Shown: one piece after another, positions 1-64,000 of the stretch
How positions within the stretch are numbered: the first letter of the stretch is position 1
Layout of the letters: every line of letters starts with the position of its first letter
From: Lunatimonas salinarum
GTDB taxonomy: Bacteria; Bacteroidota; Bacteroidia; Cytophagales; Cyclobacteriaceae
DNA length: 64,000 nt
Direction of reading: 5' to 3'
NCBI RefSeq assembly: GCF_017811155.1
Contig: NZ_JACVCV010000007.1
Location: forward strand, 124,001 to 188,000
Notes under the pieces: generated by a model
The model's input: only the letters and a program-made list of their open reading frames with translations
Told to the model about the DNA's origin: nothing
The model's database searches: none
Translations under genes and position numbers: made by a program

Positions 1-382
1 TACGGTTGGATCCGATGTCCAAGCGGCTGTCGATCAACCTTGAAAGGGATTCTGACCTCGGCTAGATTGCTTTCTCGCCGCAGGACTTTGATAGTAAAGG
101 TGAATGGCAGCGGACAATTGGTTGTTGGTATTCAATTGGAATGGAGTTCAGTAAGTGGGAATGGGTGGTTTTATCTGCCAAATTCACTGAACGTTCAGGG
201 GCGTTGTTGGTTTAAAAAGTAAGTGTATGGGATTTGATCGTGGTATTGTTTTTGAATAGGTTATTTTGATCCCGGCTGACTATGAGCTAGTGTGTCGGAT
301 AAAGCGCAATTCGGAATTGTTCCAGAGGTAAATTGCTTTAGAGAAAATCCGTGTAGGATAGTCATATAATCAACGCAGTATT
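1..382. other. Left edge and tamB upstream region
   Basis: No complete gene is supported here. Two plus-strand frames are open from the window edge and close early, at position 43 (frame 2, ending AAVDQP) and position 65 (frame 3, ending RDSDLG). Either could be the last codons of a gene that starts outside the window, but nothing in so few residues separates them. The rest, to the tamB start, shows no recognisable gene, repeat or terminator. Confidence 0.3.
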
Positions 383-3300
383 TTGAACGGAAGGAATCGT
401 TTTTTTTTCAAGCTATTTCGAATTTTGGGCTGGCTCGTCGGGGCTTTGCTGATACTGGTTATTGTCCTTTTGCTGGTTTTGCGCAGTCCTTGGGGTCAGA
501 ATATGATTGTTCAGAAGGTGGTTTCTTATGTGTCAGTGAAAGCGAAAACGAGGGTGTCGATTGATAAGCTCTTCCTCACCTTTCGCGGTGATCTATATTT
601 GGAAGGGCTTTACATTGAAGATCAGCAAGGAGACACGTTGTTGTATTCCAATTCATTGGAAACCGGGCTAAAGATCCTGCCTTTTTTGACATCCGGAGCT
701 GTTCACCTTTCGAGGGTCAACTGGAGAGGACTTCGTGCACAAATCAAAAGGAACGAACAAGGGGTATTTAATTTCGATTTTCTGGTTGAGTCATTTTCGT
801 CGCCTCCCGATAGTTTGGTGACACCGCCTGATTCAGCGGAGATATCTGGTGAGGATACAGTACCTTTACCCGATGTTGCCCTCGGTCCTGTTCGTTTGGA
901 GGATTTTTCCGTTCGGTATATGGATGCAATTCTCGGTGCAGAGTTGGATCTGAGGCTGGGGGCTTTCCGATTAGCGGCAAACTCGCTAGACCTAAACCGT
1001 ATGGACTTTGATGTGGAGGAGCTGGTCTGGTCCGATTCTGATATTCGGTATCTGCAGCGCTCACCTTTTCCTTCATCATCGGATTCTTCTGATGTATCCC
1101 TTGAGCCTGCTTTTATTTTGGACAAGCTGGCTCTCGAAAACATCGCGCTTTCGTACGTTTCCTTGCCTGACGATATCGAGGCAGAAATTGTATTGGGAAA
1201 GATGAATTTAGCTATTCCGGAAGCGGACTTGGGATCCGGTCGATTCGAGCTTTCGCAATTTTTGCTTCACAATAGCCACTTAGATGTTGGCCTCTTTTCG
1301 GAGTCTGCTGAACAGCTAGTCGATGAGGAATCGGATCACGGTGGCTCATTTCAATGGCCTTCTTGGCAAGTAGCCGTCGGCACGATAGACCTAGAGGATA
1401 ATCGAATCGCCTACAGAACCAAAGAGGTTACTCCCCAAGCGGGATATTTTGATCCTGGTTACGTGGTAGTGGATAATCTCAATTTCAAAGCTGATGGCAT
1501 TTCGATCGCAGATCAACATTTTGAAGCGACTGTAAGCGAAGCGTCATTTGAAGAACGGTCTGGACTGGTACTTCAAAAATTAGCCCTACGGGCAGAAATT
1601 GATGACCAAGCGACAAATATTACGTCCGTTCAACTGCAGACCGGAAATAGCCAACTGGCGGGGGATTTTGGACTTCAATACCGGATAAGCGGCATCGTAG
1701 ATGAGCTGGTTTGGGAACGTTTGACCTTGGCAGTACCGAAACTTCGCATTGGGCTATCAGATGCGTTCTTTTTTTTACCGGAGTTGCGCGCCAATGAACT
1801 CTTTAGGCAGGCATCCGAAAGGGAACTTTCGGGGTCGTTAAACCTATCCGGAACCCCAGATAGGCTTAGAATCTCAGATGGCAGGGCTGCATGGGGCGAG
1901 GATACCCATTTCCGCCTTCAGGGAAACCTGGGTAATTTACTAGGTTCGGATGATATAAGCTTTCAACTTTCTTCCGTTTCCTTTTCCACTACTGGTACAG
2001 ATGTGCGGCAATTTGTCAGTGAGGAACAACTGGGGGTAAAGCCCCCGGAGCAGATAAATATTGAGTCCAGTCTGAGTGGCTCGCTCGCTGATCTATCGGT
2101 TGAATGCCTTTTGCAGACGTCAGATGGCGATGTGCAATTGACCGCACGTTTTGAGGACGGTACCGAACCGCACTACGAGGGAGAGCTGTTTTTGGACGGA
2201 ATAGCGTTGGGATCCCTTCTCGAAAGTCCACAATATGGGTATTTAGGGTATCGCCTGCGACTGCAGGGTAGTGGTTTGGACTTAGATGAATTGGAGCTTT
2301 CGCTGCATTCTGAATTTGAAAGGTTGGAAGTGAATGGCTACGATTATAAAGGGCTGAAATTGGATGCGGAATTAGCAGATAAGCAGGGTGATTTTTCCTT
2401 GGTTTTTGCGGATAAGAATCTCGATTTGGCTTTGGATGGAGAAGTTGTTTTGGATAGCGAGAATACAATGTTGGACTTGGTGCTGGACTTAAAGGGTGCG
2501 GACTTCCGTGCCTTGCAGCTGGCTAAAAATGATTTGCGTGCTCGGATAAGCTATTCACTGCATATGGAGGGTAATGCGGACGGGTTTTCACTGGACTCTG
2601 AACTGAACGATGGTGTGTTGGTTTTTGAAGGTCAAAGTTATCCCGTGGAGGCCTTTGACGTATCCGCCTTCGTGGAGCCGGACTCTACATTTTTACAGAT
2701 TGAGAGTTCCCTTTTAGGGGTAGCCTTCGCTTCCAATGCGTCACCTGACCGGACCATAGAGGCATTCAATAACTATTTCGAGCAGCTATTTGCCGATACG
2801 GCCGATGATAGTTCACCGGATTCAATGATTAACTTTACGTTTTCGGCGGATGTGGGCAGGTCGAGGATTTTACAGGAGGTGGTTTTTCCGGGTTTGGAAA
2901 ATTGGGAGTCTTTGAATACCAAGGTGAACTTTGATCAGCAATCGGGCGATTTTCGGGGCTATGTATTTCTGCCAGGGTTTACCTATTCGGGGATTTCTAT
3001 GGATAGTTTGGGGGTTTATGCTGAGGGTACCGAAGATTCGTTTCTTTTTCAGGCAGGGTTAGTGTCCTTGAAGTCTGGCACTGTGGAAATAGGGAAGACT
3101 TTCTTTGACGGAAAATGGGGGAGAGATCAGTTGAATTTGGACTTTTTGGCCTACGATGGGGAAGACAGGCTGGTTCATGTTGGTTGGAATATGCGGGTCA
3201 AAGACGATTCTATCCAATTGCATATTCGCCCGAGCGACTTGATATTGAACAAGCAACCTTGGGAGATTCATCCAGATAATGTCCTTAAATATGGTGGTGG

Positions 3301-5425
3301 AAAGGTTGATTTTCATCAGTTTGAACTAAGTAGGGATAATCAGTATTTGGAGTTATTCAGTGATTCGACAGATATATCTTCGGATCATGTAGGTGTTCGG
3401 TTTAACAACTTTCGTTTAGCCACCTTTTCCAGGTTTTTAAATCCGGATAATTTGATCGCTGCCGGATTTGTAAATGGCAGTTTTGTGCTGGAAAATCCCT
3501 TTAAAGCTGCAGGGATTCTTGCGGCGCTTCGAATTGACGAGCTTCATGTTTTTAATACCCCTTTGGGGAACCTTGAGCTAGGGGCCGAATCCATTGATGT
3601 GGGTGCATACGACTTTGAAATGTCCTTGAAAGACCGTGGCGTAGATGTCGATCTCGTAGGAGATTACCAAGCGGCAGAGCAGGGTGCGCAACTGAATCTC
3701 GCACTTAACCTAAAGGAGCTACGTCTAGGTGTCTTGGAGTCCCTGTTTCCTGATCAGATCAGCGGTTCTTCCGGCGTGATAGTAGGCAGCGCAAGTGTCT
3801 CCGGCACGACGGTTGATCCGATTTACGAAGGGGAGTTTGGGTTTCTGGACGCAGCCGTTACGGTCACTTCGTTGAATGCTGCATACCGTATTCATGACCA
3901 ATCGATGAAAATTGACAATAGTGGTCTGTACCTCGATCGGTTTACCATCCGGGATGCGAATGAAAACAGGTTTGCATTAGCAGGATCCATTGGTACAGAA
4001 TCTTTATCCAATCCCGAATTTGACCTGCATCTTACAGCCGAGAATTTTCAGGTTTTAAATTCATCAAGGCAGGATAACGATCTCTTTTTCGGCAAAGCAA
4101 TTATTGATGTCAATGCGGATATTAACGGCGATTTATCGCTTCCGAAAATAGCCGCAAGGCTAAAAGTGCGAAGTGGTACCGATGTTACTTTCATTATCCC
4201 TGAGTCCCAGTTGGACGTAATCGAGCGGGACGGAGTAGTGTTGTTTGTCAATCGGCAGGATCCGGAGGACCTGTTGACCCGTCGGCAGCAAGAAGTCCCA
4301 AGTACCGGGATTACGGGGTTTCAGGTTACCGCTCTATTGGAAGCAGATTCAGATGCGTCGTTTAGGATCATTGTGGACGAGCGATCCGGAGATAACCTTC
4401 TGGTTGCGGGCGAAGCTAACCTGAACCTAAATGTGGATCCCAATGGTAGAATTAGCCTCTCAGGAATCTATCAGTTGAGCACTGGGCACTACGAAATGAG
4501 TTTATATAACCTGGTAAGCAGGCGGTTTGTGATCGAGGAGGGGAGTTCCATTTCTTGGTCGGGAGACCCTTTGGATGCCAAGTTAAACATGGTGGCCATA
4601 TATCGCGTGAGAGCATCGGCAGCGGAGTTGATGGCAGCACAGACGGCTGGACTTGGTGCAGAGGCCCAATCTCAGTATAAGCAGGAACTGCCTTTTTTGG
4701 TTTATCTGAACATCGATGGAGACCTGACGCAACTGGAACCCTCCTTCCGACTGGATATGCCGGAGGATCAGCGTGGAGCGGCGGGAGGTAATGTGTATGG
4801 GCAATTGCAGCTTTTAAACACCCAAGAAGGAGAATTGAATAGGCAGGTTTTTTCACTATTGGTCTTGAACCGATTTTTTCCGGACAGGGGAGGAGACGGT
4901 ACTATTGGAAGCACCTTTGCATTGGCCCGATCCAGCGTAAGTCAGCTTTTGTCAGGACAGTTGAACACGCTTTCCGAAAATGTGCTGGGCGACACCGGAT
5001 TGGAGTTGGATTTTGATTTGGATAGTTTTACCGACTATCAGAGCGGTGCCGCAAGGGATAGAACGCAATTGAATGTAAGTGCCCGATCTCGTTTTATGAA
5101 CGATCGCCTTGTCGTACAAGTGGGCAGCCAAATTGATATCGAAGGAAGTTCCCAAGCACTGGATCGGGGAAATGCGCTGTTGGGTAATGTCAGTATTGAA
5201 TACTTGCTAACAGAAAGCGGTAGGTATAGACTTCGCGGGTTTAGGAGAAATCAATTTGAGAGCTTTATTGACGGGCAGCTGATTGTAACCGGTATTTCGT
5301 TGATTTTTAACCGGGAATTCAATCATTTTGAGGAGTTGTGGAGAGGCATCGAGAACAAGCGACGCTCACAGTCTGATGCGATCAGAAAGGGGGAATCTAT
5401 GGGGAAATCAACGCAAGTGCCATGA
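383..5425 (+). CDS. tamB: Translocation/assembly module TamB (DUF490) protein
   Basis: An inner-membrane-anchored, very long AsmA/TamB-type protein of 1680 residues, thought to span the periplasm and act with a BamA-like partner in outer-membrane assembly or lipid transport. One membrane helix lies near residues 12-34. A long beta-rich body without cysteine clusters follows, and the last third carries the TamB/DUF490 region, including a stretch ending in LSGIYQLSTGHYEMSLY typical of the family C-terminus. The start is taken as TTG at 383 because no ATG lies between it and the in-frame stop at 359-361; ATT at 380 is the only alternative. The stop overlaps the ATG of the next gene by 4 bp (ATGA), so the two are probably translationally coupled. 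This tamB-tamL order is characteristic of Bacteroidota. Confidence 0.93.
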   Translation: MNGRNRFFFKLFRILGWLVGALLILVIVLLLVLRSPWGQNMIVQKVVSYVSVKAKTRVSIDKLFLTFRGDLYLEGLYIEDQQGDTLLYSNSLETGLKILPFLTSGAVHLSRVNWRGLRAQIKRNEQGVFNFDFLVESFSSPPDSLVTPPDSAEISGEDTVPLPDVALGPVRLEDFSVRYMDAILGAELDLRLGAFRLAANSLDLNRMDFDVEELVWSDSDIRYLQRSPFPSSSDSSDVSLEPAFILDKLALENIALSYVSLPDDIEAEIVLGKMNLAIPEADLGSGRFELSQFLLHNSHLDVGLFSESAEQLVDEESDHGGSFQWPSWQVAVGTIDLEDNRIAYRTKEVTPQAGYFDPGYVVVDNLNFKADGISIADQHFEATVSEASFEERSGLVLQKLALRAEIDDQATNITSVQLQTGNSQLAGDFGLQYRISGIVDELVWERLTLAVPKLRIGLSDAFFFLPELRANELFRQASERELSGSLNLSGTPDRLRISDGRAAWGEDTHFRLQGNLGNLLGSDDISFQLSSVSFSTTGTDVRQFVSEEQLGVKPPEQINIESSLSGSLADLSVECLLQTSDGDVQLTARFEDGTEPHYEGELFLDGIALGSLLESPQYGYLGYRLRLQGSGLDLDELELSLHSEFERLEVNGYDYKGLKLDAELADKQGDFSLVFADKNLDLALDGEVVLDSENTMLDLVLDLKGADFRALQLAKNDLRARISYSLHMEGNADGFSLDSELNDGVLVFEGQSYPVEAFDVSAFVEPDSTFLQIESSLLGVAFASNASPDRTIEAFNNYFEQLFADTADDSSPDSMINFTFSADVGRSRILQEVVFPGLENWESLNTKVNFDQQSGDFRGYVFLPGFTYSGISMDSLGVYAEGTEDSFLFQAGLVSLKSGTVEIGKTFFDGKWGRDQLNLDFLAYDGEDRLVHVGWNMRVKDDSIQLHIRPSDLILNKQPWEIHPDNVLKYGGGKVDFHQFELSRDNQYLELFSDSTDISSDHVGVRFNNFRLATFSRFLNPDNLIAAGFVNGSFVLENPFKAAGILAALRIDELHVFNTPLGNLELGAESIDVGAYDFEMSLKDRGVDVDLVGDYQAAEQGAQLNLALNLKELRLGVLESLFPDQISGSSGVIVGSASVSGTTVDPIYEGEFGFLDAAVTVTSLNAAYRIHDQSMKIDNSGLYLDRFTIRDANENRFALAGSIGTESLSNPEFDLHLTAENFQVLNSSRQDNDLFFGKAIIDVNADINGDLSLPKIAARLKVRSGTDVTFIIPESQLDVIERDGVVLFVNRQDPEDLLTRRQQEVPSTGITGFQVTALLEADSDASFRIIVDERSGDNLLVAGEANLNLNVDPNGRISLSGIYQLSTGHYEMSLYNLVSRRFVIEEGSSISWSGDPLDAKLNMVAIYRVRASAAELMAAQTAGLGAEAQSQYKQELPFLVYLNIDGDLTQLEPSFRLDMPEDQRGAAGGNVYGQLQLLNTQEGELNRQVFSLLVLNRFFPDRGGDGTIGSTFALARSSVSQLLSGQLNTLSENVLGDTGLELDFDLDSFTDYQSGAARDRTQLNVSARSRFMNDRLVVQVGSQIDIEGSSQALDRGNALLGNVSIEYLLTESGRYRLRGFRRNQFESFIDGQLIVTGISLIFNREFNHFEELWRGIENKRRSQSDAIRKGESMGKSTQVP

Positions 5426-7737
5426 ATGTGATCAAATCCATAGGTTGCCAAATTGTTTTACATGGGGTGCTCATTGCGGTTTTCGCTACCTCGGCATGCA
5501 GCGTGAAGAAATTTATTCCACAAGAAGAGCAATTGTATAAGGGAGCTAAAATTTCCGAAGAATTGGAGACCTCAGTACGCGACTGGAAGCGCGTGAAGGA
5601 AGAACTTGAAGGGCTTTTGAGGCCAAAACCGAACAGTAAATTTTTAGGGATGTACATTGGCCTTTGGGCGTATTACAAGGGTAACAAAGAAAGGCCTGGG
5701 TTTATCAATCGGTTTTTAAAAGATAAGCTGGGAGAAAGTCCGGTTTATCTTAGCAGCGTCAATATCCCGCAGACCGAGTTATTGCTGAACAACCGTCTGG
5801 AGAATAATGGGTTTTTTAATAATCAGGTGGCTTCTGAGGTGATTACTAGGGAGAAAAGTGCTTTAGTTTCCTACCAAATTTCAGTTAGTACGCCCTACAC
5901 GCTTAGGAATTTTGTGTACGACCAGGATTCTACCCAGTTAGATCGAGCTATCCGAGAGCTGTTGGAGGATACAGAAATAGAAGAGGGAGACCGTTTTGAA
6001 TTGTCCAAATTGAAGTCAGAAAGAACGAGGCTGGATCAGGCATTGAAGGAACAGGGGTATTATAATTTTAACGCCGATTTTTTGTTATTTGAAACAGATA
6101 CGAACCAGTACGAAGATAAGGGATTTGATCTGTATTTGCGTACCAAGCAGCTTGCCCCTAACGAGAGCTTGATTCCTTATGAAATCGGAGAAATCACCGT
6201 ATTTCCGAATCTTACCCTAGACCAGTCTGCCAGTCCCGGCGACACCACGGTCATAAGAGGAATATCGTTTATCCAAGATAATCCCATATCCTTCAACCCC
6301 CATTTGCTGGAGCGGTACATTCTACTGAATCAGGGAGAAAAGTACAATGCCACGAAATCCCGACTCACAAGCAACCGGATCTCCGGGATCGGCAATTACC
6401 GATATGTCAACATCCGGTATACAGAAAGAGACAGCGCATCCTCTGATGGAACCGGATTTTTGGACGCAACGATTTCATTGTCTCCACAAAATAAGCGATC
6501 ACTTCGTGCAGAATTTCAGGGCGTCTCCAAGTCTAACAACTTTGCCGGGCCGGCATTTTTGCTTAGCTATCGAAATAGGAATATTTTTCAGGGAGGAGAG
6601 ATTCTGAATGTGACCGGTAAGGTGGCCTACGAGACGCAGATTGCCAGTGGTGAGCGCGAAGGACTGAGTTCCTTTGAGTTTGGTCTTAGCAGTGAACTGA
6701 TTTTTCCGCGGGTTGTGTTTCCGATAGACATCAAGGAGCGTTTTGCCTACTCGGTACCAAAGACCCGGATTAGTCTGGGAACGGAATTTCAGGATCGTCG
6801 TGGACTGTACCGGCTCAATTCGGTATCTGCCGCATACGGGTATTTTTGGAATGCCAACCGGTTTGTTTACCACGAAATAAACCCAATTAGCATCAACTTT
6901 GTGGGCCTTTCCAACACGACTCCTGAGTTTGAGGAAATTTTGGAGAGCAATCCATTTTTAAAGTTTAGCTTTCAGCAGCAGTTTATTGCTGGGATCAGTT
7001 ACGGGTTTTCATATAGCAAATTAATGGATGCGTATCGTACCCACAGTATCTATTTTGGGGCCAATTTGGACTTAGCCGGATTTGGGCTGGATGGCCTCAA
7101 CCGATTGCTAGGCTCATCCACACCAAACCAGTTTTTGGGGTTGGATTATGCCCAATACAACAAAGGGGAAGTGGACTTTAGATACTACTGGAGGTTCTCA
7201 GAGGAGAGCAAGCTGGCCTTGAGGATGTTTGGAGGGGTTGGGATTCCCTACGGAAATTCGCTTTCATTACCATTTGTGAAGCAGTTTTTTTCTGGCGGTC
7301 CCAATAGCGTGCGGGCATTTCGAATCCGATCGCTCGGACCTGGTTCCTATCGACCACAGGATGTGGGTATCGGGAGCTTTTTTGACCAAGCGGGAGATGT
7401 CCGGTTGGAGGCAAATTTGGAGTATCGTTTTCCCATTGTTTCATTTTTTAAGGGAGCGGTATTTGCAGATGCTGGCAACGTGTGGCTGATGAACGAGAAT
7501 GAGGCGCTTCCTGGGGGAAAGATTTCCTCGAATTGGTTTCGTGAATTGGGAGTTGGTGCCGGAGTCGGCTTGCGGGTAGATGTAGATTTCTTTGTGCTTC
7601 GGTTTGACTTTGCGACACCTCTCCGTACGCCCTATTTGCGGGAAGGGGAGCGATGGAGCAGGGAATTTAGGCTGGATGACTCCAAGTGGAGGAGGGAAAA
7701 CCTCGTATTCAATTTTGCCATTGGTTACCCATTTTGA
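5422..7737 (+). CDS. tamL: BamA/TamA-family outer-membrane lipoprotein TamL
   Basis: Omp85-superfamily protein of 771 residues that should form a 16-strand outer-membrane barrel with N-terminal POTRA domains and partner the TamB encoded just upstream. A lipoprotein signal ends at Cys26 (FATSAC), which is what distinguishes Bacteroidota TamL from proteobacterial TamA. POTRA-like sequence occupies roughly residues 100-370. The C-terminal barrel (about 400-771) contains the conserved FFSGGPNSVRAFRIRSLGPG segment expected for the lid-lock/loop 6 region, and the protein ends in Phe, as outer-membrane barrels usually do. The 4-bp overlap with tamB argues for one transcript and fixed stoichiometry. 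Family assignment is secure; the exact substrate of this pair in Bacteroidota is not visible from sequence. Confidence 0.93.
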   Translation: MNVIKSIGCQIVLHGVLIAVFATSACSVKKFIPQEEQLYKGAKISEELETSVRDWKRVKEELEGLLRPKPNSKFLGMYIGLWAYYKGNKERPGFINRFLKDKLGESPVYLSSVNIPQTELLLNNRLENNGFFNNQVASEVITREKSALVSYQISVSTPYTLRNFVYDQDSTQLDRAIRELLEDTEIEEGDRFELSKLKSERTRLDQALKEQGYYNFNADFLLFETDTNQYEDKGFDLYLRTKQLAPNESLIPYEIGEITVFPNLTLDQSASPGDTTVIRGISFIQDNPISFNPHLLERYILLNQGEKYNATKSRLTSNRISGIGNYRYVNIRYTERDSASSDGTGFLDATISLSPQNKRSLRAEFQGVSKSNNFAGPAFLLSYRNRNIFQGGEILNVTGKVAYETQIASGEREGLSSFEFGLSSELIFPRVVFPIDIKERFAYSVPKTRISLGTEFQDRRGLYRLNSVSAAYGYFWNANRFVYHEINPISINFVGLSNTTPEFEEILESNPFLKFSFQQQFIAGISYGFSYSKLMDAYRTHSIYFGANLDLAGFGLDGLNRLLGSSTPNQFLGLDYAQYNKGEVDFRYYWRFSEESKLALRMFGGVGIPYGNSLSLPFVKQFFSGGPNSVRAFRIRSLGPGSYRPQDVGIGSFFDQAGDVRLEANLEYRFPIVSFFKGAVFADAGNVWLMNENEALPGGKISSNWFRELGVGAGVGLRVDVDFFVLRFDFATPLRTPYLREGERWSREFRLDDSKWRRENLVFNFAIGYPF

Positions 7738-7963
7738 TTTTTGCGAGTCTACATCGCTCTTTCTTTAGAACTGTAAGCATCGGTGTTAAGTGTTGCAATC
7801 CATTTCCAAATTCCTAGGATACTATTGGAGGATTCGAGTACGCTTTTCTTTGGAAAATGGAAATGGCAAACCTATTTAGAAAAGCGGGATAGCATGTTTC
7901 GGTGCTTGTGGACTAAGTAAATTTATGTATTTTCGTGGGAGACCGCTTAACTTGTTTTTACTC
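7738..7963. other. Intergenic region after tamL
   Basis: No gene or clear terminator is seen. Positions 7941-7950 (GACCGCTTAA) match the tail of the dispersed repeat that starts at 7964, so an older degraded copy probably lies here. Confidence 0.35.
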
Positions 7964-8093
7964 ATGAAATCGAGCACGACGCAAGCGACACACGGAGGGC
8001 TGCCCCGATGGCTATCGGGGAATTCGTGCGACCTGCCTGCCGCAGGCAGGGATTCTATCTGACCGCTTAAAGACAAATTATAAACACATGAAA
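7964..8093 (+). repeat. Dispersed repeat copy A, with small ORF
   Basis: One of at least seven related copies in this window. It opens ATGAAATCGAGC, continues through CGACGCAAGCGACACACGGA, and closes with the tail ACAAATTATAAACACATGAAA. Two palindromes sit inside it: CCCCGATGGCTATCGGGG at 8003-8020 and CCTGCCTGCCGCAGGCAGG at 8032-8050. An open frame of 32 codons runs 7964-8062, beginning MKSSTTQATHGG. The tail supplies the ATG of the next degenerate copy. Whether the small frame is translated is unknown. Confidence 0.8.
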
Positions 8094-8150
8094 TATCCAT
8101 GACGGCCGTGGCGACACACAGGGGCATGATTATATCCCGGAATGCACCGT
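8088..8150 (+). repeat. Dispersed repeat copy E, degenerate, at IS left side
   Basis: It starts at the ATGAAA that ends copy A and keeps the blocks CATGACG, GCGACACACA and GGCATGATTATATCCC, which align with copy D (40900-41011), but it has lost the reading frame. Similarity fades at about 8150, near the presumed left side of the IS110-family element. The end point is approximate. Confidence 0.55.
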
Positions 8151-9493
8151 TTTCGTATAATCTAATGGGATAAACCGTACGGTCATGAAAGCTCAAACAG
8201 TAAACTTTGATCAGCTCATCAAGAGGGGCTGCGGCATAGATGTCCACAAGAACCTGATAGTAGCCTCCATCAGGGGGGAAGGCATACGCGAAGAGACCCG
8301 TTCCTACGATGGTTTCACCGGATCGCTTGAACAGCTCCGGGATTGGTTGAAGGAGAACGGCATTACCCATGTTGCCATGGAGAGCACCGGGGTATACTGG
8401 AAGCCTGTCTACAACATATTGGAAGAGGATTTTGAGATCATCCTGGTCAATGCCCGGCATATAAAGAACGTACCGGGCCACAAGACGGACAAGAAGGACA
8501 GCAGCTGGATTTCCAAGCTGCTTCTCTGCGGGCTGCTGAAAGGGAGTTTCATCCCCCCAAGGCATATCCGTGAGCTGCGGGACCTGACGCGTTACAGGCG
8601 CAAGGTCATAGAGCAGGCTGCTTCGGAGAAGAACCGTATCCAGAAGATCCTGGAAGATGCCAACATCAAGCTTTCCAGCGTGGTCAGCGACATGAGCGGG
8701 GCGGTGGCCACCAGGATCGTCAACGCGCTTATCGGCGGGGAAGACGATGTCGAGGAGCTGGTGAAGTTCCACCACGGAAAAATGCGATGCAGCAAAGCGG
8801 AACTGGCTGCTTCCCTGAGGGGCGGGCTGACGGCCCACCACCGGTTCATGCTCGGGGCCATCAAGGAATCGATGGCCGACAAGGAACGGCTGGTCGCCAA
8901 GCTGGACGCGCAGATCGAAACGCTGCTAAGGGAGAATTAACTGGAACTGGACGCAAAGCTGCTGGAGACGATCCCCGGCGTGGGCAGGGACGGGGCAGCC
9001 TATATCCTGGCCGAAATAGGCGACGACATGGGCCGTTTTCCCAGCCAACAGCACCTGGCCTCCTGGGCAGGGGTAAGCCCCGGCTGCAACGAATCGGGAG
9101 GCAAAAAAAAAAGCAGCAGGACGACCCACGGCAACAAGTACCTGAAATCAATAGTCACCCAGCTTGCCTGGGCTGCGACAAGGACGAAAAACACCTATCT
9201 GAGGAGCAAGTACGATAGTCTGGTAGGAAGAAGAGGCAAAAAACGAGCGCTGGTAGCCATAGGACACAAGATCCTGATAGCGGCCTACTTCATCCTAAAG
9301 GACAAAACAGCATACAGAGAACTCGGGGGAGAGTACCTTGACAGCAGAAAAAAAGACAGGCAGATCCAACGGTATATGGACAAACTCAGGGAGCTCGGGG
9401 TAGAAATAAGCACTGAAATGGCAGCATAACACAACAAAGGTCGATTTTTACTGGAGGTTGAAACATCATTGCCCCGGCAGTGAAACCCCGTAC
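8096..9493 (+). mobile_element. IS110-family insertion sequence (approximate limits)
   Basis: The element is defined by its transposase gene (8185-9429). IS110 elements lack clear terminal inverted repeats, so the ends cannot be read directly. The limits given are the points where dispersed-repeat sequence resumes on each side: copy E to the left and a copy G-like sequence from 9494 to the right. IS110/IS1111 elements are known to target repeated palindromic sequences, which fits insertion in or beside such a repeat. The base composition (GC-rich, codons ending in G/C) differs visibly from the flanking genes. Confidence 0.65.
8185..9429 (+). pseudogene. IS110-family transposase, interrupted by in-frame TAA
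   Basis: The N-terminal part (8185-8940, 251 codons) is a DEDD transposase domain with GIDVHK at the start, MESTGVYWKPVYN, and the KTDKKDSSWISKLL motif. The reading frame then meets TAA at 8938-8940 and continues without any shift for another 163 codons, encoding the C-terminal Transposase_20 region (ETIPGVGRDGAA, LASWAGVSPG, GNKYLKS, and KKRALVAIGHKIL). The combined length, about 414 residues, is normal for the family. A single C-to-T change (CAA to TAA) in the linker between the two domains explains the stop. The copy is therefore probably inactive unless the stop is read through; the second part could only start internally, for example at ATG 9028. Confidence 0.88.
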
Positions 9494-9630
9494 ATGAAAT
9501 TGACATCAAACGCTAAGCACACAGGAGTATTGCCGTGAGCATGAAGATGAAAATTTAAACCTCTTAGCGTATCTTATGCCCATTCCATTAAAACAAAAAG
9601 TTAACTGAATACGAAATATAAACAGATGAA
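9494..9630 (+). repeat. Dispersed repeat copy G, degenerate, right of IS110
   Basis: It begins ATGAAATTGACATCAAACGC and retains GCACACAGGAG and TGCCGTGAGC in the order seen in other copies. The tail ATATAAACAGATGAAA is recognisable at 9616-9631. The middle is poorly conserved, so the assignment is tentative. Confidence 0.4.
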
Positions 9631-9667
9631 AATTTTAATTAAACGATTTATTTACAAATAATCTACC

Positions 9668-11407
9668 ATGACCTCAAAAAAATGCTTTATCATAAGGATG
9701 CGTTTTGCATTCGTTTCTGTTTTTTTTCTTCTGCTTTCTCTCAAGCCAAATTTTTTGGTGGCTAAGTCCCAATACGACCTCGTCATTTACGGAGGGACCT
9801 CTGCCGGCGTCGCTGCCGCTATTCAGGCAAAGCGAATGGGCAAGTCAGTTATTTTGATAGAGCCTTCTAGTCACGTGGGGGGCTTGACGACCGGTGGCCT
9901 GGGAGCCACCGACATCGGAAACAAGCAAGCCATCGGTGGGATATCCAGAGAGTTCTACCAAAACATCAAAGCATACTACGACAAGCCAGAAAATTGGATT
10001 TGGCAAAATCGCAGCGATTATTTTAACCGGCCCAACGAAGGACGGTCCCGGGAAGGAGAAGATGCGATGTGGACCTTCGAACCCTCTGCGGCAAAAGCAG
10101 TGTACGATCAAATGCTGGCTGAAGCGGGTGTTGAAGTAATCACCCGGCAGCGATTGAACAGACAAAGTGGCGTTCAGGTCAGGCAAAACCGTATTCACGC
10201 TATCACTATGGAGAGCGGCGAAAGGTACACGGGCAAGATGTTTATGGATGCCACTTATGAGGGCGATCTGATGGCCGCTGCAGGCGTGTCATACACGTAT
10301 GGCAGAGAAGCCAACAGTGAATACGGAGAAACCCTAAACGGCGTCCAAGCAAACTATTATACAATCACCTTGAATGGGGGAATATCCCGAAACGCCGTTC
10401 ACCACAATTTCATCCCGCGTGTGGATCCCTATGTGGTAAAGGGAGATCCATCCCGCGGGTTGTTGCCTTTTATTATCCAAGGCGGACCCGGAGTCGATGG
10501 AACGGCCGATAAGGGAATACAGGCGTACTGCTTTCGCATGACGCTTACCGACCATCCGGATAACCGGATTCCTTTCGCCAAGCCGGCCAATTACCGGGAG
10601 CTTGATTATGAATTGTTATTTCGCAATTACGAAGCAGCAACGGGACCTATCGAGAAGATGTATCATTACGGAGACCCATTGGTGCCTTGGATCAACACGC
10701 CCATGCCGAACCGAAAAACGGACACCAACAATCAGAAAGGGTTTTCCACCGACTTTATCGGGCAAAATCATGATTATCCAGAGGCGAGTTACGAAGAACG
10801 CGAGGCAATTGCGAAGCGTCATTTGGAATATCAGCAGGGGTTAATGTGGACCTTGGCCTATCATCCCCGGATCCCAAAACAAGTAAGGGATGTGGTTTCG
10901 AAATGGGGTATGGCCAAGGATGAGTTTATCGAAGGCAACGGGTGGACCCCCCAACTCTACGTGCGGGAAGCGAGGCGAATGATCAGTGATTATGTAGTTA
11001 CCCAAAAGGATTGTGAGAGCCTGGTACCTGAAGTAGAAGACGCCGTAGGACTTGCTGCCTATCAGATGGATTCTCACATGGTTAATCGATATGTGGATCA
11101 CAATGGCTATGTGCAAAACGAAGGCAACTTCGAAGCGCATGTGAGAGCCCCCTACCCCATTCCCTATCGATCCATTGTCCCCAAAAAGGGAGAAACCGAA
11201 AACCTGTTGGTTCCCGTGTGTGTGAGTTCTACGCATGTCGCATTTGGATCCATTCGAATGGAACCCGTGTTCATGGTTTTGGGACAGTCCGCAGCTACGG
11301 CCGCCGCTTTGGCCATTGACAATAATCAGTCGGTTCAGGAAGTGGACTATGCGGCCCTTCGTTCTAAATTACTGGCGGACAAGCAGGTGCTAAGCCATCA
11401 GAAGTAA
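9668..11407 (+). CDS. Exported FAD-dependent oxidoreductase
   Basis: FAD-binding oxidoreductase of the FAD_oxidored (PF12831-like) family, 579 residues. A hydrophobic export signal occupies about residues 10-33. The dinucleotide-binding fold begins YGGTSAGVAAAIQA at residues 41-54, followed by the second glycine-rich stretch HVGGLTTGGLGATD. The substrate is not evident; family members often sit in polysaccharide-degradation loci in Bacteroidota and Planctomycetes. A second start, ATG at 9698 (MRFAFV), would give a more compact signal peptide. The next gene, 53 bp downstream, is a clear paralog, and a sulfatase follows it, so the three probably form one operon acting on exported or periplasmic sugar derivatives. 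That role is inference from context. Confidence 0.85.
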   Translation: MTSKKCFIIRMRFAFVSVFFLLLSLKPNFLVAKSQYDLVIYGGTSAGVAAAIQAKRMGKSVILIEPSSHVGGLTTGGLGATDIGNKQAIGGISREFYQNIKAYYDKPENWIWQNRSDYFNRPNEGRSREGEDAMWTFEPSAAKAVYDQMLAEAGVEVITRQRLNRQSGVQVRQNRIHAITMESGERYTGKMFMDATYEGDLMAAAGVSYTYGREANSEYGETLNGVQANYYTITLNGGISRNAVHHNFIPRVDPYVVKGDPSRGLLPFIIQGGPGVDGTADKGIQAYCFRMTLTDHPDNRIPFAKPANYRELDYELLFRNYEAATGPIEKMYHYGDPLVPWINTPMPNRKTDTNNQKGFSTDFIGQNHDYPEASYEEREAIAKRHLEYQQGLMWTLAYHPRIPKQVRDVVSKWGMAKDEFIEGNGWTPQLYVREARRMISDYVVTQKDCESLVPEVEDAVGLAAYQMDSHMVNRYVDHNGYVQNEGNFEAHVRAPYPIPYRSIVPKKGETENLLVPVCVSSTHVAFGSIRMEPVFMVLGQSAATAAALAIDNNQSVQEVDYAALRSKLLADKQVLSHQK

Positions 11408-11460
11408 AGAGGCTAATCGATTTTTAATAAAACTAAAGAACAACAACCATTAACCAAGTT

Positions 11461-13143
11461 ATGATAAACAATAAAATCAAAGCAGTTTGCTTGGGTCTGT
11501 TCTCACTCGTGCTGTTACAGTCCTGCGCGAAACAGGAAAGGGAAGAAGCAACCGATCTGGTGATTTACGGAGGCACTTCTGCGGCAATAACAGCAGCGGT
11601 TCAGGCGAAGAAAATGGGTAAGTCAGTCATCGTTGTTTCGCCCGATTTACACTTAGGGGGGCTTACCTCCGGTGGATTGGGATGGTCTGATACGGGCAAA
11701 AAGGAAGTAATCGGGGGGCTTTCCCGAGAGTTCTACCAACGGGTATACGACAAATATCAGGAGGAAGATGCATGGAAATGGGAGGCCAAGTCCGACTTTG
11801 GCAATAAAGGCCAAGGTACGCCCGCCTTGGATGGGGAATTTAAGACCATGTGGATTTTTGAACCGCATGTGGCCGAGGAGGTGTACGATGAGTGGATTGC
11901 TGAGTTAGGAATTGAGGTGCTGCGTGACGAGTGGTTGGACAGAGAAACCGGTGTGACAGTAGAGAATGGGAAGATCACAGCTATACGAACCCTAAGTGGG
12001 AAGGAATTTAAAGGCAAAATGTTTATGGATGCCACCTATGAGGGTGACCTGATGGCCGCTGCAGGTATCAGCTACCACGTAGGAAGGGAAGCAAACAGCG
12101 TATATAACGAAGAGTGGAACGGCATTCAGACTGGTGTGTACCATCACAGGCACCACTTTCAGGTGTTGGATAGGCAGATAGATCCCTATTGGATACCCGG
12201 GGATCCTTCTTCGGGCCTGTTGCCCCGAATCAGTGCCGAGCATCCGGGAGTAAAGGGAGAAGGCGACCATAAGGTACAGGCCTACTGCTTCCGAATGTGT
12301 ATGTCCAACCATCCGGATAATAGAATTCCCTTTCCTAGACCTGCTAATTACGACTCCACTCAATATGAGCTGTTGGTTCGAATCTTTGATGCAGGATGGG
12401 ACGAGTGGTTTGACAAGTTTGACCTGATTCCCAACCGCAAAACGGACACCAATAACCATGGTCCATTTAGTTCAGATAACATCGGTATGAACTACGACTA
12501 TCCGGAGGCAAGTTATGAGCGGCGCAAAGAGATCATCCAAGAACATCGGGATTATCAGAGTGGGCTTTTGTATTTTGTACAGAATGATCCCCGGATACCC
12601 GAGAAAACCCAGAAAGCATTCAAGGAATGGGGACTTGCAAAAGATGAATTCACCGACAACGGTAACTGGCCTCATCAAATCTATGTTCGCGAGGCAAGGC
12701 GCATGATAGGCAAGTATGTGATGACCGAAAATGAGCTCCTGCAAAAAAAACCTACACCCGAATCTGTGGGCATGGGCTCCTACACGATTGATTCGCACAA
12801 TATTCAACGCTACGTGGATGAAAATGGCCACGTACAAAACGAAGGAGATATAGGCGTGCCATTACCGGGACCCTATGAGATCGCGTATGGTTCGCTGATC
12901 CCCAAGAAGGAGGAATGCACCAATCTGGTGGTTCCGGTAGCCGTTTCTGCCAGCCACATTGCCTTCGGTTCTATCCGCATGGAACCGGTGTTTATGATTT
13001 TGGGGCAGTCAGCGACCACCGCCGCCATGATGGCTTTGGACCAGGGCATTGCTGTGCAGGATTTATCTTACGATTCATTAAAGGAACGTTTACGCGCAGA
13101 TGGGCAGGTGTTGACCATGGACGATCAGATTGTGGCCAAGTAA
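11461..13143 (+). CDS. FAD-dependent oxidoreductase, lipoprotein paralog
   Basis: The 560-residue paralog of the upstream oxidoreductase shares the motifs YGGTSAAITAAVQAKKMGKS (about residues 36-55), LGGLTSGGLGWSD and FMDATYEGDLMAAAG. It differs in having a lipoprotein signal (LLQSC, Cys22), so the two copies are probably placed differently: one soluble in the periplasm, one membrane-tethered. It ends with TAA at 13141-13143, and the following sulfatase starts at the very next base, which indicates translational coupling. The tandem duplication suggests related but distinct substrates. Family is clear; reaction unknown. Confidence 0.85.
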   Translation: MINNKIKAVCLGLFSLVLLQSCAKQEREEATDLVIYGGTSAAITAAVQAKKMGKSVIVVSPDLHLGGLTSGGLGWSDTGKKEVIGGLSREFYQRVYDKYQEEDAWKWEAKSDFGNKGQGTPALDGEFKTMWIFEPHVAEEVYDEWIAELGIEVLRDEWLDRETGVTVENGKITAIRTLSGKEFKGKMFMDATYEGDLMAAAGISYHVGREANSVYNEEWNGIQTGVYHHRHHFQVLDRQIDPYWIPGDPSSGLLPRISAEHPGVKGEGDHKVQAYCFRMCMSNHPDNRIPFPRPANYDSTQYELLVRIFDAGWDEWFDKFDLIPNRKTDTNNHGPFSSDNIGMNYDYPEASYERRKEIIQEHRDYQSGLLYFVQNDPRIPEKTQKAFKEWGLAKDEFTDNGNWPHQIYVREARRMIGKYVMTENELLQKKPTPESVGMGSYTIDSHNIQRYVDENGHVQNEGDIGVPLPGPYEIAYGSLIPKKEECTNLVVPVAVSASHIAFGSIRMEPVFMILGQSATTAAMMALDQGIAVQDLSYDSLKERLRADGQVLTMDDQIVAK

Positions 13144-14928
13144 GTGGAGAGGGTAGCTGCCGCCACATCGGTGATTTTCCTGCTTTGGGTAGCGGGATGT
13201 ACCGAGTCGCCAAAGAAGAGCTTCATGGATGAAGGCCCGCCAAATGTGGTAATCATTCTGGCCGATGATCAAGGTTGGGGTGATCTAAGCCACAGTGGAA
13301 ACAGTAATCTATCAACCCCTCATATTGATCGGCTGGCAGGTGAGGGCGTCAGTTTTGATAGGTTTTTCGTGCAGCCGGTGTGTTCGCCTACCCGTGGGGA
13401 AATGTTGACGGGGCGGTACCACCTGCGGGGCGGTATACGGGGTACCTCCTCCGGGGAGGAGCGGTTGGACCTGGACGAAACCACCTTCGTGACCCTTTTT
13501 CAGCAGGGAGGATATGCGACGGGTGCATTTGGCAAATGGCATAATGGCATGCAGCATCCCTACCATCCGAATTCCCGGGGCTTTGATACCTTTTACGGGT
13601 TTTGTTCCGGACATTGGGGGGATTACTTCAGTCCGCCATTGGAGGAAGATGGCATTCCCGTAAAGGGAGAAGGCTACTTGCCAGATGACCTGACCAATCG
13701 GGCGATGGACTTTATCGATGCGCACCGGGACGAGCCATTTTTGGTTTATCTGTCGCTGAACACACCTCACTCTCCCATGCAGGTTCCGGACCCTTGGTGG
13801 GAAAAATTCGAAAACAAACCGCTTGATAGCCTGGTGGTGGGAGAAGATCCCGACTTTACCCGGGCCGCCCTCGCCATGTGTGAAAACATCGATTGGAACG
13901 TGGGTCGCCTATTGGATAAGCTGGAAGGCCTGGGCCTTACGGAAAATACACTGGTGGTGTATTTTACCGACAATGGCCCGAATAGTGTCCGATGGAATGG
14001 AGGCATGAAAGGAAGAAAGGGCTCTACGGACGAGGGAGGGGTGCGCAGCCCGTTTTTCATGAGATGGAAAGGCCGCGTTCCGGAGGGAAAAGTAATTCCC
14101 CAGATAGCTGGCGCCATTGATTTGTTTCCCACATTGGTGGACTTAGCCGGCCTAACCCATTCGGCAGGAAAACCATTGGACGGCAAAAGCCTGAGGCCCT
14201 TGATCATGGAGGAAAACCCCTTGTGGCCCGACCGGGTAATTTTCAGCCACTGGAATGGGAACAGCAGTTTACGTACGCAACGGTACCGGCTGGATAGGGA
14301 CGGAAACTTGTACGATATGGAGTCGGATCCAGGTCAGCGGCGACCGGTTCAGGATTTGTTTCCAGAGGTAGCGGAGAATCTTCGGGAAGCCAAGGAAGAT
14401 TGGGAAGCGGTGATGGCGGCGGAACTGGCGAAAGATCCGGAAGCCCGACCCTTTACCTTGGGCGCAGCGGACGCACCCCTGACCCAACTACCCGCAAGGG
14501 ACGGTATGGCCCATGGTTCGATACAACGGTCCAACCGTTTTCCCAACGACTCCTTTTTCACCCACTGGGTAAGCGTGGAAGACAGCATGACTTGGGAGGT
14601 AGACGTATTAAATGCTGGAAACTACCAAGTGGAGGTTTACTATACCTGCCCACCTCAGGATGTGGGGTCCGAATTTCGGTTTCGCGCGGGGGAAAGCCAC
14701 TTGGACAGACGGGTAGCGGAAGCACACGATCCTCCCCTGAAGGGAATGGAAAACGACCGCATCGAACGGATGGAGTCCTATGTTAAAGACTTCCAACCCA
14801 TGATGCTGGGAAGCATCGCGCTGAACCAAGGTGTGCAAACGTTCAGCCTGAAAGCCCTTCGCATTCCGGGAACCCAAGTGATGGACGTACAAAAATTGAT
14901 AGTCAAACCTGTAGGGACGAGCGAGTAA
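13144..14928 (+). CDS. Sulfatase (S1, arylsulfatase-like), lipoprotein
   Basis: Type I sulfatase of 594 residues that should hydrolyse a sulfate ester on a glycan. Metal-ligand aspartates appear in ILADDQGWGD (Asp41-Asp42). The nucleophile is Cys80 in the CSPTRGEMLTGRY signature, which needs conversion to formylglycine by a maturation enzyme not present in this window. A lipobox (VAGC, Cys19) predicts membrane attachment. About 120 residues after the catalytic fold (from roughly 470) form a beta-rich extension with a GNYQVEVYYTC segment, resembling carbohydrate-binding-like appendages of related sulfatases. The start is GTG at 13144, abutting the stop of the preceding gene; no ATG offers the signal peptide. 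Cotranscribed with the two FAD oxidoreductases. Confidence 0.9.
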   Translation: MERVAAATSVIFLLWVAGCTESPKKSFMDEGPPNVVIILADDQGWGDLSHSGNSNLSTPHIDRLAGEGVSFDRFFVQPVCSPTRGEMLTGRYHLRGGIRGTSSGEERLDLDETTFVTLFQQGGYATGAFGKWHNGMQHPYHPNSRGFDTFYGFCSGHWGDYFSPPLEEDGIPVKGEGYLPDDLTNRAMDFIDAHRDEPFLVYLSLNTPHSPMQVPDPWWEKFENKPLDSLVVGEDPDFTRAALAMCENIDWNVGRLLDKLEGLGLTENTLVVYFTDNGPNSVRWNGGMKGRKGSTDEGGVRSPFFMRWKGRVPEGKVIPQIAGAIDLFPTLVDLAGLTHSAGKPLDGKSLRPLIMEENPLWPDRVIFSHWNGNSSLRTQRYRLDRDGNLYDMESDPGQRRPVQDLFPEVAENLREAKEDWEAVMAAELAKDPEARPFTLGAADAPLTQLPARDGMAHGSIQRSNRFPNDSFFTHWVSVEDSMTWEVDVLNAGNYQVEVYYTCPPQDVGSEFRFRAGESHLDRRVAEAHDPPLKGMENDRIERMESYVKDFQPMMLGSIALNQGVQTFSLKALRIPGTQVMDVQKLIVKPVGTSE

Positions 14929-14940
14929 ACGAAAACGAAG

Positions 14941-15060
14941 ATGAAATCGAGCCTTGCAACCGGACAGGTAGGCTTAATGTCGCCGGCACAAACTAAGATT
15001 ACTATTATACTACGTACGAGATTCCATCCTGATAAACTCAGACAAGTTGTCACCGCTTAA
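14941..15060 (+). repeat. Dispersed repeat copy F, with 39-codon frame
   Basis: It starts ATGAAATCGAGC 12 bases after the sulfatase stop and carries ACCGGACAGGTAGGC and CGTACGAGATTCCAT, then ends at GTCACCGCTTAA. The frame is open from 14941 to the stop at 15058-15060. The middle differs from copy B, which follows in tandem. Confidence 0.65.
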
Positions 15061-15171
15061 AAATTATAAACACCTGAAATCGAGCACGACGCAAGCGACA
15101 CACGGAGGGACAATTGTAATTCGTGCGAGATTCCATATGACCGCTAAAGAACAAATTATAAACAGATGAAA
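15061..15171 (+). repeat. Dispersed repeat copy B
   Basis: It lies head-to-tail with copy F, joined by AAATTATAAACAC at 15061-15073. The copy opens CTGAAATCGAGC (start codon changed to CTG), keeps CGACGCAAGCGACACACGGA, has ACAATTGT where copy A has an 18-bp palindrome, and ends with the tail ACAAATTATAAACAGATGAAA. It sits between two convergent sulfatase genes. Confidence 0.8.
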
Positions 15172-15200
15172 AATTCTGAATTCCCCCTTGGAAATTACTG

Positions 15201-16619
15201 TTACTTTGTTCCGTCCATTTCCAGTTCCCAGGTGTTACGAACGTGGATAAGCTCAGTGACGAGCTGCGGATAGGCTGCCTTGAGGTCCCGGGTTTCGCCC
15301 AGGTCATTTTGTAGGTTATACAAGCTCAACTTGCCTTTGTTTCGGTCTTCCAGGAGTTTCCATGGGCCTTGCCTCACGGCAATGGCCTCCGGCGTCCGCC
15401 AAAATAGTATCCGTTCGGGCATTGTATCTCTGGAAAGCAGGACCGGAACAAAGCTTTGGCCATCCAATTGGTCTGCTCCCTCCGGATCCGGGAGGGGCTG
15501 ACCGGTCAATTCCAGAAAAGTAGGCAAAAGGTCAAAGGAGGCCAGGGTCGCTTCCGAGCGACTACCAGCCGCAATATTTCCCGGCCACCAGGCAATGCTG
15601 GGTACTCGGTGTCCTCCTTCGTACAAATCAGCTTTTTCTCCACGAAGTAGCCCGTTGGACCCTACCTCAGGCCAGGTATTACCTTGGTACCTCAGGTACT
15701 GACCGTTGTCGGCGGTGAAGAAGAGTAGGGTGTTTTGATCCAGTCCTGCTGCCTTGAGGTAATTCATCAGTTTGCCCACATTGTGGTCCAGTGCTTCGAT
15801 CATCGCTATCAATGCATTCGGGACTTCAGCGGGGGAATGGGGTCCTAATTTGCTCGATGGCCCGGGTAGACTGGAGGTATAATCGTTTCCTTCTACACGT
15901 GTTTCCAAGACAGCATCCGCAGGAGATTGCCAGGGGAAATGAACCCCCAAGTGTGCCAAGTAGACAAAGAATGGTTGGTTTTTGTGTTTTTCGATGAATA
16001 GAATAGCGTTGTCGGTGATGACATCTGTGGTATACCCTTTTTGAAAATGCAACTGCTTGTTGTGCCACCAATCCGGGTACCCGTGACGATCCAGCTTGGT
16101 GAAGTAGTCGCCATCCCCAGAGGTCAGCCCTCTGAATTCATCAAAGCCAAAATGCAGGGGGTTAGCGCTGGGGTGGTTTCCCAAGTGCCATTTGCCAAAA
16201 AATGCGGTTGCATATCCGGCTCGTTTTAAGTAGTCGGCCATAGTTGGTGCTGAGTATACATTTTCACAGGCAATGCCTTTGATAGCACCCACCCCTTTTT
16301 GTTGCCAGTCTCCGGCTAGCGGATCTTCTATCCCGACGCGTTGCTGATACCTTCCGGTTAGCAGGGCTGCCCGCGTTGGGGAACACATCGCGCCGTTACT
16401 GTGAAAGTCTGTAAAAAGCATCCCTTCAGCCGCCAACGCGTTGATGTGCGGTGTATGGGCGTTTCCTCCAAAAAATCCACCCAAATCGCCGTAACCCAGG
16501 TCATCGGCCAATAGGACAATTATATTGGGTCTCGTAGGCTGTAAATTACGGTCCTGCGCCTGTACGTGCAGAACGATAAGCGCAAGGCAAGCTAAGACCG
16601 CTAAACGATAAATTCTCAT
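15201..16619 (-). CDS. Sulfatase (S1), secreted
   Basis: Formylglycine-type sulfatase of 472 residues with a cleavable signal peptide (about residues 1-21, ending VQAQ). Asp39-Asp40 in LLADDLGYGDLG bind the metal, and Cys79 in CSPTRAALLTGRYQ is the residue to be matured. AFFGKWHLG and the HNVGKLMNYL/FFTADNGQY segments complete the catalytic site. It faces the upstream sulfatase operon across repeat copies F and B. The sequence is closest in pattern to the 55.8-kb sulfatase, in which HSNGAVCSPTR is nearly identical. The substrate cannot be told from these motifs. Confidence 0.9.
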   Translation of the reverse strand: MRIYRLAVLACLALIVLHVQAQDRNLQPTRPNIIVLLADDLGYGDLGGFFGGNAHTPHINALAAEGMLFTDFHSNGAMCSPTRAALLTGRYQQRVGIEDPLAGDWQQKGVGAIKGIACENVYSAPTMADYLKRAGYATAFFGKWHLGNHPSANPLHFGFDEFRGLTSGDGDYFTKLDRHGYPDWWHNKQLHFQKGYTTDVITDNAILFIEKHKNQPFFVYLAHLGVHFPWQSPADAVLETRVEGNDYTSSLPGPSSKLGPHSPAEVPNALIAMIEALDHNVGKLMNYLKAAGLDQNTLLFFTADNGQYLRYQGNTWPEVGSNGLLRGEKADLYEGGHRVPSIAWWPGNIAAGSRSEATLASFDLLPTFLELTGQPLPDPEGADQLDGQSFVPVLLSRDTMPERILFWRTPEAIAVRQGPWKLLEDRNKGKLSLYNLQNDLGETRDLKAAYPQLVTELIHVRNTWELEMDGTK

Positions 16620-16793
16620 TTATACAAATAGGCTTTTCAATAGTACGTGAAGCCCATTCAATCGGGCCATTGCCTTATGGAATGTGGGGTGCTCGTCGGA
16701 TATTAACTGCCCCTTTGGGGTAGCTGCTTAATCCCGTTTACGGAGAAACCGATTAATAAAAACATGCAGGCTCAAATTTGCCCGTTAGCCTGC

Positions 16794-17237
16794 TTATTCC
16801 TGTTTCCGCAGAAAGTACCTTACCCCGATGCTTCCCCGTAAATTGAAGGATCCGCCAATATTGCCAAAAGCTACGAAGGGCGTGGCTTCCAAGATCAGGG
16901 ACAGATTGGTATTGGCTTGGATGGGTTTGACCGAAAAGAAAGTTGGTACCCCGATGCTTGCATCGCTAAATTCATGGTAGCCGAGCAATAGTCCTGCGGA
17001 AAAGTTGTACCATGCCGTCTGCGTAAAATTCCGTTGGCCAATAAGCTCGGCACCAAAATAATTATTCAACCAATCACCTGCAAAAAGCCGGACTTCTCCG
17101 AAATACTTTTTTTCGGGATCGGTACCCACTCCCAAGTGGGTGAACACACTGCTTTTGTACACGCCTACACTGACTTGAGCTTTAGACGATAACAATACAC
17201 CAAAAAATAAAAAACAGAAAATGAGGTAGGGCTTCAT
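16794..17237 (-). CDS. Exported protein of unknown function, barrel-like
   Basis: Unrecognised small exported protein of 147 residues. A signal peptide (MKPYLIFCFLFFGVLLSSKA) is followed by alternating hydrophobic and polar segments rich in Gly, Phe and Asn, and the chain ends GVRYFLRKQE, compatible with a small outer-membrane beta-barrel. The ATG at 17237 is preferred over one 30 bases upstream because a -7 box TATGTTTG (17265-17272) covers the upstream candidate. It has no operon partner: the next minus-strand gene is a sulfatase about 175 bases downstream. Confidence 0.65.
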   Translation of the reverse strand: MKPYLIFCFLFFGVLLSSKAQVSVGVYKSSVFTHLGVGTDPEKKYFGEVRLFAGDWLNNYFGAELIGQRNFTQTAWYNFSAGLLLGYHEFSDASIGVPTFFSVKPIQANTNLSLILEATPFVAFGNIGGSFNLRGSIGVRYFLRKQE

Positions 17238-17264
17238 CTGAGATAATAGTTGGTTTGATTGACA

Positions 17265-17272
17265 CAAACATA
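17265..17272 (-). promoter_or_regulatory. -7 box (TATGTTTG) for the 16.8-kb gene
   Basis: An exact TAnnTTTG element of the Bacteroidota primary sigma factor, 27 bases upstream of the ATG at 17237. No good TTTG partner is found 20 bases further upstream, so this is half a promoter. Confidence 0.4.
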
Positions 17273-17395
17273 GCCAAAAGGATTTTATTGTATGGCTTTT
17301 TTTTGATAAGATTTTAACAATTTAAGAAACGAGATCAGGTATAGTCCATATGCGCTCTTTTTCTAGGTAGGTATGTCAAAAAAAGCGGGATCCCC

Positions 17396-17623
17396 CGACT
17401 GCGTGTAGAATCGGCTACAGCCTCCTATTCCCAGCCTCCTTTGCTTTTGCAATCCCTTTTAGGCCATTTGCAATGGCTTATTAACGCACGTCTTAGTAGA
17501 CAAAGACCAGCAATTTCGAGATCGGTCTGGATGAGTAATGAAACGGAAGGCTAACCAAACATCCGTCAACAAATTACAGTCTTTTTATTTAATTTGTGAA
17601 TGCTACGCGGATAATCTATGCTG
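17396..17623. repeat. 228-bp direct repeat, left copy
   Basis: It begins CGACTGCGTGTAGAATCGGC and ends near ACGCGGATAATCTATGC. The same sequence recurs at 19168-19395, offset by exactly 1772 bases without any indel and with only scattered substitutions. It contains the hairpin GCCATTTGCAATGGC. A GCGGGATCCC block precedes it. No convincing gene lies inside. Confidence 0.85.
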
Positions 17624-17736
17624 GAACAGGTCGTTTGATACAGGTGAATTATTGGTATATTCCGCTCCTTTCCAATTGCAGATTGGAAACGATAGAAGGG
17701 TAGGACAAGACGTTAATAATCAGTCTTGTGGACTAA

Positions 17737-18012
17737 TTTAGGCATGAGCCGGGTTGCAGGGCAGGTACGACGAAGCTGACGGGATGGTATGACTTTCATG
17801 CCCGTCAAGGCAAAGGTGCTACAATTGGCGGGCTTACGGCAGGTGCTGGACTGGGTTTTTCAGCGGGTATTTATGCGATGGGAGTGGGAGTTCAGGCATC
17901 CAACTTTATCGGTGGGGCTTTGGGTTCATTCTCTGTGACTTTAGCCAGCGGTGGGACGCCACTTGAATCCGTTTTTCGCCAAAATGGTGGGTGTAAACCG
18001 ATTTTTAAGTAG
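17737..18012 (+). pseudogene. Start-less coding fragment, unknown protein C-terminus
   Basis: An open frame without ATG, GTG or TTG at its beginning, limited by stops at 17734-17736 and 18010-18012. From 17761 it reads as genuine protein: GWYDFHARQGKG followed by a Gly/Ala-rich hydrophobic stretch (IGGLTAGAGLGFSAGIYAMG) and the end FRQNGGCKPIFK. I do not recognise the family. It looks like the 3' remnant of a larger gene cut off by whatever joined it to the left direct repeat. Confidence 0.45.
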
Positions 18013-18148
18013 GCCGATACGGATAACTATTGGGCCGCATAAAAAAAAACAGGAAATTCAGTGAAAATATCTCTTTTAAACTGGCAAAGATGCAATGTGG
18101 GTTAAGGGAGTGGCATGCGTATACCCTGTAATTGCACGACATTCTTCA

Positions 18149-18415
18149 TCAATAGTGGCCCTTGGCAGCATAAATACGTACGGTTTCATTTTCCAGGATT
18201 TTGTAAACAAGTCTGTGCTTCTGGTTGATCCTTCTTGACCAGTAGCCTGCAAGGTTGTGTTTTAGCTGTTCCGGTTTTCCAATTCCTGAAGTGGGGTGCT
18301 CGGTCAGTTCTTCCAGGAGTTGGAAGAGTTTTTTGAGCAGTGCCTTGTTGCCGGAATTTTTGTGGAATTCAATGTCTTTGATGGCCTGTCCGGAGAATTC
18401 GAGTTGGTAGGTCAT
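18149..18415 (-). CDS. yoeB: YoeB/Txe-family mRNA interferase toxin
   Basis: Toxin of the RelE/YoeB family (88 residues), which cuts mRNA in the ribosomal A site. Family signatures are complete: HPTSGIGKPEQLKHNL, GYWSRRINQKHRLVY and the C-terminal KGHY. The residues matching the known catalytic set are Glu49, Arg68, His87 and Tyr88, so the toxin appears intact. Its ATG overlaps the antitoxin stop by 4 bp (18412-18415), the usual coupling for such modules. The operon is transcribed leftwards and lies between two 228-bp direct repeats. Confidence 0.92.
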   Translation of the reverse strand: MTYQLEFSGQAIKDIEFHKNSGNKALLKKLFQLLEELTEHPTSGIGKPEQLKHNLAGYWSRRINQKHRLVYKILENETVRIYAAKGHY

Positions 18416-18630
18416 TCAGTGCCAAGGAAACTTTTCAGGTCTTTCTTTTCAATCCTGGTAAAGTTGCCGTCTTCAAAATCCTGCTCGCTCTGTTCAATCT
18501 TGGCCACGAAATCAGGGTTGTACGGGCTTCCTTTTGCCACTTCAAACTTGATTTTGAGAGCCTTGGCAAAAGCTTTCAGTGCATTTTCCTGTTCTTTTGT
18601 TTCGGTGTGGATAATTATAGTGCTGTTCAT
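18412..18630 (-). CDS. Antitoxin of the YoeB module (DUF2683-like)
   Basis: Small acidic protein (72 residues) directly before the toxin; by position and pattern it is the cognate antitoxin. A beta-strand start (MNSTIIIHTETKEQ) leads to a helix containing ALKAFAKALKI and an acidic tail ending KSFLGTE. This arrangement matches DUF2683-type antitoxins of Bacteroidota rather than the classical YefM fold. The ATG at 18630 is chosen over an ATG at 18669 because the longer form would begin inside the 3' remnant of the upstream regulator gene, whose ancestral stop lies at 18641-18643, only 10 bases before 18630. Confidence 0.8.
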   Translation of the reverse strand: MNSTIIIHTETKEQENALKAFAKALKIKFEVAKGSPYNPDFVAKIEQSEQDFEDGNFTRIEKKDLKSFLGTE

Positions 18631-18640
18631 GTGGTCAATA

Positions 18641-18765
18641 CTAAGCGTAAGTTTTATTCGTTTTGGCATCCCTTAGCAATGCATCCATCAAGGCCGTCAA
18701 GTGGCTTCCGTCTTCCGGTGCAAGTGCGTCAATATCCTGAAGTCTTCTCACGGTGAGTTTATCAA
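18641..18765 (-). pseudogene. Out-of-frame C-terminus of the XRE regulator
   Basis: Immediately after the short regulator frame, another minus-strand frame reads FDKLTVRRLQDIDALAPEDG, then SHLTALMDALLRDAK and a stop at 18641-18643. This is the usual C-terminal tail of such HTH proteins. Loss or gain of bases near 18765 has separated it from the DNA-binding part, leaving the regulator truncated. Confidence 0.7.
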
Positions 18766-18975
18766 AAGTAGGCCGGCAGTCTCGTTTACAAGGTAATCCA
18801 CCGTTACGCTGAATGCAACGGCGATTTTCTTTGCTGTCTCTAACGATGGTAAGGCTTCGTTGCGTTCGTACCTGCCAATAGCCTCTCTTGAAGCCCCGAT
18901 TTTTTTGGCCAGTTCTGTTTGCGACCAGCCGTTTTGCTTGCGTAGCTGCGCAATCATGTTACCTACTTTAGTCAT
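18748..18975 (-). CDS. XRE-family HTH regulator, truncated by frameshift
   Basis: A helix-turn-helix protein of 75 residues: GNMIAQLRKQNGWSQTELAK followed by KIGASREAIGRYERNEALP is a textbook XRE domain. After ETAGL the frame runs into LLINSP and stops, while the expected C-terminal segment continues in another frame (18641-18765). The DNA-binding domain is intact, so the short product could still bind its operator, but the dimerisation or partner-binding tail is lost. ATG 18975 is preferred over ATG 19005 because a -7 box TATTTTTG lies at 19014-19021. It heads the antitoxin-toxin operon and probably autoregulates it (inference). Confidence 0.75.
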   Translation of the reverse strand: MTKVGNMIAQLRKQNGWSQTELAKKIGASREAIGRYERNEALPSLETAKKIAVAFSVTVDYLVNETAGLLLINSP

Positions 18976-19013
18976 GATTACACCTTTAAACCGATGATTA
19001 TGCATTATTAACT

Positions 19014-19021
19014 CAAAAATA
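19014..19021 (-). promoter_or_regulatory. -7 box (TATTTTTG) of the TA operon
   Basis: A TAnnTTTG element 38 bases upstream of the regulator ATG at 18975. A matching TTTG at -33 is absent, so the promoter may be weak or activator-dependent. Confidence 0.35.
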
Positions 19022-19078
19022 CGATAAAAAGATACATGAAAGAATTATGTTGTCCGGCTAAATCACGAAAATTGATAT

Positions 19079-19114
19079 AAAGGCCCCTGAATTCATTTCC
19101 TGAGGGCCTTTTTA
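19079..19114 (+). terminator. Bidirectional terminator-like hairpin
   Basis: AAAGGCCC and GGGCCTTTTT flank a loop of about 15 bases. The T-run is strong on the plus strand (CCTTTTTATT) and shorter on the minus strand. It insulates the TA operon from the right-hand repeat and from the HiPIP operon. Confidence 0.6.
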
Positions 19115-19167
19115 TTGAAGTTCAAAAAGCACCCCCTATCCGGAGAGGAATAGCTATGTTTGCACCT

Positions 19168-19395
19168 CGACTGCGTGTAGAATCGGCTACACTCTCCTAT
19201 TCCGAACCTCCTTTGCTTTTGCAATCCCATTTATGCCATTTGCAATGGCTTATTAAAGAACGTCTTAGTAAACAAAGAACAGCAATTTCGAGGTCGGTCT
19301 GCATAAGTAATGAAAAGGCAGGCTAACCAAACATCTGTCAACAAATTACAGTCTTTTTATTTAATTTGTGAATGCTACGCAGATAACCAATGCGG
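19168..19395. repeat. 228-bp direct repeat, right copy
   Basis: It matches 17396-17623 base for base in register with a minority of substitutions, and closes the 1.77-kb segment carrying the TA operon. It is followed directly by the palindromic block CGGGATCCCGATTACCGGGA (from 19403), which echoes the GCGGGATCCC block before the left copy. Confidence 0.85.
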
Positions 19396-19459
19396 GATCC
19401 CGATTACCGGGATCCCGCCGTAGGCCTATTGGTTTCTTTTGGCAGAATCTAACGATTGA

Positions 19460-19810
19460 TTAACCTTGATCCACCCGGGGAGCCCAATAGGTGCAGTAGG
19501 CTTCGGGCTTTACGGGGCCCTTAAAGAGCTGACAGCCCCCGCATTTTCGGGTCTCGGTTGGGGGCAGGTAGAGCTGACAGTTGTCGCAACTATTGTCGGC
19601 GATGGGCGTTTTTTCCACATACGCAAGCTGATTTCGTTTGCTGATCTCCGCCTCGGGCAATCCGCTCAGATCTGCGCAGTCGGTAATGGCAGCGAGGTCG
19701 TATTCTTTGGAAGACCCGGAAGACCCTCCCGAACAGGCCGCTATCAACGGAAGTACAACCCACGCACTACCGTGCTGGATCAGGTTTTTCAAGACTTTTC
19801 TTCTATGCAT
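19460..19810 (-). CDS. High-potential iron-sulfur protein (HiPIP)
   Basis: Small periplasmic electron carrier (116 residues) with one [4Fe-4S] cluster. Cysteines at 75 and 78 (CDNC), 93 (CGGCQLFKGPV) and 106 (AYCTYWAP) follow HiPIP spacing; Cys90 is extra. The N-terminus has a twin-arginine motif (HRRKVLKNL) followed by a hydrophobic stretch and a possible lipobox (IAAC), consistent with Tat export of a folded cluster protein and lipid anchoring. It is the last gene of a minus-strand operon, 13 bases after the PVC-type dehydrogenase, for which it is a natural electron acceptor. Confidence 0.88.
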   Translation of the reverse strand: MHRRKVLKNLIQHGSAWVVLPLIAACSGGSSGSSKEYDLAAITDCADLSGLPEAEISKRNQLAYVEKTPIADNSCDNCQLYLPPTETRKCGGCQLFKGPVKPEAYCTYWAPRVDQG

Positions 19811-19823
19811 GATTTGAAGGACT

Positions 19824-21917
19824 TTACAAATTGCTGGTAATCAGTTTCAATAATTCGGCTGGGTTTTCGGTGTTTTCAGCCAGCGCATCCAGAAATACTT
19901 TCAGTTCGGGCTTAGTTTCTTCGTGCTTTTTCAGCCCTTTTGAAAGGCCGTCCAGACCTGCTTTTTGCCAGGCCTCACCAGCTTTGGTTACATATTGCGT
20001 ATACGTTTCCAACGATTTCTTTTCCCCGTTTGAACCCAGAATATAAGCCGTTTCCCGGATCACCTCCTCTTTCCACGTGTCTTCTGTGCTTCCAAAACCT
20101 GCCTTTTCAAAAAGAGCTGTCAGGAAAATAGGCTCCGTTACTCCTTTGGCGCTTAAGATAGCCGTTCTATACCAACGGTTTTCGCCCCGTTTTGCCAAAT
20201 GCAGCGCTAAGGTTTCCAAACTTTCTTTGTCCGTGTGGTTTCCCAAACTCAACAGCGCCTGAAGCGCCACCGTGGCATTCTCATGGGCACTTAGTTTCTG
20301 TATGGTAGGTTTTAACGGAGGGAAACGCTCAGCCAGTTGCAGTCCATGGCGTAGCACTTCCGGGTGCGTATGGGTTAGTAATGTATCCACGTGTCCTGCT
20401 GTCAAAAGACCCCAGGCTTCCAAAACATAGGCTGCGTGCAGACGGGTCTGGGGTGTTTCGTGGTTCTGAATGATGTCATCTAAACTGGTTTGGTTTTCCG
20501 GTGCTCCTTTTTCCAAAAGCAGCCGCTGCGCATTGGATCGGTACCAGCCGTTTGGATGGGCCAGTAGCTCAATGAGTTGGCTGGTACTTGCTTTGCTTAG
20601 ATCCACGGTGGCAGGACGACGTTCCGATTCATTTTTGGGTCTAATCCTATATATTCTACCGTGATTCTCTCCATACATAAAGTCCATTTCGGCTTTTAGA
20701 TCATCGGGAATGGACACGGGAGTTTCTATGTGCTGACGGTAAAAATCCAACACATACAGGTAGCCGTCCGGTCCGATGGCAAAGCTCGTTGGTCTGAACC
20801 AAGGGTCGGTAGAGGCTAAAAATTCCCGGGTTTTTTCTTCGGCTGCACGTTGGGCCGTAAATACTGGATCGTTCGGGTTTTTCACCAATACATCCCTGTG
20901 AATGAGGTTTCCGGCAACTTCACCCGTAAAAATATTCCCTCGGAACGCTTCCGGAAAGGCATCTCCGTTGTAAACGGTCCCTCCCGAAGCGCCTGTAAAA
21001 TACTTTTCCGCATGCTCCACGCGATCCAGTTTTTGCTCTTGATATTGGATGTTGCGCCTTCTGGTTCTTTCGGCACGCCAATAGGGCGGAGGAGTTTGCT
21101 GGAACATCTCAAAATCATGATCGGAAATATTGAGGTTGACATTCAGGGAGGAAAGATGTCCATGGCGCTCCAAATACCTTCTTGGGATCACCGCCTGTTG
21201 CAGGTGAAGGGTGTTTTGGGTGAAAAACTTGTTGTTCCAGTCATCCAATGTGTGGCCAAACTGCGCTGTACCGCTTTCCAGTTCAAATTCATCGGTGTCC
21301 AAGCGAAACCGAAAATCGGCACCCCGCATGCTTATTTTTCCGGCCTCCGGTTTGCGCAGGTAGCTCACATCTCCGGGCTGTCCGTTATTGGCGGCATAAA
21401 TCCAATTATCCAAACCGAAACGTAGGTTGGTGATTTGTGCTTCCGAGTTGTTTTCAAAGAATCCTTCAAAGAGGACTTCTTTTACATCTGCTTTTTCATC
21501 CCTATCAGTATCTTTGAGGTAATAGATGTGGGGTGCGGAGGTGACGATCAGTCCCCCTTTCCAAGGTAGCATGGAGGTGGCGTCGGGCAATCCCTCGGCA
21601 AATATCACCGATTCATCCACCATACCATCTCCGTTGGTGTCTTTCAATAAACGTATCCGTCCCCGGCCTTTGCCTTCTTCCGGCTTGTAGGGATAATCAG
21701 GCATTTCTACTACGTAGGCGCCACCTTTTTCGTCAAAGACCATCTCCACAGGATCCCACACATGGGGTTCAGCAGCAAATAGTTCGATCACAAAATCCTC
21801 GTGTAAGTCAAACGTTGCCATAGATGCCTCTGGACTCAGTGCATCAGCGTATTTCTGTTCCTGACAGGAGAGTGTTAGGATGACTGGCAGGATAAGGAGG
21901 AGGTTTCTAATGTTCAT
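19824..21917 (-). CDS. PVC-type membrane-bound dehydrogenase-like lipoprotein with HEAT repeats
   Basis: Roughly 697 residues. After a lipoprotein signal (LTLSC) comes the beta-propeller-like N-terminal domain of the 'putative membrane-bound dehydrogenase' family (TIGR02604-like): FVIELFAAEPHVWDPVEM, DTNGDGMVDESVIFAEGLPD, GPDGYLYVLDFYRQHIE. The second half (about 440-690) is helical and HEAT-like. Relatives usually end in a cytochrome c domain with CxxCH; here no such motif exists and the only cysteine in the mature protein is the lipid anchor. The adjacent HiPIP may take over electron transfer. ATG 21917 gives a compact signal peptide; an in-frame ATG at 21935 is also possible. Substrate unknown, presumably a sugar or sugar derivative. 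Confidence 0.82.
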   Translation of the reverse strand: MNIRNLLLILPVILTLSCQEQKYADALSPEASMATFDLHEDFVIELFAAEPHVWDPVEMVFDEKGGAYVVEMPDYPYKPEEGKGRGRIRLLKDTNGDGMVDESVIFAEGLPDATSMLPWKGGLIVTSAPHIYYLKDTDRDEKADVKEVLFEGFFENNSEAQITNLRFGLDNWIYAANNGQPGDVSYLRKPEAGKISMRGADFRFRLDTDEFELESGTAQFGHTLDDWNNKFFTQNTLHLQQAVIPRRYLERHGHLSSLNVNLNISDHDFEMFQQTPPPYWRAERTRRRNIQYQEQKLDRVEHAEKYFTGASGGTVYNGDAFPEAFRGNIFTGEVAGNLIHRDVLVKNPNDPVFTAQRAAEEKTREFLASTDPWFRPTSFAIGPDGYLYVLDFYRQHIETPVSIPDDLKAEMDFMYGENHGRIYRIRPKNESERRPATVDLSKASTSQLIELLAHPNGWYRSNAQRLLLEKGAPENQTSLDDIIQNHETPQTRLHAAYVLEAWGLLTAGHVDTLLTHTHPEVLRHGLQLAERFPPLKPTIQKLSAHENATVALQALLSLGNHTDKESLETLALHLAKRGENRWYRTAILSAKGVTEPIFLTALFEKAGFGSTEDTWKEEVIRETAYILGSNGEKKSLETYTQYVTKAGEAWQKAGLDGLSKGLKKHEETKPELKVFLDALAENTENPAELLKLITSNL

Positions 21918-21956
21918 TTTATCGTTGGATTGCATGGTTGTTTGTTCTAAATCGTA

Positions 21957-24356
21957 TTAAGGAATGGAGGCGTTTATGGGTTTAAAACTCAATTGGCGGT
22001 CCATAAATCGGTAAGCGGCCTGTCGTACTTCCAGTGGAAAATCATGGCCGGCGTCCGGAAAATGTACTTCCAGATTTTCAGAAACCCCCAGGTACTTAAA
22101 TACAGGTTCGATCTCGCCGAGCGCGTGTTTCACGCCTTTTACATCGAAATTTCCGTCGCCGGTAGGAGAATTGGAAAAGAAGGCCCGGGGAGCTAATATG
22201 GAGATGATATCCGTGAAATCAAAGGGAAGCCGTTTATCGGGCATATATTCCCGTATTTTGGGCATGTACCGATCCTGGGCCCAAGGTCCCAGACGGCCCC
22301 CGTACCGTTTGGAAGCTTCTTCTCCAATATCATAGTAATCAAAGGGGGTCCAGCCACAACTGCTGACAATCACCTGGATCCGCTCATCAAAGGCACTTAC
22401 AAACAGCGCATTGTGCCCGCCCAGTGAATGCCCGATGACTCCGATGCGGCTGCCGTCTACTTCCGGTAGCGCCTGCAGGAGATCAATTCCGCGCATGTGA
22501 TTCCAGATCGCCAGCATAGTAGCCGACTCAAAGCCATCTGTTTCGAAATCATGGTCTTTCAGATCTCCAAAACTTGGGTAATCCGGGGCCAAAACCACAT
22601 AGCCACGGGCGGCCAGTTCCCTCGCCACCGCACGGTTTTCCAGGGTGGTTTGTCCATCCACGATTTTTTTGCCCGGATCTCCGGTACTATGCAGGGCCAG
22701 TATTGCCGGTGTGCCGAGCGACCTGGTTTCCCTTGGAAGGTACAAAAATGCCGGCACCCAGAATCCGCTATGAGCTTCGTAGGAGATGGTGTACCGGGTG
22801 AAATACTCGTTGGTAAGCGTATCCAGATAGTCAACCCGGGGAGTTTGTACCTGTTCTCTGGAAGGAAGTGCTCCCATCACTTTTTCCATGTTTCGCAGCA
22901 CCTCTTGCCGGTTTTGCTGCCATTCTCCCAGATTGGAAATGCCTCCTTTTTCCGGTTTTTTCTGTGTAATTGCGGGAATCAGGTCGCTCTTAATCGGTTT
23001 ATAATCGAGCAATTGGTTGATTGCTTTGCTCACAATGGGTTCAGCTGCTGCGGTGGTGGGGCTGGTCGATATTTCATAGCCTCCCTGCTCGTAGGCTGCT
23101 GCGGTACCTATGTAGAAGGGGCCATAGTCGGCATAGGCCGCCATATGCACCTGTAGGCCGGGTTTATAGCGTTTAGCAGCCAATTGATACTCTACAAATA
23201 ATTCCCCCGGCAGAAGGAGTACCCGCGTATCACCCAAATACAGGCAGGAAATGGGGTTGGAATAGCCGGATTCCATCCGTTCCTTCCAGGCTAGCTTTTG
23301 CAGGTAATTTGTCCGCCAGCGCATGTCTTTTTCAAGCATCTCCTGACGTATCTGGGCTACGTTGGCTGCTATGGGCAGGTCCACATTTACGACTTTCCAG
23401 TCTATCTCGTTGCCCGAAATGGGGGTTTTTTGGGTATTTTCCCAGGCGGCTTTCATACCTGCGGCCAACCGTTGGGCGAGGATCAGTCGGTTTTCTTTGG
23501 AGCCATCGTTGTATTTGCCTGCGGTCACGTTGGCACCTGCGCCATTGAAATGCACGTGAAGGGCTTCCGGTACTTCCAGTTCCCGAAGGTACCTCGCCAA
23601 ACCTGGGAAATCCGGATTGGCGATTTTTGTTAAGTAGTAGCTTTGAGGATGTACGGCATAGAAACTTAGTACGGCTACAGGTGTATCGTCTCTCCAAAAG
23701 CTGAGTAGGCTGACGGTTGGATCTATGACTCCCTCCGGAAAGGCCCGGATCGCAGCGTCCTTGGTAGCCGATGTACGGGAGTGTATTGCCTTTCCATCGG
23801 AGCCGATGATCCGGCGGTTAGAGGCGACCTTTTCCACCTTCGCTTCCCCATGTCCGATATGGGTGACGGGAACGGCATAAACCAGGGATTTTCGAATGGT
23901 TTGGGCCAAATGGTGTCCAAATGCCCGTTGGAAGGTACCCTCATAGGAAAGCGGGTCTATGCCCGCGGCTTTAAGTATCCGCTCTGCTGAAAAATCACTG
24001 ATCGGTGCGTCGTGTTGGTGCACGGTATGCACCGATACACGTGACGGTATCGTACCCGCTGCTTCGGCAATAACGGACTTGAAGAAGTCCTGGCTTTCAT
24101 TGGCAATGCCGATCCAATCGATGGCGCAAAGTACGATGGGAAGCCCCGAGCCTGACAGGACAATACCCCGGGCACGCAGTCCAAGTTCGCCTGCCTTTTC
24201 CATCTGATCATAGGCCAAATAGGAACCGACCGGAGGAGTTGCATCCATGTCAAAGGTAGCCAATCTAAGCGGGGCTAGTTGGGCGCTTGCCGTGCCAAAA
24301 AAGGCCAAGCAAAGCAAGAAAGTAAACAGAACGAAAAGACGCTTTTGTGTTTTCAT
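21957..24356 (-). CDS. Fusion: neutral-ceramidase-like domain plus alpha/beta hydrolase
   Basis: Secreted protein of 799 residues (signal peptide to about residue 25, ending SAQ) with two catalytic modules. Residues 30-440 resemble neutral/alkaline ceramidase-like proteins: VHTVHQHDAP and FYAVHPQSYY supply histidine-rich metal-site-like segments, and HFNGAGANVTAGKYND follows. Residues 520-790 form an alpha/beta hydrolase of the acetyl-esterase/dienelactone-hydrolase type with GHSLGGH (Ser644) and PDAGHDF (His771). Ceramidase-like domains in sugar-degradation loci may not act on ceramide, so the substrate is open. It lies 3 bases after another double-domain esterase, 39 bases before the dehydrogenase start, within one operon. 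Confidence 0.82.
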   Translation of the reverse strand: MKTQKRLFVLFTFLLCLAFFGTASAQLAPLRLATFDMDATPPVGSYLAYDQMEKAGELGLRARGIVLSGSGLPIVLCAIDWIGIANESQDFFKSVIAEAAGTIPSRVSVHTVHQHDAPISDFSAERILKAAGIDPLSYEGTFQRAFGHHLAQTIRKSLVYAVPVTHIGHGEAKVEKVASNRRIIGSDGKAIHSRTSATKDAAIRAFPEGVIDPTVSLLSFWRDDTPVAVLSFYAVHPQSYYLTKIANPDFPGLARYLRELEVPEALHVHFNGAGANVTAGKYNDGSKENRLILAQRLAAGMKAAWENTQKTPISGNEIDWKVVNVDLPIAANVAQIRQEMLEKDMRWRTNYLQKLAWKERMESGYSNPISCLYLGDTRVLLLPGELFVEYQLAAKRYKPGLQVHMAAYADYGPFYIGTAAAYEQGGYEISTSPTTAAAEPIVSKAINQLLDYKPIKSDLIPAITQKKPEKGGISNLGEWQQNRQEVLRNMEKVMGALPSREQVQTPRVDYLDTLTNEYFTRYTISYEAHSGFWVPAFLYLPRETRSLGTPAILALHSTGDPGKKIVDGQTTLENRAVARELAARGYVVLAPDYPSFGDLKDHDFETDGFESATMLAIWNHMRGIDLLQALPEVDGSRIGVIGHSLGGHNALFVSAFDERIQVIVSSCGWTPFDYYDIGEEASKRYGGRLGPWAQDRYMPKIREYMPDKRLPFDFTDIISILAPRAFFSNSPTGDGNFDVKGVKHALGEIEPVFKYLGVSENLEVHFPDAGHDFPLEVRQAAYRFMDRQLSFKPINASIP

Positions 24357-24358
24357 GA

Positions 24359-26728
24359 TTAGGGAGTCAGTTGCTGTTGAACCCAGTCTACCAGTTCCTT
24401 TTGGTGGGCAGGAGTAAATTGGCTAAAAGTCCGAGGGGTTTTCTGGTTGATACGTACGTTGCCATGTAGTCCGTACACACGGTTCGCAAGGGAAATACTG
24501 TGGGTGACGGCACGAAGATCTGCGTGGCGGTCCATTTCTGGTGTGAAAAGCAGTAACGGTTTCGGGGCGATTGCCGCCAGAATTTCCGGAAAGTCAACAG
24601 GTATACGTTTTTCACTGCCCAGGAAGTAGCCCAATCTCGGAATTAACCCATACAGGTGTGAATAGGCCCGAATACCCTCGTACTCTTGGGATGAAGTATA
24701 TTCTCTCCATGGAGTGAAAGCCGAGGCGGCAGCTACGCCGGCAACCCGGTCGTCCATGGCGGCGGTAAGCAGACTGATGGTACCGCCCAGACTATATCCT
24801 CCCAAGAAAATGCTGTTTGTGTCAATGAGCTCGATCTCCTGCAGGGCATCCATGGCGGCCTGTACATCGGTTACCATTTTCCCCATCTTGGACCAACCGG
24901 GGTAGCGTTCGTAGAAGTCCGTTCCCTCTTCGATACGGCTACCGTAACCTAGCTGATCAAAGACCATCACCGCGATGCCTTTGTCCAGAAAATCTGATAT
25001 CAAGGGATTGAGTAAGCGGTCAAAACCGGTATTGATGAATTTATGGGACCAGATGATTACGGGGAATTTTCCGCCTTTCGGCTGATGTATTTTTCCATCT
25101 TGATCGGCGGGAAAGTAGAGGGCTGCGTATTGGTAGTCACCCATGGCACGATACGGAGCGATATTCCTTCTTACGCTGTTTTTTGGGTTGGGGCGTTGGA
25201 TCAACTGATCCATATAATCTTCTCGTTCACTTAACTCGGTAATCGCTGCTGGTCCTATTCCAGGAGGCGTTTTTCCCAGTAATAGCTCCAACCCTTCACG
25301 GACTTGTGCTTTTCGGCCGGCCCAATCCGAACGGGATGCCACACCTGAAAGCAACGGTGGGTTGGCAGGGTCAACCTCCCGGAAGTCCATGGGATTGATC
25401 GGCGCCGATTGCTTAGCTGACCAACTATAAAAGCTGTAAGGATAGTACAGCCGATTGTACCAGGTTTTGTCAGAACGCCCAAATTGGATATCCAACCAAT
25501 CTACGTAAGATTCTAAATCCCGTGCGGCAACCCCATGGCCTCCGTCCCGGAACCGTAGACCGATTCGGTCAGGCGCTCCCAAAAATTCATAAACCCGTTT
25601 TACGGAGTGAAAATTTTGCTCGATGGCCCAGGGATCTCCGCCACCTTCTTCCCGGATGGAGGAACTCAGCAAAAGCGCGTTGGGAGCGATCAGGGCCATC
25701 AGGGAGTTTTGATCGATCGGGAGTTTGTGTTCCCGTCCATTGTAGAAACGTAACCTTGGGTGGAACCATTGCGGACGGATGGAATTTAAGTAGTCCAGTG
25801 ATTCGTTTTCATGCCGTTCGTCGGTGTATCTATATGGAATCTCCCCACCTGTGCCGCCGCTGCTGCTTATGACGGCCGTGAAGCGGGGATCAAAGGCTCC
25901 GGCAAGGAGGGAGAGCTTTCCGTTTCTAGAGTGCCCCGTGAGGGCTATTTTCGATTTATCTACCTCGGGCAGCGTGTAGAGGTAATCCACTGCCCGGGAT
26001 GCGCCCCATGCCCTGGTCATCAGCGCGGTCCAATCGTACCCCGGATAAACTTCCTGATAAAGAATGGTATCGTCAAATTCATCCGCGCCGGCATAGATCA
26101 CACCCATATACCCCCTTCTGACAGCGATCTGTGCCCAGCCACGGTGGTTCCATTGCGTGAGGAAAACCGGAAAGGGCCCTTCGCCGGGAAGCGTAAATAC
26201 TTCCAGGTTTAGTTTGGCTTCCGGATGTGCTCCAAACCGCAGCTCAATCCGTTGTACCCGCACGTCGTTTTCCAGACGCTCCTCCAAAAGTTGGCTGGTT
26301 AGGTTGGTTGGGGGATCCGGGAAGGTGCCGGCAAAGAGTTCCTTCACTTTTTCTTTGATCCAGTCCCGCTGCGTGTGCCATTGGGACCTGTTGGTGATGG
26401 GCAGGGACTGTTCACCTTCGTTCCAAACCAAGGGGTCTGGCAACATCGGAATGGAAGGCATTCGGTCGAAGTTTGGAGGCAGCTCGCCCGTTCGAGATTG
26501 CCAAGCGTCCCAAGTGCTGTCCTGTGCACTTAAACGAACGAACGAAGCAAAGACATCCCTCGGTCGTTGCTTGGGAGTGGGGTGGGGTCGGTTTTGTCCT
26601 ATAAGCTCCCGCAGATAGGCGTTCCTTTTTTGGAGCTCACCCTCTTGGCCATGGACAATCTCTGGGATGACCATAATGAGCATCCATAGAAAACATACTG
26701 GTAATAGGTGAAGCGTCCTACCTCTCAT
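24359..26728 (-). CDS. Double esterase: glucuronoyl-esterase-like (CE15) plus alpha/beta hydrolase
   Basis: First gene of the operon; 789 residues from ATG 26728 (a TTG at 26758 would add ten residues). The export signal runs to about residue 28. The N-terminal hydrolase has GHSRNGK (Ser267), close to the GCSRxGK signature of CE15 glucuronoyl esterases, together with GGDPWAIEQNF and the catalytic histidine in RDGGHGV (His398). The C-terminal half is a second alpha/beta hydrolase with GGYSLGGT (near residue 650) and TPEMDRHADL. Both parts look catalytically competent. CE15 enzymes cut ester links between glucuronate and lignin or other groups, so the protein may de-esterify a uronic-acid-containing polymer; this is inference. 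Confidence 0.82.
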   Translation of the reverse strand: MRGRTLHLLPVCFLWMLIMVIPEIVHGQEGELQKRNAYLRELIGQNRPHPTPKQRPRDVFASFVRLSAQDSTWDAWQSRTGELPPNFDRMPSIPMLPDPLVWNEGEQSLPITNRSQWHTQRDWIKEKVKELFAGTFPDPPTNLTSQLLEERLENDVRVQRIELRFGAHPEAKLNLEVFTLPGEGPFPVFLTQWNHRGWAQIAVRRGYMGVIYAGADEFDDTILYQEVYPGYDWTALMTRAWGASRAVDYLYTLPEVDKSKIALTGHSRNGKLSLLAGAFDPRFTAVISSSGGTGGEIPYRYTDERHENESLDYLNSIRPQWFHPRLRFYNGREHKLPIDQNSLMALIAPNALLLSSSIREEGGGDPWAIEQNFHSVKRVYEFLGAPDRIGLRFRDGGHGVAARDLESYVDWLDIQFGRSDKTWYNRLYYPYSFYSWSAKQSAPINPMDFREVDPANPPLLSGVASRSDWAGRKAQVREGLELLLGKTPPGIGPAAITELSEREDYMDQLIQRPNPKNSVRRNIAPYRAMGDYQYAALYFPADQDGKIHQPKGGKFPVIIWSHKFINTGFDRLLNPLISDFLDKGIAVMVFDQLGYGSRIEEGTDFYERYPGWSKMGKMVTDVQAAMDALQEIELIDTNSIFLGGYSLGGTISLLTAAMDDRVAGVAAASAFTPWREYTSSQEYEGIRAYSHLYGLIPRLGYFLGSEKRIPVDFPEILAAIAPKPLLLFTPEMDRHADLRAVTHSISLANRVYGLHGNVRINQKTPRTFSQFTPAHQKELVDWVQQQLTP

Positions 26729-26899
26729 TGGATTTGTTAGCTGTTTGACATCTGCCAAGTGGTTTAAATTTAAGCCAAAATTTGCTTATCCTAACAGCAA
26801 TGTCTAAATTTTGTGATAAATGGGCACGTTTAGCGTGTAGGTACACGGTATCCCCGTGACTTTTGCCTATTTTGCTCCCTAATTAAACTCCTCTAGCCG

Positions 26900-28309
26900 T
26901 TGAAAACCCTCCATCCTTCATTCCTCTACCTGGTTTTTTTATCCACTGTGGCTGCATTGGGCGGCTTTTTGTTCGGGTATGACACTGCTGTTATTTCGGG
27001 GACCATCACGCAGGTTTCCCGTCAGTTTGAATTGGACGTGCTGCAGCAAGGTTGGTACGTGGGATGTGCCTTGGTAGGATCGATCGCGGGCGTTTCCGTG
27101 GCAGGATGGCTGAGTGACCGTTTTGGCCGAAAGAAGGTTATGTTTCTGGCGGCGCTGCTTTTTACTGCGTCGGCATTCGGTTGTGCGGTTGCTGCTGGGT
27201 TTGGTCAACTGGTGTTTTTTCGCATTGTTGGAGGTGCGGGCATAGGCATGGTTTCCATTATCTCACCCATGTATATTTCCGAAATGGCCATTTCCGCATA
27301 CCGCGGCAGCTTGGTATCCTTGTATCAACTAGCCATTACGGTTGGATTTTTGGGGGCCTATCTGGTGAATTTTCAGTTACAGGCATTTTCTGACCAAATA
27401 AGTGATCAATCGTCCAGTTGGGTCATATGGATTTTTCGTGATGAGGTTTGGCGGGGCATGTTGGGTATGGAGTTTATTCCTGCCATGGCCTTTTTTGTCC
27501 TGATATTCTTCATTCCTGAAAGTCCCAGGTGGCTGCTTGTTCAGAAGCAGGAAGGGGCTGCAAGGGTCATTTTTGCCCGGATCTATCAGGATGCCCAGCA
27601 GATTCAATGGAGAATAGAGGAGGTGTACACAAATATAGCCCGTGCTTCTGATTCCGGTTGGAGTTCACTGTGGCAGCCGCAGCTACGTCGTCCGGTGCTT
27701 ATCGGTGTAGCCATTGCCATTTTGGGTCAGTTTATGGGGGTCAACGCAGTACTGTATTACGGTCCTACTATCTTCGAGCAAAGCGGGCTTTCCTCAGGCG
27801 ACGCTTTGTTTTATCAGGTTTGGGTCGGTCTCGTGAATGTGCTGACCACTGTTTTGGCACTTTTCATCATCGATCGTGTCGGGCGTAAAAGCTTGGTGTA
27901 TTTTGGTGTGACCGGTATGATCGTAACCCTGCTAGCGATCGGTGTTTACTTTTGGCAAGGCGAGGCACTGGGAATAGGCGTCATCTGGCTGCTTGTGTTA
28001 TTTATTGCATACATTTTCTTTACGGCAATTTCTATCTCGGCGGTGATTTTTGTCCTGCTTTCTGAAATGTACCCAAACCGGGTCAGAGGGATCGCGATGT
28101 CGATTGCCGGCCTCTCCCTTTGGGTTGGGACCTACCTGGTCGGGCAGCTGACTCCCTGGTTTTTGGAAAATCTAGGCCCCTCGGGAACATTCTTTTTGTT
28201 TGCGCTAATGTGTTTGCCTTATATGTACATCATCTGGAAGATGATCCCGGAGACTGCCGGCAAATCCCTCGAAGAGATCGAACAATATTGGCTGGAAAGG
28301 AAATCGTAG
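26900..28309 (+). CDS. Sugar porter, MFS family (proton symporter type)
   Basis: Inner-membrane transporter of 469 residues with about 12 membrane segments. Sugar-porter signatures are present: GFLFGYDTAVISGT in helix 1, the loop GWLSDRFGRKK, PESPRWLL before the central loop, DRVGRKS in the second half and PETAGKSLEEIEQYW at the C-terminus. Similar proteins import xylose, galactose or glucose with protons. The start is TTG at 26900, which gives the normal family N-terminus (KTLHPSFLYLVFLSTVAALGG). The following gene begins at the next base. It lies divergent from the esterase operon, with 137 bp between, and could import the sugars released by it. Confidence 0.9.
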   Translation: MKTLHPSFLYLVFLSTVAALGGFLFGYDTAVISGTITQVSRQFELDVLQQGWYVGCALVGSIAGVSVAGWLSDRFGRKKVMFLAALLFTASAFGCAVAAGFGQLVFFRIVGGAGIGMVSIISPMYISEMAISAYRGSLVSLYQLAITVGFLGAYLVNFQLQAFSDQISDQSSSWVIWIFRDEVWRGMLGMEFIPAMAFFVLIFFIPESPRWLLVQKQEGAARVIFARIYQDAQQIQWRIEEVYTNIARASDSGWSSLWQPQLRRPVLIGVAIAILGQFMGVNAVLYYGPTIFEQSGLSSGDALFYQVWVGLVNVLTTVLALFIIDRVGRKSLVYFGVTGMIVTLLAIGVYFWQGEALGIGVIWLLVLFIAYIFFTAISISAVIFVLLSEMYPNRVRGIAMSIAGLSLWVGTYLVGQLTPWFLENLGPSGTFFLFALMCLPYMYIIWKMIPETAGKSLEEIEQYWLERKS

Positions 28310-28933
28310 ATGCGGATCAGCTTGTTTTGGCTGGGATTGTTAACCCTGCTGGTATTTGGACTTTTAGGGATATTGGTTATCTACTTTTTTCAAGATGCAG
28401 ATCCATGGTTGGTGATTGTGGGTGGACGGCCGCTCAGGGAGCAGCTGCTTTGGGGTATACTGGCAGGTCTTGCGTCTTCTGCACTCGCTTTGCTTGTAAT
28501 AAATGCGCCATTTTTTGCTAAAGAGCGACATTACTATCGCAGACTGATTGGTTCATTTCGGTGGACACCCTTTGCCATTTTGCTGGTTTCTGCTTGTGCG
28601 GGCGTGGGGGAGGAGTTGTTTTTTCGGGCGGGTTTACAGCCCTTATTGGGCATTTGGTGGACATCTCTGATTTTTGTGGCGCTTCATGGCTACCTGAATC
28701 CAGGCAATTGGCGGATTTCGGTGTATGGGGCGCTGATGGTAGGGGTTATTGCAGGGTTTGGTTTCTTGTTTGAGGAAATGGGCTTTTGCGCAGTCGCATT
28801 GGCCCATGCGGTTTTTGATTGGGTGTTAATTTATAAGCTGACTACTGGAACTTCCGGAGAAAGAAACCCTGAAATCGAGCCTGTCTACCGGACAGGCAGG
28901 CATGATGCAAGCGCCCCACGAAGGGATGAATGA
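28310..28933 (+). CDS. CPBP-family intramembrane glutamic protease with repeat-derived tail
   Basis: Membrane protein of 207 residues with the three CPBP motifs: EELFFRAG (Glu101, Glu102, Arg106), FVALHG (His126) and AHAVFD (His166, Asp170). CAAX/CPBP proteins are intramembrane proteases or scaffolds. The ATG directly follows the TAG of the sugar porter, so the genes are cotranscribed. From codon 187 onward (28869) the reading frame runs through dispersed-repeat copy C, so the last 21 residues (PEIEPVYRTGRHDASAPRRDE) are encoded by the repeat and replace the original C-terminus. The catalytic core lies well before this point and should be unaffected. Confidence 0.85.
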   Translation: MRISLFWLGLLTLLVFGLLGILVIYFFQDADPWLVIVGGRPLREQLLWGILAGLASSALALLVINAPFFAKERHYYRRLIGSFRWTPFAILLVSACAGVGEELFFRAGLQPLLGIWWTSLIFVALHGYLNPGNWRISVYGALMVGVIAGFGFLFEEMGFCAVALAHAVFDWVLIYKLTTGTSGERNPEIEPVYRTGRHDASAPRRDE

Positions 28934-29008
28934 TAATACTTCGGACCTGCCTGGCCGGTAGGAAGGGACTCCATCTGAACATTAAAGAACAAATTATAAA
29001 CAGATGTA
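28869..29008 (+). repeat. Dispersed repeat copy C, fused to the CPBP gene
   Basis: CTGAAATCGAGCC at the start, palindromic inserts CCTGTCTACCGGACAGGCAGG (28880-28900) and GACCTGCCTGGCCGGTAGG, then CTCCATCTGAACATTAAAGA and the tail ACAAATTATAAACAGATGTA. The first 65 bases are coding for the CPBP protein. Compared with copy B, the two palindromes occupy different slots. Confidence 0.75.
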
Positions 29009-29124
29009 ATGTGGGTCATCGAGACCAAAAGACATTTTAGCTTATTTGAAAAGCGAATTAATAGTAATTATAATAAAGTAAGAAAAATTTTAAATTTATA
29101 TTTAATTTTTATCTATAATTATTT

Positions 29125-29132
29125 TAATTTTG
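29125..29132 (+). promoter_or_regulatory. -7 box (TAATTTTG) before the histidine kinase
   Basis: A TAnnTTTG element in an AT-rich stretch (about 29040-29150) about 100 bases before the kinase ATG. The base quartet expected at -33 is TTTA, one mismatch from TTTG. Confidence 0.35.
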
Positions 29133-29232
29133 CGTTTATACTATTGATCGAAGCTTTTTGATTGGTGTAGCAAAAGGACGTAAACAGATAGGATTCGCAT
29201 TGATGCTACACTGAAAAATCAATGTTTGACAC

Positions 29233-30423
29233 ATGACTCGGAAGAATAACGATAGTAGGGAGCAACTTACTCCTGTTAAACTAAGCACCCCTAGCGCTTT
29301 TTTTGCGTCCTCTGGGGCGCAAATGGTGCATCAGACAAAGATGGAGGATTTTTTTACTGAAGTTTTGGATAATGCGCCGGGTTTTGTGGTGTGTTTTGAT
29401 CGTAGGGGAGCCGTGTGCTTCGCAAATAGCGCCTTTGTGAACTATTCATGGCGAGATTTCCATAAGCCAGGATTCACTTTTTTTGACCAATTTTCCAGCA
29501 AGGAGCTGGAAATGATCCGTCCGTTATTTAAAGAGTTGACTGAAGGCAGTGTAGCATCGAAGAGTTGGGTATCCGATAAATCCCGCAAAGGTAGAGTGGT
29601 CGAATGGAGGGTTCAGGTTTTGAGGTTTCTAGGCAACGAAGCCATTTTCTTGGCTTGGGGCTGTGAGATCACCGACAGGATAGAGGAACGGGAACGCATG
29701 CAGGCCTTGTTGGATTTGGCGGCGGATCAAAATCACAAACTCAAAAGTTTCACTCATATTGTTTCTCATCATATTCGGTCTCATGCGGGAAATATCATGG
29801 GGTTGGTGGATTTGCTCGACGATCCGGATGAGCCCGTAGAGGAAAGGAGAAAATATACCGATCTTATTAGGTTGACGGCGGATCAATTGGATCAGACCAT
29901 TCGAAATCTCAATCAGGTGATCGATATTCAAGACGCTTTGTCAAAGCCGAGGTCAGCCAGAAATCTCAATAAGGCGGTGGCTAGGACGCTGTTGCTTATG
30001 GAGGGAGAGGTAGAGGCAGCGGATGCCCGTATTGATGTACAGGTTGATAAGAATTTGTGGGTAGATGTCGTTCCCTCTTATTTGAACCACATACTGCTGA
30101 ATTTATTTTCCAATGCCCTCAAATTTAAGTCACCGGCCCGGCCATTAGAGATAGCGATTGTTGCGCGGGTAGACGGTGATTTCGTGGTTATGGAAGTAAC
30201 GGACAACGGTCTGGGTATCGACCTGGAAAAATTTAAAGACCGGCTTTTTAAGTTGTATGAAACGTTTCACCGAACAGCGGATTCACGGGGATTTGGGCTA
30301 TTTATCACCAAGGTACAGGCGGAGATGATGGGAGGTAGCCTTGGAGTAGAAAGTAAACCCGGAAAGGGGTCTACTTTCCGGGTTTTCCTAAAATCTGTCG
30401 ATTCCTCGGTTAAGGAAGTTTGA
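29233..30423 (+). CDS. PAS-domain sensor histidine kinase
   Basis: A histidine kinase of 396 residues without membrane segments, so a cytoplasmic sensor. A PAS domain (about 40-150: LDNAPGFVVCFDRRGAVCFA) precedes the dimerisation helix with the phospho-acceptor in IVSHHIRSHAGN (probably His179). The ATPase domain follows, with the N box LNLFSNALKFK, G1 VTDNGLGID and G2 RGFGLFITK. No response regulator is adjacent, so the partner is elsewhere. Its 3' end overlaps the oppositely oriented hexosaminidase gene by 14 bp, giving converging transcripts. Confidence 0.88.
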   Translation: MTRKNNDSREQLTPVKLSTPSAFFASSGAQMVHQTKMEDFFTEVLDNAPGFVVCFDRRGAVCFANSAFVNYSWRDFHKPGFTFFDQFSSKELEMIRPLFKELTEGSVASKSWVSDKSRKGRVVEWRVQVLRFLGNEAIFLAWGCEITDRIEERERMQALLDLAADQNHKLKSFTHIVSHHIRSHAGNIMGLVDLLDDPDEPVEERRKYTDLIRLTADQLDQTIRNLNQVIDIQDALSKPRSARNLNKAVARTLLLMEGEVEAADARIDVQVDKNLWVDVVPSYLNHILLNLFSNALKFKSPARPLEIAIVARVDGDFVVMEVTDNGLGIDLEKFKDRLFKLYETFHRTADSRGFGLFITKVQAEMMGGSLGVESKPGKGSTFRVFLKSVDSSVKEV

Positions 30424-32326
30424 TCTCAACCTGAAACTCGTTGCTGCTTCTGCCTCCGGGCGTTACCAGGATGTATCTTAATGTCAGCGGTCCCTGCCCT
30501 TCTCCCGGAATGGGCGCTAGGAAAGCTCCCGTATAGCGGTTTGCCGTTTGATCGGCTTTATGCCCGTCTACTGTGTAGAATACTTCTGCATTGGCTACTA
30601 AAGGCGTAATGGCAATTAAGTGCCGTTTGGTAGATTCGTCCCTGGAAATCGAAATTTCTGCTTCGGGAATCCGGAAGAAAACGTTTCTTTCCTCCAGTTC
30701 AGCGAGCCGCTTGGGCAAGCGATGGTGCGTAAAGGATTTGAAGTTCTTTTCTTCCTTGCTTTTCCAAGCCACTTCTGCCAGTGCCAATGCCCTAGGAAAC
30801 AGAAAATATTCCATTTTGTTGTTTGTCGGGATGTATTCGGTCCACAGGTTTGCCTGCACACCCAAGACGTGTTTTTGTTCCTCGGTTGTAAGTGATTCAG
30901 GGATGGGGGAGTAGCTGTAAACCTTTTTTAGGGGCAAAAAACCGCCGATGGCCAAGGGTTCGGTGGTTTTGTCGGCCGCTTGGTAATGGTCAAAGTACAG
31001 GTGGCTATTGGGGGTCATGATGACGTCATGTCCCATTTTAGCTGCTTCGATGCCGCCCTTTTCTCCTCTCCAACTCATCACGGTGGCATTAGGGGCCAGC
31101 CCTCCTTCCAAGATTTCATCCCAGCCGATAAGCTTACGTCCATTTTTATTCAGGAACTTTTCGATGCGGCGGATGAAAAAGCTTTGCAACTCGTGTTCGT
31201 CGGCCAACTTTTCTTTTTTGATAACCTTTTGGGCGATTTCAGAGGTTATCCATTGGTCTTTTGGTACCTCATCCCCACCTATGTGTATGTATTCGCTGGG
31301 AAAAATCTCCATTACCTCCGTGAGTACATCCTCTAAAAATCCAAAAGCCTTTTCCGTTGGTCCGTAGATGTTGTAGTGTACGCCCCAGTAGCCGGGGACA
31401 TAGGTATTCAGCTCGTTATTGTAAGGCTCCCCTTTGTCATTCTTGGCAGGTATGGTACCAGGCAGTGCTTTGCCATCTTTCACCTCAAAGCTCCCGAGCT
31501 CCGGGTATGCGGCCAACACGGCAGAGCTGTGTCCGGGCAATTCGATTTCGGGAATGACCGTGATGTGCCGTTCTGCGGCGTATCGAACGATATCTCTGGC
31601 TTCTTCTTGTGTATAATATCCACCATGTGGCTTGCCGTCATAAATGAACGGCTTGAAGTCGTAATACTGGCCTATAATGGTGGAATCCCTCCAAGCGCTG
31701 ACCTGGGTGAGTTTGGGGTACTTCTTGATCTCTAATCGCCAGCCCTGATCCTCGGTTAGGTGCCAATGCATGCGGTTGAATTTAAAATACCCCATGAGAT
31801 CCAGCATTTTCTTAATCTGATCGGTACTGAAAAAGTGCCTAGAAACGTCCAACATAAGCCCTCTGTATGCGAAGGCGGGTTCGTCTTTGATTTGGGCGGC
31901 CGGAACGGTCACTTTTCCGTCTCGGGATTCAATCAGCTGTAACACAGTTTGAAGGCCGTAAAAAATTCCCGCCTTTCGTCCGGTTAAGAGGATCTGTTCA
32001 GGTGAAATCTCCAGCTCGTAGCGTTCATTTCCGTCAGCCCCCTCCGTTTCGCCGAGGATGATTGCTTTGCCTGAAGGTTTTACCTGCGTGATGGGTAGGC
32101 TAAACCCCTGTCTGGCCAATAGCAATTGATTAAAAAGTTCGGCGGATTTGCGAGAATCGGCCGTAGTAGCCAAAATGGGCGTGCCGGGAGTCAGTTGAAA
32201 ATAGCCGTTTTGGATAGTTACTTCTTTTGGATAGGGTATGATGCTCAGGGTTTCTTGTGCACGTGCAAGTGGGCCTGCCGCTATGGCCAAGAAGAGTATC
32301 ACCCCTGCAAGTAGGGATTTGTTCAT
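30410..32326 (-). CDS. Beta-N-acetylhexosaminidase (GH20)
   Basis: Secreted GH20 enzyme of 638 residues removing terminal N-acetylglucosamine or N-acetylgalactosamine by substrate-assisted catalysis. The signal peptide ends around residue 23 (LARAQ). A GH20b-type N-terminal domain leads to the barrel: YRGLMLDVSRHF, HWHLTEDQGWRLEI, and the catalytic pair Asp352-Glu353 in HIGGDEVPKDQW. The conserved NLWTEYI segment closes the pocket. It is the last gene of a three-gene minus-strand operon that begins at 34225, with a 21-base gap to the DUF4230 gene. Confidence 0.93.
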   Translation of the reverse strand: MNKSLLAGVILFLAIAAGPLARAQETLSIIPYPKEVTIQNGYFQLTPGTPILATTADSRKSAELFNQLLLARQGFSLPITQVKPSGKAIILGETEGADGNERYELEISPEQILLTGRKAGIFYGLQTVLQLIESRDGKVTVPAAQIKDEPAFAYRGLMLDVSRHFFSTDQIKKMLDLMGYFKFNRMHWHLTEDQGWRLEIKKYPKLTQVSAWRDSTIIGQYYDFKPFIYDGKPHGGYYTQEEARDIVRYAAERHITVIPEIELPGHSSAVLAAYPELGSFEVKDGKALPGTIPAKNDKGEPYNNELNTYVPGYWGVHYNIYGPTEKAFGFLEDVLTEVMEIFPSEYIHIGGDEVPKDQWITSEIAQKVIKKEKLADEHELQSFFIRRIEKFLNKNGRKLIGWDEILEGGLAPNATVMSWRGEKGGIEAAKMGHDVIMTPNSHLYFDHYQAADKTTEPLAIGGFLPLKKVYSYSPIPESLTTEEQKHVLGVQANLWTEYIPTNNKMEYFLFPRALALAEVAWKSKEEKNFKSFTHHRLPKRLAELEERNVFFRIPEAEISISRDESTKRHLIAITPLVANAEVFYTVDGHKADQTANRYTGAFLAPIPGEGQGPLTLRYILVTPGGRSSNEFQVEIKLP

Positions 32327-32347
32327 CTGTATGTAATTTGTTTTTGT

Positions 32348-32965
32348 TTATTTCAATTCCAGTTGTTGCAACGTTTCCATGTTGGTAATCTCAGTTTCTT
32401 CATAGGCCAATGTCCAGCCCATGGAGTTCGTTAGGATGTAGATTTTTGAAAGCTCACTAAGCAGCCGAGCTCTGGCGTCTGCCTTCAGATTGGATTGCGA
32501 GACTTTGTCCTCCATCATTTTATGGACGGTGTTTTTTATTTTGTTATAATCCTCCGCCCCAAATTTATTAAAATAATCCTGAGTAACGTCGTAATACGAC
32601 AGGTCAGGGTAAATGTTGATTTCGGGAGCGGGGATATTCGTAATGCGCACGGTTTTGTTGGCCTCGTCTATATCTGTTTGGATCTTACGTAGATCGTACC
32701 CTATCGTCACTTTGGCATTGACGATCACGAGCGCCTTTTTGTTGGCTGAAAAAATATCGAAATAGTTTTTTCTGGTATTCCGATAGCTCATCACTTGGGA
32801 AAACTGCCCCTCCGTAACAATCAGCTTGCCGACTTGGCTGATTTGCTGTTGGATGAGAGCGGAGTGGTACTGTAATTCTTGTTTCTCTTCCTTTTTGGAA
32901 ACAAAAAACCAAGTGGTCAAAACGAGCATCAGCGTGACGATGACCCCGGCTAGAAAACGAACCAT
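32348..32965 (-). CDS. DUF4230 family protein
   Basis: 205-residue protein with one N-terminal membrane helix (MVRFLAGVIVTLMLVLTTWFF), a short heptad-like helix, then a mixed domain with YFDIFSANKKALVIVNAKVT typical of DUF4230. Probably anchored in the inner membrane facing the periplasm. Function unknown. ATG 32965 is chosen over TTG 32971. It is the middle gene between an unknown coiled-coil protein (45-base gap) and the GH20 enzyme; a direct link to glycan degradation is not demonstrated. Confidence 0.8.
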   Translation of the reverse strand: MVRFLAGVIVTLMLVLTTWFFVSKKEEKQELQYHSALIQQQISQVGKLIVTEGQFSQVMSYRNTRKNYFDIFSANKKALVIVNAKVTIGYDLRKIQTDIDEANKTVRITNIPAPEINIYPDLSYYDVTQDYFNKFGAEDYNKIKNTVHKMMEDKVSQSNLKADARARLLSELSKIYILTNSMGWTLAYEETEITNMETLQQLELK

Positions 32966-33010
32966 AGGCAATTGAAAGGCATCCCTCCGGCTACCTGCCG
33001 GAGGGAAAGA

Positions 33011-34225
33011 TTAGTAAACTTTATACATTTTATTTGCGGAATTGATATAGTCCAATGGACTGAAGGCGGAGTCAAATGAATTTTTCATATTCAACAGCTT
33101 GGCTTCCAGATCGACTATTTTAGTGCCCAAGTTCTGGCTTTTCTTGTATTTGGTGATCAGGTCATTATACTTGCCGATGTTTTCGCTGATTCGGAAGGTG
33201 ATGGTCCCAAAGCGGATTTTCAAGGATTGTATTTCACTCATCTCGTAGAAGAAGGTGTTTTTCCAATTCTTGGGATTTTGGTTTCGCTCCTCGCTTACTT
33301 TTTGCGAGATAATGTCCGTCAGTTCATTGAGGTACTGATACCGTTTGTTTGCGTCGTTTTCGTTGGTAAATCGACGGTCAAATTCGTTCCGTTTGATGCC
33401 GAGAATTTCCAGGTTTTTCTCCAAGTTGGATTCATATAGCTCTTTGAGCTCTTCCAATTCCACATTAATGGCTTCCCATTCTGTCTCTACCAGATCTTTG
33501 TCGCTGGTGAATTGACCAATTTCGGTTACCAGTTCGAACATTTTCTGGCTTCGGTCACGCAAATCCGCCGTTTTTTTGTTGGATCCCAATTGGTCTACGT
33601 AGTTGGACATGCCCATAAACAGGGTTTGACTGAAGGTGCCGAAAATGGGTGTTCCAGCGGAAAGGTTTCCGGTGAGGTTCATCAAATTGGATACCACGCC
33701 CAAGGTGGCATTGGTTTCTTTGTTTTCCTTTACAAAGGACTGGAAGCCCTTGTACCAATCGTTGAACCCGGGGTATTGGGTGGGGTTGCCGATGTTGTTC
33801 AAGGTGTTAAAAAACTCCCGGGTGGAATTGAATAGAAGCAATGGCTTCAGTTCCCTTTCCATCGAGACCAAGTTGATGATGGCAGACTGATAGTTGCCTT
33901 TATAGATATTGAGCTCAGACTCCCGCTCAGCCTGCTGAAAATCCTCTATTAGCTTAACCCTTTCTACCAATTTGTCCACCAGTTGCCGTTCGTTGGTGGT
34001 GATTTCCAGGGATTCGTCCAGCATTTGAATGCGACGGTCGAGATCGGATAGCTTCGTTCCCAGATCGCTGTTAAGTGAGTCGGTTTTCAATTCAATGCTT
34101 TTGAGCAGACTTTGTTTGAGCGAGTTTTCGAGTGAAACAGCCAAAGAGTCGACCTGTTGTGCCCGTGCACCGAAGGCAAAGGCACTCAATACCAGTAAAA
34201 TGGGTGTGATTCGGATTACATGCAT
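33011..34225 (-). CDS. Exported helical protein of unknown function
   Basis: I do not recognise a family. The protein has 404 residues, with a signal peptide (about 1-22, ending FGARAQ). Residues 25-130 and 240-380 are strongly charged and helical, with coiled-coil patterns such as KLSDLDRRIQMLDESLE and INVELEELKELYESNLEKN. The central part (about 165-220) is Gly/Asn/Thr-rich (NLMNLTGNLSAGTPIFGTFS). A near-consensus promoter lies just upstream (34255-34286), so it heads the operon with DUF4230 and the hexosaminidase. A periplasmic structural role is possible, but nothing proves it. Confidence 0.75.
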   Translation of the reverse strand: MHVIRITPILLVLSAFAFGARAQQVDSLAVSLENSLKQSLLKSIELKTDSLNSDLGTKLSDLDRRIQMLDESLEITTNERQLVDKLVERVKLIEDFQQAERESELNIYKGNYQSAIINLVSMERELKPLLLFNSTREFFNTLNNIGNPTQYPGFNDWYKGFQSFVKENKETNATLGVVSNLMNLTGNLSAGTPIFGTFSQTLFMGMSNYVDQLGSNKKTADLRDRSQKMFELVTEIGQFTSDKDLVETEWEAINVELEELKELYESNLEKNLEILGIKRNEFDRRFTNENDANKRYQYLNELTDIISQKVSEERNQNPKNWKNTFFYEMSEIQSLKIRFGTITFRISENIGKYNDLITKYKKSQNLGTKIVDLEAKLLNMKNSFDSAFSPLDYINSANKMYKVY

Positions 34226-34254
34226 GGGTTTGGAATTTTTCAGGAATTATTAGC

Positions 34255-34286
34255 CAAAGTTATGCCATTTTGGTGCACAGAACAAA
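34255..34286 (-). promoter_or_regulatory. Promoter TTTG-N20-TAACTTTG of the 34-kb operon
   Basis: Exact Bacteroidota -7 element TAACTTTG (34255-34262) with TTTG exactly 20 bases upstream (34283-34286), 29 bases before the ATG at 34225. It supports that start and one transcript for the three genes. Confidence 0.75.
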
Positions 34287-34431
34287 GCCTAAGTTTCTTA
34301 AACGGTAGCCAGCTAAAATGCGTTTATAAAAAAACATTTCCTTCGGTTTTGTTTCGCTGTATAGTTTGATATCTTAGTACGCAAAGTTTGTACGGATCAC
34401 CTGTTTGATAAACTCAAAATAATAAGACAAT

Positions 34432-36114
34432 ATGCAAGATTTTCCATGGTTTAAATTTTACCCCAAGGAGGTTCCCCACCAGGTTGACGTGGCCGCTTAC
34501 AGCAGCGTTGTGGATCTTTTTGAAGAGAGTATCAAGTCCTATGGCGGGGCGATTGCCTATGAATGCATGGGCAAGACACTGTCCTTTGACGAGCTGGATA
34601 CGTTGTCCAAAAATTTTGCGGCGTTTTTGCAACATGATCTGAAATTGAAAAAGGGGGATCGGATTGCCATACAGATGCCCAACCTGTTACAATACCCGGT
34701 GGTAATGTTTGGCGCACTGAGGGCCGGATTGGTGATCGTCAACACCAACCCACTCTATACCCCCACGGAGATGAGGCACCAGTTTACAGATGCCGGAGTT
34801 TCTGCGGTGGTCATTCTGGCGAACTTTGCCGCCAATCTGCAGAAGATCCGATCCGAGATCCCCGCTAAACACATCATTGTAACCGAAATTGGAGATTTAC
34901 TCGGTGGTCTCAAGGGCACCATCGTGAATCTGGTGGTAAAACACGTGAAAAAAATGGTTCCTTCTTACTCCCTGCCGGGAGCCATTTCCATCAAAAAGGC
35001 ACTTGCTTTCGGAGCCTCGCAGACCTACCGCAGGGAGGAACTCACCCAAGACGATCTCGCCTATCTGCAGTATACGGGTGGCACCACGGGTGTATCCAAA
35101 GGTGCAGAATTGACCCACGGCAATATCGTAGCCAACATGCAGCAGATTTCTGCTTGGATGAAGCCAAAGTTGAAGGAAAAGGAAGAAACGGTTATCACAG
35201 CACTGCCATTGTACCATATTTTTGCGTTGACAGTGAATTGCCTTGCCATGCTGAAAATTGGTGCCCACAATGTACTTATTACCAATCCAAGGGATATGCC
35301 CGCATTTTGCAAGGAGCTCGCCAAGCACAAGTTTAGTGTTTTCACGGGCGTAAACACACTCTTCAACGGGCTGTTGAATCAAGAGGCCTTCCGAAGTCTG
35401 GATTTCAGTTCTCTGAAAGTGGCCGTAGGAGGTGGAATGGCCGTACAGCGGGCAGTGGCCGAGAGGTGGCAGAAAGTTACCGGAACGGCATTGGCAGAGG
35501 GATATGGACTTACCGAAACTTCGCCGGTGGCAACCTGTAATCCCATAGACGGTACTGAGCGCATCGGAACCATCGGCATGCCGCTGCCCAATACCGAGGT
35601 GAAAGTGGTGGATGACGATGGAAATGAAGTTGCGGTGGGCGAAAAAGGAGAGCTGTGCATCAAGGGGCCGCAGGTGATGCGGGGCTACTGGCAGCGGCCG
35701 GAGGAGAGTGAAAAAGTCTTTTTGGGCGAATGGCTTAAAACCGGTGACATCGCCACCATAGATACGGATGGCTTCCTGCGCATTGTGGACCGCAAAAAGG
35801 AAATGATCTTGGTATCCGGCTTCAACGTGTATCCCAACGAGGTGGAAGATGCCATAGCCGCTCACGATAAGGTAAATGAAGTGGGTGTGATAGGTGTGCC
35901 CGATGACAAATCCACCGAGAAGGTGGTGGCTTATGTGGTGGCCAATGATGCTGCGCTTAGCAGCGATGAAGTGATTTCCTTTGCCCGGGAAAACCTGACA
36001 AGTTATAAGGTGCCCAAGGAAGTCTACTTTGTGGACGAGCTTCCCAAATCCAATGTAGGTAAGATCCTACGTCGGATCATCAAGGAAAACCACGAGAAGA
36101 AATCGCTGGGTTGA
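34432..36114 (+). CDS. fadD: Long-chain fatty acid-CoA ligase
   Basis: AMP-forming acyl-CoA synthetase of 560 residues that activates long-chain fatty acids for beta-oxidation or lipid synthesis. The phosphate-binding motif is YTGGTTGVSKGAEL (from about residue 214). Further hallmarks are GYGLTETSP, the adenine-binding and hinge region WLKTGDIATIDTDG, DRKKEMILVSGFNVYP and the C-terminal lysine region LPKSNVGKILRR. The length and N-terminus (MQDFPWFKFYPKEVP) agree with bacterial FadD. It stands alone; no beta-oxidation genes flank it. A hairpin follows the stop at 36129-36162. Confidence 0.93.
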   Translation: MQDFPWFKFYPKEVPHQVDVAAYSSVVDLFEESIKSYGGAIAYECMGKTLSFDELDTLSKNFAAFLQHDLKLKKGDRIAIQMPNLLQYPVVMFGALRAGLVIVNTNPLYTPTEMRHQFTDAGVSAVVILANFAANLQKIRSEIPAKHIIVTEIGDLLGGLKGTIVNLVVKHVKKMVPSYSLPGAISIKKALAFGASQTYRREELTQDDLAYLQYTGGTTGVSKGAELTHGNIVANMQQISAWMKPKLKEKEETVITALPLYHIFALTVNCLAMLKIGAHNVLITNPRDMPAFCKELAKHKFSVFTGVNTLFNGLLNQEAFRSLDFSSLKVAVGGGMAVQRAVAERWQKVTGTALAEGYGLTETSPVATCNPIDGTERIGTIGMPLPNTEVKVVDDDGNEVAVGEKGELCIKGPQVMRGYWQRPEESEKVFLGEWLKTGDIATIDTDGFLRIVDRKKEMILVSGFNVYPNEVEDAIAAHDKVNEVGVIGVPDDKSTEKVVAYVVANDAALSSDEVISFARENLTSYKVPKEVYFVDELPKSNVGKILRRIIKENHEKKSLG

Positions 36115-36128
36115 TTAAGGAACGAAAT

Positions 36129-36162
36129 GGCATACCCCTTTTAATAGAAGAGGGGTAATGCC
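36129..36162 (+). terminator. Hairpin after fadD
   Basis: GGCATACCCCT pairs with AGGGGTAATGCC (one bulged base) around a short loop, 14 bases after the fadD stop. There is no clean T-run, so it is a weak terminator or an mRNA-stabilising hairpin. Confidence 0.45.
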
Positions 36163-36184
36163 TCTTCCTCGCCTCTTTCAAAAA

Positions 36185-36389
36185 TCAAGTAGTATTTTCG
36201 TCTAATAAGGTATAATCTTCAATAGGATGAATACCTTCCAAATACTCTTTGATTTGTTCATCTGCAGGGTTCAGATAAGACTTTTCTTTCCACCAATAAA
36301 AGTCAATTTCGATTTTATGGTAGGAATTTATGTGGATATCTTCAAACCGTCCTCCCCCTCCCAATTTGTCAAAGTTCCTCGTCAGTCAT
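36185..36389 (-). pseudogene. Frameshifted small gene, unknown (possible immunity protein)
   Basis: A minus-strand gene begins ATG at 36389 (MTDEEL) and, after one surplus T, continues in the next frame as DKLGGGGRFEDIHINSYHKI, then FYWWKEKSYLNPADEQIKEY and a C-terminus ending LLDENTT before TGA at 36185-36187. With the T removed it would be a 67-residue acidic protein. I do not recognise it. Its start overlaps the stop of the preceding remnant (TAATG), the arrangement of a coupled pair such as toxin and immunity genes. Confidence 0.5.
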
Positions 36390-36560
36390 TATTTCGGGGT
36401 GTTTTTTCCATTTGCCGTGTCATTCCCAAAAGTCTTACGATGGCTACACCCGTCAACATGCTCAATTGGTATTATCTCGGTTTTCTTTTTTACCCCGTAT
36501 CATTTGCCAACTCCGAGTAAGGTGTTACTTTTAGGCTGTGGGAATTTACAAATAATGATC
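36389..36560 (-). pseudogene. Decayed 3' end of a gene, possible toxin C-terminus
   Basis: Minus-strand remnants read LKVTPYSELANDTG, then after a one-base shift KKKTEIIPIEHVDGCSHRKT and finally FGNDTANGKNTPK to a stop at 36389-36391. The 5' part is missing, cut off near the exonuclease gene. The short, charged, C-terminal character and coupling to a small acidic partner suggest a contact-dependent or polymorphic toxin tail, but this is only inferred. Confidence 0.4.
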
Positions 36561-36594
36561 CATACTATCCTAATCGAAAACTGATAGATTCAAC

Positions 36595-37959
36595 ATGTAT
36601 GCCATTGTAGATATAGAGACTACGGGAGGATTTTCGGCAGGGAATCGGATCATCGAGATCGCCGTAGTGATTCACGATGGCGTGCGTATTGTAAAAGAAT
36701 ATCAGACACTTATAAATCCCAATCGGATGTTGCCGGGTTTTATCACTGGCCTAACAGGGATTACCAGTGAGATGTTGGAGCAGGCTCCGACATTCTCCGA
36801 AATTGCCGGGGAGCTGTCCGCACTTTTGGAGGGTAAGGTGTTTGTTGCCCATAACGTGAATTTTGATCTCAACTTTGTGAAGACGGCCTTCGCGTCAGAA
36901 GGTATTGCCTATAGCCCGGCGATGCTGTGCACGGTTCGGTTAAGTAGGAAAATATTTCCCGGGCACCGCTCTTACTCGCTTGGTACTCTATGTGATCAGC
37001 GGGGAATACAGATCCGAGGTAGGCACCGCGCCATGGGCGATGCTTATGCCACAGCCTTGCTTTTTGGTCAGTTGTTGGAGGCGGATGCTAACGGGGTAAT
37101 CGCAGCTTCGTTGAAGGGGAAGCGAAAGGAAACGTCGCTACCTCCCCACATCAGTCAGGAGAAATATGCGCAGCTGCCGGAAGAAACTGGGGTATATTAC
37201 TTTCACGATCAGCAAGGGCGGATCATCTACGTGGGCAAGGCACTGAATATCAAGAGTCGGTTCAAAGGACACTTTTCCGGAAAAGCAAAGATTGATTTGA
37301 AAACAGAGGTCCACGACGTCAGTTACGAGCTCACAGGTAGCGAGTTCTTGGCGCTGCTGGTTGAGACGTTGGAGATAAAAAAGCATTGGCCGAAATACAA
37401 CCGGGCCATGAAGGTCAAATCCACTCGTTGGGGACTGTTTACCTATCTTGATCAGGGAGGGTTTATTCGGCTCGGAGTTGGGAAGGCCGGCGGCATGCAG
37501 GAATCCATTTGCAGTTTCAATACCCATGCAGAGGCTTGGCATTTTCTGCTCGCCCAAGTAAAATATCACGCGCTCTGCCCCAAGCTCTGCGGTATTCAAA
37601 AGGTCGTTGGCGCCTGCTACGACCGTCTAGAGGGAAGCTGCATGGGCGCCTGTGAGGGTGCAGAGAGTCCCGAACTCTATAACGAGCGGGTCAATGCGAT
37701 GCTGGAGGCCATTCGGCTCGATGAAAAGGTGATTTTGATCAAGGAAAAAGGCCGAGGCGACGAGGAGGAAGCCGCTCTATTGTTTGAAAGAGGGCTTCTG
37801 TCTGCATTTGGTTATATCGATAAGCGTTTTGCTCCTTCCCAGCCCGAACAGCTACTGGAGCTCCTTAAGCCTGTGAAGCCCGTACCGGAGACCGCTTACT
37901 ATCTGCGGGCCTACCTCGAACGGGGCCAAAACAAAAATATTTATTACCTTAGTAGTTGA
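36595..37959 (+). CDS. DnaQ-like exonuclease fused to GIY-YIG (UvrC-N-like) nuclease
   Basis: 454-residue nuclease fusion. Residues 1-165 are a DEDDh 3'-5' exonuclease like the polymerase III epsilon subunit: AIVDIETTGG carries the first Asp-Glu pair, HNVNFDLNFVK the second Asp, and RHRAMGDAYATA the His and last Asp. Residues about 185-275 form a GIY-YIG domain (TGVYYFHDQQGRIIYVGKAL, SRFKGHF), as in UvrC and Cho. The remaining part resembles the segment after GIY-YIG in UvrC but lacks its RNase H-like half. Such fusions are widespread in Bacteroidota and are thought to take part in DNA repair. No operon partner is fixed; the next gene starts 56 bases downstream. Confidence 0.9.
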   Translation: MYAIVDIETTGGFSAGNRIIEIAVVIHDGVRIVKEYQTLINPNRMLPGFITGLTGITSEMLEQAPTFSEIAGELSALLEGKVFVAHNVNFDLNFVKTAFASEGIAYSPAMLCTVRLSRKIFPGHRSYSLGTLCDQRGIQIRGRHRAMGDAYATALLFGQLLEADANGVIAASLKGKRKETSLPPHISQEKYAQLPEETGVYYFHDQQGRIIYVGKALNIKSRFKGHFSGKAKIDLKTEVHDVSYELTGSEFLALLVETLEIKKHWPKYNRAMKVKSTRWGLFTYLDQGGFIRLGVGKAGGMQESICSFNTHAEAWHFLLAQVKYHALCPKLCGIQKVVGACYDRLEGSCMGACEGAESPELYNERVNAMLEAIRLDEKVILIKEKGRGDEEEAALLFERGLLSAFGYIDKRFAPSQPEQLLELLKPVKPVPETAYYLRAYLERGQNKNIYYLSS

Positions 37960-38015
37960 TTGATCACCGTCAACCGCTTTTTTTAGATTTACCGAACTTA
38001 AAACAATCAGTACCT

Positions 38016-39038
38016 ATGCATATCAATGACCACAATGCGTTATTGCCCTATCAGCCTTTGGCCGACCGATACAACACGATGCAGTATCGGCGCTGCGGAA
38101 AAAGCGGCATTGATCTCCCGCTAATTTCCCTGGGCCTGTGGCACAACTTTGGACATCCCGATGACTTCAAGAATCAACGCAAGCTCTTGAGGAAGGCTTT
38201 TGACTTGGGGATCACCCATTTTGATTTGGCCAACAATTATGGTCCGCCATTTGGCGCCGCGGAGGAGAATTTCGGCAGGATACTACAAAAGGATTTTTTG
38301 CCACTCAGGGATGAGTTGATCATCTCCTCCAAGGCTGGCTGGGACATGTGGCCCGGGCCCTATGGGAATTTTGGGTCGCGCAAGTACCTCATTGCCAGTT
38401 TGGACCAAAGTCTAAAGCGCATGGGTTTGGATTATGTGGATGTTTTTTACCATCACCGGCCGGATCCGAAGACGCCCATGGAGGAAACGATGGGTGCATT
38501 GGATCACATCGTGCGGCAGGGTAAGGCGCTGTATGTGGGGGTTTCGCAGTATTCTGCCGAGGAGACCAAGCAGGCGTCACAGATCCTTAAGGCATTAGGC
38601 ACACCCTGTTTCATTCATCAGCCAAGGTATAGCATGCTGGATCGCTGGGTAGAGGATGGTTTGTTGGATGTACTTGAGGAGGAAGGCATCGGAGCCATCC
38701 CATTCTCGCCGTTGGAGCAGGGAGTTTTGACCAGCAAATACCTCAAAGGCCTACCAGAGGATTCCAGGGCGGTACGTGACGGCCGGTATTTACAGGCCGA
38801 TGCCATCACACCGGAGCTGTTGCAGCGGGTTCGCGCATTAAATGATATTGCGGGCCGTCGTGGGCAGACGCTTGCCCAAATGGCGATCGCCTGGCTGTTG
38901 AAAGATCCCCGTATTACTACCGTACTGGTAGGTGCCAGTCGGGTAGAGCAACTGGAGGATAACGTAGCCACCATACAAAATTTGGCTTTTTCGGATGAAG
39001 AGCTTGGAGAAATTGAACGGGTGTTGAAAAACGGGTGA
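38016..39038 (+). CDS. Aldo/keto reductase (L-glyceraldehyde 3-phosphate reductase-like)
   Basis: NADPH-dependent aldo/keto reductase of 340 residues resembling E. coli YghZ/Gpr and potassium-channel beta subunits: MQYRRCGKSGIDLPLISLGL at the start, FDLANNYGPP with the catalytic Asp and Tyr, IISSKAGWDMWPGPYG with the Lys, YVDVFYHHRPDP with the His, and SRVEQLEDN in the cofactor-binding end. It probably detoxifies small aldehydes such as methylglyoxal or reduces L-glyceraldehyde 3-phosphate. ATG 38016 is used because a longer frame from TTG 37956 overlaps the previous gene and adds residues foreign to the family. Confidence 0.9.
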   Translation: MHINDHNALLPYQPLADRYNTMQYRRCGKSGIDLPLISLGLWHNFGHPDDFKNQRKLLRKAFDLGITHFDLANNYGPPFGAAEENFGRILQKDFLPLRDELIISSKAGWDMWPGPYGNFGSRKYLIASLDQSLKRMGLDYVDVFYHHRPDPKTPMEETMGALDHIVRQGKALYVGVSQYSAEETKQASQILKALGTPCFIHQPRYSMLDRWVEDGLLDVLEEEGIGAIPFSPLEQGVLTSKYLKGLPEDSRAVRDGRYLQADAITPELLQRVRALNDIAGRRGQTLAQMAIAWLLKDPRITTVLVGASRVEQLEDNVATIQNLAFSDEELGEIERVLKNG

Positions 39039-39079
39039 TTCGGGTAAGGAGGGTCAGCAAATCCTTGGAATAGGAGAAG

Positions 39080-39093
39080 GATAGTATACTATC
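39080..39093 (+). promoter_or_regulatory. 14-bp perfect palindrome, possible operator
   Basis: GATAGTATACTATC is a perfect inverted repeat 67 bases before the oxidoreductase ATG at 39161. Its position suits a repressor site, but no regulator gene is adjacent and no promoter boxes are clear. Confidence 0.35.
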
Positions 39094-39160
39094 AGCGTAA
39101 ACTTTTCTCGGTCTTTGGGTCGCGAAAGGTAGTTAATCATGTGGAAAAAATAGTAACGAT

Positions 39161-40129
39161 ATGAAGAAAGTCATTTTTCACGAGGCGGGGATGCCAGCTG
39201 AAGTGCTCCGGGTGGAGGAAGTGGACATTCCATCCCCTAGAGAAGGAGAAGTACTGATTCGTGTCACCGCACGTAACATCAACCCAGCGGATATTATGTT
39301 TATCAGGGGCATGTATGGCCTGCAGCCCCGTTTTCCATCCCCGGCGGGGTTTGAGGCTGTGGGGGTCATCGAAGACTCGAATGGCAACTCGGGCTTCATG
39401 AAGGGTGACCGTGTAATATTCAGCGGGATAGGCACTTGGGCAGAGTATATTTGCCTTCCAGCAGATCAATTGATACCTGCGCCGCAGGGTATGTCCGACG
39501 ATGTAGCCTGTCAGGCTTTTATAAACCCCATGACAGCCTATGGGATGCTGGATCGGGCGCAGCTAGGCGAGGGAGATTGGCTGTTGTTGACGGCGGGGGC
39601 CTCGGCTTTTTCCAAGTTGGTAATTCAGATGGCCAAAAAAAGGGGAATTCGTGTCCTTTGCACGGTGCGTCGCGACGAGCAGATACAATCTTTGGTAGCC
39701 TTGGGTGCTGAAGTGGTGGTAAATACGGAAAGAGAGAAATTGGCTGCACGCGTTAGCGAGGTAACCGACAAGGCCGGAGTGGCAGTGGTATTTGATGCTG
39801 TGGGGGGCACCTTGGGTGCCGAAGCCTTGACCTGTCTTCGTGCAAAGGGAAGAATGATCGTGTATGGTTTACTTAGTTTGAAAAGCATTCCCTTGAACAG
39901 TGGCCTACTTATTTTTAAAGACCTAAAAGTGGAGGGTTTCTGGCTAACATCCTATTTGGCCGAGCTGGACGCAGCTGCCAGAATGAAGGCTTTCCGTGAA
40001 GTACTGACGTCCTTGGGTAAGGCTGAAGTGCGGGTGGATGTCGCAGAAAGGTACCCCATAGAGCGAGTCATCGATGCGATAGCGGCATTTGAAAAGCCTG
40101 GGCGAAGTGGGAAAATACTCCTTGTTTAA
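39161..40129 (+). CDS. Quinone-oxidoreductase-like MDR protein
   Basis: Zinc-free medium-chain dehydrogenase/reductase of 322 residues. The N-terminal catalytic domain contains RVTARNINPADIMFIRGMYG, and GFEAVGVIED marks the family turn. The Rossmann domain follows with LLTAGASAFSKLVIQMAKKR (a GxSxxG-type variant of the usual nucleotide-binding loop) and VFDAVGG. No structural-zinc cysteine cluster is present, so it is more like NADPH:quinone reductase than an alcohol dehydrogenase. Its end faces the TspO-like gene at 8 bases distance (converging). Regulation may involve the palindrome at 39080-39093. Confidence 0.87.
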   Translation: MKKVIFHEAGMPAEVLRVEEVDIPSPREGEVLIRVTARNINPADIMFIRGMYGLQPRFPSPAGFEAVGVIEDSNGNSGFMKGDRVIFSGIGTWAEYICLPADQLIPAPQGMSDDVACQAFINPMTAYGMLDRAQLGEGDWLLLTAGASAFSKLVIQMAKKRGIRVLCTVRRDEQIQSLVALGAEVVVNTEREKLAARVSEVTDKAGVAVVFDAVGGTLGAEALTCLRAKGRMIVYGLLSLKSIPLNSGLLIFKDLKVEGFWLTSYLAELDAAARMKAFREVLTSLGKAEVRVDVAERYPIERVIDAIAAFEKPGRSGKILLV

Positions 40130-40137
40130 CGGCTTAT

Positions 40138-40902
40138 CTATGCCGCTTTCCGGATTCCATTGATCTGTTTGGTGACCGCTAGTACAAGGAGTACAACGGC
40201 AGCGGTCAGACTGATCCAAACCACGGAATTCTCCTTGTTCCATTGGCTGACGGCGATAGCCACAAATCCCCAAACCCCAACCAACGCAGGTTCTTTGCGA
40301 TTGTGTTGGTACAATAGGAAAAGGTATACGGCCACAGCAGTAATCACCACGGGCAGTACCCAATTTTCAGGTATGGAAATGCCTATTGTTCCGGTGGATT
40401 GTAACCAAACAGCCATATTCAGCGTGGTGGCTAGGATAATCCATCCCAGGTAAATGCCTATTGGAAGGTGAATGAAAATCCGGTTACGCCGAGCGGTACT
40501 GAAGTTATACGATTCCAACTGAATCAACAAGGCGACCAGCGAAATCAATAGGCCGAAAATCACCAATACCGACCAACCCAAAGCCAAGTTGACCCAGAGG
40601 AATATCCAAGTACAGTTGAAGACGTTTGAAAGCAAAAACCAGATGCCGCCAGGCTGTAGGGAGTTATTGGCATCTCCTCGAAGGTAAGCGATCCATTGAA
40701 AGGATAGGAACCCCAAAAGAAGCAAGTAGATCAGTCCCCAGATCGAAAAGGCATATCCGGCGGGCGTGATCAGTGTGGTATACCGTTCGCTTACTTCCCC
40801 CACAGATCTTTCCCCCGCTGCGCCACTGCCAAAGAGGTAGTTGGAATACAGGACCGCCAAAAAGGAAAGTGAATTTCCGATCAGTAGTGTTAGGGATTTC
40901 AT
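40138..40902 (-). CDS. TspO/MBR-like tryptophan-rich membrane protein
   Basis: Membrane protein of 254 residues with about seven hydrophobic segments. The TspO-like signature is ITPAGYAFSIWGLIYLLLLG, and tryptophans are frequent (FNCTWIFLWVNLALGWSVL). It is longer than the classical five-helix TspO of about 160 residues, with extra helices at the C-terminus, as in the Bacteroidota 'tryptophan-rich sensory protein' group. Ligand and role are not visible. The start is unusual: ATGAAA at 40902 is the last part of dispersed-repeat copy D, whose small ORF stops four bases before it. The 5' leader therefore consists almost wholly of the repeat. Confidence 0.85.
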   Translation of the reverse strand: MKSLTLLIGNSLSFLAVLYSNYLFGSGAAGERSVGEVSERYTTLITPAGYAFSIWGLIYLLLLGFLSFQWIAYLRGDANNSLQPGGIWFLLSNVFNCTWIFLWVNLALGWSVLVIFGLLISLVALLIQLESYNFSTARRNRIFIHLPIGIYLGWIILATTLNMAVWLQSTGTIGISIPENWVLPVVITAVAVYLFLLYQHNRKEPALVGVWGFVAIAVSQWNKENSVVWISLTAAVVLLVLAVTKQINGIRKAA

Positions 40903-41011
40903 GTGTCTATAATTGTTTTTCAGTGGTCACATGGAATCTCGCATGGCGGATAGTCATCCCAGTGTGTGTCGCTTGCGTCATGCTCGATTTCATCTGTTTA
41001 TAATTGGTTGA
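40900..41011 (-). repeat. Dispersed repeat copy D, forming the tspO-like leader
   Basis: On the minus strand it reads AATTATAAACAGATGAAATC, GAGCATGACGCAAGCGACAC, GCGAGATTCCATGTGACC and the tail AATTATAGACACATGAAA. The last ATGAAA is the start of the TspO-like gene. It is preceded by a tail-type element, so the unit is bounded by the same A-rich initiation-like sequence on both sides. Confidence 0.85.
40907..40993 (-). CDS. Small ORF in repeat copy D, upstream of tspO-like gene
   Basis: A 28-codon frame, MKSSMTQATHTG then MTIRHARFHVTTEKQL, with ATG at 40993 and TAG at 40907-40909, four bases before the next ATG. The frame is preserved (with substitutions) in copies A, F and B, up to MKSS-TQATHGG. 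The spacing would let ribosomes pass directly from this frame to the main gene. It might be only a by-product of the repeat; translation is not shown. Confidence 0.4.
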   Translation of the reverse strand: MKSSMTQATHTGMTIRHARFHVTTEKQL

Positions 41012-41020
41012 TTAAATATA

Positions 41021-41028
41021 CAAAATTA
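41021..41028 (-). promoter_or_regulatory. -7 box (TAATTTTG) just upstream of repeat D
   Basis: TAnnTTTG element on the minus strand ending 10 bases before repeat D, so a transcript would begin at about the repeat boundary. The -33 partner is poor. Confidence 0.4.
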
Positions 41029-41237
41029 ACGGCAGTTTTTCCTGTTTGGAAAGGAGCGATGGTCTTTGAGGGGTATGATCCCGTTAAAACCCCGTTATTT
41101 TGGGTGGAAAGCCTCCTGAAAACCGTTGTGAAATTGGCAAAAAGTGCCGCCCATTATTGACGTGTATTTATTGATATGATACTTGTATAGTCAAAATATT
41201 AAAAATACTGTAAAAAAATAATTTAAATCTTATCGAA
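41029..41237. other. Intergenic region between the TspO-like and tRNA-like genes
   Basis: No gene is supported. The stretch after 41160 becomes AT-rich and leads into the promoter of the tRNA-like RNA. Confidence 0.4.
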
Positions 41238-41269
41238 TTTGTAAAAAATCGATTCATGTGCTACCTTTG
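41238..41269 (+). promoter_or_regulatory. Promoter TTTG-N20-TACCTTTG of the tRNA-like RNA
   Basis: TTTG at 41238-41241 and TACCTTTG at 41262-41269 separated by exactly 20 bases: a near-perfect Bacteroidota housekeeping promoter. Transcription should start at about 41275, some 40 bases before the folded RNA. Confidence 0.75.
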
Positions 41270-41313
41270 AGATATCAAACAAAGACAAAACGTGTCGAAA
41301 AGTTTGTTGACAA

Positions 41314-41437
41314 TGTAGGATGATGAAACTGGCAGACATGCCCTCCGGTCTCGGGGGTGGGGAGCTAAGGACAAAGCAAACATGGAGCTCGTGTTTTGCC
41401 TAACTGCCCCGTGGAGGTTCGACTCCTTCTCCTACAG
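41314..41437 (+). ncRNA. tRNA-like RNA (Leu-like) with enlarged variable arm and aberrant anticodon loop
   Basis: A 124-base element with tRNA architecture: acceptor stem TGTAGGA/TCCTACA (7 of 7 pairs, 41314-41320 with 41430-41436), T8 and G9, D arm ATG-AAACTGGCAGA-CAT containing G18-G19, and T arm GGAGG-TTCGACT-CCTTC (5 pairs, canonical TTCGA). The D arm and general form resemble tRNA-Leu. The anticodon stem would be CCCTC/GGGGG, but its loop CGGTCTC lacks U33. The variable region is far too long: GGGG (41359-41362) pairs with CCCC (41407-41410) around about 44 bases with a further imperfect hairpin (GCAAACA with TGTTTTGC). No CCA is encoded. It has its own promoter and terminator. It may be a degenerate tRNA, an allo-tRNA-like form, or a regulatory RNA. 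Confidence 0.6.
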
Positions 41438-41468
41438 CAGGTTATTTTGGGTTTATTGTTAATTGACT

Positions 41469-41501
41469 AAAGCTATGAGACATTGTTTCATAGCTTTTTT
41501 T
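41469..41501 (+). terminator. Intrinsic terminator of the tRNA-like RNA
   Basis: AAAGCTATGA pairs with TCATAGCTTT around a short loop and runs into TTTTTTT. It lies 32 bases after the folded RNA and before any coding gene. Confidence 0.8.
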
Positions 41502-41699
41502 ATGCCAATTAATTTTTAAAACGGGCTAACTATTTTGAGAAGCCCAATTGGAAGACTCTGTAGGTAATGACTTCTTCTAGCCGTTTAACGACCTTTACAA
41601 CGAAGCCTGATATTGGAAGTCACCGAAGTGCGTAGGCCTTTTCTGCTTTTGAACCGAAAAATTGAAAGCATGGGGGGATAACTGTAGTTAATATTTTAA

Positions 41700-41714
41700 T
41701 GCAACTATGTTGCA
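41700..41714 (+). promoter_or_regulatory. Zur-like operator palindrome
   Basis: TGCAACTATGTTGCA is a perfect inverted repeat around TAT. The form TGCAAC-N3-GTTGCA resembles Fur-superfamily (Zur) boxes in Bacteroidota. It covers the -33 region of the promoter for the COG0523 gene, a position suited to repression. That the regulator is Zur is inferred from the gene controlled. Confidence 0.6.
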
Positions 41715-41738
41715 AGTAAATAATTAATGCTATATTTG
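41710..41738 (+). promoter_or_regulatory. Promoter of the COG0523 GTPase gene
   Basis: TATATTTG (41731-41738) matches TAnnTTTG, with TTG at 41710-41712 at 18 bases spacing. The upstream half lies inside the palindrome at 41700-41714. The ATG follows 50 bases later. Confidence 0.55.
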
Positions 41739-41788
41739 TCTTTCGAAGGGTGCTTACGTAAGCACTGATTTTCCATTCGACAAATTTC

Positions 41789-43018
41789 ATGAACCTCACT
41801 GATAAACTACCTGTCACCGTCTTGAGTGGTTTTCTGGGGGCAGGTAAGACTAGCCTTCTGAACCATGTGTTACATAATAAGAAAGGCCTAAAGGTTGCCG
41901 TGATTGTCAACGACATGAGCGAAGTAAACGTGGATGTCCGTTTGGTCGATAGCGATCTTTCTGGTGGCATCCGTGAAAATACGCTTTCCCGGACGGAGGA
42001 ACGTTTGGTAGAGATGAGCAATGGGTGTATTTGTTGCACCCTAAGGGAAGACCTGATGGTAGAAGTGGAGAAGCTGGCAAAGGAAAACCGCTTTGATTAC
42101 CTGTTGATAGAAAGTACAGGTATCAGCGAGCCGGTTCCTGTTGCACAGACCTTTTCCTTTGTCGATGAGGAAAATGGAATTGACCTCTCTCGTTTTAGTT
42201 ACATTGATACCATGGTGACTATAGTGGACTGCTTTAATTTTTTACAGGACTTTGGCACCAACGAACGGTTGAGGGACCGCTATCTCACCGATATGGAAGG
42301 GGATTATCGGACGATCGTCAATCTATTAACAGATCAGATTGAGTTTGCTAACGTAATTATTCTCAATAAGACGGATTTGGTGGACGAAAAAACCGTCGGA
42401 TTATTGGAGGCAGCGATAAAAAAGCTGAACCCCGGAGCTAGGATTCTTAGATCTCAGTTTGGAAGAATTGACATTTCAGAGATCTTGCATACTCGCCTAT
42501 TTGACTTTGAGGAGGCACAATCTTCGGCTGGCTGGCAACGGGAGCTTCAGTCAGGCGTTCATACCCCTGAGACGGAGGAATACGGTATTGGATCAATGGT
42601 TTTTCGGGATCCACGGCCGTTTCACCCAGAAAGGTTTTGGCGGTATCTAAACGAGAGTTATCCAAGCGGCATCATCCGGGCAAAGGGCCTTTTTTGGCTG
42701 GCCTCTAGACCCAACGATGCGCTTAGTTTTTCCCAGGCAGGAGGCTCCTCCCGTATGGAGCGGGCAGGAGTTTGGTGGTGCAGTATGCCTTTTTCCCAAC
42801 GAATGAAATATGCTTCTTTTCTAGAAAATCAACAGGCGATTGAGGGCCGTTGGAGCAGGCAATGGGGAGATCGAATGAACGAACTGGTATTTATTGGTCA
42901 GGATATTGATAAAGAAAAGTTATTACTGGGACTGCAGGCGTGTCTGCTGCGGGATGAGGAGCAAGTGCTTTTTGACAAGAAGACCAGATTTAAGGATCCG
43001 TTTCCAAAAGAGATTTAG
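41789..43018 (+). CDS. COG0523-family GTP-binding metallochaperone (ZNG1/ZigA-like)
   Basis: G3E-family P-loop GTPase of 409 residues. The Walker A motif is GFLGAGKTSLLNH, the metal-binding CxCC motif NGCICCTLRED, and IESTGISEPVPVA and NKTD complete the nucleotide site. The C-terminal CobW_C domain starts around residue 265 (YGIGSMVFRDPRPFHPERFW). Proteins of this type deliver zinc to client metalloenzymes when zinc is scarce and are typically under Zur control, which the operator-like palindrome at 41700-41714 supports. Cobalt or iron clients (CobW, nitrile hydratase activators) are the alternatives, but no such enzyme genes are near. Confidence 0.9.
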   Translation: MNLTDKLPVTVLSGFLGAGKTSLLNHVLHNKKGLKVAVIVNDMSEVNVDVRLVDSDLSGGIRENTLSRTEERLVEMSNGCICCTLREDLMVEVEKLAKENRFDYLLIESTGISEPVPVAQTFSFVDEENGIDLSRFSYIDTMVTIVDCFNFLQDFGTNERLRDRYLTDMEGDYRTIVNLLTDQIEFANVIILNKTDLVDEKTVGLLEAAIKKLNPGARILRSQFGRIDISEILHTRLFDFEEAQSSAGWQRELQSGVHTPETEEYGIGSMVFRDPRPFHPERFWRYLNESYPSGIIRAKGLFWLASRPNDALSFSQAGGSSRMERAGVWWCSMPFSQRMKYASFLENQQAIEGRWSRQWGDRMNELVFIGQDIDKEKLLLGLQACLLRDEEQVLFDKKTRFKDPFPKEI

Positions 43019-43151
43019 CGGCTGAAATAGGACGTAAGGGGCACTGAGTGGTAGCGGGTTGCTGGCAAAGCACAAAAAGTGGCGCATGGGCTTTTTGCAA
43101 AAAAAGATGTATTTTGGTAGTATCTTTACAAATCAAGCAAATGCAAAGCCC

Positions 43152-43517
43152 ATGAAAACAACCGCAGACCACAATCGACGCATGGCGGAGATGACGTTTG
43201 CCACGGTGTATCCCCATTATATTGCGAAAGTGGAGCGCAAAGGCCGTAGCAAGGAGGAATTACATCAGGTGATAGCTTGGCTGACTGGTTTTAGCGAACA
43301 GGATTTGCAACGGCTTATCGACGAAAAGGCCACCTTTGAAGCCTTTTTTGCCCAAGCTACGCTTAACCCACAAGCCAACTTGATCACGGGTGTGATCTGT
43401 GGGTACCGAGTTGAGGAGATCGAAAATCCGATCACTAGAAAGGTGCGGTATTTGGATAAGGTTGTGGACGAACTGGCCAAAGGCAGAAAATTGGACAAAA
43501 TCATGCGTGCCGGCTGA
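43152..43517 (+). CDS. DUF2200 family protein
   Basis: Cytoplasmic protein of 121 residues matching DUF2200 closely: AEMTFATVYPHYIAKVERKG, KEELHQVIAWLTGF, LITGVICGYRVEEIENP and YLDKVVDELAKGRKLDKIMR. Function unknown. ATG 43152 is chosen because the longer open frame from 43059 adds residues not seen in the family. It follows the metallochaperone gene at 133 bases and converges with the his operon. Confidence 0.87.
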   Translation: MKTTADHNRRMAEMTFATVYPHYIAKVERKGRSKEELHQVIAWLTGFSEQDLQRLIDEKATFEAFFAQATLNPQANLITGVICGYRVEEIENPITRKVRYLDKVVDELAKGRKLDKIMRAG

Positions 43518-43570
43518 TGGAGGAAAGAAACGATCGGCTCCAAGTCGGTGACGATTTGGAGCCGGTATGC

Positions 43571-44671
43571 CTAAAGCACTCCTTTGGTACTGGGTAGTTG
43601 GTTGAGTCTACGGATATCCCTGGCCACCGCCATTTGAATGGATTTTGCCAATCCCTTGAAGATTGCCTCGATTTTGTGGTGTTCATTGTCGCCTTCAACC
43701 TTGATATTCAGGTTGCATTTTGCTGTGTCGCTGAAGGACTTGAAGAAGTGGAAAAACATCTCAGTAGGCAGATCTCCGATTTTTTCTCTTTTAAACTCCG
43801 CATCCCAAACAATCCAGGGACGTCCTCCAAAGTCAATGGCCACTTGGGCAAGGCTGTCATCCATGGGCAGTAAAAACCCATAGCGTGTGATGCCCTTTTT
43901 ATCCCCCAATGCTTTTAGGTAGGCTTCTCCCAAAGCCAATGCGGTATCCTCTATTGTATGGTGTTCATCGATATGGAGGTCTCCATTTACCTTGATTTTC
44001 AGATCGGAAGAGCCGTGTCTGGCTAATTGGTCCAACATATGGTCAAAGAATGCCAAGCCCGTGTTTATTTCACTTCTTCCGGTTCCATCGAGGTTGAGTT
44101 CGATGTGGATTTGGGTTTCGGACGTATTTCGCGTCACGGTAGCCACCCGGGGGGGCATGCGCAGGAACCGGTAGATTTCATCCCAATCAGTAGTGGATAG
44201 CGCGGCTCCCTCCATAGGATCTTTTCCAATGAAAATCGCCTTGGTTCCCAGATTTTTGGCAAGTTGCACATCGGTCTCCCGGTCTCCAATCACAAAGGAC
44301 TCGGCGAGGTTGTAATCTCCATTGAGGTATTGCGTAAGCATGCCTGTCCTTGGCTTTCGGGTAGGGGCGTTTTCGTGCTCGAAGCTTTTGTCTATGTGGA
44401 TGGCTCGAAAGAACACGTTTTCCTGCTCCAAGGTTTTGAGCATCTTGAACTGTGCGGGCCAAAAATCCGATTCCGGAAAGGAATCGGTACCTAGTCCGTC
44501 TTGGTTGGTCACCATGACCAACTCAAAGTCGGTATCCTCTGCAATTTTTCGCAGGTTGGAAATCGCTTTGGGTATAAACTCCAGTTTCTCCAAGCTATCC
44601 ACCTGAAAGTCGGTGGGTGGTTCCTTTATGATGGTTCCGTCCCGGTCTATAAACAATATTCTTTTTTGCAT
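43571..44671 (-). CDS. hisB: Bifunctional histidinol-phosphatase/imidazoleglycerol-phosphate dehydratase
   Basis: Bifunctional histidine-biosynthesis enzyme of 366 residues. Residues 1-165 are a HAD phosphatase (FIDRDGTI nucleophile region, [25 protein letters not shown]) that dephosphorylates histidinol phosphate. Residues about 172-366 are imidazoleglycerol-phosphate dehydratase with the metal-binding [10 protein letters not shown] and [12 protein letters not shown]. Both domains are complete. It is the last gene of hisGDCB, with a 12-base gap after hisC. hisA, hisF, hisH and hisI are not in this window. Confidence 0.95.
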
Positions 44672-44683
44672 TCGGAGGTAGGT

Positions 44684-45736
44684 TTAGGGAGTAATCTGAG
44701 ATAAGACTTCCAGCAGTTGGTGATTTTCGGCAGGAGTACCCACCGTGATACGCAAGCATCCTTCGCAGAGGGTGACCTTAGAGCGATCACGCACGATGAT
44801 CTTATGCCGTACCAATTCGTCGTAGGTCTCTTTGGGCCTATCGATATTTACTAACAGAAAGTTGGCATGGGAAGGGTGGATTTTATGAACTGACGGCAGT
44901 TTGAGAAGACCTTCCCGCAGGTGTTCCCTGGCACTCAGTATATTGGCAGTCATTTGGTGCATGCTGCTAAGGTCCTGCAATGCTTCCAAGACTTTTGACT
45001 GCGTGAGTCCGCTGACATTGTAGGGTGGCTTGATTTTGTTCAGAATGGCGACAATCTCTACCGATGCGTAAGCCATTCCCAACCGTAAGGAGGCCAACCC
45101 CCAAGCTTTGGAGAAGGTCTGCATAACCAGGAGGTTGGGATATCGATCCAGTTCACTGATAAAACTCGGTTCGTCGCTAAAGTCGATATAAGCCTCGTCC
45201 ACTACTACCAAACCTTCAAAGCTGCTGATCAGGGTCCGGATATCTTCGCGGTTTAGCTTGTTTCCTGATGGGTTGTTTGGCGAGCAGATAAACAGTATTT
45301 TGGAATGTGGAGTGAAGGCAGCCTGAATGGCCGGGATATCCAACTGGAAATTGGCAGTCAGTGGGACCTTGATGGTAGCGACATCGTTGATGCCGGCACT
45401 TACCTCATACATTCCATAAGTGGGCGGGAGCAGGATAACATTATCCACGCCCGGCCTGCAAAATGCCCGAAACAACAGGTCAATGGCCTCGTCACTGCCA
45501 TTTCCCAGAAAAATGCGGCTTGAATCAACGCCTTTGATCTCTCCGATACGGGCTTTGAGGTCTTTCTGATAGGGGTCCGGGTAGCGGTTGAAGGTATCTT
45601 CGGTGATGGAACCGAAGGGGTTTTCGTTTGCGTCCAGAAAGATGCCTTCCTTGCCACTATACTCGTCTCTGGCCGAAGAGTAGGGCTTAAGGGTGGCTAT
45701 ATGGGGCCTAAGTAGGCGGTTCAGGTCAAATTCCAT
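44684..45736 (-). CDS. hisC: Histidinol-phosphate aminotransferase
   Basis: PLP-dependent class II aminotransferase of 350 residues that converts imidazole-acetol phosphate to histidinol phosphate. Key segments are DANENPFG at the N-terminus, NGSDEAIDLL, CSPNNPSGN, VVDEAYIDFS and the PLP lysine in QTFSKAWGLASLRLG. Its start lies one base from the hisD stop at 45738, so the genes are tightly linked. Confidence 0.95.
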   Translation of the reverse strand: MEFDLNRLLRPHIATLKPYSSARDEYSGKEGIFLDANENPFGSITEDTFNRYPDPYQKDLKARIGEIKGVDSSRIFLGNGSDEAIDLLFRAFCRPGVDNVILLPPTYGMYEVSAGINDVATIKVPLTANFQLDIPAIQAAFTPHSKILFICSPNNPSGNKLNREDIRTLISSFEGLVVVDEAYIDFSDEPSFISELDRYPNLLVMQTFSKAWGLASLRLGMAYASVEIVAILNKIKPPYNVSGLTQSKVLEALQDLSSMHQMTANILSAREHLREGLLKLPSVHKIHPSHANFLLVNIDRPKETYDELVRHKIIVRDRSKVTLCEGCLRITVGTPAENHQLLEVLSQITP

Positions 45737-45737
45737 G

Positions 45738-47030
45738 TTAATCCTTGCCGTTGATGTGGTTGATGCGAATGGTGACTGCGTTTTTGTGTGCCTCCAGCGA
45801 TTCGCTTCCAGCCATTACCTCTACGGTAGGCCCGAGGTTAAGCAGTCCTTTTTCCGTAATCTTCTGGTAGGTGATTTTCTTCACAAAACTGTCCAGGGAT
45901 ACGCCGCTGTGGTTTCTCGCGTAGCCATTGGTGGGCAGGGTATGATTGGTACCTGAGGCATAGTCTCCCGCTGATTCCGGGGTATAATTCCCCAAAAACA
46001 CCGATCCGGCATTGACAATTCGAGCGGCAACCTCGTCTTCGTCGGCGACCGATAGAATGAGGTGTTCGGGGGCGTATTCGTTGATCAGCGCGATGGCTTT
46101 GTCCTGGTTTGACATCACGAAGGCCACGCTATTGTCCAGGGCCTTTTGGGCGATTTTTTGACGGGGCAGTTTGGTTAGCTGGGCGTCCACCTCTTTAAGG
46201 GTTTTTTTGGCGATTTTTTCCGATGAGCAGACCAGCACGACTTGGCTGTCGATCCCGTGTTCCGCTTGGGACAGTAAATCTGCGGCAACAAAGGCTGGAA
46301 TGGCGGTTTCATCGGCATAAACAAGCACCTCTGAAGGACCGGCAGGCATGTCTATGGCAACTCCTTTTTTGATGGCCAGTTGTTTGGCAGCAGTGACGTA
46401 TTGGTTTCCGGGACCAAAGATCTTGTCTACCTTGGGTACCGATTGGGTACCGTAGGTGAATGCGGCTATGGCTTGCGCGCCGCCTGCTTTTACGACGGTC
46501 GGTATGCCTACCAAGTCTGCTGTGTACAGGATAGCGGGGTGAATTTTACCTTCGGCGTTGGGGGGGGAGCAAAGCACCACTTCTTCGCAGCCGGCCAGCT
46601 TAGCCGGTACACCCAACATCAATACCGTGGAAAAAAGCGGTGCGGTACCACCAGGAATATATAGCCCTACTTTTTGCACAGCTACACTCCGTCGCATGCA
46701 GGTAACCCCTTCCATGACTTCCATTTCCAAATCGGGCGTTTTTTGAGCCTCGTGAAATTTGGTGATGTTTTCCAAGGCCTGTTGGATGGATTTTTTCAAA
46801 TCCATGGGCACCAGCTCTTTCGCTTCTTCGATTTCTTCTTTCGTGACCAAAAGCCGGTCAATTTCCACATGATCGTATTCCAGAGCAAATTTACGCAGGG
46901 CTTTATCTCCCTGTCGTTTCACCTTTTGCATGATAGGCTTCACGATTTTTTCGATATCCTTTAGCTTGATGGCTGGCCTCGCCAGTTCTTTTTTCCAGCT
47001 ATTTTTGGGGGGATTTACAAGGACTTTCAT
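45738..47030 (-). CDS. hisD: Histidinol dehydrogenase
   Basis: NAD-dependent zinc enzyme of 430 residues that oxidises L-histidinol to histidine in two steps. Characteristic segments are GLYIPGGTAPLFSTVLM, GGAQAIAAFTYGT, KIFGPGNQYVTAAK, the metal-site AEHGIDSQVVLV, and the C-terminal GVSLDSFVKKITYQ. It follows hisG after a 108-base gap that holds no other gene. Confidence 0.96.
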   Translation of the reverse strand: MKVLVNPPKNSWKKELARPAIKLKDIEKIVKPIMQKVKRQGDKALRKFALEYDHVEIDRLLVTKEEIEEAKELVPMDLKKSIQQALENITKFHEAQKTPDLEMEVMEGVTCMRRSVAVQKVGLYIPGGTAPLFSTVLMLGVPAKLAGCEEVVLCSPPNAEGKIHPAILYTADLVGIPTVVKAGGAQAIAAFTYGTQSVPKVDKIFGPGNQYVTAAKQLAIKKGVAIDMPAGPSEVLVYADETAIPAFVAADLLSQAEHGIDSQVVLVCSSEKIAKKTLKEVDAQLTKLPRQKIAQKALDNSVAFVMSNQDKAIALINEYAPEHLILSVADEDEVAARIVNAGSVFLGNYTPESAGDYASGTNHTLPTNGYARNHSGVSLDSFVKKITYQKITEKGLLNLGPTVEVMAGSESLEAHKNAVTIRINHINGKD

Positions 47031-47138
47031 AGGGATAGTAGTGTCTTTTCAGCGTTGATACCGGCCAGGTCATTGGCAAAACGTCGGGAGGAAGACGAAT
47101 CCTCGAATAAGCGAGTGGTTTCTGTCATTTCCGGTTTG

Positions 47139-47999
47139 CTAGAGGACCATCTTTTCTATGGGAACCACCAGGATGCCTTCTGCACCTGCGGCCCGCAGCT
47201 CTTCGATGTTTTCCCAAAATTGGTCTTCGGCTATGACCGAATGTACCGAGGACCATCCTTCTTGGGCCAAAGGCAGGATCGTTGGGCTTCGCATGCCCGG
47301 AATCAGGGAGATGATCCGTTCCAAGGAAGCATTCGGGGCATTTAGCAATACGTATTTGTTGCTCTTGCCTTTTTGAACCGCGTTCATGCGGAATAGCAGC
47401 TTATCTACGATGTCTTGTTTGGCTGGAGTTATTTTTGGATCCGCTATAAGCACCGCCTCCGATCGGAATATCTCTTCTACTTCCTTCAGTCCGTTCATCA
47501 TCAGGGTAGATCCGGAACTGACGATGTCACAGATCCCTTCCGCCAGGCCAATGCTGGGGGCAATCTCTACAGAACCGCTGATTTCATGGATTTCCGCCTG
47601 TATGCCGTGTGTTTCCAAATAGTCACCCAAAATTTTGGGATAGGAGGTTGCGATGCTTTTTCCTTCAAAGTGGCTGATACCCGCATATTCTTCGCCTTTT
47701 GGAATGGCCAAGGAAAGGCGGCACTTGGAAAAGCCCAATTTCTTGACGACGGTGACCTCTTTGTTTTTTTCCACCAACTCGTTTTCGCCTACTATGCCTA
47801 GGTCCGCTACGCCATCTGAGACGTAACCCGGAATGTCGTCATCCCGCAGAAACAAAAATTCGATGGGAAAATTGGTGGAGGTGGATTTGAGCTTGCCGGT
47901 ACCGTTGTAGAACTTGATGCCACATTCCTTAATCAGGCTCAGTGAATCATCGCTCAGTCTACCACTTTTCTGTACGGCAATTCGTATGATGTTTTCCAT
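47139..47999 (-). CDS. hisG: ATP phosphoribosyltransferase (long form)
   Basis: The committed enzyme of histidine synthesis (286 residues), which joins ATP and PRPP. The length and a C-terminal regulatory domain (about 210-286, LERIISLIPGMRSPTILPLA) identify the long form, which is self-sufficient and feedback-inhibited by histidine. ADLGIVGENEL and ISSSGSTLMMNG-like segments (here DIVSSGSTLMMNGL) form the PRPP site. It is the first structural gene of the operon. The 92 bases before it belong to a leader that follows a His-rich peptide. Confidence 0.95.
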   Translation of the reverse strand: MENIIRIAVQKSGRLSDDSLSLIKECGIKFYNGTGKLKSTSTNFPIEFLFLRDDDIPGYVSDGVADLGIVGENELVEKNKEVTVVKKLGFSKCRLSLAIPKGEEYAGISHFEGKSIATSYPKILGDYLETHGIQAEIHEISGSVEIAPSIGLAEGICDIVSSGSTLMMNGLKEVEEIFRSEAVLIADPKITPAKQDIVDKLLFRMNAVQKGKSNKYVLLNAPNASLERIISLIPGMRSPTILPLAQEGWSSVHSVIAEDQFWENIEELRAAGAEGILVVPIEKMVL

Positions 48000-48091
48000 G
48001 AAAGTATTTAGGGATTAAATGATCAGGGTGTTTGGGTTAGTGGATTCAACGTATGATCCAAAATGAGTGCATGGGGATATGGGACGGCCGC

Positions 48092-48184
48092 TTACTTGCC
48101 ATGGTGGCAAAGCCGGTGGTGCCCATGCAAGTTAGGATGGGAAAAAATCGAATGAAAGGCAATATGGTTGCGCATTGGCTTCAT
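48092..48184 (-). CDS. hisL: Histidine-rich leader peptide of the his operon
   Basis: A 30-codon frame reading MKPMRNHIAFHSIFSHPNLH, then GHHRLCHHGK, contains eight histidines. It starts ATG at 48184 and ends TAA at 48092-48094, 92 bases before hisG. A near-consensus promoter ends 10 bases before the ATG, so the frame begins almost at the transcript 5' end. TGCATGGG inside the His codons (48123-48130) can pair with CCCATGCA downstream of the stop (48067-48074), and TTGCC/GGCAA forms an inner hairpin at the stop. Ribosome stalling on His codons would break the long pairing. No strong T-run follows, so whether it attenuates transcription or translation is unclear. Confidence 0.8.
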   Translation of the reverse strand: MKPMRNHIAFHSIFSHPNLHGHHRLCHHGK

Positions 48185-48194
48185 AACTTACCGA

Positions 48195-48226
48195 CAAATT
48201 TAACGAGCGATTTCTAACATCCCAAA
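48195..48226 (-). promoter_or_regulatory. Promoter TTTG-N20-TAAATTTG of the his operon
   Basis: TAAATTTG at 48195-48202 and TTTG at 48223-48226 on the minus strand, 20 bases apart. The leader-peptide ATG is 10 bases after the -7 box, so the mRNA should have a very short 5' end. Confidence 0.8.
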
Positions 48227-48256
48227 TATCCCCAGCATTTTGTGGATTAGGTACAA

Positions 48257-48290
48257 ACAAAAAATCCCCCGGAATATGCTTCCGGGGGAA
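48257..48290 (-). terminator. Intrinsic terminator upstream of the his promoter
   Basis: CCCCCGGAA and TTCCGGGGG enclose GCATA and are followed on the minus strand by ATTTTTTG. It lies upstream of the his promoter and shields it from transcription entering from the right. Because it precedes the leader peptide, it is not the attenuator. Confidence 0.7.
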
Positions 48291-49072
48291 TTAAGCCTTT
48301 AGCTGCGACTTTTCCTAAAAAATTGCCAGTTAAAAAAATAACCCAACTAACCAACTTCACTTTCTACACAACCCACTTCACTAGCCAACCGCACATCCAC
48401 CTCACAAATCAACCACACAAACCAACTTCCATCAGGTATGGGCATCGCTAGGATACCTTGCTGATTACGGAAATAAAATTACCACTAGATGATTGGAATT
48501 TGAAAATTAATCGACTAACACGGGTGCCAAGCAGGTGAACGGGTTGATTTGGTCGGTAAAAAGGAGATGATTGGCCAGGTTGGTGATTTGCGTTTCTGTG
48601 GTATGTCGTTGCAAATGACCTGTAAAATTGTTGTGGTTGCACGTCGTGTACTGAAAATACCTTGGAGTTCAACTTGCCTTTATGGCCAAAGGGTCAGGTT
48701 ATAAAATTGAAGTAGGCCGGGATCTTAGTGTCACACGAAACCTAACGAATTTCAAAAGCTCAGACTTACCGGTATTAACTGGCAAAGAATTTATTTTTAG
48801 CCGAAATTCACGACATCCCGGTCATAAATTTGTTTTTTTTGGGGTGTGAGTTCATGTTGATTTAGCGGAATATGTTGGCTGCTATTGAGGTTTTTGGTTC
48901 CTTTTCGTTTTTTTGAAGTGAGTAAAATGCCTTTGTTTCTATTTTATATTTTGTTTTTGTAAACTATACTCGCTGTAAAATTTTGTCAGTGATATTTTTT
49001 TTAAAATAATAATGGGGTCATTTTAAGGCTTCACTTCCTCTTAATATTGTAAAGGCGAAATAACCCGCGCTC
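48291..49072. other. Long intergenic region between his operon and ECF sigma gene
   Basis: No convincing gene. Positions 48338-48430 form a low-complexity tract almost without G on the plus strand, built of loose CCAACTT/CCAC repeats. A 74-codon frame (48448-48672, minus) lacks family features and starts with TTG; it is not called. The last 200 bases are AT-rich and lead into the sigma factor gene. Confidence 0.4.
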
Positions 49073-49717
49073 ATGAGTACAAACCCAAAAATTAAAACCA
49101 CCTTACCGGTAATCCCTCTGCCGTACCGGCATGCCGTGACCATGGAGATTTTCAAAGAGAAGCCTGATCTGGAAATTTGGAAGGCATTTGACGAAGGCGA
49201 TGAAATGGCGTTCAATTACATCTACCGAGTGCATGCAACAAACTTGTTTCGGTTTGGCGGTCAATTTACACAGGATCAAGGCCTCGTTCAGGACTGCATT
49301 CAAAATATCTTTATCGGATTGCGAAAAAAGCGTGGAAGTCTGAGCGAAGTAAAAAGCATCAAATCCTACCTATACAAATGTTTACAGCGTGATCTGATAC
49401 GGGAAATCGGTAAGCGAAAGGATACCAAGGTTGGTTCAGATACACTGGGAGAGGTTTTTTTTGAGATTGAAGTTTCCTTCGAGACGAAGCTTATACAGCA
49501 AGAGCGGGAAAGTGAGCAACAGGTAAAGATCAAGCAGGCATTGGGTCAGCTGACGAGTAGGCAAAGACAGGCCATTTTATTGCTCTACGAAGAGGGCATG
49601 AGCTACAGAGAAATAGCGGAAGTGATGGAGTTAAGCGAGGTAAAGTCAGCCCGGAAGATCATCTACAGGGCCATGGAAAGTCTCAAGGCACTATTAATTA
49701 AGAAGCGTGAATCATAG
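49073..49717 (+). CDS. ECF-type RNA polymerase sigma factor
   Basis: ECF sigma factor (214 residues) of the kind that controls SusC/SusD loci in Bacteroidota. Region 2 is MAFNYIYRVHATNLFRFGGQ with DCIQNIFIGLRKK, and region 4 is QLTSRQRQAILLLYEEGMSY followed by REIAEVMELSEVKSARKII. An ATG at 49142 could give a shorter N-terminus, but the longer start is kept. The FecR-type anti-sigma gene follows within 10 bases, so the pair works as a signal relay with the SusC receptor downstream. Confidence 0.9.
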   Translation: MSTNPKIKTTLPVIPLPYRHAVTMEIFKEKPDLEIWKAFDEGDEMAFNYIYRVHATNLFRFGGQFTQDQGLVQDCIQNIFIGLRKKRGSLSEVKSIKSYLYKCLQRDLIREIGKRKDTKVGSDTLGEVFFEIEVSFETKLIQQERESEQQVKIKQALGQLTSRQRQAILLLYEEGMSYREIAEVMELSEVKSARKIIYRAMESLKALLIKKRES

Positions 49718-49727
49718 CAACAATCCA

Positions 49728-50792
49728 ATGGAATTTCCGACCCCTATGCGGTACAAAGATTATGAACTGGAACATTTCCTGGTGGATGAATTTTTCATTC
49801 AGTGGGTCAAATGTCCCGATGAGAACAACCGACATTTTTGGGAGAAATGGCTGCGAGAACATCCGGAGAAGCGGATTATCGTGCAGGAGGCTGCCCGGCT
49901 GATACGCGCGGTTCGGTACGGTAAAACTATTCCGGTGACTGACACGGTCTATGTCGAGACCTTTGAGAATATCGTGCGTGCTGCGGGCTCCTTGGAAGCC
50001 GTCAAATCCGGCGGGGGAGCCGTTTCGCACATATTGGGGCTTTTGACGCTGCGAAAGCTAGTGGCTGTTTTGGTGCTGGGATTCTTTGGATGGCTGAGTT
50101 TAGACATTATGTTTCAGCCCCGGAGAGAGACTGCTGAACCCCTGGTTGAAATTCCAATAGTAACCAAGGAAAACCCAGCCGGTAAGAAATCGATCGTCAC
50201 CCTGACAGATGGAAGCAAAGTGTACTTGAATGCCGGTAGCGCAATTTGGTATCCAAAGGAGTTTGGATCCGATAAGCGGGAGGTTACCCTGACGGGGGAA
50301 GCCTTCTTCGATGTACATCCGGAATCCGATAGGCCCTTTGTGGTGCGAAGTGGGAATGTCCGGGTGGAGGTCTTGGGGACCAGTTTTAATGTGAATCAGC
50401 AGGAGGGGGGCAAGCTAGCGATTGCCTTGGTGACCGGTAAGGTGCGAGTCAAAGACGAACAGGGGAGTCAAGTTCATTTAGAGCCTAGCGAGATGTTGGT
50501 AATGGAAGAAGGAGGTGCCTTTTACAAAACCGCATTTGATCCCCTGGAGGTGCTTGGCTGGAAGGATAAGCAGCTGGTTTTCAAGATGGATAATATGGAA
50601 TCCGCTAAGCGAAAGATCGAAAATTGGTATGGCGTGGAGGTGCAGGTAAAGGGGGCGATACCCCGGGGGTGGGCCTACACCGGTGTGTACCAGGATGAGC
50701 TTTTGGAGAATGTGCTAAGGGGTATTTTCCACACCTCGGGGATTAGTTATAAGATTGACGGAAAGCAAGTAACCATATATAACCCAAATTGA
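49728..50792 (+). CDS. FecR-family anti-sigma factor
   Basis: Inner-membrane anti-sigma regulator of about 354 residues. A cytoplasmic helical N-terminal part contains WEKWLREHPEKRIIVQEAAR; a single membrane helix follows (LVAVLVLGFFGWLSLDIMF), then the periplasmic FecR domain (IVTLTDGSKVYLNAGSAIWY, REVTLTGEAFFDVHPESDRP) and a C-terminal secretin/STN-like part (WYGVEVQV, YTGVYQDELLENVLRGI). A signal from the STN domain of the SusC receptor should pass to it and release the ECF sigma factor. ATG 49728 is chosen; GTG 49707 would overlap the sigma gene. Confidence 0.9.
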   Translation: MEFPTPMRYKDYELEHFLVDEFFIQWVKCPDENNRHFWEKWLREHPEKRIIVQEAARLIRAVRYGKTIPVTDTVYVETFENIVRAAGSLEAVKSGGGAVSHILGLLTLRKLVAVLVLGFFGWLSLDIMFQPRRETAEPLVEIPIVTKENPAGKKSIVTLTDGSKVYLNAGSAIWYPKEFGSDKREVTLTGEAFFDVHPESDRPFVVRSGNVRVEVLGTSFNVNQQEGGKLAIALVTGKVRVKDEQGSQVHLEPSEMLVMEEGGAFYKTAFDPLEVLGWKDKQLVFKMDNMESAKRKIENWYGVEVQVKGAIPRGWAYTGVYQDELLENVLRGIFHTSGISYKIDGKQVTIYNPN

Positions 50793-50829
50793 CCAGTCAT
50801 GAAAAGGGAAGACAGTAGTTAAAACTCAA

Positions 50830-50866
50830 AGGCAGTATCTGTTCTGGGGGGAACAAGATACTGCCT
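50830..50866 (+). promoter_or_regulatory. Strong hairpin between FecR and SusC genes
   Basis: AGGCAGTATCT pairs with AGATACTGCCT, with an inner GTTC/GAAC stem. No T-run follows, so it may reduce read-through or protect the susC-like mRNA, which needs more expression than the regulators. Confidence 0.55.
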
Positions 50867-50937
50867 CCTACCGCCTTGTGTCCGTGGAAAGAAGACAAGG
50901 CATGGTTCAAGTACAAATCCTTAAACATTTCAATATT

Positions 50938-53900
50938 ATGAAAAAAAATATACTTAGGCAATTGCTTATGCTGTCTAAACGATTGATGTATGGCTTTCTT
51001 ATTCAGCTGTTCTTTTGCACGGTACTTTTGGCCAATACGGGCAATGCCCAACGAAAGACCCTAGAAGAAGTCACTATCTCCGTAAAATTAAATGAAAAGT
51101 CACTTGGTCAGTTTTTCAGGCTGGTTGAGGCGAAGACGGATTTTAGGTTTACGTATTCCAATGGTCTGATAGATCTGAAAAAGCCAGTGTCGATAGAATC
51201 AAATGAAGGTTCTCTATACGACATTCTGGCCGTTGTCTCTCAACAGACAGATCTGAATTTTGTGCAGGTAAATGAGAACATCCACGTAAGGGCTGGGGGT
51301 GATAAGAATCGTAGAATTGAGGTTGTTGAGCAGGAATATGCTGTCATAACAGGGAAGGTAACGGATGAACGAGGCGAGCCTATTCCTGGGGCTACGATTG
51401 TAGTAGAAGGAACTAATACAGGGACCGTAACAAATATTGATGGGGTGTTTAATCTTGAAGCATCCGAGGGATCGGTTTTAGTCGTTTCGTTTATTGGTTA
51501 TAGATCGCAGAGAATAACCGTTGGAAATCAATCCAATATTAATATAATATTGGAGGAGGATCAATCTTCGCTAGAAGAAGTGGTTGTAGTAGGTTATGGA
51601 ACCCAAAGAAAGGCTGATATTACTGGATCAGTATCCTCATTATCTGAGGATTTGATTCAATCAAGACCCGTTGCCAATTTTGAAGATGCTCTCCAAGGGA
51701 GAGCAAGTGGTGTACAAGTAAGGCAAACAGGCGGCGATTTGGAAGGAAGGTTTTCGATAAACATAAGAGGAGTTGGTTCAGTTACGGGTAGTAATGATCC
51801 ATTGATAGTGGTTGATGGTGTTCCTCTTTTCAGTTCTGATTTTTCGACTATTAATCCGAAAGATATTGTTTCAATGGATATCTTGAAGGATGCTTCTGCT
51901 ACGGCTATATATGGTGCTAGGGCAGCAAATGGCGTTGTAATAATTACCACCAAAAAGGGAAAAGCAGGAAAAACCCAATTTACGTTTAGTACCGATATAG
52001 GGTTTGAGGAAATTTTTAATCGGTTCGATGTTATGAGTACTGAGGAACAAAGGTTATTATTTATAGAGGCATTCCGGAACTCGAATAGAAGTATCGCTAC
52101 CTACGATGACCCATCTCATCCTGCATGGCAAGTCGATACAGACTGGCAAGATCTTGGTACAAGAACTGCATTAAGACAAAACTACAATTTGGGATTTAGC
52201 GGAGGTACTGATAAAACGCAGTTTTCTGGTTCTATATCTTATCTAGATAGGCAGGGAACAATTGTAAATAGTGATCTTAAAAATTGGTTTTTGAGATTGA
52301 ATCTCAACACCAAGATCAACGAGAAGTTTTCTGTTTCCAGTAACTTGACGGGCAGTTATCAGATGCAAAACACTGTACCTGCCGACGACTGGAATTCAGC
52401 CGGATATAGAAGTTTTATTTTTGAGCACTCGTACACAGAGCCGTTTGATGCGGCCGGTAATTTAACTGCCATAAATACTGTAGCAGCACCTTATTTTGGA
52501 GCGAATGCAAATCCGTTAATCGACATAATGCTCCCTACTAGGGAGCGGGATGTTACTAGGTTATTGGGTAATGTGAAATTTGACTTCAAGCCTACTGAAG
52601 ATTTGACAGTTTCTGCAAATTTAGGTGGCGATATTGTAAATGGAGCTGGTTACACTTTTTTGCCAGTTTATCAGATAGGACGTTTTGTGAGGCCCGAGGG
52701 ACAGGTTACCGTTCAAAATAGACAAGAGCTTAATTGGGTTACTGATTTAACGGCAAATTATGAGAAAAAATTTAACCAACATGACATAAAATTGCTGGGA
52801 GGATTTTCGGCTCAGCAATTTATTTTCGAAAACAGTTCAGTGACAGGTGCAGGAACTATTAATAACTCTTTGAACCAATTAGCTAATCAAATCAATTTCA
52901 ATGCGAGTGGTACTAGCGTTAGCTCCGGACTGGTTTCCACTTTTTTAAGGGGGAATTATTCCTATAGCGATAAATATTTATTTACGGCAACAGTTAGGAG
53001 AGATGGATCCTCTAAGTTTGGGCCGGAAAGCAGGTACGGTGTGTTCCCTTCTGGTTCGATTGCTTGGAGAATTTCAGACGAAGAATTCATTAAAAACTCG
53101 AAAGTCATTGATGATTTTAAAATACGTACCAGTTATGGCCTTACCGGCAACCAAGAGATTGGCAACTTTGCGTTCTTAACCAGAGCTACCGGGACTCCTT
53201 ACGTTTTCGGGAATAATTTAGTGGTGGGTAATTCACCCCAAAATATAGGTGACCCAAATCTCCAATGGGAATCCACCAGGCAATTTGACATCGGAACAGA
53301 TATTTCTTTATTTGAGGGAAGGATTTATTTAACTGCAGATTATTACAATAGGACCTCTCAAGACTTGCTTATTCAAACCCCAGTGGCATTGACGGCTGGT
53401 GTAACTGAGGATCCTACGGTAAATTTGGGGTCCGTATTAAATAAGGGCTTTGAATTTACTATAAACTCACGGAACACCGTGGGGAAGTTAGGTTGGAGTA
53501 CTAACTTCAATATTTCCTTTAATAGAAATGAGATTTTGGATATTGGAAGCAACTCAATAGGTGAATCATTAGAAATTCCCGGGCAGTTAATCCCTCTTTC
53601 AAATCAACCTGCTAATCTATCTCGGGCGGGCCATCCAGTTGGTTCTTTCTATATGTGGCAATTTGATGGTGTTTGGCAACTTGGTGAAGAGGATGCTGCT
53701 AGAGCTTGGGCAGGTGCTGTACCAGGTGATCCAAAATATAAGGACTTGAATGGCAATGGGGTATTTGACGCTGGTGATAAAACCATAGTAGGCAATCCCC
53801 ACCCTAGGTTTTTTGGAGGAATTGACAATTCATTTGATTACAAAAACTTCAGTTTGTCTGTGTTTTTTGACTTTTCCGGAGGTTTTCAGGTATATAATAC

Positions 53901-54306
53901 CGCAAGAAACTTATTTGCGAGAGGAGTTCCATTTGTCCAAAACCTTGCGGAGGTTAATGATTTCTGGACTCCTGAAAACCCCAGTAATGCTGTTCCCAGA
54001 CCTTCACAGGGAGGAAACACCACGACTTTGGTGACTATGGTTTCTGATAGGTTTTTGGAAAATGGAGATTTCATAAGACTAAAAAATTTAAGCTTAAGCT
54101 ATAACTTTCCTTCCTACCTTTTTAATGATAAATCTGTTGAAGCCTTAAAATTGTCCCTTACCGGGACCAATTTGATCATGTTTACCAATTATACAGGACT
54201 TGATCCTGAAGCTTCAAGTAGGGCAAGCCTATTATCTGCGGGCATAGATTATACCCCATACCCACAAACTAGACTAGTTTCACTTTCAGCCCAAATTATT
54301 TTCTGA
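50938..54306 (+). CDS. SusC/RagA TonB-dependent receptor with STN signalling domain
   Basis: Outer-membrane importer of 1122 residues. After the signal peptide (to about residue 38, ANTGNAQ) comes an STN domain (VKLNEKSLGQFFRLVEAKTD), which talks to the FecR anti-sigma factor. A carboxypeptidase-like beta-sandwich follows (GKVTDERGEPIPGATIVVEG, FIGYRSQRI), then a TonB-box/plug region (VVVGYGTQRKADITGSVSSL, SIDVLKDASATAIYGARAAN-type motif reading SMDILKDASATAIYGA) and a 22-strand barrel. ATG 50938 is chosen because the open frame to 50878 lacks export features. It should carry an oligosaccharide across the outer membrane with the adjacent SusD lipoprotein. Base composition is visibly richer in A/T than genes left of 50.8 kb. 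Confidence 0.95.
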   Translation: MKKNILRQLLMLSKRLMYGFLIQLFFCTVLLANTGNAQRKTLEEVTISVKLNEKSLGQFFRLVEAKTDFRFTYSNGLIDLKKPVSIESNEGSLYDILAVVSQQTDLNFVQVNENIHVRAGGDKNRRIEVVEQEYAVITGKVTDERGEPIPGATIVVEGTNTGTVTNIDGVFNLEASEGSVLVVSFIGYRSQRITVGNQSNINIILEEDQSSLEEVVVVGYGTQRKADITGSVSSLSEDLIQSRPVANFEDALQGRASGVQVRQTGGDLEGRFSINIRGVGSVTGSNDPLIVVDGVPLFSSDFSTINPKDIVSMDILKDASATAIYGARAANGVVIITTKKGKAGKTQFTFSTDIGFEEIFNRFDVMSTEEQRLLFIEAFRNSNRSIATYDDPSHPAWQVDTDWQDLGTRTALRQNYNLGFSGGTDKTQFSGSISYLDRQGTIVNSDLKNWFLRLNLNTKINEKFSVSSNLTGSYQMQNTVPADDWNSAGYRSFIFEHSYTEPFDAAGNLTAINTVAAPYFGANANPLIDIMLPTRERDVTRLLGNVKFDFKPTEDLTVSANLGGDIVNGAGYTFLPVYQIGRFVRPEGQVTVQNRQELNWVTDLTANYEKKFNQHDIKLLGGFSAQQFIFENSSVTGAGTINNSLNQLANQINFNASGTSVSSGLVSTFLRGNYSYSDKYLFTATVRRDGSSKFGPESRYGVFPSGSIAWRISDEEFIKNSKVIDDFKIRTSYGLTGNQEIGNFAFLTRATGTPYVFGNNLVVGNSPQNIGDPNLQWESTRQFDIGTDISLFEGRIYLTADYYNRTSQDLLIQTPVALTAGVTEDPTVNLGSVLNKGFEFTINSRNTVGKLGWSTNFNISFNRNEILDIGSNSIGESLEIPGQLIPLSNQPANLSRAGHPVGSFYMWQFDGVWQLGEEDAARAWAGAVPGDPKYKDLNGNGVFDAGDKTIVGNPHPRFFGGIDNSFDYKNFSLSVFFDFSGGFQVYNTARNLFARGVPFVQNLAEVNDFWTPENPSNAVPRPSQGGNTTTLVTMVSDRFLENGDFIRLKNLSLSYNFPSYLFNDKSVEALKLSLTGTNLIMFTNYTGLDPEASSRASLLSAGIDYTPYPQTRLVSLSAQIIF

Positions 54307-54325
54307 TAGATAAATCCCTTTGATC

Positions 54326-55834
54326 ATGAAATCTTATAAATATATAACAAAGTTTGCCCTCGCAATAAGTGTATTTCTTAATTCGAATTGCACCTCGATT
54401 TTGGAGCCTATTCCAGAAGGGATTGTACCAATGGCAGAATTGTACACAAGTGAAAGTAATATTATTACGGCTGTAAATGGGATATATAATCCGTTACTTG
54501 GGCTGTACCAACAAAACATGTTAAGGTTGACAGAACTTGCAGGGGATGATGGATGGACCTGGCGATTTGAAACCCAACCTGACCTATTTGAGGTGGATCC
54601 GACTTCTGGGCCTGTTCAGCAAGTTTGGACCTCCCATTACTTTGGGATTACCAGAGCCAATGGGGTGTTGCACAATCTATCCCAAGTACAGGATTTTTCA
54701 AGTGAAGAAATGAGAAGATCCATTGAAGGCCAGGCAAAATTTATGCGTGCCTTTTATTATTTTAACCTAGTGCGGTTTTTCGGATCTTTACCATTAATTG
54801 TTGAGGAAATTGTGGAAAGAAACGATGCTGAAAAGCCGAGAAGCGGCATAATTGAGGTGTACGCTCAAATTAAAGCGGATATAAATGATGCTATACAACT
54901 GTTACCTATGTCCTATGATGGAGGGGTGGGAAAAGAGGTGGGTAGGCCTACTTCTAATTCTGCTAGGGCCTTGTTGTCATTAGTACATCTGGAATTGGAA
55001 GAATGGTCGGAAGTTGTCAATCTTTCCCAGGGAATATATGGAGTAGGATCATTGTTGTCCAATTACAGTAATAATTTTAATGGCTCACAGGAAAATAGTT
55101 CTGCATCCTTTTTTGAGGTACAATATGGTGGTGTAATAGGCGAAACTACAACTAATAAAAGTATTGCCTTTGCTCCTGCTGATTTTGAAAACGGGTCCGC
55201 CTTCATTTTACCTACCGATGATGGACTGGAAGGTGAAGGTGGAGGGTTGTCCTCTGGAAATGGTTTGATTCAGGCTTTTGAGGATGGGGATCTCCGAAAG
55301 AATATCATAGTGGATACTTATGGACTTTCAAATTTTATTGATCCTTCCAAACCTGATGGGAGCCTTTATTATGTCAATAAATATTTCAATACCAGTGACC
55401 CGAGAGGATTGAGCACATGGAACTTCCCATTAATTAGGTATGCAGAGATACTATTGAGTTTTGCCGAAGCATTAAATGAACTTGGATTTCAGGCAGATGG
55501 AGAAGCATTCGACATGTTAAATGAAGTAAGGGAAAATGCTGGTTTGATGCCTTTGACTTCTGGAGAGCTTTCTAATCAAGATGAGTTCAGGGAAGCGGTG
55601 AGGAGGGAAAGGAGGATTGAGCTTGCCTTCGAAGCGAAGCGGTATTTTGATTTGAACAGATGGGGGGTATTAGCCGATGTTATTCAAGTTCAAATGGATT
55701 ATACTAATTTGAATTTCCCAAGGCAAAGGCTAATTTCTCATCCGATTACAGGAAAAGATTATCATTTGTATCCACTACCGGCTATTGAATTTGTAAATAA
55801 TGTGCAGTTAGGTGAGCAAAACCCGGGATATTGA
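54326..55834 (+). CDS. SusD/RagB glycan-binding outer-membrane lipoprotein
   Basis: Surface lipoprotein of 502 residues that caps the SusC barrel and binds the glycan. The lipobox cysteine follows LNSN (NSNC, near residue 22). SusD hallmarks are the TPR-like helices with GQAKFMRAFYYFNLVRFFGS, RPTSNSARALLSLVHLEL, and the C-terminal FREAVRRERRIELAFEAKRY followed by FDLNRWG. The ATG at 54326 is used; TTG 54320 would add two residues. It is 19 bases after the susC-like gene and overlaps the open frame of the next sulfatase, whose ATG lies 12 bases downstream. The substrate, judging from the attached genes, should be a sulfated polymer. Confidence 0.94.
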   Translation: MKSYKYITKFALAISVFLNSNCTSILEPIPEGIVPMAELYTSESNIITAVNGIYNPLLGLYQQNMLRLTELAGDDGWTWRFETQPDLFEVDPTSGPVQQVWTSHYFGITRANGVLHNLSQVQDFSSEEMRRSIEGQAKFMRAFYYFNLVRFFGSLPLIVEEIVERNDAEKPRSGIIEVYAQIKADINDAIQLLPMSYDGGVGKEVGRPTSNSARALLSLVHLELEEWSEVVNLSQGIYGVGSLLSNYSNNFNGSQENSSASFFEVQYGGVIGETTTNKSIAFAPADFENGSAFILPTDDGLEGEGGGLSSGNGLIQAFEDGDLRKNIIVDTYGLSNFIDPSKPDGSLYYVNKYFNTSDPRGLSTWNFPLIRYAEILLSFAEALNELGFQADGEAFDMLNEVRENAGLMPLTSGELSNQDEFREAVRRERRIELAFEAKRYFDLNRWGVLADVIQVQMDYTNLNFPRQRLISHPITGKDYHLYPLPAIEFVNNVQLGEQNPGY

Positions 55835-55845
55835 GAAGCTGTTGT

Positions 55846-57186
55846 ATGAAAGAATTCCTTTATGCGATAGGGTTATTTATTTTGATGGGTTGGGGATGTA
55901 ATTCCCAACCCAACGAAGAGGGAAAATCAAATTCGAAACGCACAGCACCCAATGTGGTACTTATAATGGCCGATGATCTGGGATTCAATGACTTGGGCTG
56001 TTATGGTAATATTTCGATAAAAACGCCAACGATTGATCGGCTTGCAGCTTCAGGTTTCAGGTTTACCGATTACCATTCCAACGGTGCGGTTTGTAGTCCA
56101 ACCCGTGCCTCTCTGCTAACAGGGCTTTATCCTCAGGAAGCAGGAGTGGAAGGCGTGATTACTGCAAAAAGCCATAGAGAAAAGGGGATGTCCTTAGATA
56201 AATTCACACTTGCGGAATTTTTAAAGGAGTCAGGTTATGCTACCGCCATATTTGGGAAATGGCATTTGGGGTATAAACCGGAATTTGGCCCTAATGTCCA
56301 AGGATTTGACCATTTTGTGGGATTTGTAAGCGGAAATGTCGATTATTTCAGCCATATCGATCAGGAAGGATATGAGGACTGGTGGAATAATCAATATCTT
56401 GAAAAAGAAGCCGGCTATTTGACTGATTTGATCACGGATAAGGCACTTGAGTACTTGGAAGAAAGAAATATCGACAAACCATTTTTTCTGTATTTGGCCC
56501 ATGGCGCCCCCCATTCCCCTTATCAGGGACCCAATGATAATGCGGATAGAACAGTCGGCGGTGATTTTCCGATACAGGGAAGTCGTGAAGATAAGGAAGC
56601 TGCCTACAAGGAGATGATAGAATCTCTGGATGGTAATGTTGGTAGGGTAATGGACTACCTAGAAAAAAACCAGCTTTCAGAAAACACTCTTGTTATTTTC
56701 TGTTCAGACAATGGAGGTGCCAAAAACGTTGGATCAAATACACCGTTCAGTGGATTCAAAGGACAACTTTACGAGGGAGGACATAGGGTACCGGCAATTT
56801 TCTACAGGAAGGACAAAATTCCTCAAAAGGTTTCTGAGGAATTGGTATTATCCATGGATTTGTTCCCCACCATTGCCGGCTTGTTGGGTTTAGAGATTCC
56901 TGCGGGTTTGTCGGGAAAGAACCTGGCAGGAATAGTTGATGGGAATGGTCCTTCAAATTTGGAAGAGGAAAGAATCGTATTCTGGAGATTTGGAAATCAA
57001 ATTGCTGTCCGGAAAGGCGATTGGAAATTGTTGAAAATCGGTGATACATCCAATTTATATGATCTTTCCACTGATATTCAAGAATCCACTGACATTAAGG
57101 GCGCATATCCAGATATTTTCCAAGAATTAAAAAGAGCCTATGAAGATTGGGAGTCTGGTTTGACCGAGGAAATAATCTCCTCCTGA
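55846..57186 (+). CDS. Sulfatase (S1) of the SusCD locus, lipoprotein
   Basis: Formylglycine sulfatase of 446 residues. Lipobox WGC (Cys18) predicts attachment to a membrane. Asp43-Asp44 in IMADDLGFNDLG and Cys83 in CSPTRASLLTGLYPQ form the active-site core; FGKWHLGY and FCSDNGGAKN are further ligands. ATG 55846 is preferred over TTG 55831, which overlaps the susD stop. As the first gene after SusD it should act on the imported sulfated oligosaccharide. Confidence 0.92.
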   Translation: MKEFLYAIGLFILMGWGCNSQPNEEGKSNSKRTAPNVVLIMADDLGFNDLGCYGNISIKTPTIDRLAASGFRFTDYHSNGAVCSPTRASLLTGLYPQEAGVEGVITAKSHREKGMSLDKFTLAEFLKESGYATAIFGKWHLGYKPEFGPNVQGFDHFVGFVSGNVDYFSHIDQEGYEDWWNNQYLEKEAGYLTDLITDKALEYLEERNIDKPFFLYLAHGAPHSPYQGPNDNADRTVGGDFPIQGSREDKEAAYKEMIESLDGNVGRVMDYLEKNQLSENTLVIFCSDNGGAKNVGSNTPFSGFKGQLYEGGHRVPAIFYRKDKIPQKVSEELVLSMDLFPTIAGLLGLEIPAGLSGKNLAGIVDGNGPSNLEEERIVFWRFGNQIAVRKGDWKLLKIGDTSNLYDLSTDIQESTDIKGAYPDIFQELKRAYEDWESGLTEEIISS

Positions 57187-57313
57187 TCTAAATTTATTCT
57201 GAGGGAAATTTTAAAAACGCTTAAAGTCACAAAATTCCAATTCACCCATTATTTCTTCTTCCTTCTATACCGTCAAGAAGAAAAATTCAATTATTAGAAA
57301 ATAGAAATTAACT

Positions 57314-58873
57314 ATGCTTAAAGTAATTACAATGCGAGCATTATTTTTAATTGTCCTCGTTGGCATCCCTTTACATTTAACGGGGCAGTCGTCCAATTTA
57401 CCAAATAATCCGAATATTGTATACATCTTGGCGGATGATTTGGGGATTGGAGACATAACCGGGTATAATCCCGATTCCAAAATCAATACCAAAAATTTAG
57501 ATCGATTGATTAATCATGGGTTGAAATTTACCGATGCGCATACCAGTTCGGCGGTTTGTACCCCAACCCGATACGGCATCATCACCGGGAGGTATAATTG
57601 GCGGTCTACCTTAAAAAGCGGTGTATTGGGAGGTTATTCCAAACCGTTGATAGGCAGTGGTAGGTTGACTGTAGGTGACCTTCTCCAGGAAAAAGGGTAT
57701 CATACTGCTTTTGTTGGAAAATGGCATCTAGGCTGGGATTGGGCGTTTAAGGAAAATACCTCGGATATCGATAACCTCGGCAATAATTTCGATATTGATT
57801 ATTCCAAGCCCATTACAAATGGCCCCAAAGATCTCGGGTTTTCTTATTCCTATGGATTCAGCGGTTCATTGGATATGCCCCCATATGTATATGTGGAAGA
57901 TAATAAGGTCACGGCTTCACCGGACCGGGTTACTGTTAATGTTGACGATAAAGGATTTTGGAGGCAGGGTCCCACCGGAAGTGATTTTGACCATGTTCAG
58001 GTATTGCCACACCTTACCGATAAAGCGGTGGAATACATCCATCGGCAATCCGATACCGGGAAACCGTTTTTTATGTATTTTGCCTTGCCAGCACCCCATA
58101 CCCCGATTTTGCCAACTACTGAGTTTATGGGAAAAAGCAATACCAATATGTATGGGGATTTTATGCTACAGGTAGATGATGTGGTTGGGCAAATCATCCA
58201 AGCATTGGAAGACAAGGGTCAACTTGAAAATACGATTCTAATTTTTGTCAGTGACAATGGCTGCTCTCCAAAGGCAAGTTTTCCGGAACTTGAAAAAGTA
58301 AATCATAATCCCAGTTTTATTTATAGAGGCCATAAGGCTGATATTTATGAAGGTGGGCATAGGGTGCCTTTTATCGTTCATTGGCCGGAAAAAATACAGC
58401 AAGCCAGAACTGTCTCTTCAACAATATGCACCACAGACTTAATGGCCACCCTGGCAGATTTGGTAAGTTTTGAATTGCCAGCACAGGCGGGGGAAGATAG
58501 TTTTAGCTTCTTACCTCTGTTGTTGAACGGAAATGAAACCACATTTTTGAGGGAGGCAACAGTTCATCATTCCATAGACGGAAGTTTTGCCATCCGGAAA
58601 GAGGAATGGAAACTTATTTTGTGCCCTGGTTCTGGAGGATGGAGTTTTCCCAGGACCCCGGAAGAGTTAAAGGGATTACCTCCAATGCAGCTTTTCAATC
58701 TTGATAAGGATCCGGCAGAAACGCAAAATATAATAGAAAGCCATCCTGACAAAGTTCATGAATTGAAATCGCTCTTGACAGAATACATAAAAAATGGACG
58801 AAGTACGCCTGGAATACCGCAGAAAAATGATGGACCGGAAACTTGGAAACAACTTTACTGGATGTACGAGTGA
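57314..58873 (+). CDS. Sulfatase (S1), secreted, arylsulfatase A-like
   Basis: 519-residue sulfatase with a signal peptide ending near residue 25 (HLTGQ). Asp41-Asp42 in ILADDLGIGD and Cys82 in CTPTRYGIITGRYNWRS are conserved; FVGKWHLGWDW and FVSDNGCSPKA complete the site. The following gene has the same overall pattern (GRYxWRS, GKWHLGWDW, SDNGC, GRSTPG at the end), so the two are a tandem pair. A gap of 127 bases separates it from the previous sulfatase and could hold a promoter, though none is clear. Confidence 0.92.
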   Translation: MLKVITMRALFLIVLVGIPLHLTGQSSNLPNNPNIVYILADDLGIGDITGYNPDSKINTKNLDRLINHGLKFTDAHTSSAVCTPTRYGIITGRYNWRSTLKSGVLGGYSKPLIGSGRLTVGDLLQEKGYHTAFVGKWHLGWDWAFKENTSDIDNLGNNFDIDYSKPITNGPKDLGFSYSYGFSGSLDMPPYVYVEDNKVTASPDRVTVNVDDKGFWRQGPTGSDFDHVQVLPHLTDKAVEYIHRQSDTGKPFFMYFALPAPHTPILPTTEFMGKSNTNMYGDFMLQVDDVVGQIIQALEDKGQLENTILIFVSDNGCSPKASFPELEKVNHNPSFIYRGHKADIYEGGHRVPFIVHWPEKIQQARTVSSTICTTDLMATLADLVSFELPAQAGEDSFSFLPLLLNGNETTFLREATVHHSIDGSFAIRKEEWKLILCPGSGGWSFPRTPEELKGLPPMQLFNLDKDPAETQNIIESHPDKVHELKSLLTEYIKNGRSTPGIPQKNDGPETWKQLYWMYE

Positions 58874-58882
58874 TCAGCTAGT

Positions 58883-60556
58883 ATGTTGAAAAATAGGATG
58901 AAAAAAATCAGTAGGATGGTGGTAGTGGTTAAAAATGCTAAAATGCATGTGAATGTGATAGTTATTTTATTTTCATCGATTTTACTCTCCTGTACACAGG
59001 AAAGTAAGAAAGTGGAACGTCCAAATATTGTGATTATTTATGCCGATGACCTGGGATATGGCGACGTTCAATCCTATAATCCGGAGAGAGGTAAAATTTT
59101 AACCCCTCATATTGATCGGCTGGCAGCAGAAGGAATGTCGTTTACTGATGCGCATTCCTCATCGGGAGTTTGTTCTCCTTCGCGGTATACCCTGTTAACC
59201 GGTCGTTATCACTGGCGCAGTAGGCTCCAAAAGGGAATTGTTGGATTATATGGAAAACCGCTAATCACCCAAGAAAGGCTAACCATAGCCGGACTGGTAA
59301 AACAGCAGGGGTACCAGACCAGTTGCATTGGTAAATGGCATTTGGGGTGGGATTGGCCTATTGCTGACGGTCAAATGAATTTATTCCGATCAGAAAGAAA
59401 AGATGTTGTCGCCTCTCCAAAACACAAAAAAGTATGGAGAGAGGTATTTTCTCTCCCGATTCCGGGCGGTCCGACATCCGTTGGTTTTGATGAATACTTT
59501 GGTACCGATGTGCCTAACCATCCCCCTTTTTGTTTTATAGAAAACGACAGGACGGTGGGCATTCCTACGGAATTCGGAGCACCCCGTTTATTTGGGCGGA
59601 ATCAGGCTAGCCTCCAAGGTCCGGCGAGGGAGCTTTGGGCATTGGAAGATATTTTACCTACCTTAGCTGTCCGTTCGACTGCATATATTGAACGGGAGGC
59701 GGCGGCTTCTCGGCCTTTTTTTCTCTACCTATCCCTGACCTCGCCACATACACCTCTTTCCGTAAATGACGAGTGGTTTGGTGAAAGCAAATTATCACTC
59801 TACGCAGATTTGGTCATGGAGACTGATGCGGTCGTCGGAAGGGTGCTCGAGGCAATAGAAAGAAGCGGGGTAATGGAGAACACGTTGGTAATCTTTACTA
59901 GTGATAATGGGTGTGCACCCTATGTGGGTAAAACTACTGCCGAAGAAGCTTATGACCTGAATATGAGAGTTTGGGACTGGGATAGAAATGCCCCTCCTGT
60001 TGCGTCCATGGAAGAGAAAGGCCATTACCCAAGTGGGCCTTTTCGGGGATACAAATCTGACGTTTGGGAAGGTGGCCACAGAATACCGTTTATAGTCAAA
60101 TGGCCTGGAAAAGTGAAACCTGGAAGTACCACCTCCCAATTAGCTCATCAGGCCGATCTTATGGCAACCATAGCTGAGATCATAGGAGTTGAGATTCCTA
60201 ACAATGCGGGTGAAGATAGTTTCAGTCTACTTCCGTTGCTCATGGGAGGAGATCAGCCGGTACGTGAAACAGCGGTTAGCACTTCTATAAATGGTCTACC
60301 CAGCTTGCGCAATGGAGATTGGAAATACATAGCTGGTCCTGGGTCAGGAGGTTGGACACCCGGGGAAGGCGACTTTCCAGTACAACTCTATAACTTAGGC
60401 ATGGACCCTGGTGAAACGCAGAATCTGGCTAGCCAAGAACCCGATCGGGTAGAAAAGATGGTGATGCTGTTGGAAAATCTTATAGTGGACGGTAGAAGTA
60501 CTCCCGGGACTATTCAGGAAAATGATGTCGAGGTGATTCGATATCCTAGCAAATAA
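58883..60556 (+). CDS. Sulfatase (S1), lipoprotein, tandem paralog
   Basis: 557-residue sulfatase starting 9 bases after the previous one. The N-terminus is long and basic before a lipobox (LLSC, Cys37); an internal ATG at 58943 would give a more normal signal. Asp55-Asp56 in IYADDLGYGDV and Cys97 in CSPSRYTLLTGRYHWRS are the key residues; here the formylglycine motif is CxPSR. Compared with its neighbour it contains an insertion between about residues 160 and 230. A terminator-like hairpin follows the stop at 60575-60636, suggesting the end of the SusCD-sulfatase transcript. Confidence 0.91.
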   Translation: MLKNRMKKISRMVVVVKNAKMHVNVIVILFSSILLSCTQESKKVERPNIVIIYADDLGYGDVQSYNPERGKILTPHIDRLAAEGMSFTDAHSSSGVCSPSRYTLLTGRYHWRSRLQKGIVGLYGKPLITQERLTIAGLVKQQGYQTSCIGKWHLGWDWPIADGQMNLFRSERKDVVASPKHKKVWREVFSLPIPGGPTSVGFDEYFGTDVPNHPPFCFIENDRTVGIPTEFGAPRLFGRNQASLQGPARELWALEDILPTLAVRSTAYIEREAAASRPFFLYLSLTSPHTPLSVNDEWFGESKLSLYADLVMETDAVVGRVLEAIERSGVMENTLVIFTSDNGCAPYVGKTTAEEAYDLNMRVWDWDRNAPPVASMEEKGHYPSGPFRGYKSDVWEGGHRIPFIVKWPGKVKPGSTTSQLAHQADLMATIAEIIGVEIPNNAGEDSFSLLPLLMGGDQPVRETAVSTSINGLPSLRNGDWKYIAGPGSGGWTPGEGDFPVQLYNLGMDPGETQNLASQEPDRVEKMVMLLENLIVDGRSTPGTIQENDVEVIRYPSK

Positions 60557-60574
60557 TTATCGGTGTTCGAGAAG

Positions 60575-60636
60575 ACCCGTGGGATCAGAAATGAGCTGCT
60601 TCAGGGATTCATTCATGCATACCACGGGCCTTTTTT
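60575..60636 (+). terminator. Terminator after the sulfatase operon
   Basis: ACCCGTGG at 60575 pairs with CCACGGGC across a long loop and runs into TTTTTT (60631-60636). The loop of about 35 bases makes it less certain than a compact hairpin. Confidence 0.5.
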
Positions 60637-60863
60637 CGTCACATGGCCTTTTGTACACGTCAGGCACTTCCTCTATGCTTGAAAAAAATAAGCTACTCTG
60701 ACCGAGAGGTATCCCCCAACCTTTTACTGTCCAAGGCTTAAGTTCATTTTTTTTAACGTGTTACATACTGCTACATAGGGCCTGCTTAGAAAGCAATAAA
60801 TCACCTCAAAAGTCAGAAATGATCGGATTTTTTTTCATTTTGAAGGCCAGTAAGTGCAGTATT

Positions 60864-61174
60864 ATGAGAAGGAACACCAAAAGGCGTGCACCGGGGAGCG
60901 AATACACCAGTCCCAGCCAGCTTTCCTTTACAGGTTTTGAGACTCCGTTTTACAACCACCAGCTTGACCCTTCCAACCGCTGGGTTGTGCTGAGCTCCCA
61001 GATTCCCTGGGGCGATCTGGTGGGGCTCTTCTACAGACACAATCCCCCAAAGCGATCGGCAGACCGGCAGACCGACACTGAATCTGAGTGTGCTTTTCGG
61101 GGCAATGATCAATACACACCTGCTTTGTCTGGACTACAGAAAGCCAATTACATTGATTAATGAATATGGGTAAC
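60864..61174 (+). pseudogene. IS5-type transposase remnant, frameshifted and truncated
   Basis: The N-terminal part of a Bacteroidota IS5/IS1182-type transposase is legible from MRRNTKRRAPG: QLSFTGFETPFYNHQLDPSN, RWVVLSSQIPWGDLVGLFYR. After about residue 65 the continuation moves to another frame (GRPTLNLSVLFGAMINTHLL, CLDYRKPITLINEYG) and stops at 61172-61174. The catalytic domain is absent. It separates the SusCD-sulfatase operon from two further sulfatase genes and shows past transposition here. Confidence 0.7.
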
Positions 61175-61480
61175 TCCTTAATTTTCAAAGATAATACCAT
61201 TCTTGCGGTTCTATTATTCTGCATGCAGTACAGCAGGCGACAGAACCTGCTAATTTTAGGGATCTATTGGGCAGTTTGTAGTTGGTCAAAATATCTCTAT
61301 ATTGCTTTTAGGCACATCTATTTCTCAAAAAAAAGCATAAAAGCGTGTTCAAAGTAGCACTAAACCGAAAATTTCCAGCGAACAGAGAATCCATGTTGAA
61401 CATGTAATCGTCAGCAGGCTGGCGCTGCCCCATATTCCTACAAAGCGTTTTTTATAACTTACCTAATTCAAAAACAACTT
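61175..61480. other. Intergenic region before the 61.5-kb sulfatase
   Basis: No gene is supported. The first part may hold more of the decayed insertion sequence. No clear -33/-7 promoter was found before the sulfatase. Confidence 0.35.
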
Positions 61481-63277
61481 ATGAAACTTTATCCATTGAT
61501 AGCTCTGTTGAGCGGAATGCTTTTGATGTCAATCCATCTTTTTGCCCAGCAAAAGCCTATCAAAAAACCAAACGTCATCCTGATAATCACAGACGACCAA
61601 GGCATGGGAGACTTAGGCGCGATGGGAAATCCCATCATAAAAACGCCAAATCTGGATGCATTTTATGGTGATGCGGTAAGGTTCACTAACTATCATGTTT
61701 CTACGACCTGTGCCCCGACAAGGGGCGCACTGATGACTGGCAGGCATACCAATCGGCTGAATGTGTTCCATACCATTACCGGGCGATCGCTGCTTTTCGA
61801 AGATGAAGTTATATTGCCGCAGATTTTTGGCCAAAATGGCTACACCAACGGGATGTTTGGCAAATGGCATTTGGGAGACAACTTACCGCTTCGCCCGGAA
61901 GACAGGGGATTTCACGAAGTCGTTCGGCATGGGGGAGGAGGTATTGGCCAAGGTCCGGACTATTGGGACAATGACTACTTCGATGATACCTACTGGCACA
62001 ATGGCGAGCTTGAAAAGTACGAAGGCTATTGTACGGATGTGTTCTTTTCGGAAGCGATGGCGTTTATAGAAGAAAATAAGGATACACCGTTTTTCGCCTA
62101 CATTTCCACCAATGCACCCCATGGACCGCTAAACGTACCTAAGGAATATATTGATCTATACAAAGATTACTGCGAAGAAGAGCTTCCTGAGCGATTCAAA
62201 AGATTCTATGGGATGATTACCAACATTGATGACAACTTTAAGCGGCTGGAGCAAAAGCTGCAGGAGTTGGAGCTGACAGACAATACCATCCTGATTTTTA
62301 CTACGGACAATGGTACTGCGGGTGGAAACAGAATATTCGATGCTGGTATGAGGGGTGCCAAGGCATCGGTATACGAAGGTGGCCACCGGGTACCCCTGTT
62401 TATCCGTTGGCCAGACGGACAGCTGACAGGCGGTAAAGACATTGACAACTTGGTGGCACACTACGATTTGCTTCCCACCTTTGTGGATCTTCTTGGGCTG
62501 GATTTCAATCCGGTGAAGCCGCTTGATGGCATCAGCCTTAAACCTTTACTGACGGAAACCGCCAAGTCTTGGCCCAACAGGGTCATGTACGTGGATACCC
62601 AGCGGCTGCAAAATCTAGTCAAGTACAAAGATTACTCCGTGATGGATGATCGCTGGAGATTGGTAAATGGCAAAGAACTCTATGACATGACGAATGATAA
62701 AATCCAGTCCAACAATGTTATTGACCAGCATCCGTTGGTGGTGGAAAAACTATTGTTAGGGTACGAAAAATGGTGGCAGTCTATCATGGATGAGGGGCCG
62801 AATGAACGCTATGCTTATATAAAAGTAGGTGCTGGAAAAGAGAGTCCCAGCCGTATCAACGCCCACGATATGTTGACGGGAAAGCATGGTTCATCATGGC
62901 ATCAGAATGGAGCGACTTCGGCGGCACAGGCTACCGGGCGATGGAAGATCGAATTTGTGGAAGATGGCGAGTATGCGATTTCGATACGCAGATTTCCCAG
63001 GGAGAGTGGCTTGGCAATCAACGCGACCTTTCCCACACAGGACAAGCCGGTGGAACTTGAAAGGGCAAAGATAGGCAGTGATAAAGCAGATTTTGAACAA
63101 GCATATATTTATGTAGCTAATTTGGAAGGAACCAAAAATATTGAAGCGGATCAGGAAGAAGTCACTTTTACGGGGCATGTTTCCGCAGGCAAGTACGATA
63201 TCGAAGCACAACTCATTGACGCTGCAAAAAGAGTTTACCCTGCGTACTATGTGTATATCGAGAAATTGCCTCGATAA
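61481..63277 (+). CDS. Sulfatase (S1) with C-terminal beta-rich extension
   Basis: Secreted sulfatase of 598 residues (signal peptide to about residue 22, HLFAQ). Asp38-Asp39 in IITDDQGMGDLG, Cys77 in CAPTRGALMTGRHTNR, and FGKWHLGD and FTTDNGTAGG mark an active enzyme. From about residue 445 a C-terminal extension (GRWKIEFVEDGEYAISIRRF, YDIEAQLID) resembles that of the 13.1-kb sulfatase and may bind carbohydrate. The substrate is unknown. The next sulfatase starts 20 bases downstream, so they are cotranscribed. Confidence 0.91.
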   Translation: MKLYPLIALLSGMLLMSIHLFAQQKPIKKPNVILIITDDQGMGDLGAMGNPIIKTPNLDAFYGDAVRFTNYHVSTTCAPTRGALMTGRHTNRLNVFHTITGRSLLFEDEVILPQIFGQNGYTNGMFGKWHLGDNLPLRPEDRGFHEVVRHGGGGIGQGPDYWDNDYFDDTYWHNGELEKYEGYCTDVFFSEAMAFIEENKDTPFFAYISTNAPHGPLNVPKEYIDLYKDYCEEELPERFKRFYGMITNIDDNFKRLEQKLQELELTDNTILIFTTDNGTAGGNRIFDAGMRGAKASVYEGGHRVPLFIRWPDGQLTGGKDIDNLVAHYDLLPTFVDLLGLDFNPVKPLDGISLKPLLTETAKSWPNRVMYVDTQRLQNLVKYKDYSVMDDRWRLVNGKELYDMTNDKIQSNNVIDQHPLVVEKLLLGYEKWWQSIMDEGPNERYAYIKVGAGKESPSRINAHDMLTGKHGSSWHQNGATSAAQATGRWKIEFVEDGEYAISIRRFPRESGLAINATFPTQDKPVELERAKIGSDKADFEQAYIYVANLEGTKNIEADQEEVTFTGHVSAGKYDIEAQLIDAAKRVYPAYYVYIEKLPR

Positions 63278-63297
63278 TTTTAATCCAGGGGTCTTTT

Positions 63298-64000
63298 ATG
63301 AAAAATAGGAAGATAAAGCACCATTTGATCCTGCTATTGCTCCTAGGAGCGATGGGTTTTTTGACAAATTGTAAAGAATACGATCAGGAGGTCAAGAAAC
63401 CAAATATCGTTTTTGTCTTAGCAGACGATATGAGATGGGACTACTTAGGGGCGATAGGAGCCAACGCTGTTGTTCAAACTCCTAATCTGGATAAGCTCGC
63501 CGCTGAGGGAACCCTTTTCAGTAATGCATTTGTCACGTCCGCCATTTGTACCCCAAGCAGAACGTCCATTTTAACAGGGATGTACGAACGAAAGCATGGC
63601 GTCACCTTTGGCTCCAATTCCGTCATGACGGAAGAAGCTTTTGCCCAAACCTACCCCATGCTCCTTCGTGAAAATGGTTACTACACGGGTTGGGTGGGCA
63701 AGAATCACACGCCTGTCGGGAAAAGCGAAAAGGGACTCGGGTATAAAAGTGGCGTGATGGAGGAATCGTTTGACTACTGGAGGGCGGGTCACGGGCATCT
63801 TTCCTTTTACCCCAAGAATGTGCATGAGATTTTCCAAGATGCCAATGCAGACAATCAGATAGATATCATTCAAGAGGCGGTAGATGAATTTTTAAGTATT
63901 GATGAGGCGTTGGTGACCTCCCAAAGCTTCCTACGTACCCGTCCCACAGACCAGCCATTTTGCCTGATGATCAACTTTAACGTTCCCCATAGCAACGGGA
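63298..64000 (+). CDS. Sulfatase (S1), lipoprotein, partial at window edge
   Basis: Open frame from ATG 63298 to the end of the window (234 codons seen). The lipobox is FLTNC (Cys25). Asp43-Asp44 in VLADDMRWDYLG and Cys84 in CTPSRTSILTGMYERKHGV identify an S1 sulfatase; GWVGKNHTPVG contains the lysine-histidine pair, where most others in this window have GKWHLG. This variant suits a sulfatase subfamily different from its neighbours. The C-terminal half lies outside the window. Confidence 0.9.
   Translation, partial: MKNRKIKHHLILLLLLGAMGFLTNCKEYDQEVKKPNIVFVLADDMRWDYLGAIGANAVVQTPNLDKLAAEGTLFSNAFVTSAICTPSRTSILTGMYERKHGVTFGSNSVMTEEAFAQTYPMLLRENGYYTGWVGKNHTPVGKSEKGLGYKSGVMEESFDYWRAGHGHLSFYPKNVHEIFQDANADNQIDIIQEAVDEFLSIDEALVTSQSFLRTRPTDQPFCLMINFNVPHSNG

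Follow-up and report, generated by a model that had tools for sequence, protein, structure and literature searches.

A conserved tRNA-like RNA of Bacteroidota and its possible role as a carrier for asparagine synthesis

The 64,000-nt stretch of Lunatimonas salinarum DNA analyzed here (the window) contains a sequence with the outer architecture of a tRNA, an enlarged variable arm, and an anticodon loop that lacks U33. This raises the question of whether the locus is a decaying tRNA gene, a decoding tRNA of unusual form, or an RNA that is kept for some other use.

Structure, transcription signals, and conservation of the RNA

Direct reading of the sequence confirmed the intact acceptor stem (7/7 paired), D and T arms, T8, and G18-G19 that a sequence-only reading had reported, as well as the oversized GGGG...CCCC variable arm, whose closing strands enclose 44 nt. 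The anticodon stem, CCCTC/GGGGG, has 5 bp, and the RNA has the 7-bp acceptor, D, anticodon, and T arms of a cloverleaf. ARAGORN called no tRNA in the window, and Rfam gave no gathering-level match there and no RF00005 (tRNA) match at the window RNA or in 20 loci, with one Rfam scoring round covering 150 of 284 candidates; run on 20 loci, ARAGORN called only a short form found in genome G048. At E values up to 10 over 321 bases, nothing came near an Rfam gathering score, and the best match, mir-355 (E = 0.00046; 29.7 of 70.3 bits), falls on the terminator, off the RNA. The tmRNA model scored 8 bits on the window RNA, against a cutoff of 47, and folding of the single sequence gave no signal (z = 0.13, from a slice starting two bases late).

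Table 1. Features of the tRNA-like RNA locus, in window positions
Feature	Position	Strand	Basis or remark
Bacteroidota-type promoter: TTTG 41238-41241 and TACCTTTG 41262-41269	41238..41269	+	sequence
tRNA-like RNA, tRNA positions 1-73, including a 52-nt variable arm	41314..41437	+	covariance model R1 match, 132.7 bits
Acceptor 5' strand TGTAGGA (U1, G2), pairing with TCCTACA 41430-41436	41314..41320	+	U1-A72 and G2-C71 each in 93/93 copies
D arm: 3-bp stem ATG/CAT, loop AAACTGGCAGA with G18-G19	41323..41339	+	A-U to U-A swap in 3/18 sequences
Anticodon arm CCCTC-CGGTCTC-GGGGG	41341..41357	+	G34, U35, C36, and C38 kept; N33 and Y37 ill-suited to decoding
Enlarged variable arm: V1 GGGG 41359-41362/CCCC 41407-41410, short V2, internal loop ANAAA/CUAA, hairpin V3	41359..41410	+	pairs changed on both sides: V1, 2; V2, 2; V3, 5
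T arm GGAGG-TTCGACT-CCTTC	41413..41429	+	sequence; loop types tallied in 160 copies
Discriminator G73 and encoded C74	41437..41438	+	each in 93/93 copies
Intrinsic terminator AAGCTATGA...TCATAGCTT, then T run	41470..41501	+	sequence

The proposal that the RNA is its own transcription unit stands insofar as a promoter and a terminator frame it, with the promoter assigned from what we take to be the Bacteroidota consensus; the promoter is this TTTG plus TACCTTTG element and not TTGACA (41307 to 41312). TAnnTTTG is found no more than 80 nt upstream of 122/196 host copies, versus a mean of 14.4 (maximum, 23) in shuffled sequences, and a T run of at least 5 lies within 80 nt downstream of 148/191 host copies. 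C74 is also encoded in all 32 tRNA genes of the same genome that we compared (Ala-GGC alone encodes the whole CCA), so the 3' end of the RNA is likely to mature like that of a tRNA. Between the RNA and the terminator, TTTTGGGTTTATTGTTAATT (41445 to 41464) and its relatives recur in host 3' trailers, and TTTGGGTT lies within 80 nt of the RNA in 44/194 host copies and 0/67 viral copies.

The genome that holds the window (5.46 Mb, 166 contigs) contains four copies of the RNA: the window copy, two at 99% identity, and one at 77%. Compared in pairs, the three close copies are similar over 241 to 294 bp and their flanks diverge beyond that, while the fourth copy has a D stem altered on both sides and has U33. 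By blastn, 44/59 genomes (this one included) have matches, often in several or tandem copies. A pattern scan of GTDB contigs returned at least 119 stretches, and the matches listed are from Bacteroidota by record title, including Dyadobacter, Spirosoma, Cyclobacterium, Algoriphagus, Marivirga, Flammeovirga, Chitinophaga, and Saprospiraceae; a corresponding scan of viral contigs returned 94 stretches. A covariance model, R1, built from 18 sequences, matched every one of the 80 viral loci (of 94) to which it was applied, with 79 at 71 bits or more (one, L209, being cut by the contig end) and the match in L231 cut to 47 nt; since these loci were preselected by pattern, 79/80 is no prevalence figure. 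We found no blastn match in INPHARED phages with two viral copies as queries or in PLSDB plasmids with the window copy as the query.

In the alignment of 18 sequences, the 32 pairs of the fold are 96% paired, and 12 of them are changed on both sides, in five of the seven helices (acceptor, D, V1, V2, and V3); the anticodon and T stems show one-sided variation only. The number of both-side changed cells is 58, compared to 18.4 ± 4.1 in shuffled alignments and 2 to 14 in slid controls. V1 has 4 bp, V2 has 3 bp and is the weakest helix (81.5% paired), and V3 is a hairpin of variable length. The sequence-only reading had taken the fold to be under selection and had asked for homologues with compensatory changes; such homologues exist, and these changes (58 versus 18.4), the four copies in the window's genome, and the matches in 44/59 genomes bear the claim out. 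The outcome it had set against this, a decaying tRNA-Leu pseudogene, fits a D arm that by inspection looks like that of tRNA-Leu from the same genome. Its probability is close to nil, given the covariation, the spread over 44/59 genomes, promoter conservation, and the viral copies, which show a structure under selection, and Rfam models make no tRNA call.

The long arm is itself variable. In genome G048, a 76-nt form lacks it but keeps U1-A72, G73, C74, and U35-C36-Y37-C38, and ARAGORN calls this form tRNA-Asp; thus, a member of the family can do without the long arm. An extra GTTGACCAC-like hairpin is present in 58/67 viral and 52/194 host copies found by motif, and self-complementary stretches of at least 10 nt lie in the variable arm of 19/39 viral copies, versus 2.6 (maximum, 9) in shuffled sequences, with one N-containing copy dropped from the count. 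The viral palindromes (for example, in L196 at 2553 to 2723) differ in sequence and could be a loop-loop dimer site. We rejected them as a general dimer signal, as host copies have 13/120 versus 7.4 (maximum, 20) in shuffled sequences.

Bases kept and lost

To count bases, we used R1 matches in 88 loci that were found by blastn, by whole-genome model search, or through the Lrp gene, with no loop motif. The 129 matches gave 95 distinct sequences and 93 full copies after removal of 34 duplicate and 2 truncated rows, although R1 itself leans toward its own consensus in these counts. Regular-expression counts fix U35, C36, Y37, and C38 by construction and miss copies with U32, so they were not used for those positions; the motif-copy counts leave out 8/329 arms without a parsable acceptor, and pairing percentages are inflated there because the acceptor 5' strand was picked by pairing.

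U1-A72, G2-C71, U3-A70, U35, C36, C38, G73, and C74 are each present in all 93 full distinct copies. G34 is present in 85/93 and replaced by A, C, or T in the other 8, with A in the short G048 form. Decoding needs U33 and a purine at position 37. The window copy, with loop CGGTCTC, has G33 and T37 and so lacks both features. Position 37 is a pyrimidine in 93/93 copies (T in 89, C in 4), and position 33 is T in 64, G in 18, A in 7, and C in 4. Thus, pyrimidine 37 is the constant non-decoding trait, and only some copies have G33: the reported lack of U33 is correct for the window but does not define the family, 64/93 copies of which keep U33. The idea of a tRNA mimic in which the decoding part is altered and the outer architecture preserved is supported by the pyrimidine at position 37 and the mixed bases at position 33.

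These counts also bear on whether the RNA is an ordinary or missense-decoding tRNA for Asp, Leu, or Ser. The cloverleaf, an anticodon that is usually GUC, U33 in 64/93 copies, and the ARAGORN assignment of the short G048 form to tRNA-Asp would suit such a tRNA, and the ordinary host tRNA-Asp loop, CTGTCAC, is one base off the commonest loop of the RNA, CTGTCTC. However, position 37 is a pyrimidine throughout, position 33 varies, and an ordinary tRNA-Asp pattern is present in 16/19 genomes (absent in G000, the window's genome, and in G001 and G008), so we regard this explanation as very improbable. The same 16/19 count, with viral arrays that carry both RNAs, led us to reject the RNA as the genome's missing tRNA-Asp.

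YrlA, a bacterial Y RNA, is a small RNA with a tRNA-like module and a tRNA mimic. The RNA described here shares such a module but differs in having an ordinary acceptor end, G73-C74, and Rfam gave no match at the RNA, either here or at 20 loci. Allo-tRNAs and selC* tRNAs have longer acceptor stems and decode. In contrast, our RNA has ordinary 7/5 acceptor/T arms instead of 8/4 or 9/3 and has lost decoding features, so the suggestion of an allo-tRNA-like form did not hold; what the two have in common, going by PMC7609411, is a long variable arm in an unusual bacterial tRNA.

According to a review (PMC9976931), the identity elements for Asp are G73, G34, U35, C36, and C38, plus G1-C72 and G2-C71, and amidation of Asp-tRNA(Asn) by GatCAB has U1-A72 as determinant and G1-C72 and U20a as antideterminants. 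The window copy has G73, G34, U35, C36, and C38. Among the 93 copies, G2-C71 is invariant, but the 1-72 pair is U-A in every one, so the full Asp set is not present. U1-A72 is present and G1-C72 and U20a are absent, as in a GatCAB substrate; we infer A20a from the D loop, GGCAGA, by tRNA-Leu numbering. Judged by its bases, the RNA matches all of the Asp and amidation determinants in that review except G1-C72.

Co-occurrence with GatB and absence of AsnB

We ran R1 on 395 genomes of the phylum, counting matches of 69 bits or more as members of the family, while matches of less than about 60 bits and 83 to 86 nt were regarded as ordinary class II tRNAs, which we left uncounted. The RNA is present in 40/395 genomes, or 41 with the short form of G048, which was first seen only as a 64-bit match, so RNA-negative status could mask short forms. 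The 41 positive genomes comprise 38 of 98 from the class of the window's genome and 3 from one family of another class. GatB (PF02934), the subunit scored in the same 395 genomes to represent GatCAB, is present in 41/41 RNA-positive genomes. Within the class, it occurs in 38/38 RNA-positive and 3/60 RNA-negative genomes (G099 and, by weaker matches, G210 and G257); in genomes from outside the class, it is common for GatB to occur without the RNA. In G210 (contig C43 near 20867) and G257 (contig C26 near 10918), the two RNA-negative genomes with a weaker GatB match, ORFs of about 1,120 amino acids contain a subthreshold AsnRS-like part.

We compared further enzymes in 75 genomes, comprising all 41 RNA-positive genomes and 34 of the 60 RNA-negative genomes of the class; since these genomes are related, p-values overstate their independence. 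GatB was present in 41/41 and 3/34, respectively. In contrast, AsnB (query from G191; E up to 1e-60) was found in 0/41 RNA-positive and 26/34 RNA-negative genomes; 24 of these 26 calls are at 69% identity or more, those in G351 (50%) and G111 (41%) are less certain, and the AsnB frame of G087 contains stops. AsnA was present in 5/41 and 7/34, AsnRS in 75/75, and GlnRS in 33/41 and 33/34. Among the GlnRS-positive genomes, GatB was present in 33/33 RNA-positive and 2/33 RNA-negative genomes and AsnB in 0/33 and 26/33, respectively. Because those genomes have both GlnRS and AsnRS, GatCAB should be unneeded by any decoding tRNA.

At the genus level, AsnB is present in 0/27 RNA-positive and 21/27 RNA-negative genera. 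Family f22 contains both states, with the RNA and GatB but no AsnB in genera g75 and g77 and the reverse in g63 and g82. The exceptions G075, G103, and G172 are without the RNA, GatB, AsnB, and AsnA alike. TIGR01536 homologues occur in 75/75 genomes, 67 above the cutoff, and the forms of 590 to 690 amino acids in RNA-positive genomes could make asparagine; the RNA-positive genomes G375 and G206 have only very weak TIGR01536 homologues and no AsnA. By sequence, the AspRS enzymes of 5 RNA-positive genomes did not differ clearly from those of 2 RNA-negative ones, with one AsnRS locus (L366, in G095) left out of the comparison.

In the genome that holds the window, AsnA is present and GlnRS is missing; of the 5 RNA-positive genomes with AsnA, 4 lack GlnRS. 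Because GlnRS is absent, this genome needs GatCAB to make Gln-tRNA, and with AsnA present as well, the RNA is not shown to be its sole route to asparagine; this genome is therefore a weak case for the sole-route claim.

Candidate functions and the gene neighborhood

Asp-type charging marks, an Asn-type amidation mark, no decoding loop, the absence of AsnB, and a GatCAB that is mostly otherwise unneeded together make an asparagine carrier the best fit. We put the probability at about 0.6 that the RNA is a decoding-dead tRNA that is loaded with Asp, then amidated to Asn, and so serves as a carrier for asparagine synthesis. AspRS would load Asp by way of G34-U35-C36-C38, G2-C71, and G73, and GatCAB would convert the RNA-bound Asp to Asn, owing to U1-A72 and the missing tRNA-Asp antideterminants G1-C72 and U20a. 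On the ribosome, the Asn-loaded RNA would insert Asn at Asp codons; loss of purine 37, frequent loss of U33, and the bulky variable arm may keep it off. As a dedicated carrier, the RNA would substitute for AsnB, with Asn freed by hydrolysis or handed on, and phages may carry it to sustain Asn supply in infection. Against this reading, the G1-C72 pair of tRNA-Asp is absent from the RNA and G34 is not universal, and a carrier role leaves the conserved variable-arm motifs and the viral palindromes unaccounted for. In addition, PMC4206432 proposes that such genomes synthesize asparagine on tRNA-Asn with a nondiscriminating AspRS, a route that would need no extra RNA.

That paper describes work on Bdellovibrio showing tRNA-dependent Asn synthesis on tRNA-Asn by nondiscriminating AspRS and GatCAB, and Bacteroidetes already appear in its list of genera that lack Asn synthetase while having AsnRS, GlnRS, and GatCAB. 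Our proposal resembles the systems of Bdellovibrio, Deinococcus, and Thermus in AspRS loading, in GatCAB amidation through U1-A72, and, by the same paper, in genomes with AsnRS and GlnRS and without Asn synthetase; it differs in the carrier, which there is tRNA-Asn itself and here, by our proposal, a distinct RNA that lacks decoding features and whose anticodon is of the Asp type. If asparagine were made on tRNA-Asn in this way here too, an AspRS-charged, GatCAB-bound RNA could instead be a scaffold that assembles an Asn transamidosome or a sensor that reports Asp/Asn levels to an Lrp/AsnC circuit. The same GatB and AsnB co-occurrence fits this reading, PMC4206432 places Bacteroidetes among genera with U1-A72 tRNA-Asn as well as the enzymes above, and the conserved variable-arm motif suggests a putative binding site. 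However, the G048 form without the long arm still keeps the ends and the loop, several or tandem copies (at least 2 in 45/169 host loci) suggest a substrate needed in quantity, and the charging positions stay while the decoding positions are lost, all of which makes a scaffold or sensor unlikely.

Upstream of the RNA, an Lrp/AsnC-type gene lies divergently on the opposite strand in half of the host loci (85/169, counting loci with a parsed copy, of which those from one genome may overlap), with identical geometry in all 85. The 60 nearest such genes are 98 to 168 bp from the RNA; one member was assigned by Pfam (PF01037 and PF13412) and the others by its blastp cluster. Of 30 Lrp loci from 39 searched genomes, 17 match the RNA strongly and 1 weakly, and the Lrp gene of the window's genome (contig C89) has no RNA alongside, as in two other searched genomes of the genus. 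A diverged copy (L349, 1129 to 1237, minus strand; 32.9 bits) adjoins the Lrp gene in G010, with the acceptor and T arm retained and the anticodon arm altered. SufB lies downstream in 37 loci. If the adjacent regulator controls the RNA gene, this would suit a role in amino-acid supply.

The named recurrent neighbors are the Lrp/AsnC gene, suf genes, an acyl-CoA ligase, and a pseudouridine synthase. The lack of a transferase among them argues against the RNA being, like other dedicated non-decoding tRNAs, an Asp or Asn donor for nonribosomal transfer to a lipid, the cell wall, or a peptide, and such a donor does not by itself explain the absence of AsnB; we consider it quite unlikely, even though the retained charging set and the lost decoding speak for it. 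Staphylococcal non-decoding tRNA-Gly genes serve cell-wall bridges. Our RNA is like them in being a tRNA kept for nonribosomal use of an amino acid and unlike them in the amino acid, arm architecture, lineage, and proposed product.

Viral copies bring in the possibility of a tRNA decoy that shields hosts or phages from anticodon or tRNA-tail nucleases. The presence of the RNA in 79/80 pattern-selected viral loci would fit, as would the results for 12 viral loci scanned, in which L185, L196, and L214 hold about 19 to 25 ARAGORN tRNAs, L185, L214, and L221 encode tmRNA, and L189, L161, and L195 show no ARAGORN gene in the scanned stretch. The RNA is, however, also chromosomal, promoter driven, and often next to the same regulator gene, and a decoy predicts neither the GatCAB linkage nor the loss of AsnB, so the chance that it is a decoy appears slight.

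Other tRNA-like elements lie at some of these loci. The tRNA arrays of L175, L185, L196, and L214 contain both the RNA and an ordinary tRNA-Asp pattern, and GOLLD RNAs are near the same arrays in L185 (6933 to 7342) and L196 (8203 to 8609). Stretches in L169 (5130 to 8052, minus strand), L173 (10174 to 10808, plus strand), and L175 (4907 to 5973, plus strand) share a tRNA-Leu-like 5' part (AGTCAGGTGGCG...) and a 3' part (ACAGGTTCGAATCCTGTCCTGACTA or near it) around unrelated middles, and look like tRNA ends flanking variable payloads. In the window's genome, L303 (about 180 to 930, contig C122) and L289 (82 to 510, contig C100) contain tandem tRNA-like units, spaced by about 103 bp in L303. 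In the anticodon region of these units, CAT precedes the palindromic insert ATCCGCCTAGGCGGAC, and ARAGORN assigns the final L303 unit to tRNA-SeC.

In the open-access literature, we found no description of such an RNA in titles and abstract starts among the matches listed, a scope that mostly excludes subscription papers and preprints, and the long-armed form is missed by ARAGORN and Rfam as run here. A broader version of the carrier proposal, to which we give slightly less than even odds, is that a tRNA became a dedicated cofactor of amino-acid biosynthesis and replaced AsnB in several Bacteroidota lineages, with its gene under the neighboring Lrp/AsnC regulator and its phage copies acting as a metabolic RNA gene. 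If the carrier reading is correct, the RNA would be a tRNA retained purely as a metabolic carrier and a natural test of whether recognition by AspRS and GatCAB is separable from decoding, and its viral copies would be an RNA counterpart to phage auxiliary metabolic genes. It would also account for the asparagine supply of many Bacteroidota that lack AsnB and for the retention of GatCAB in genomes that have both AsnRS and GlnRS.
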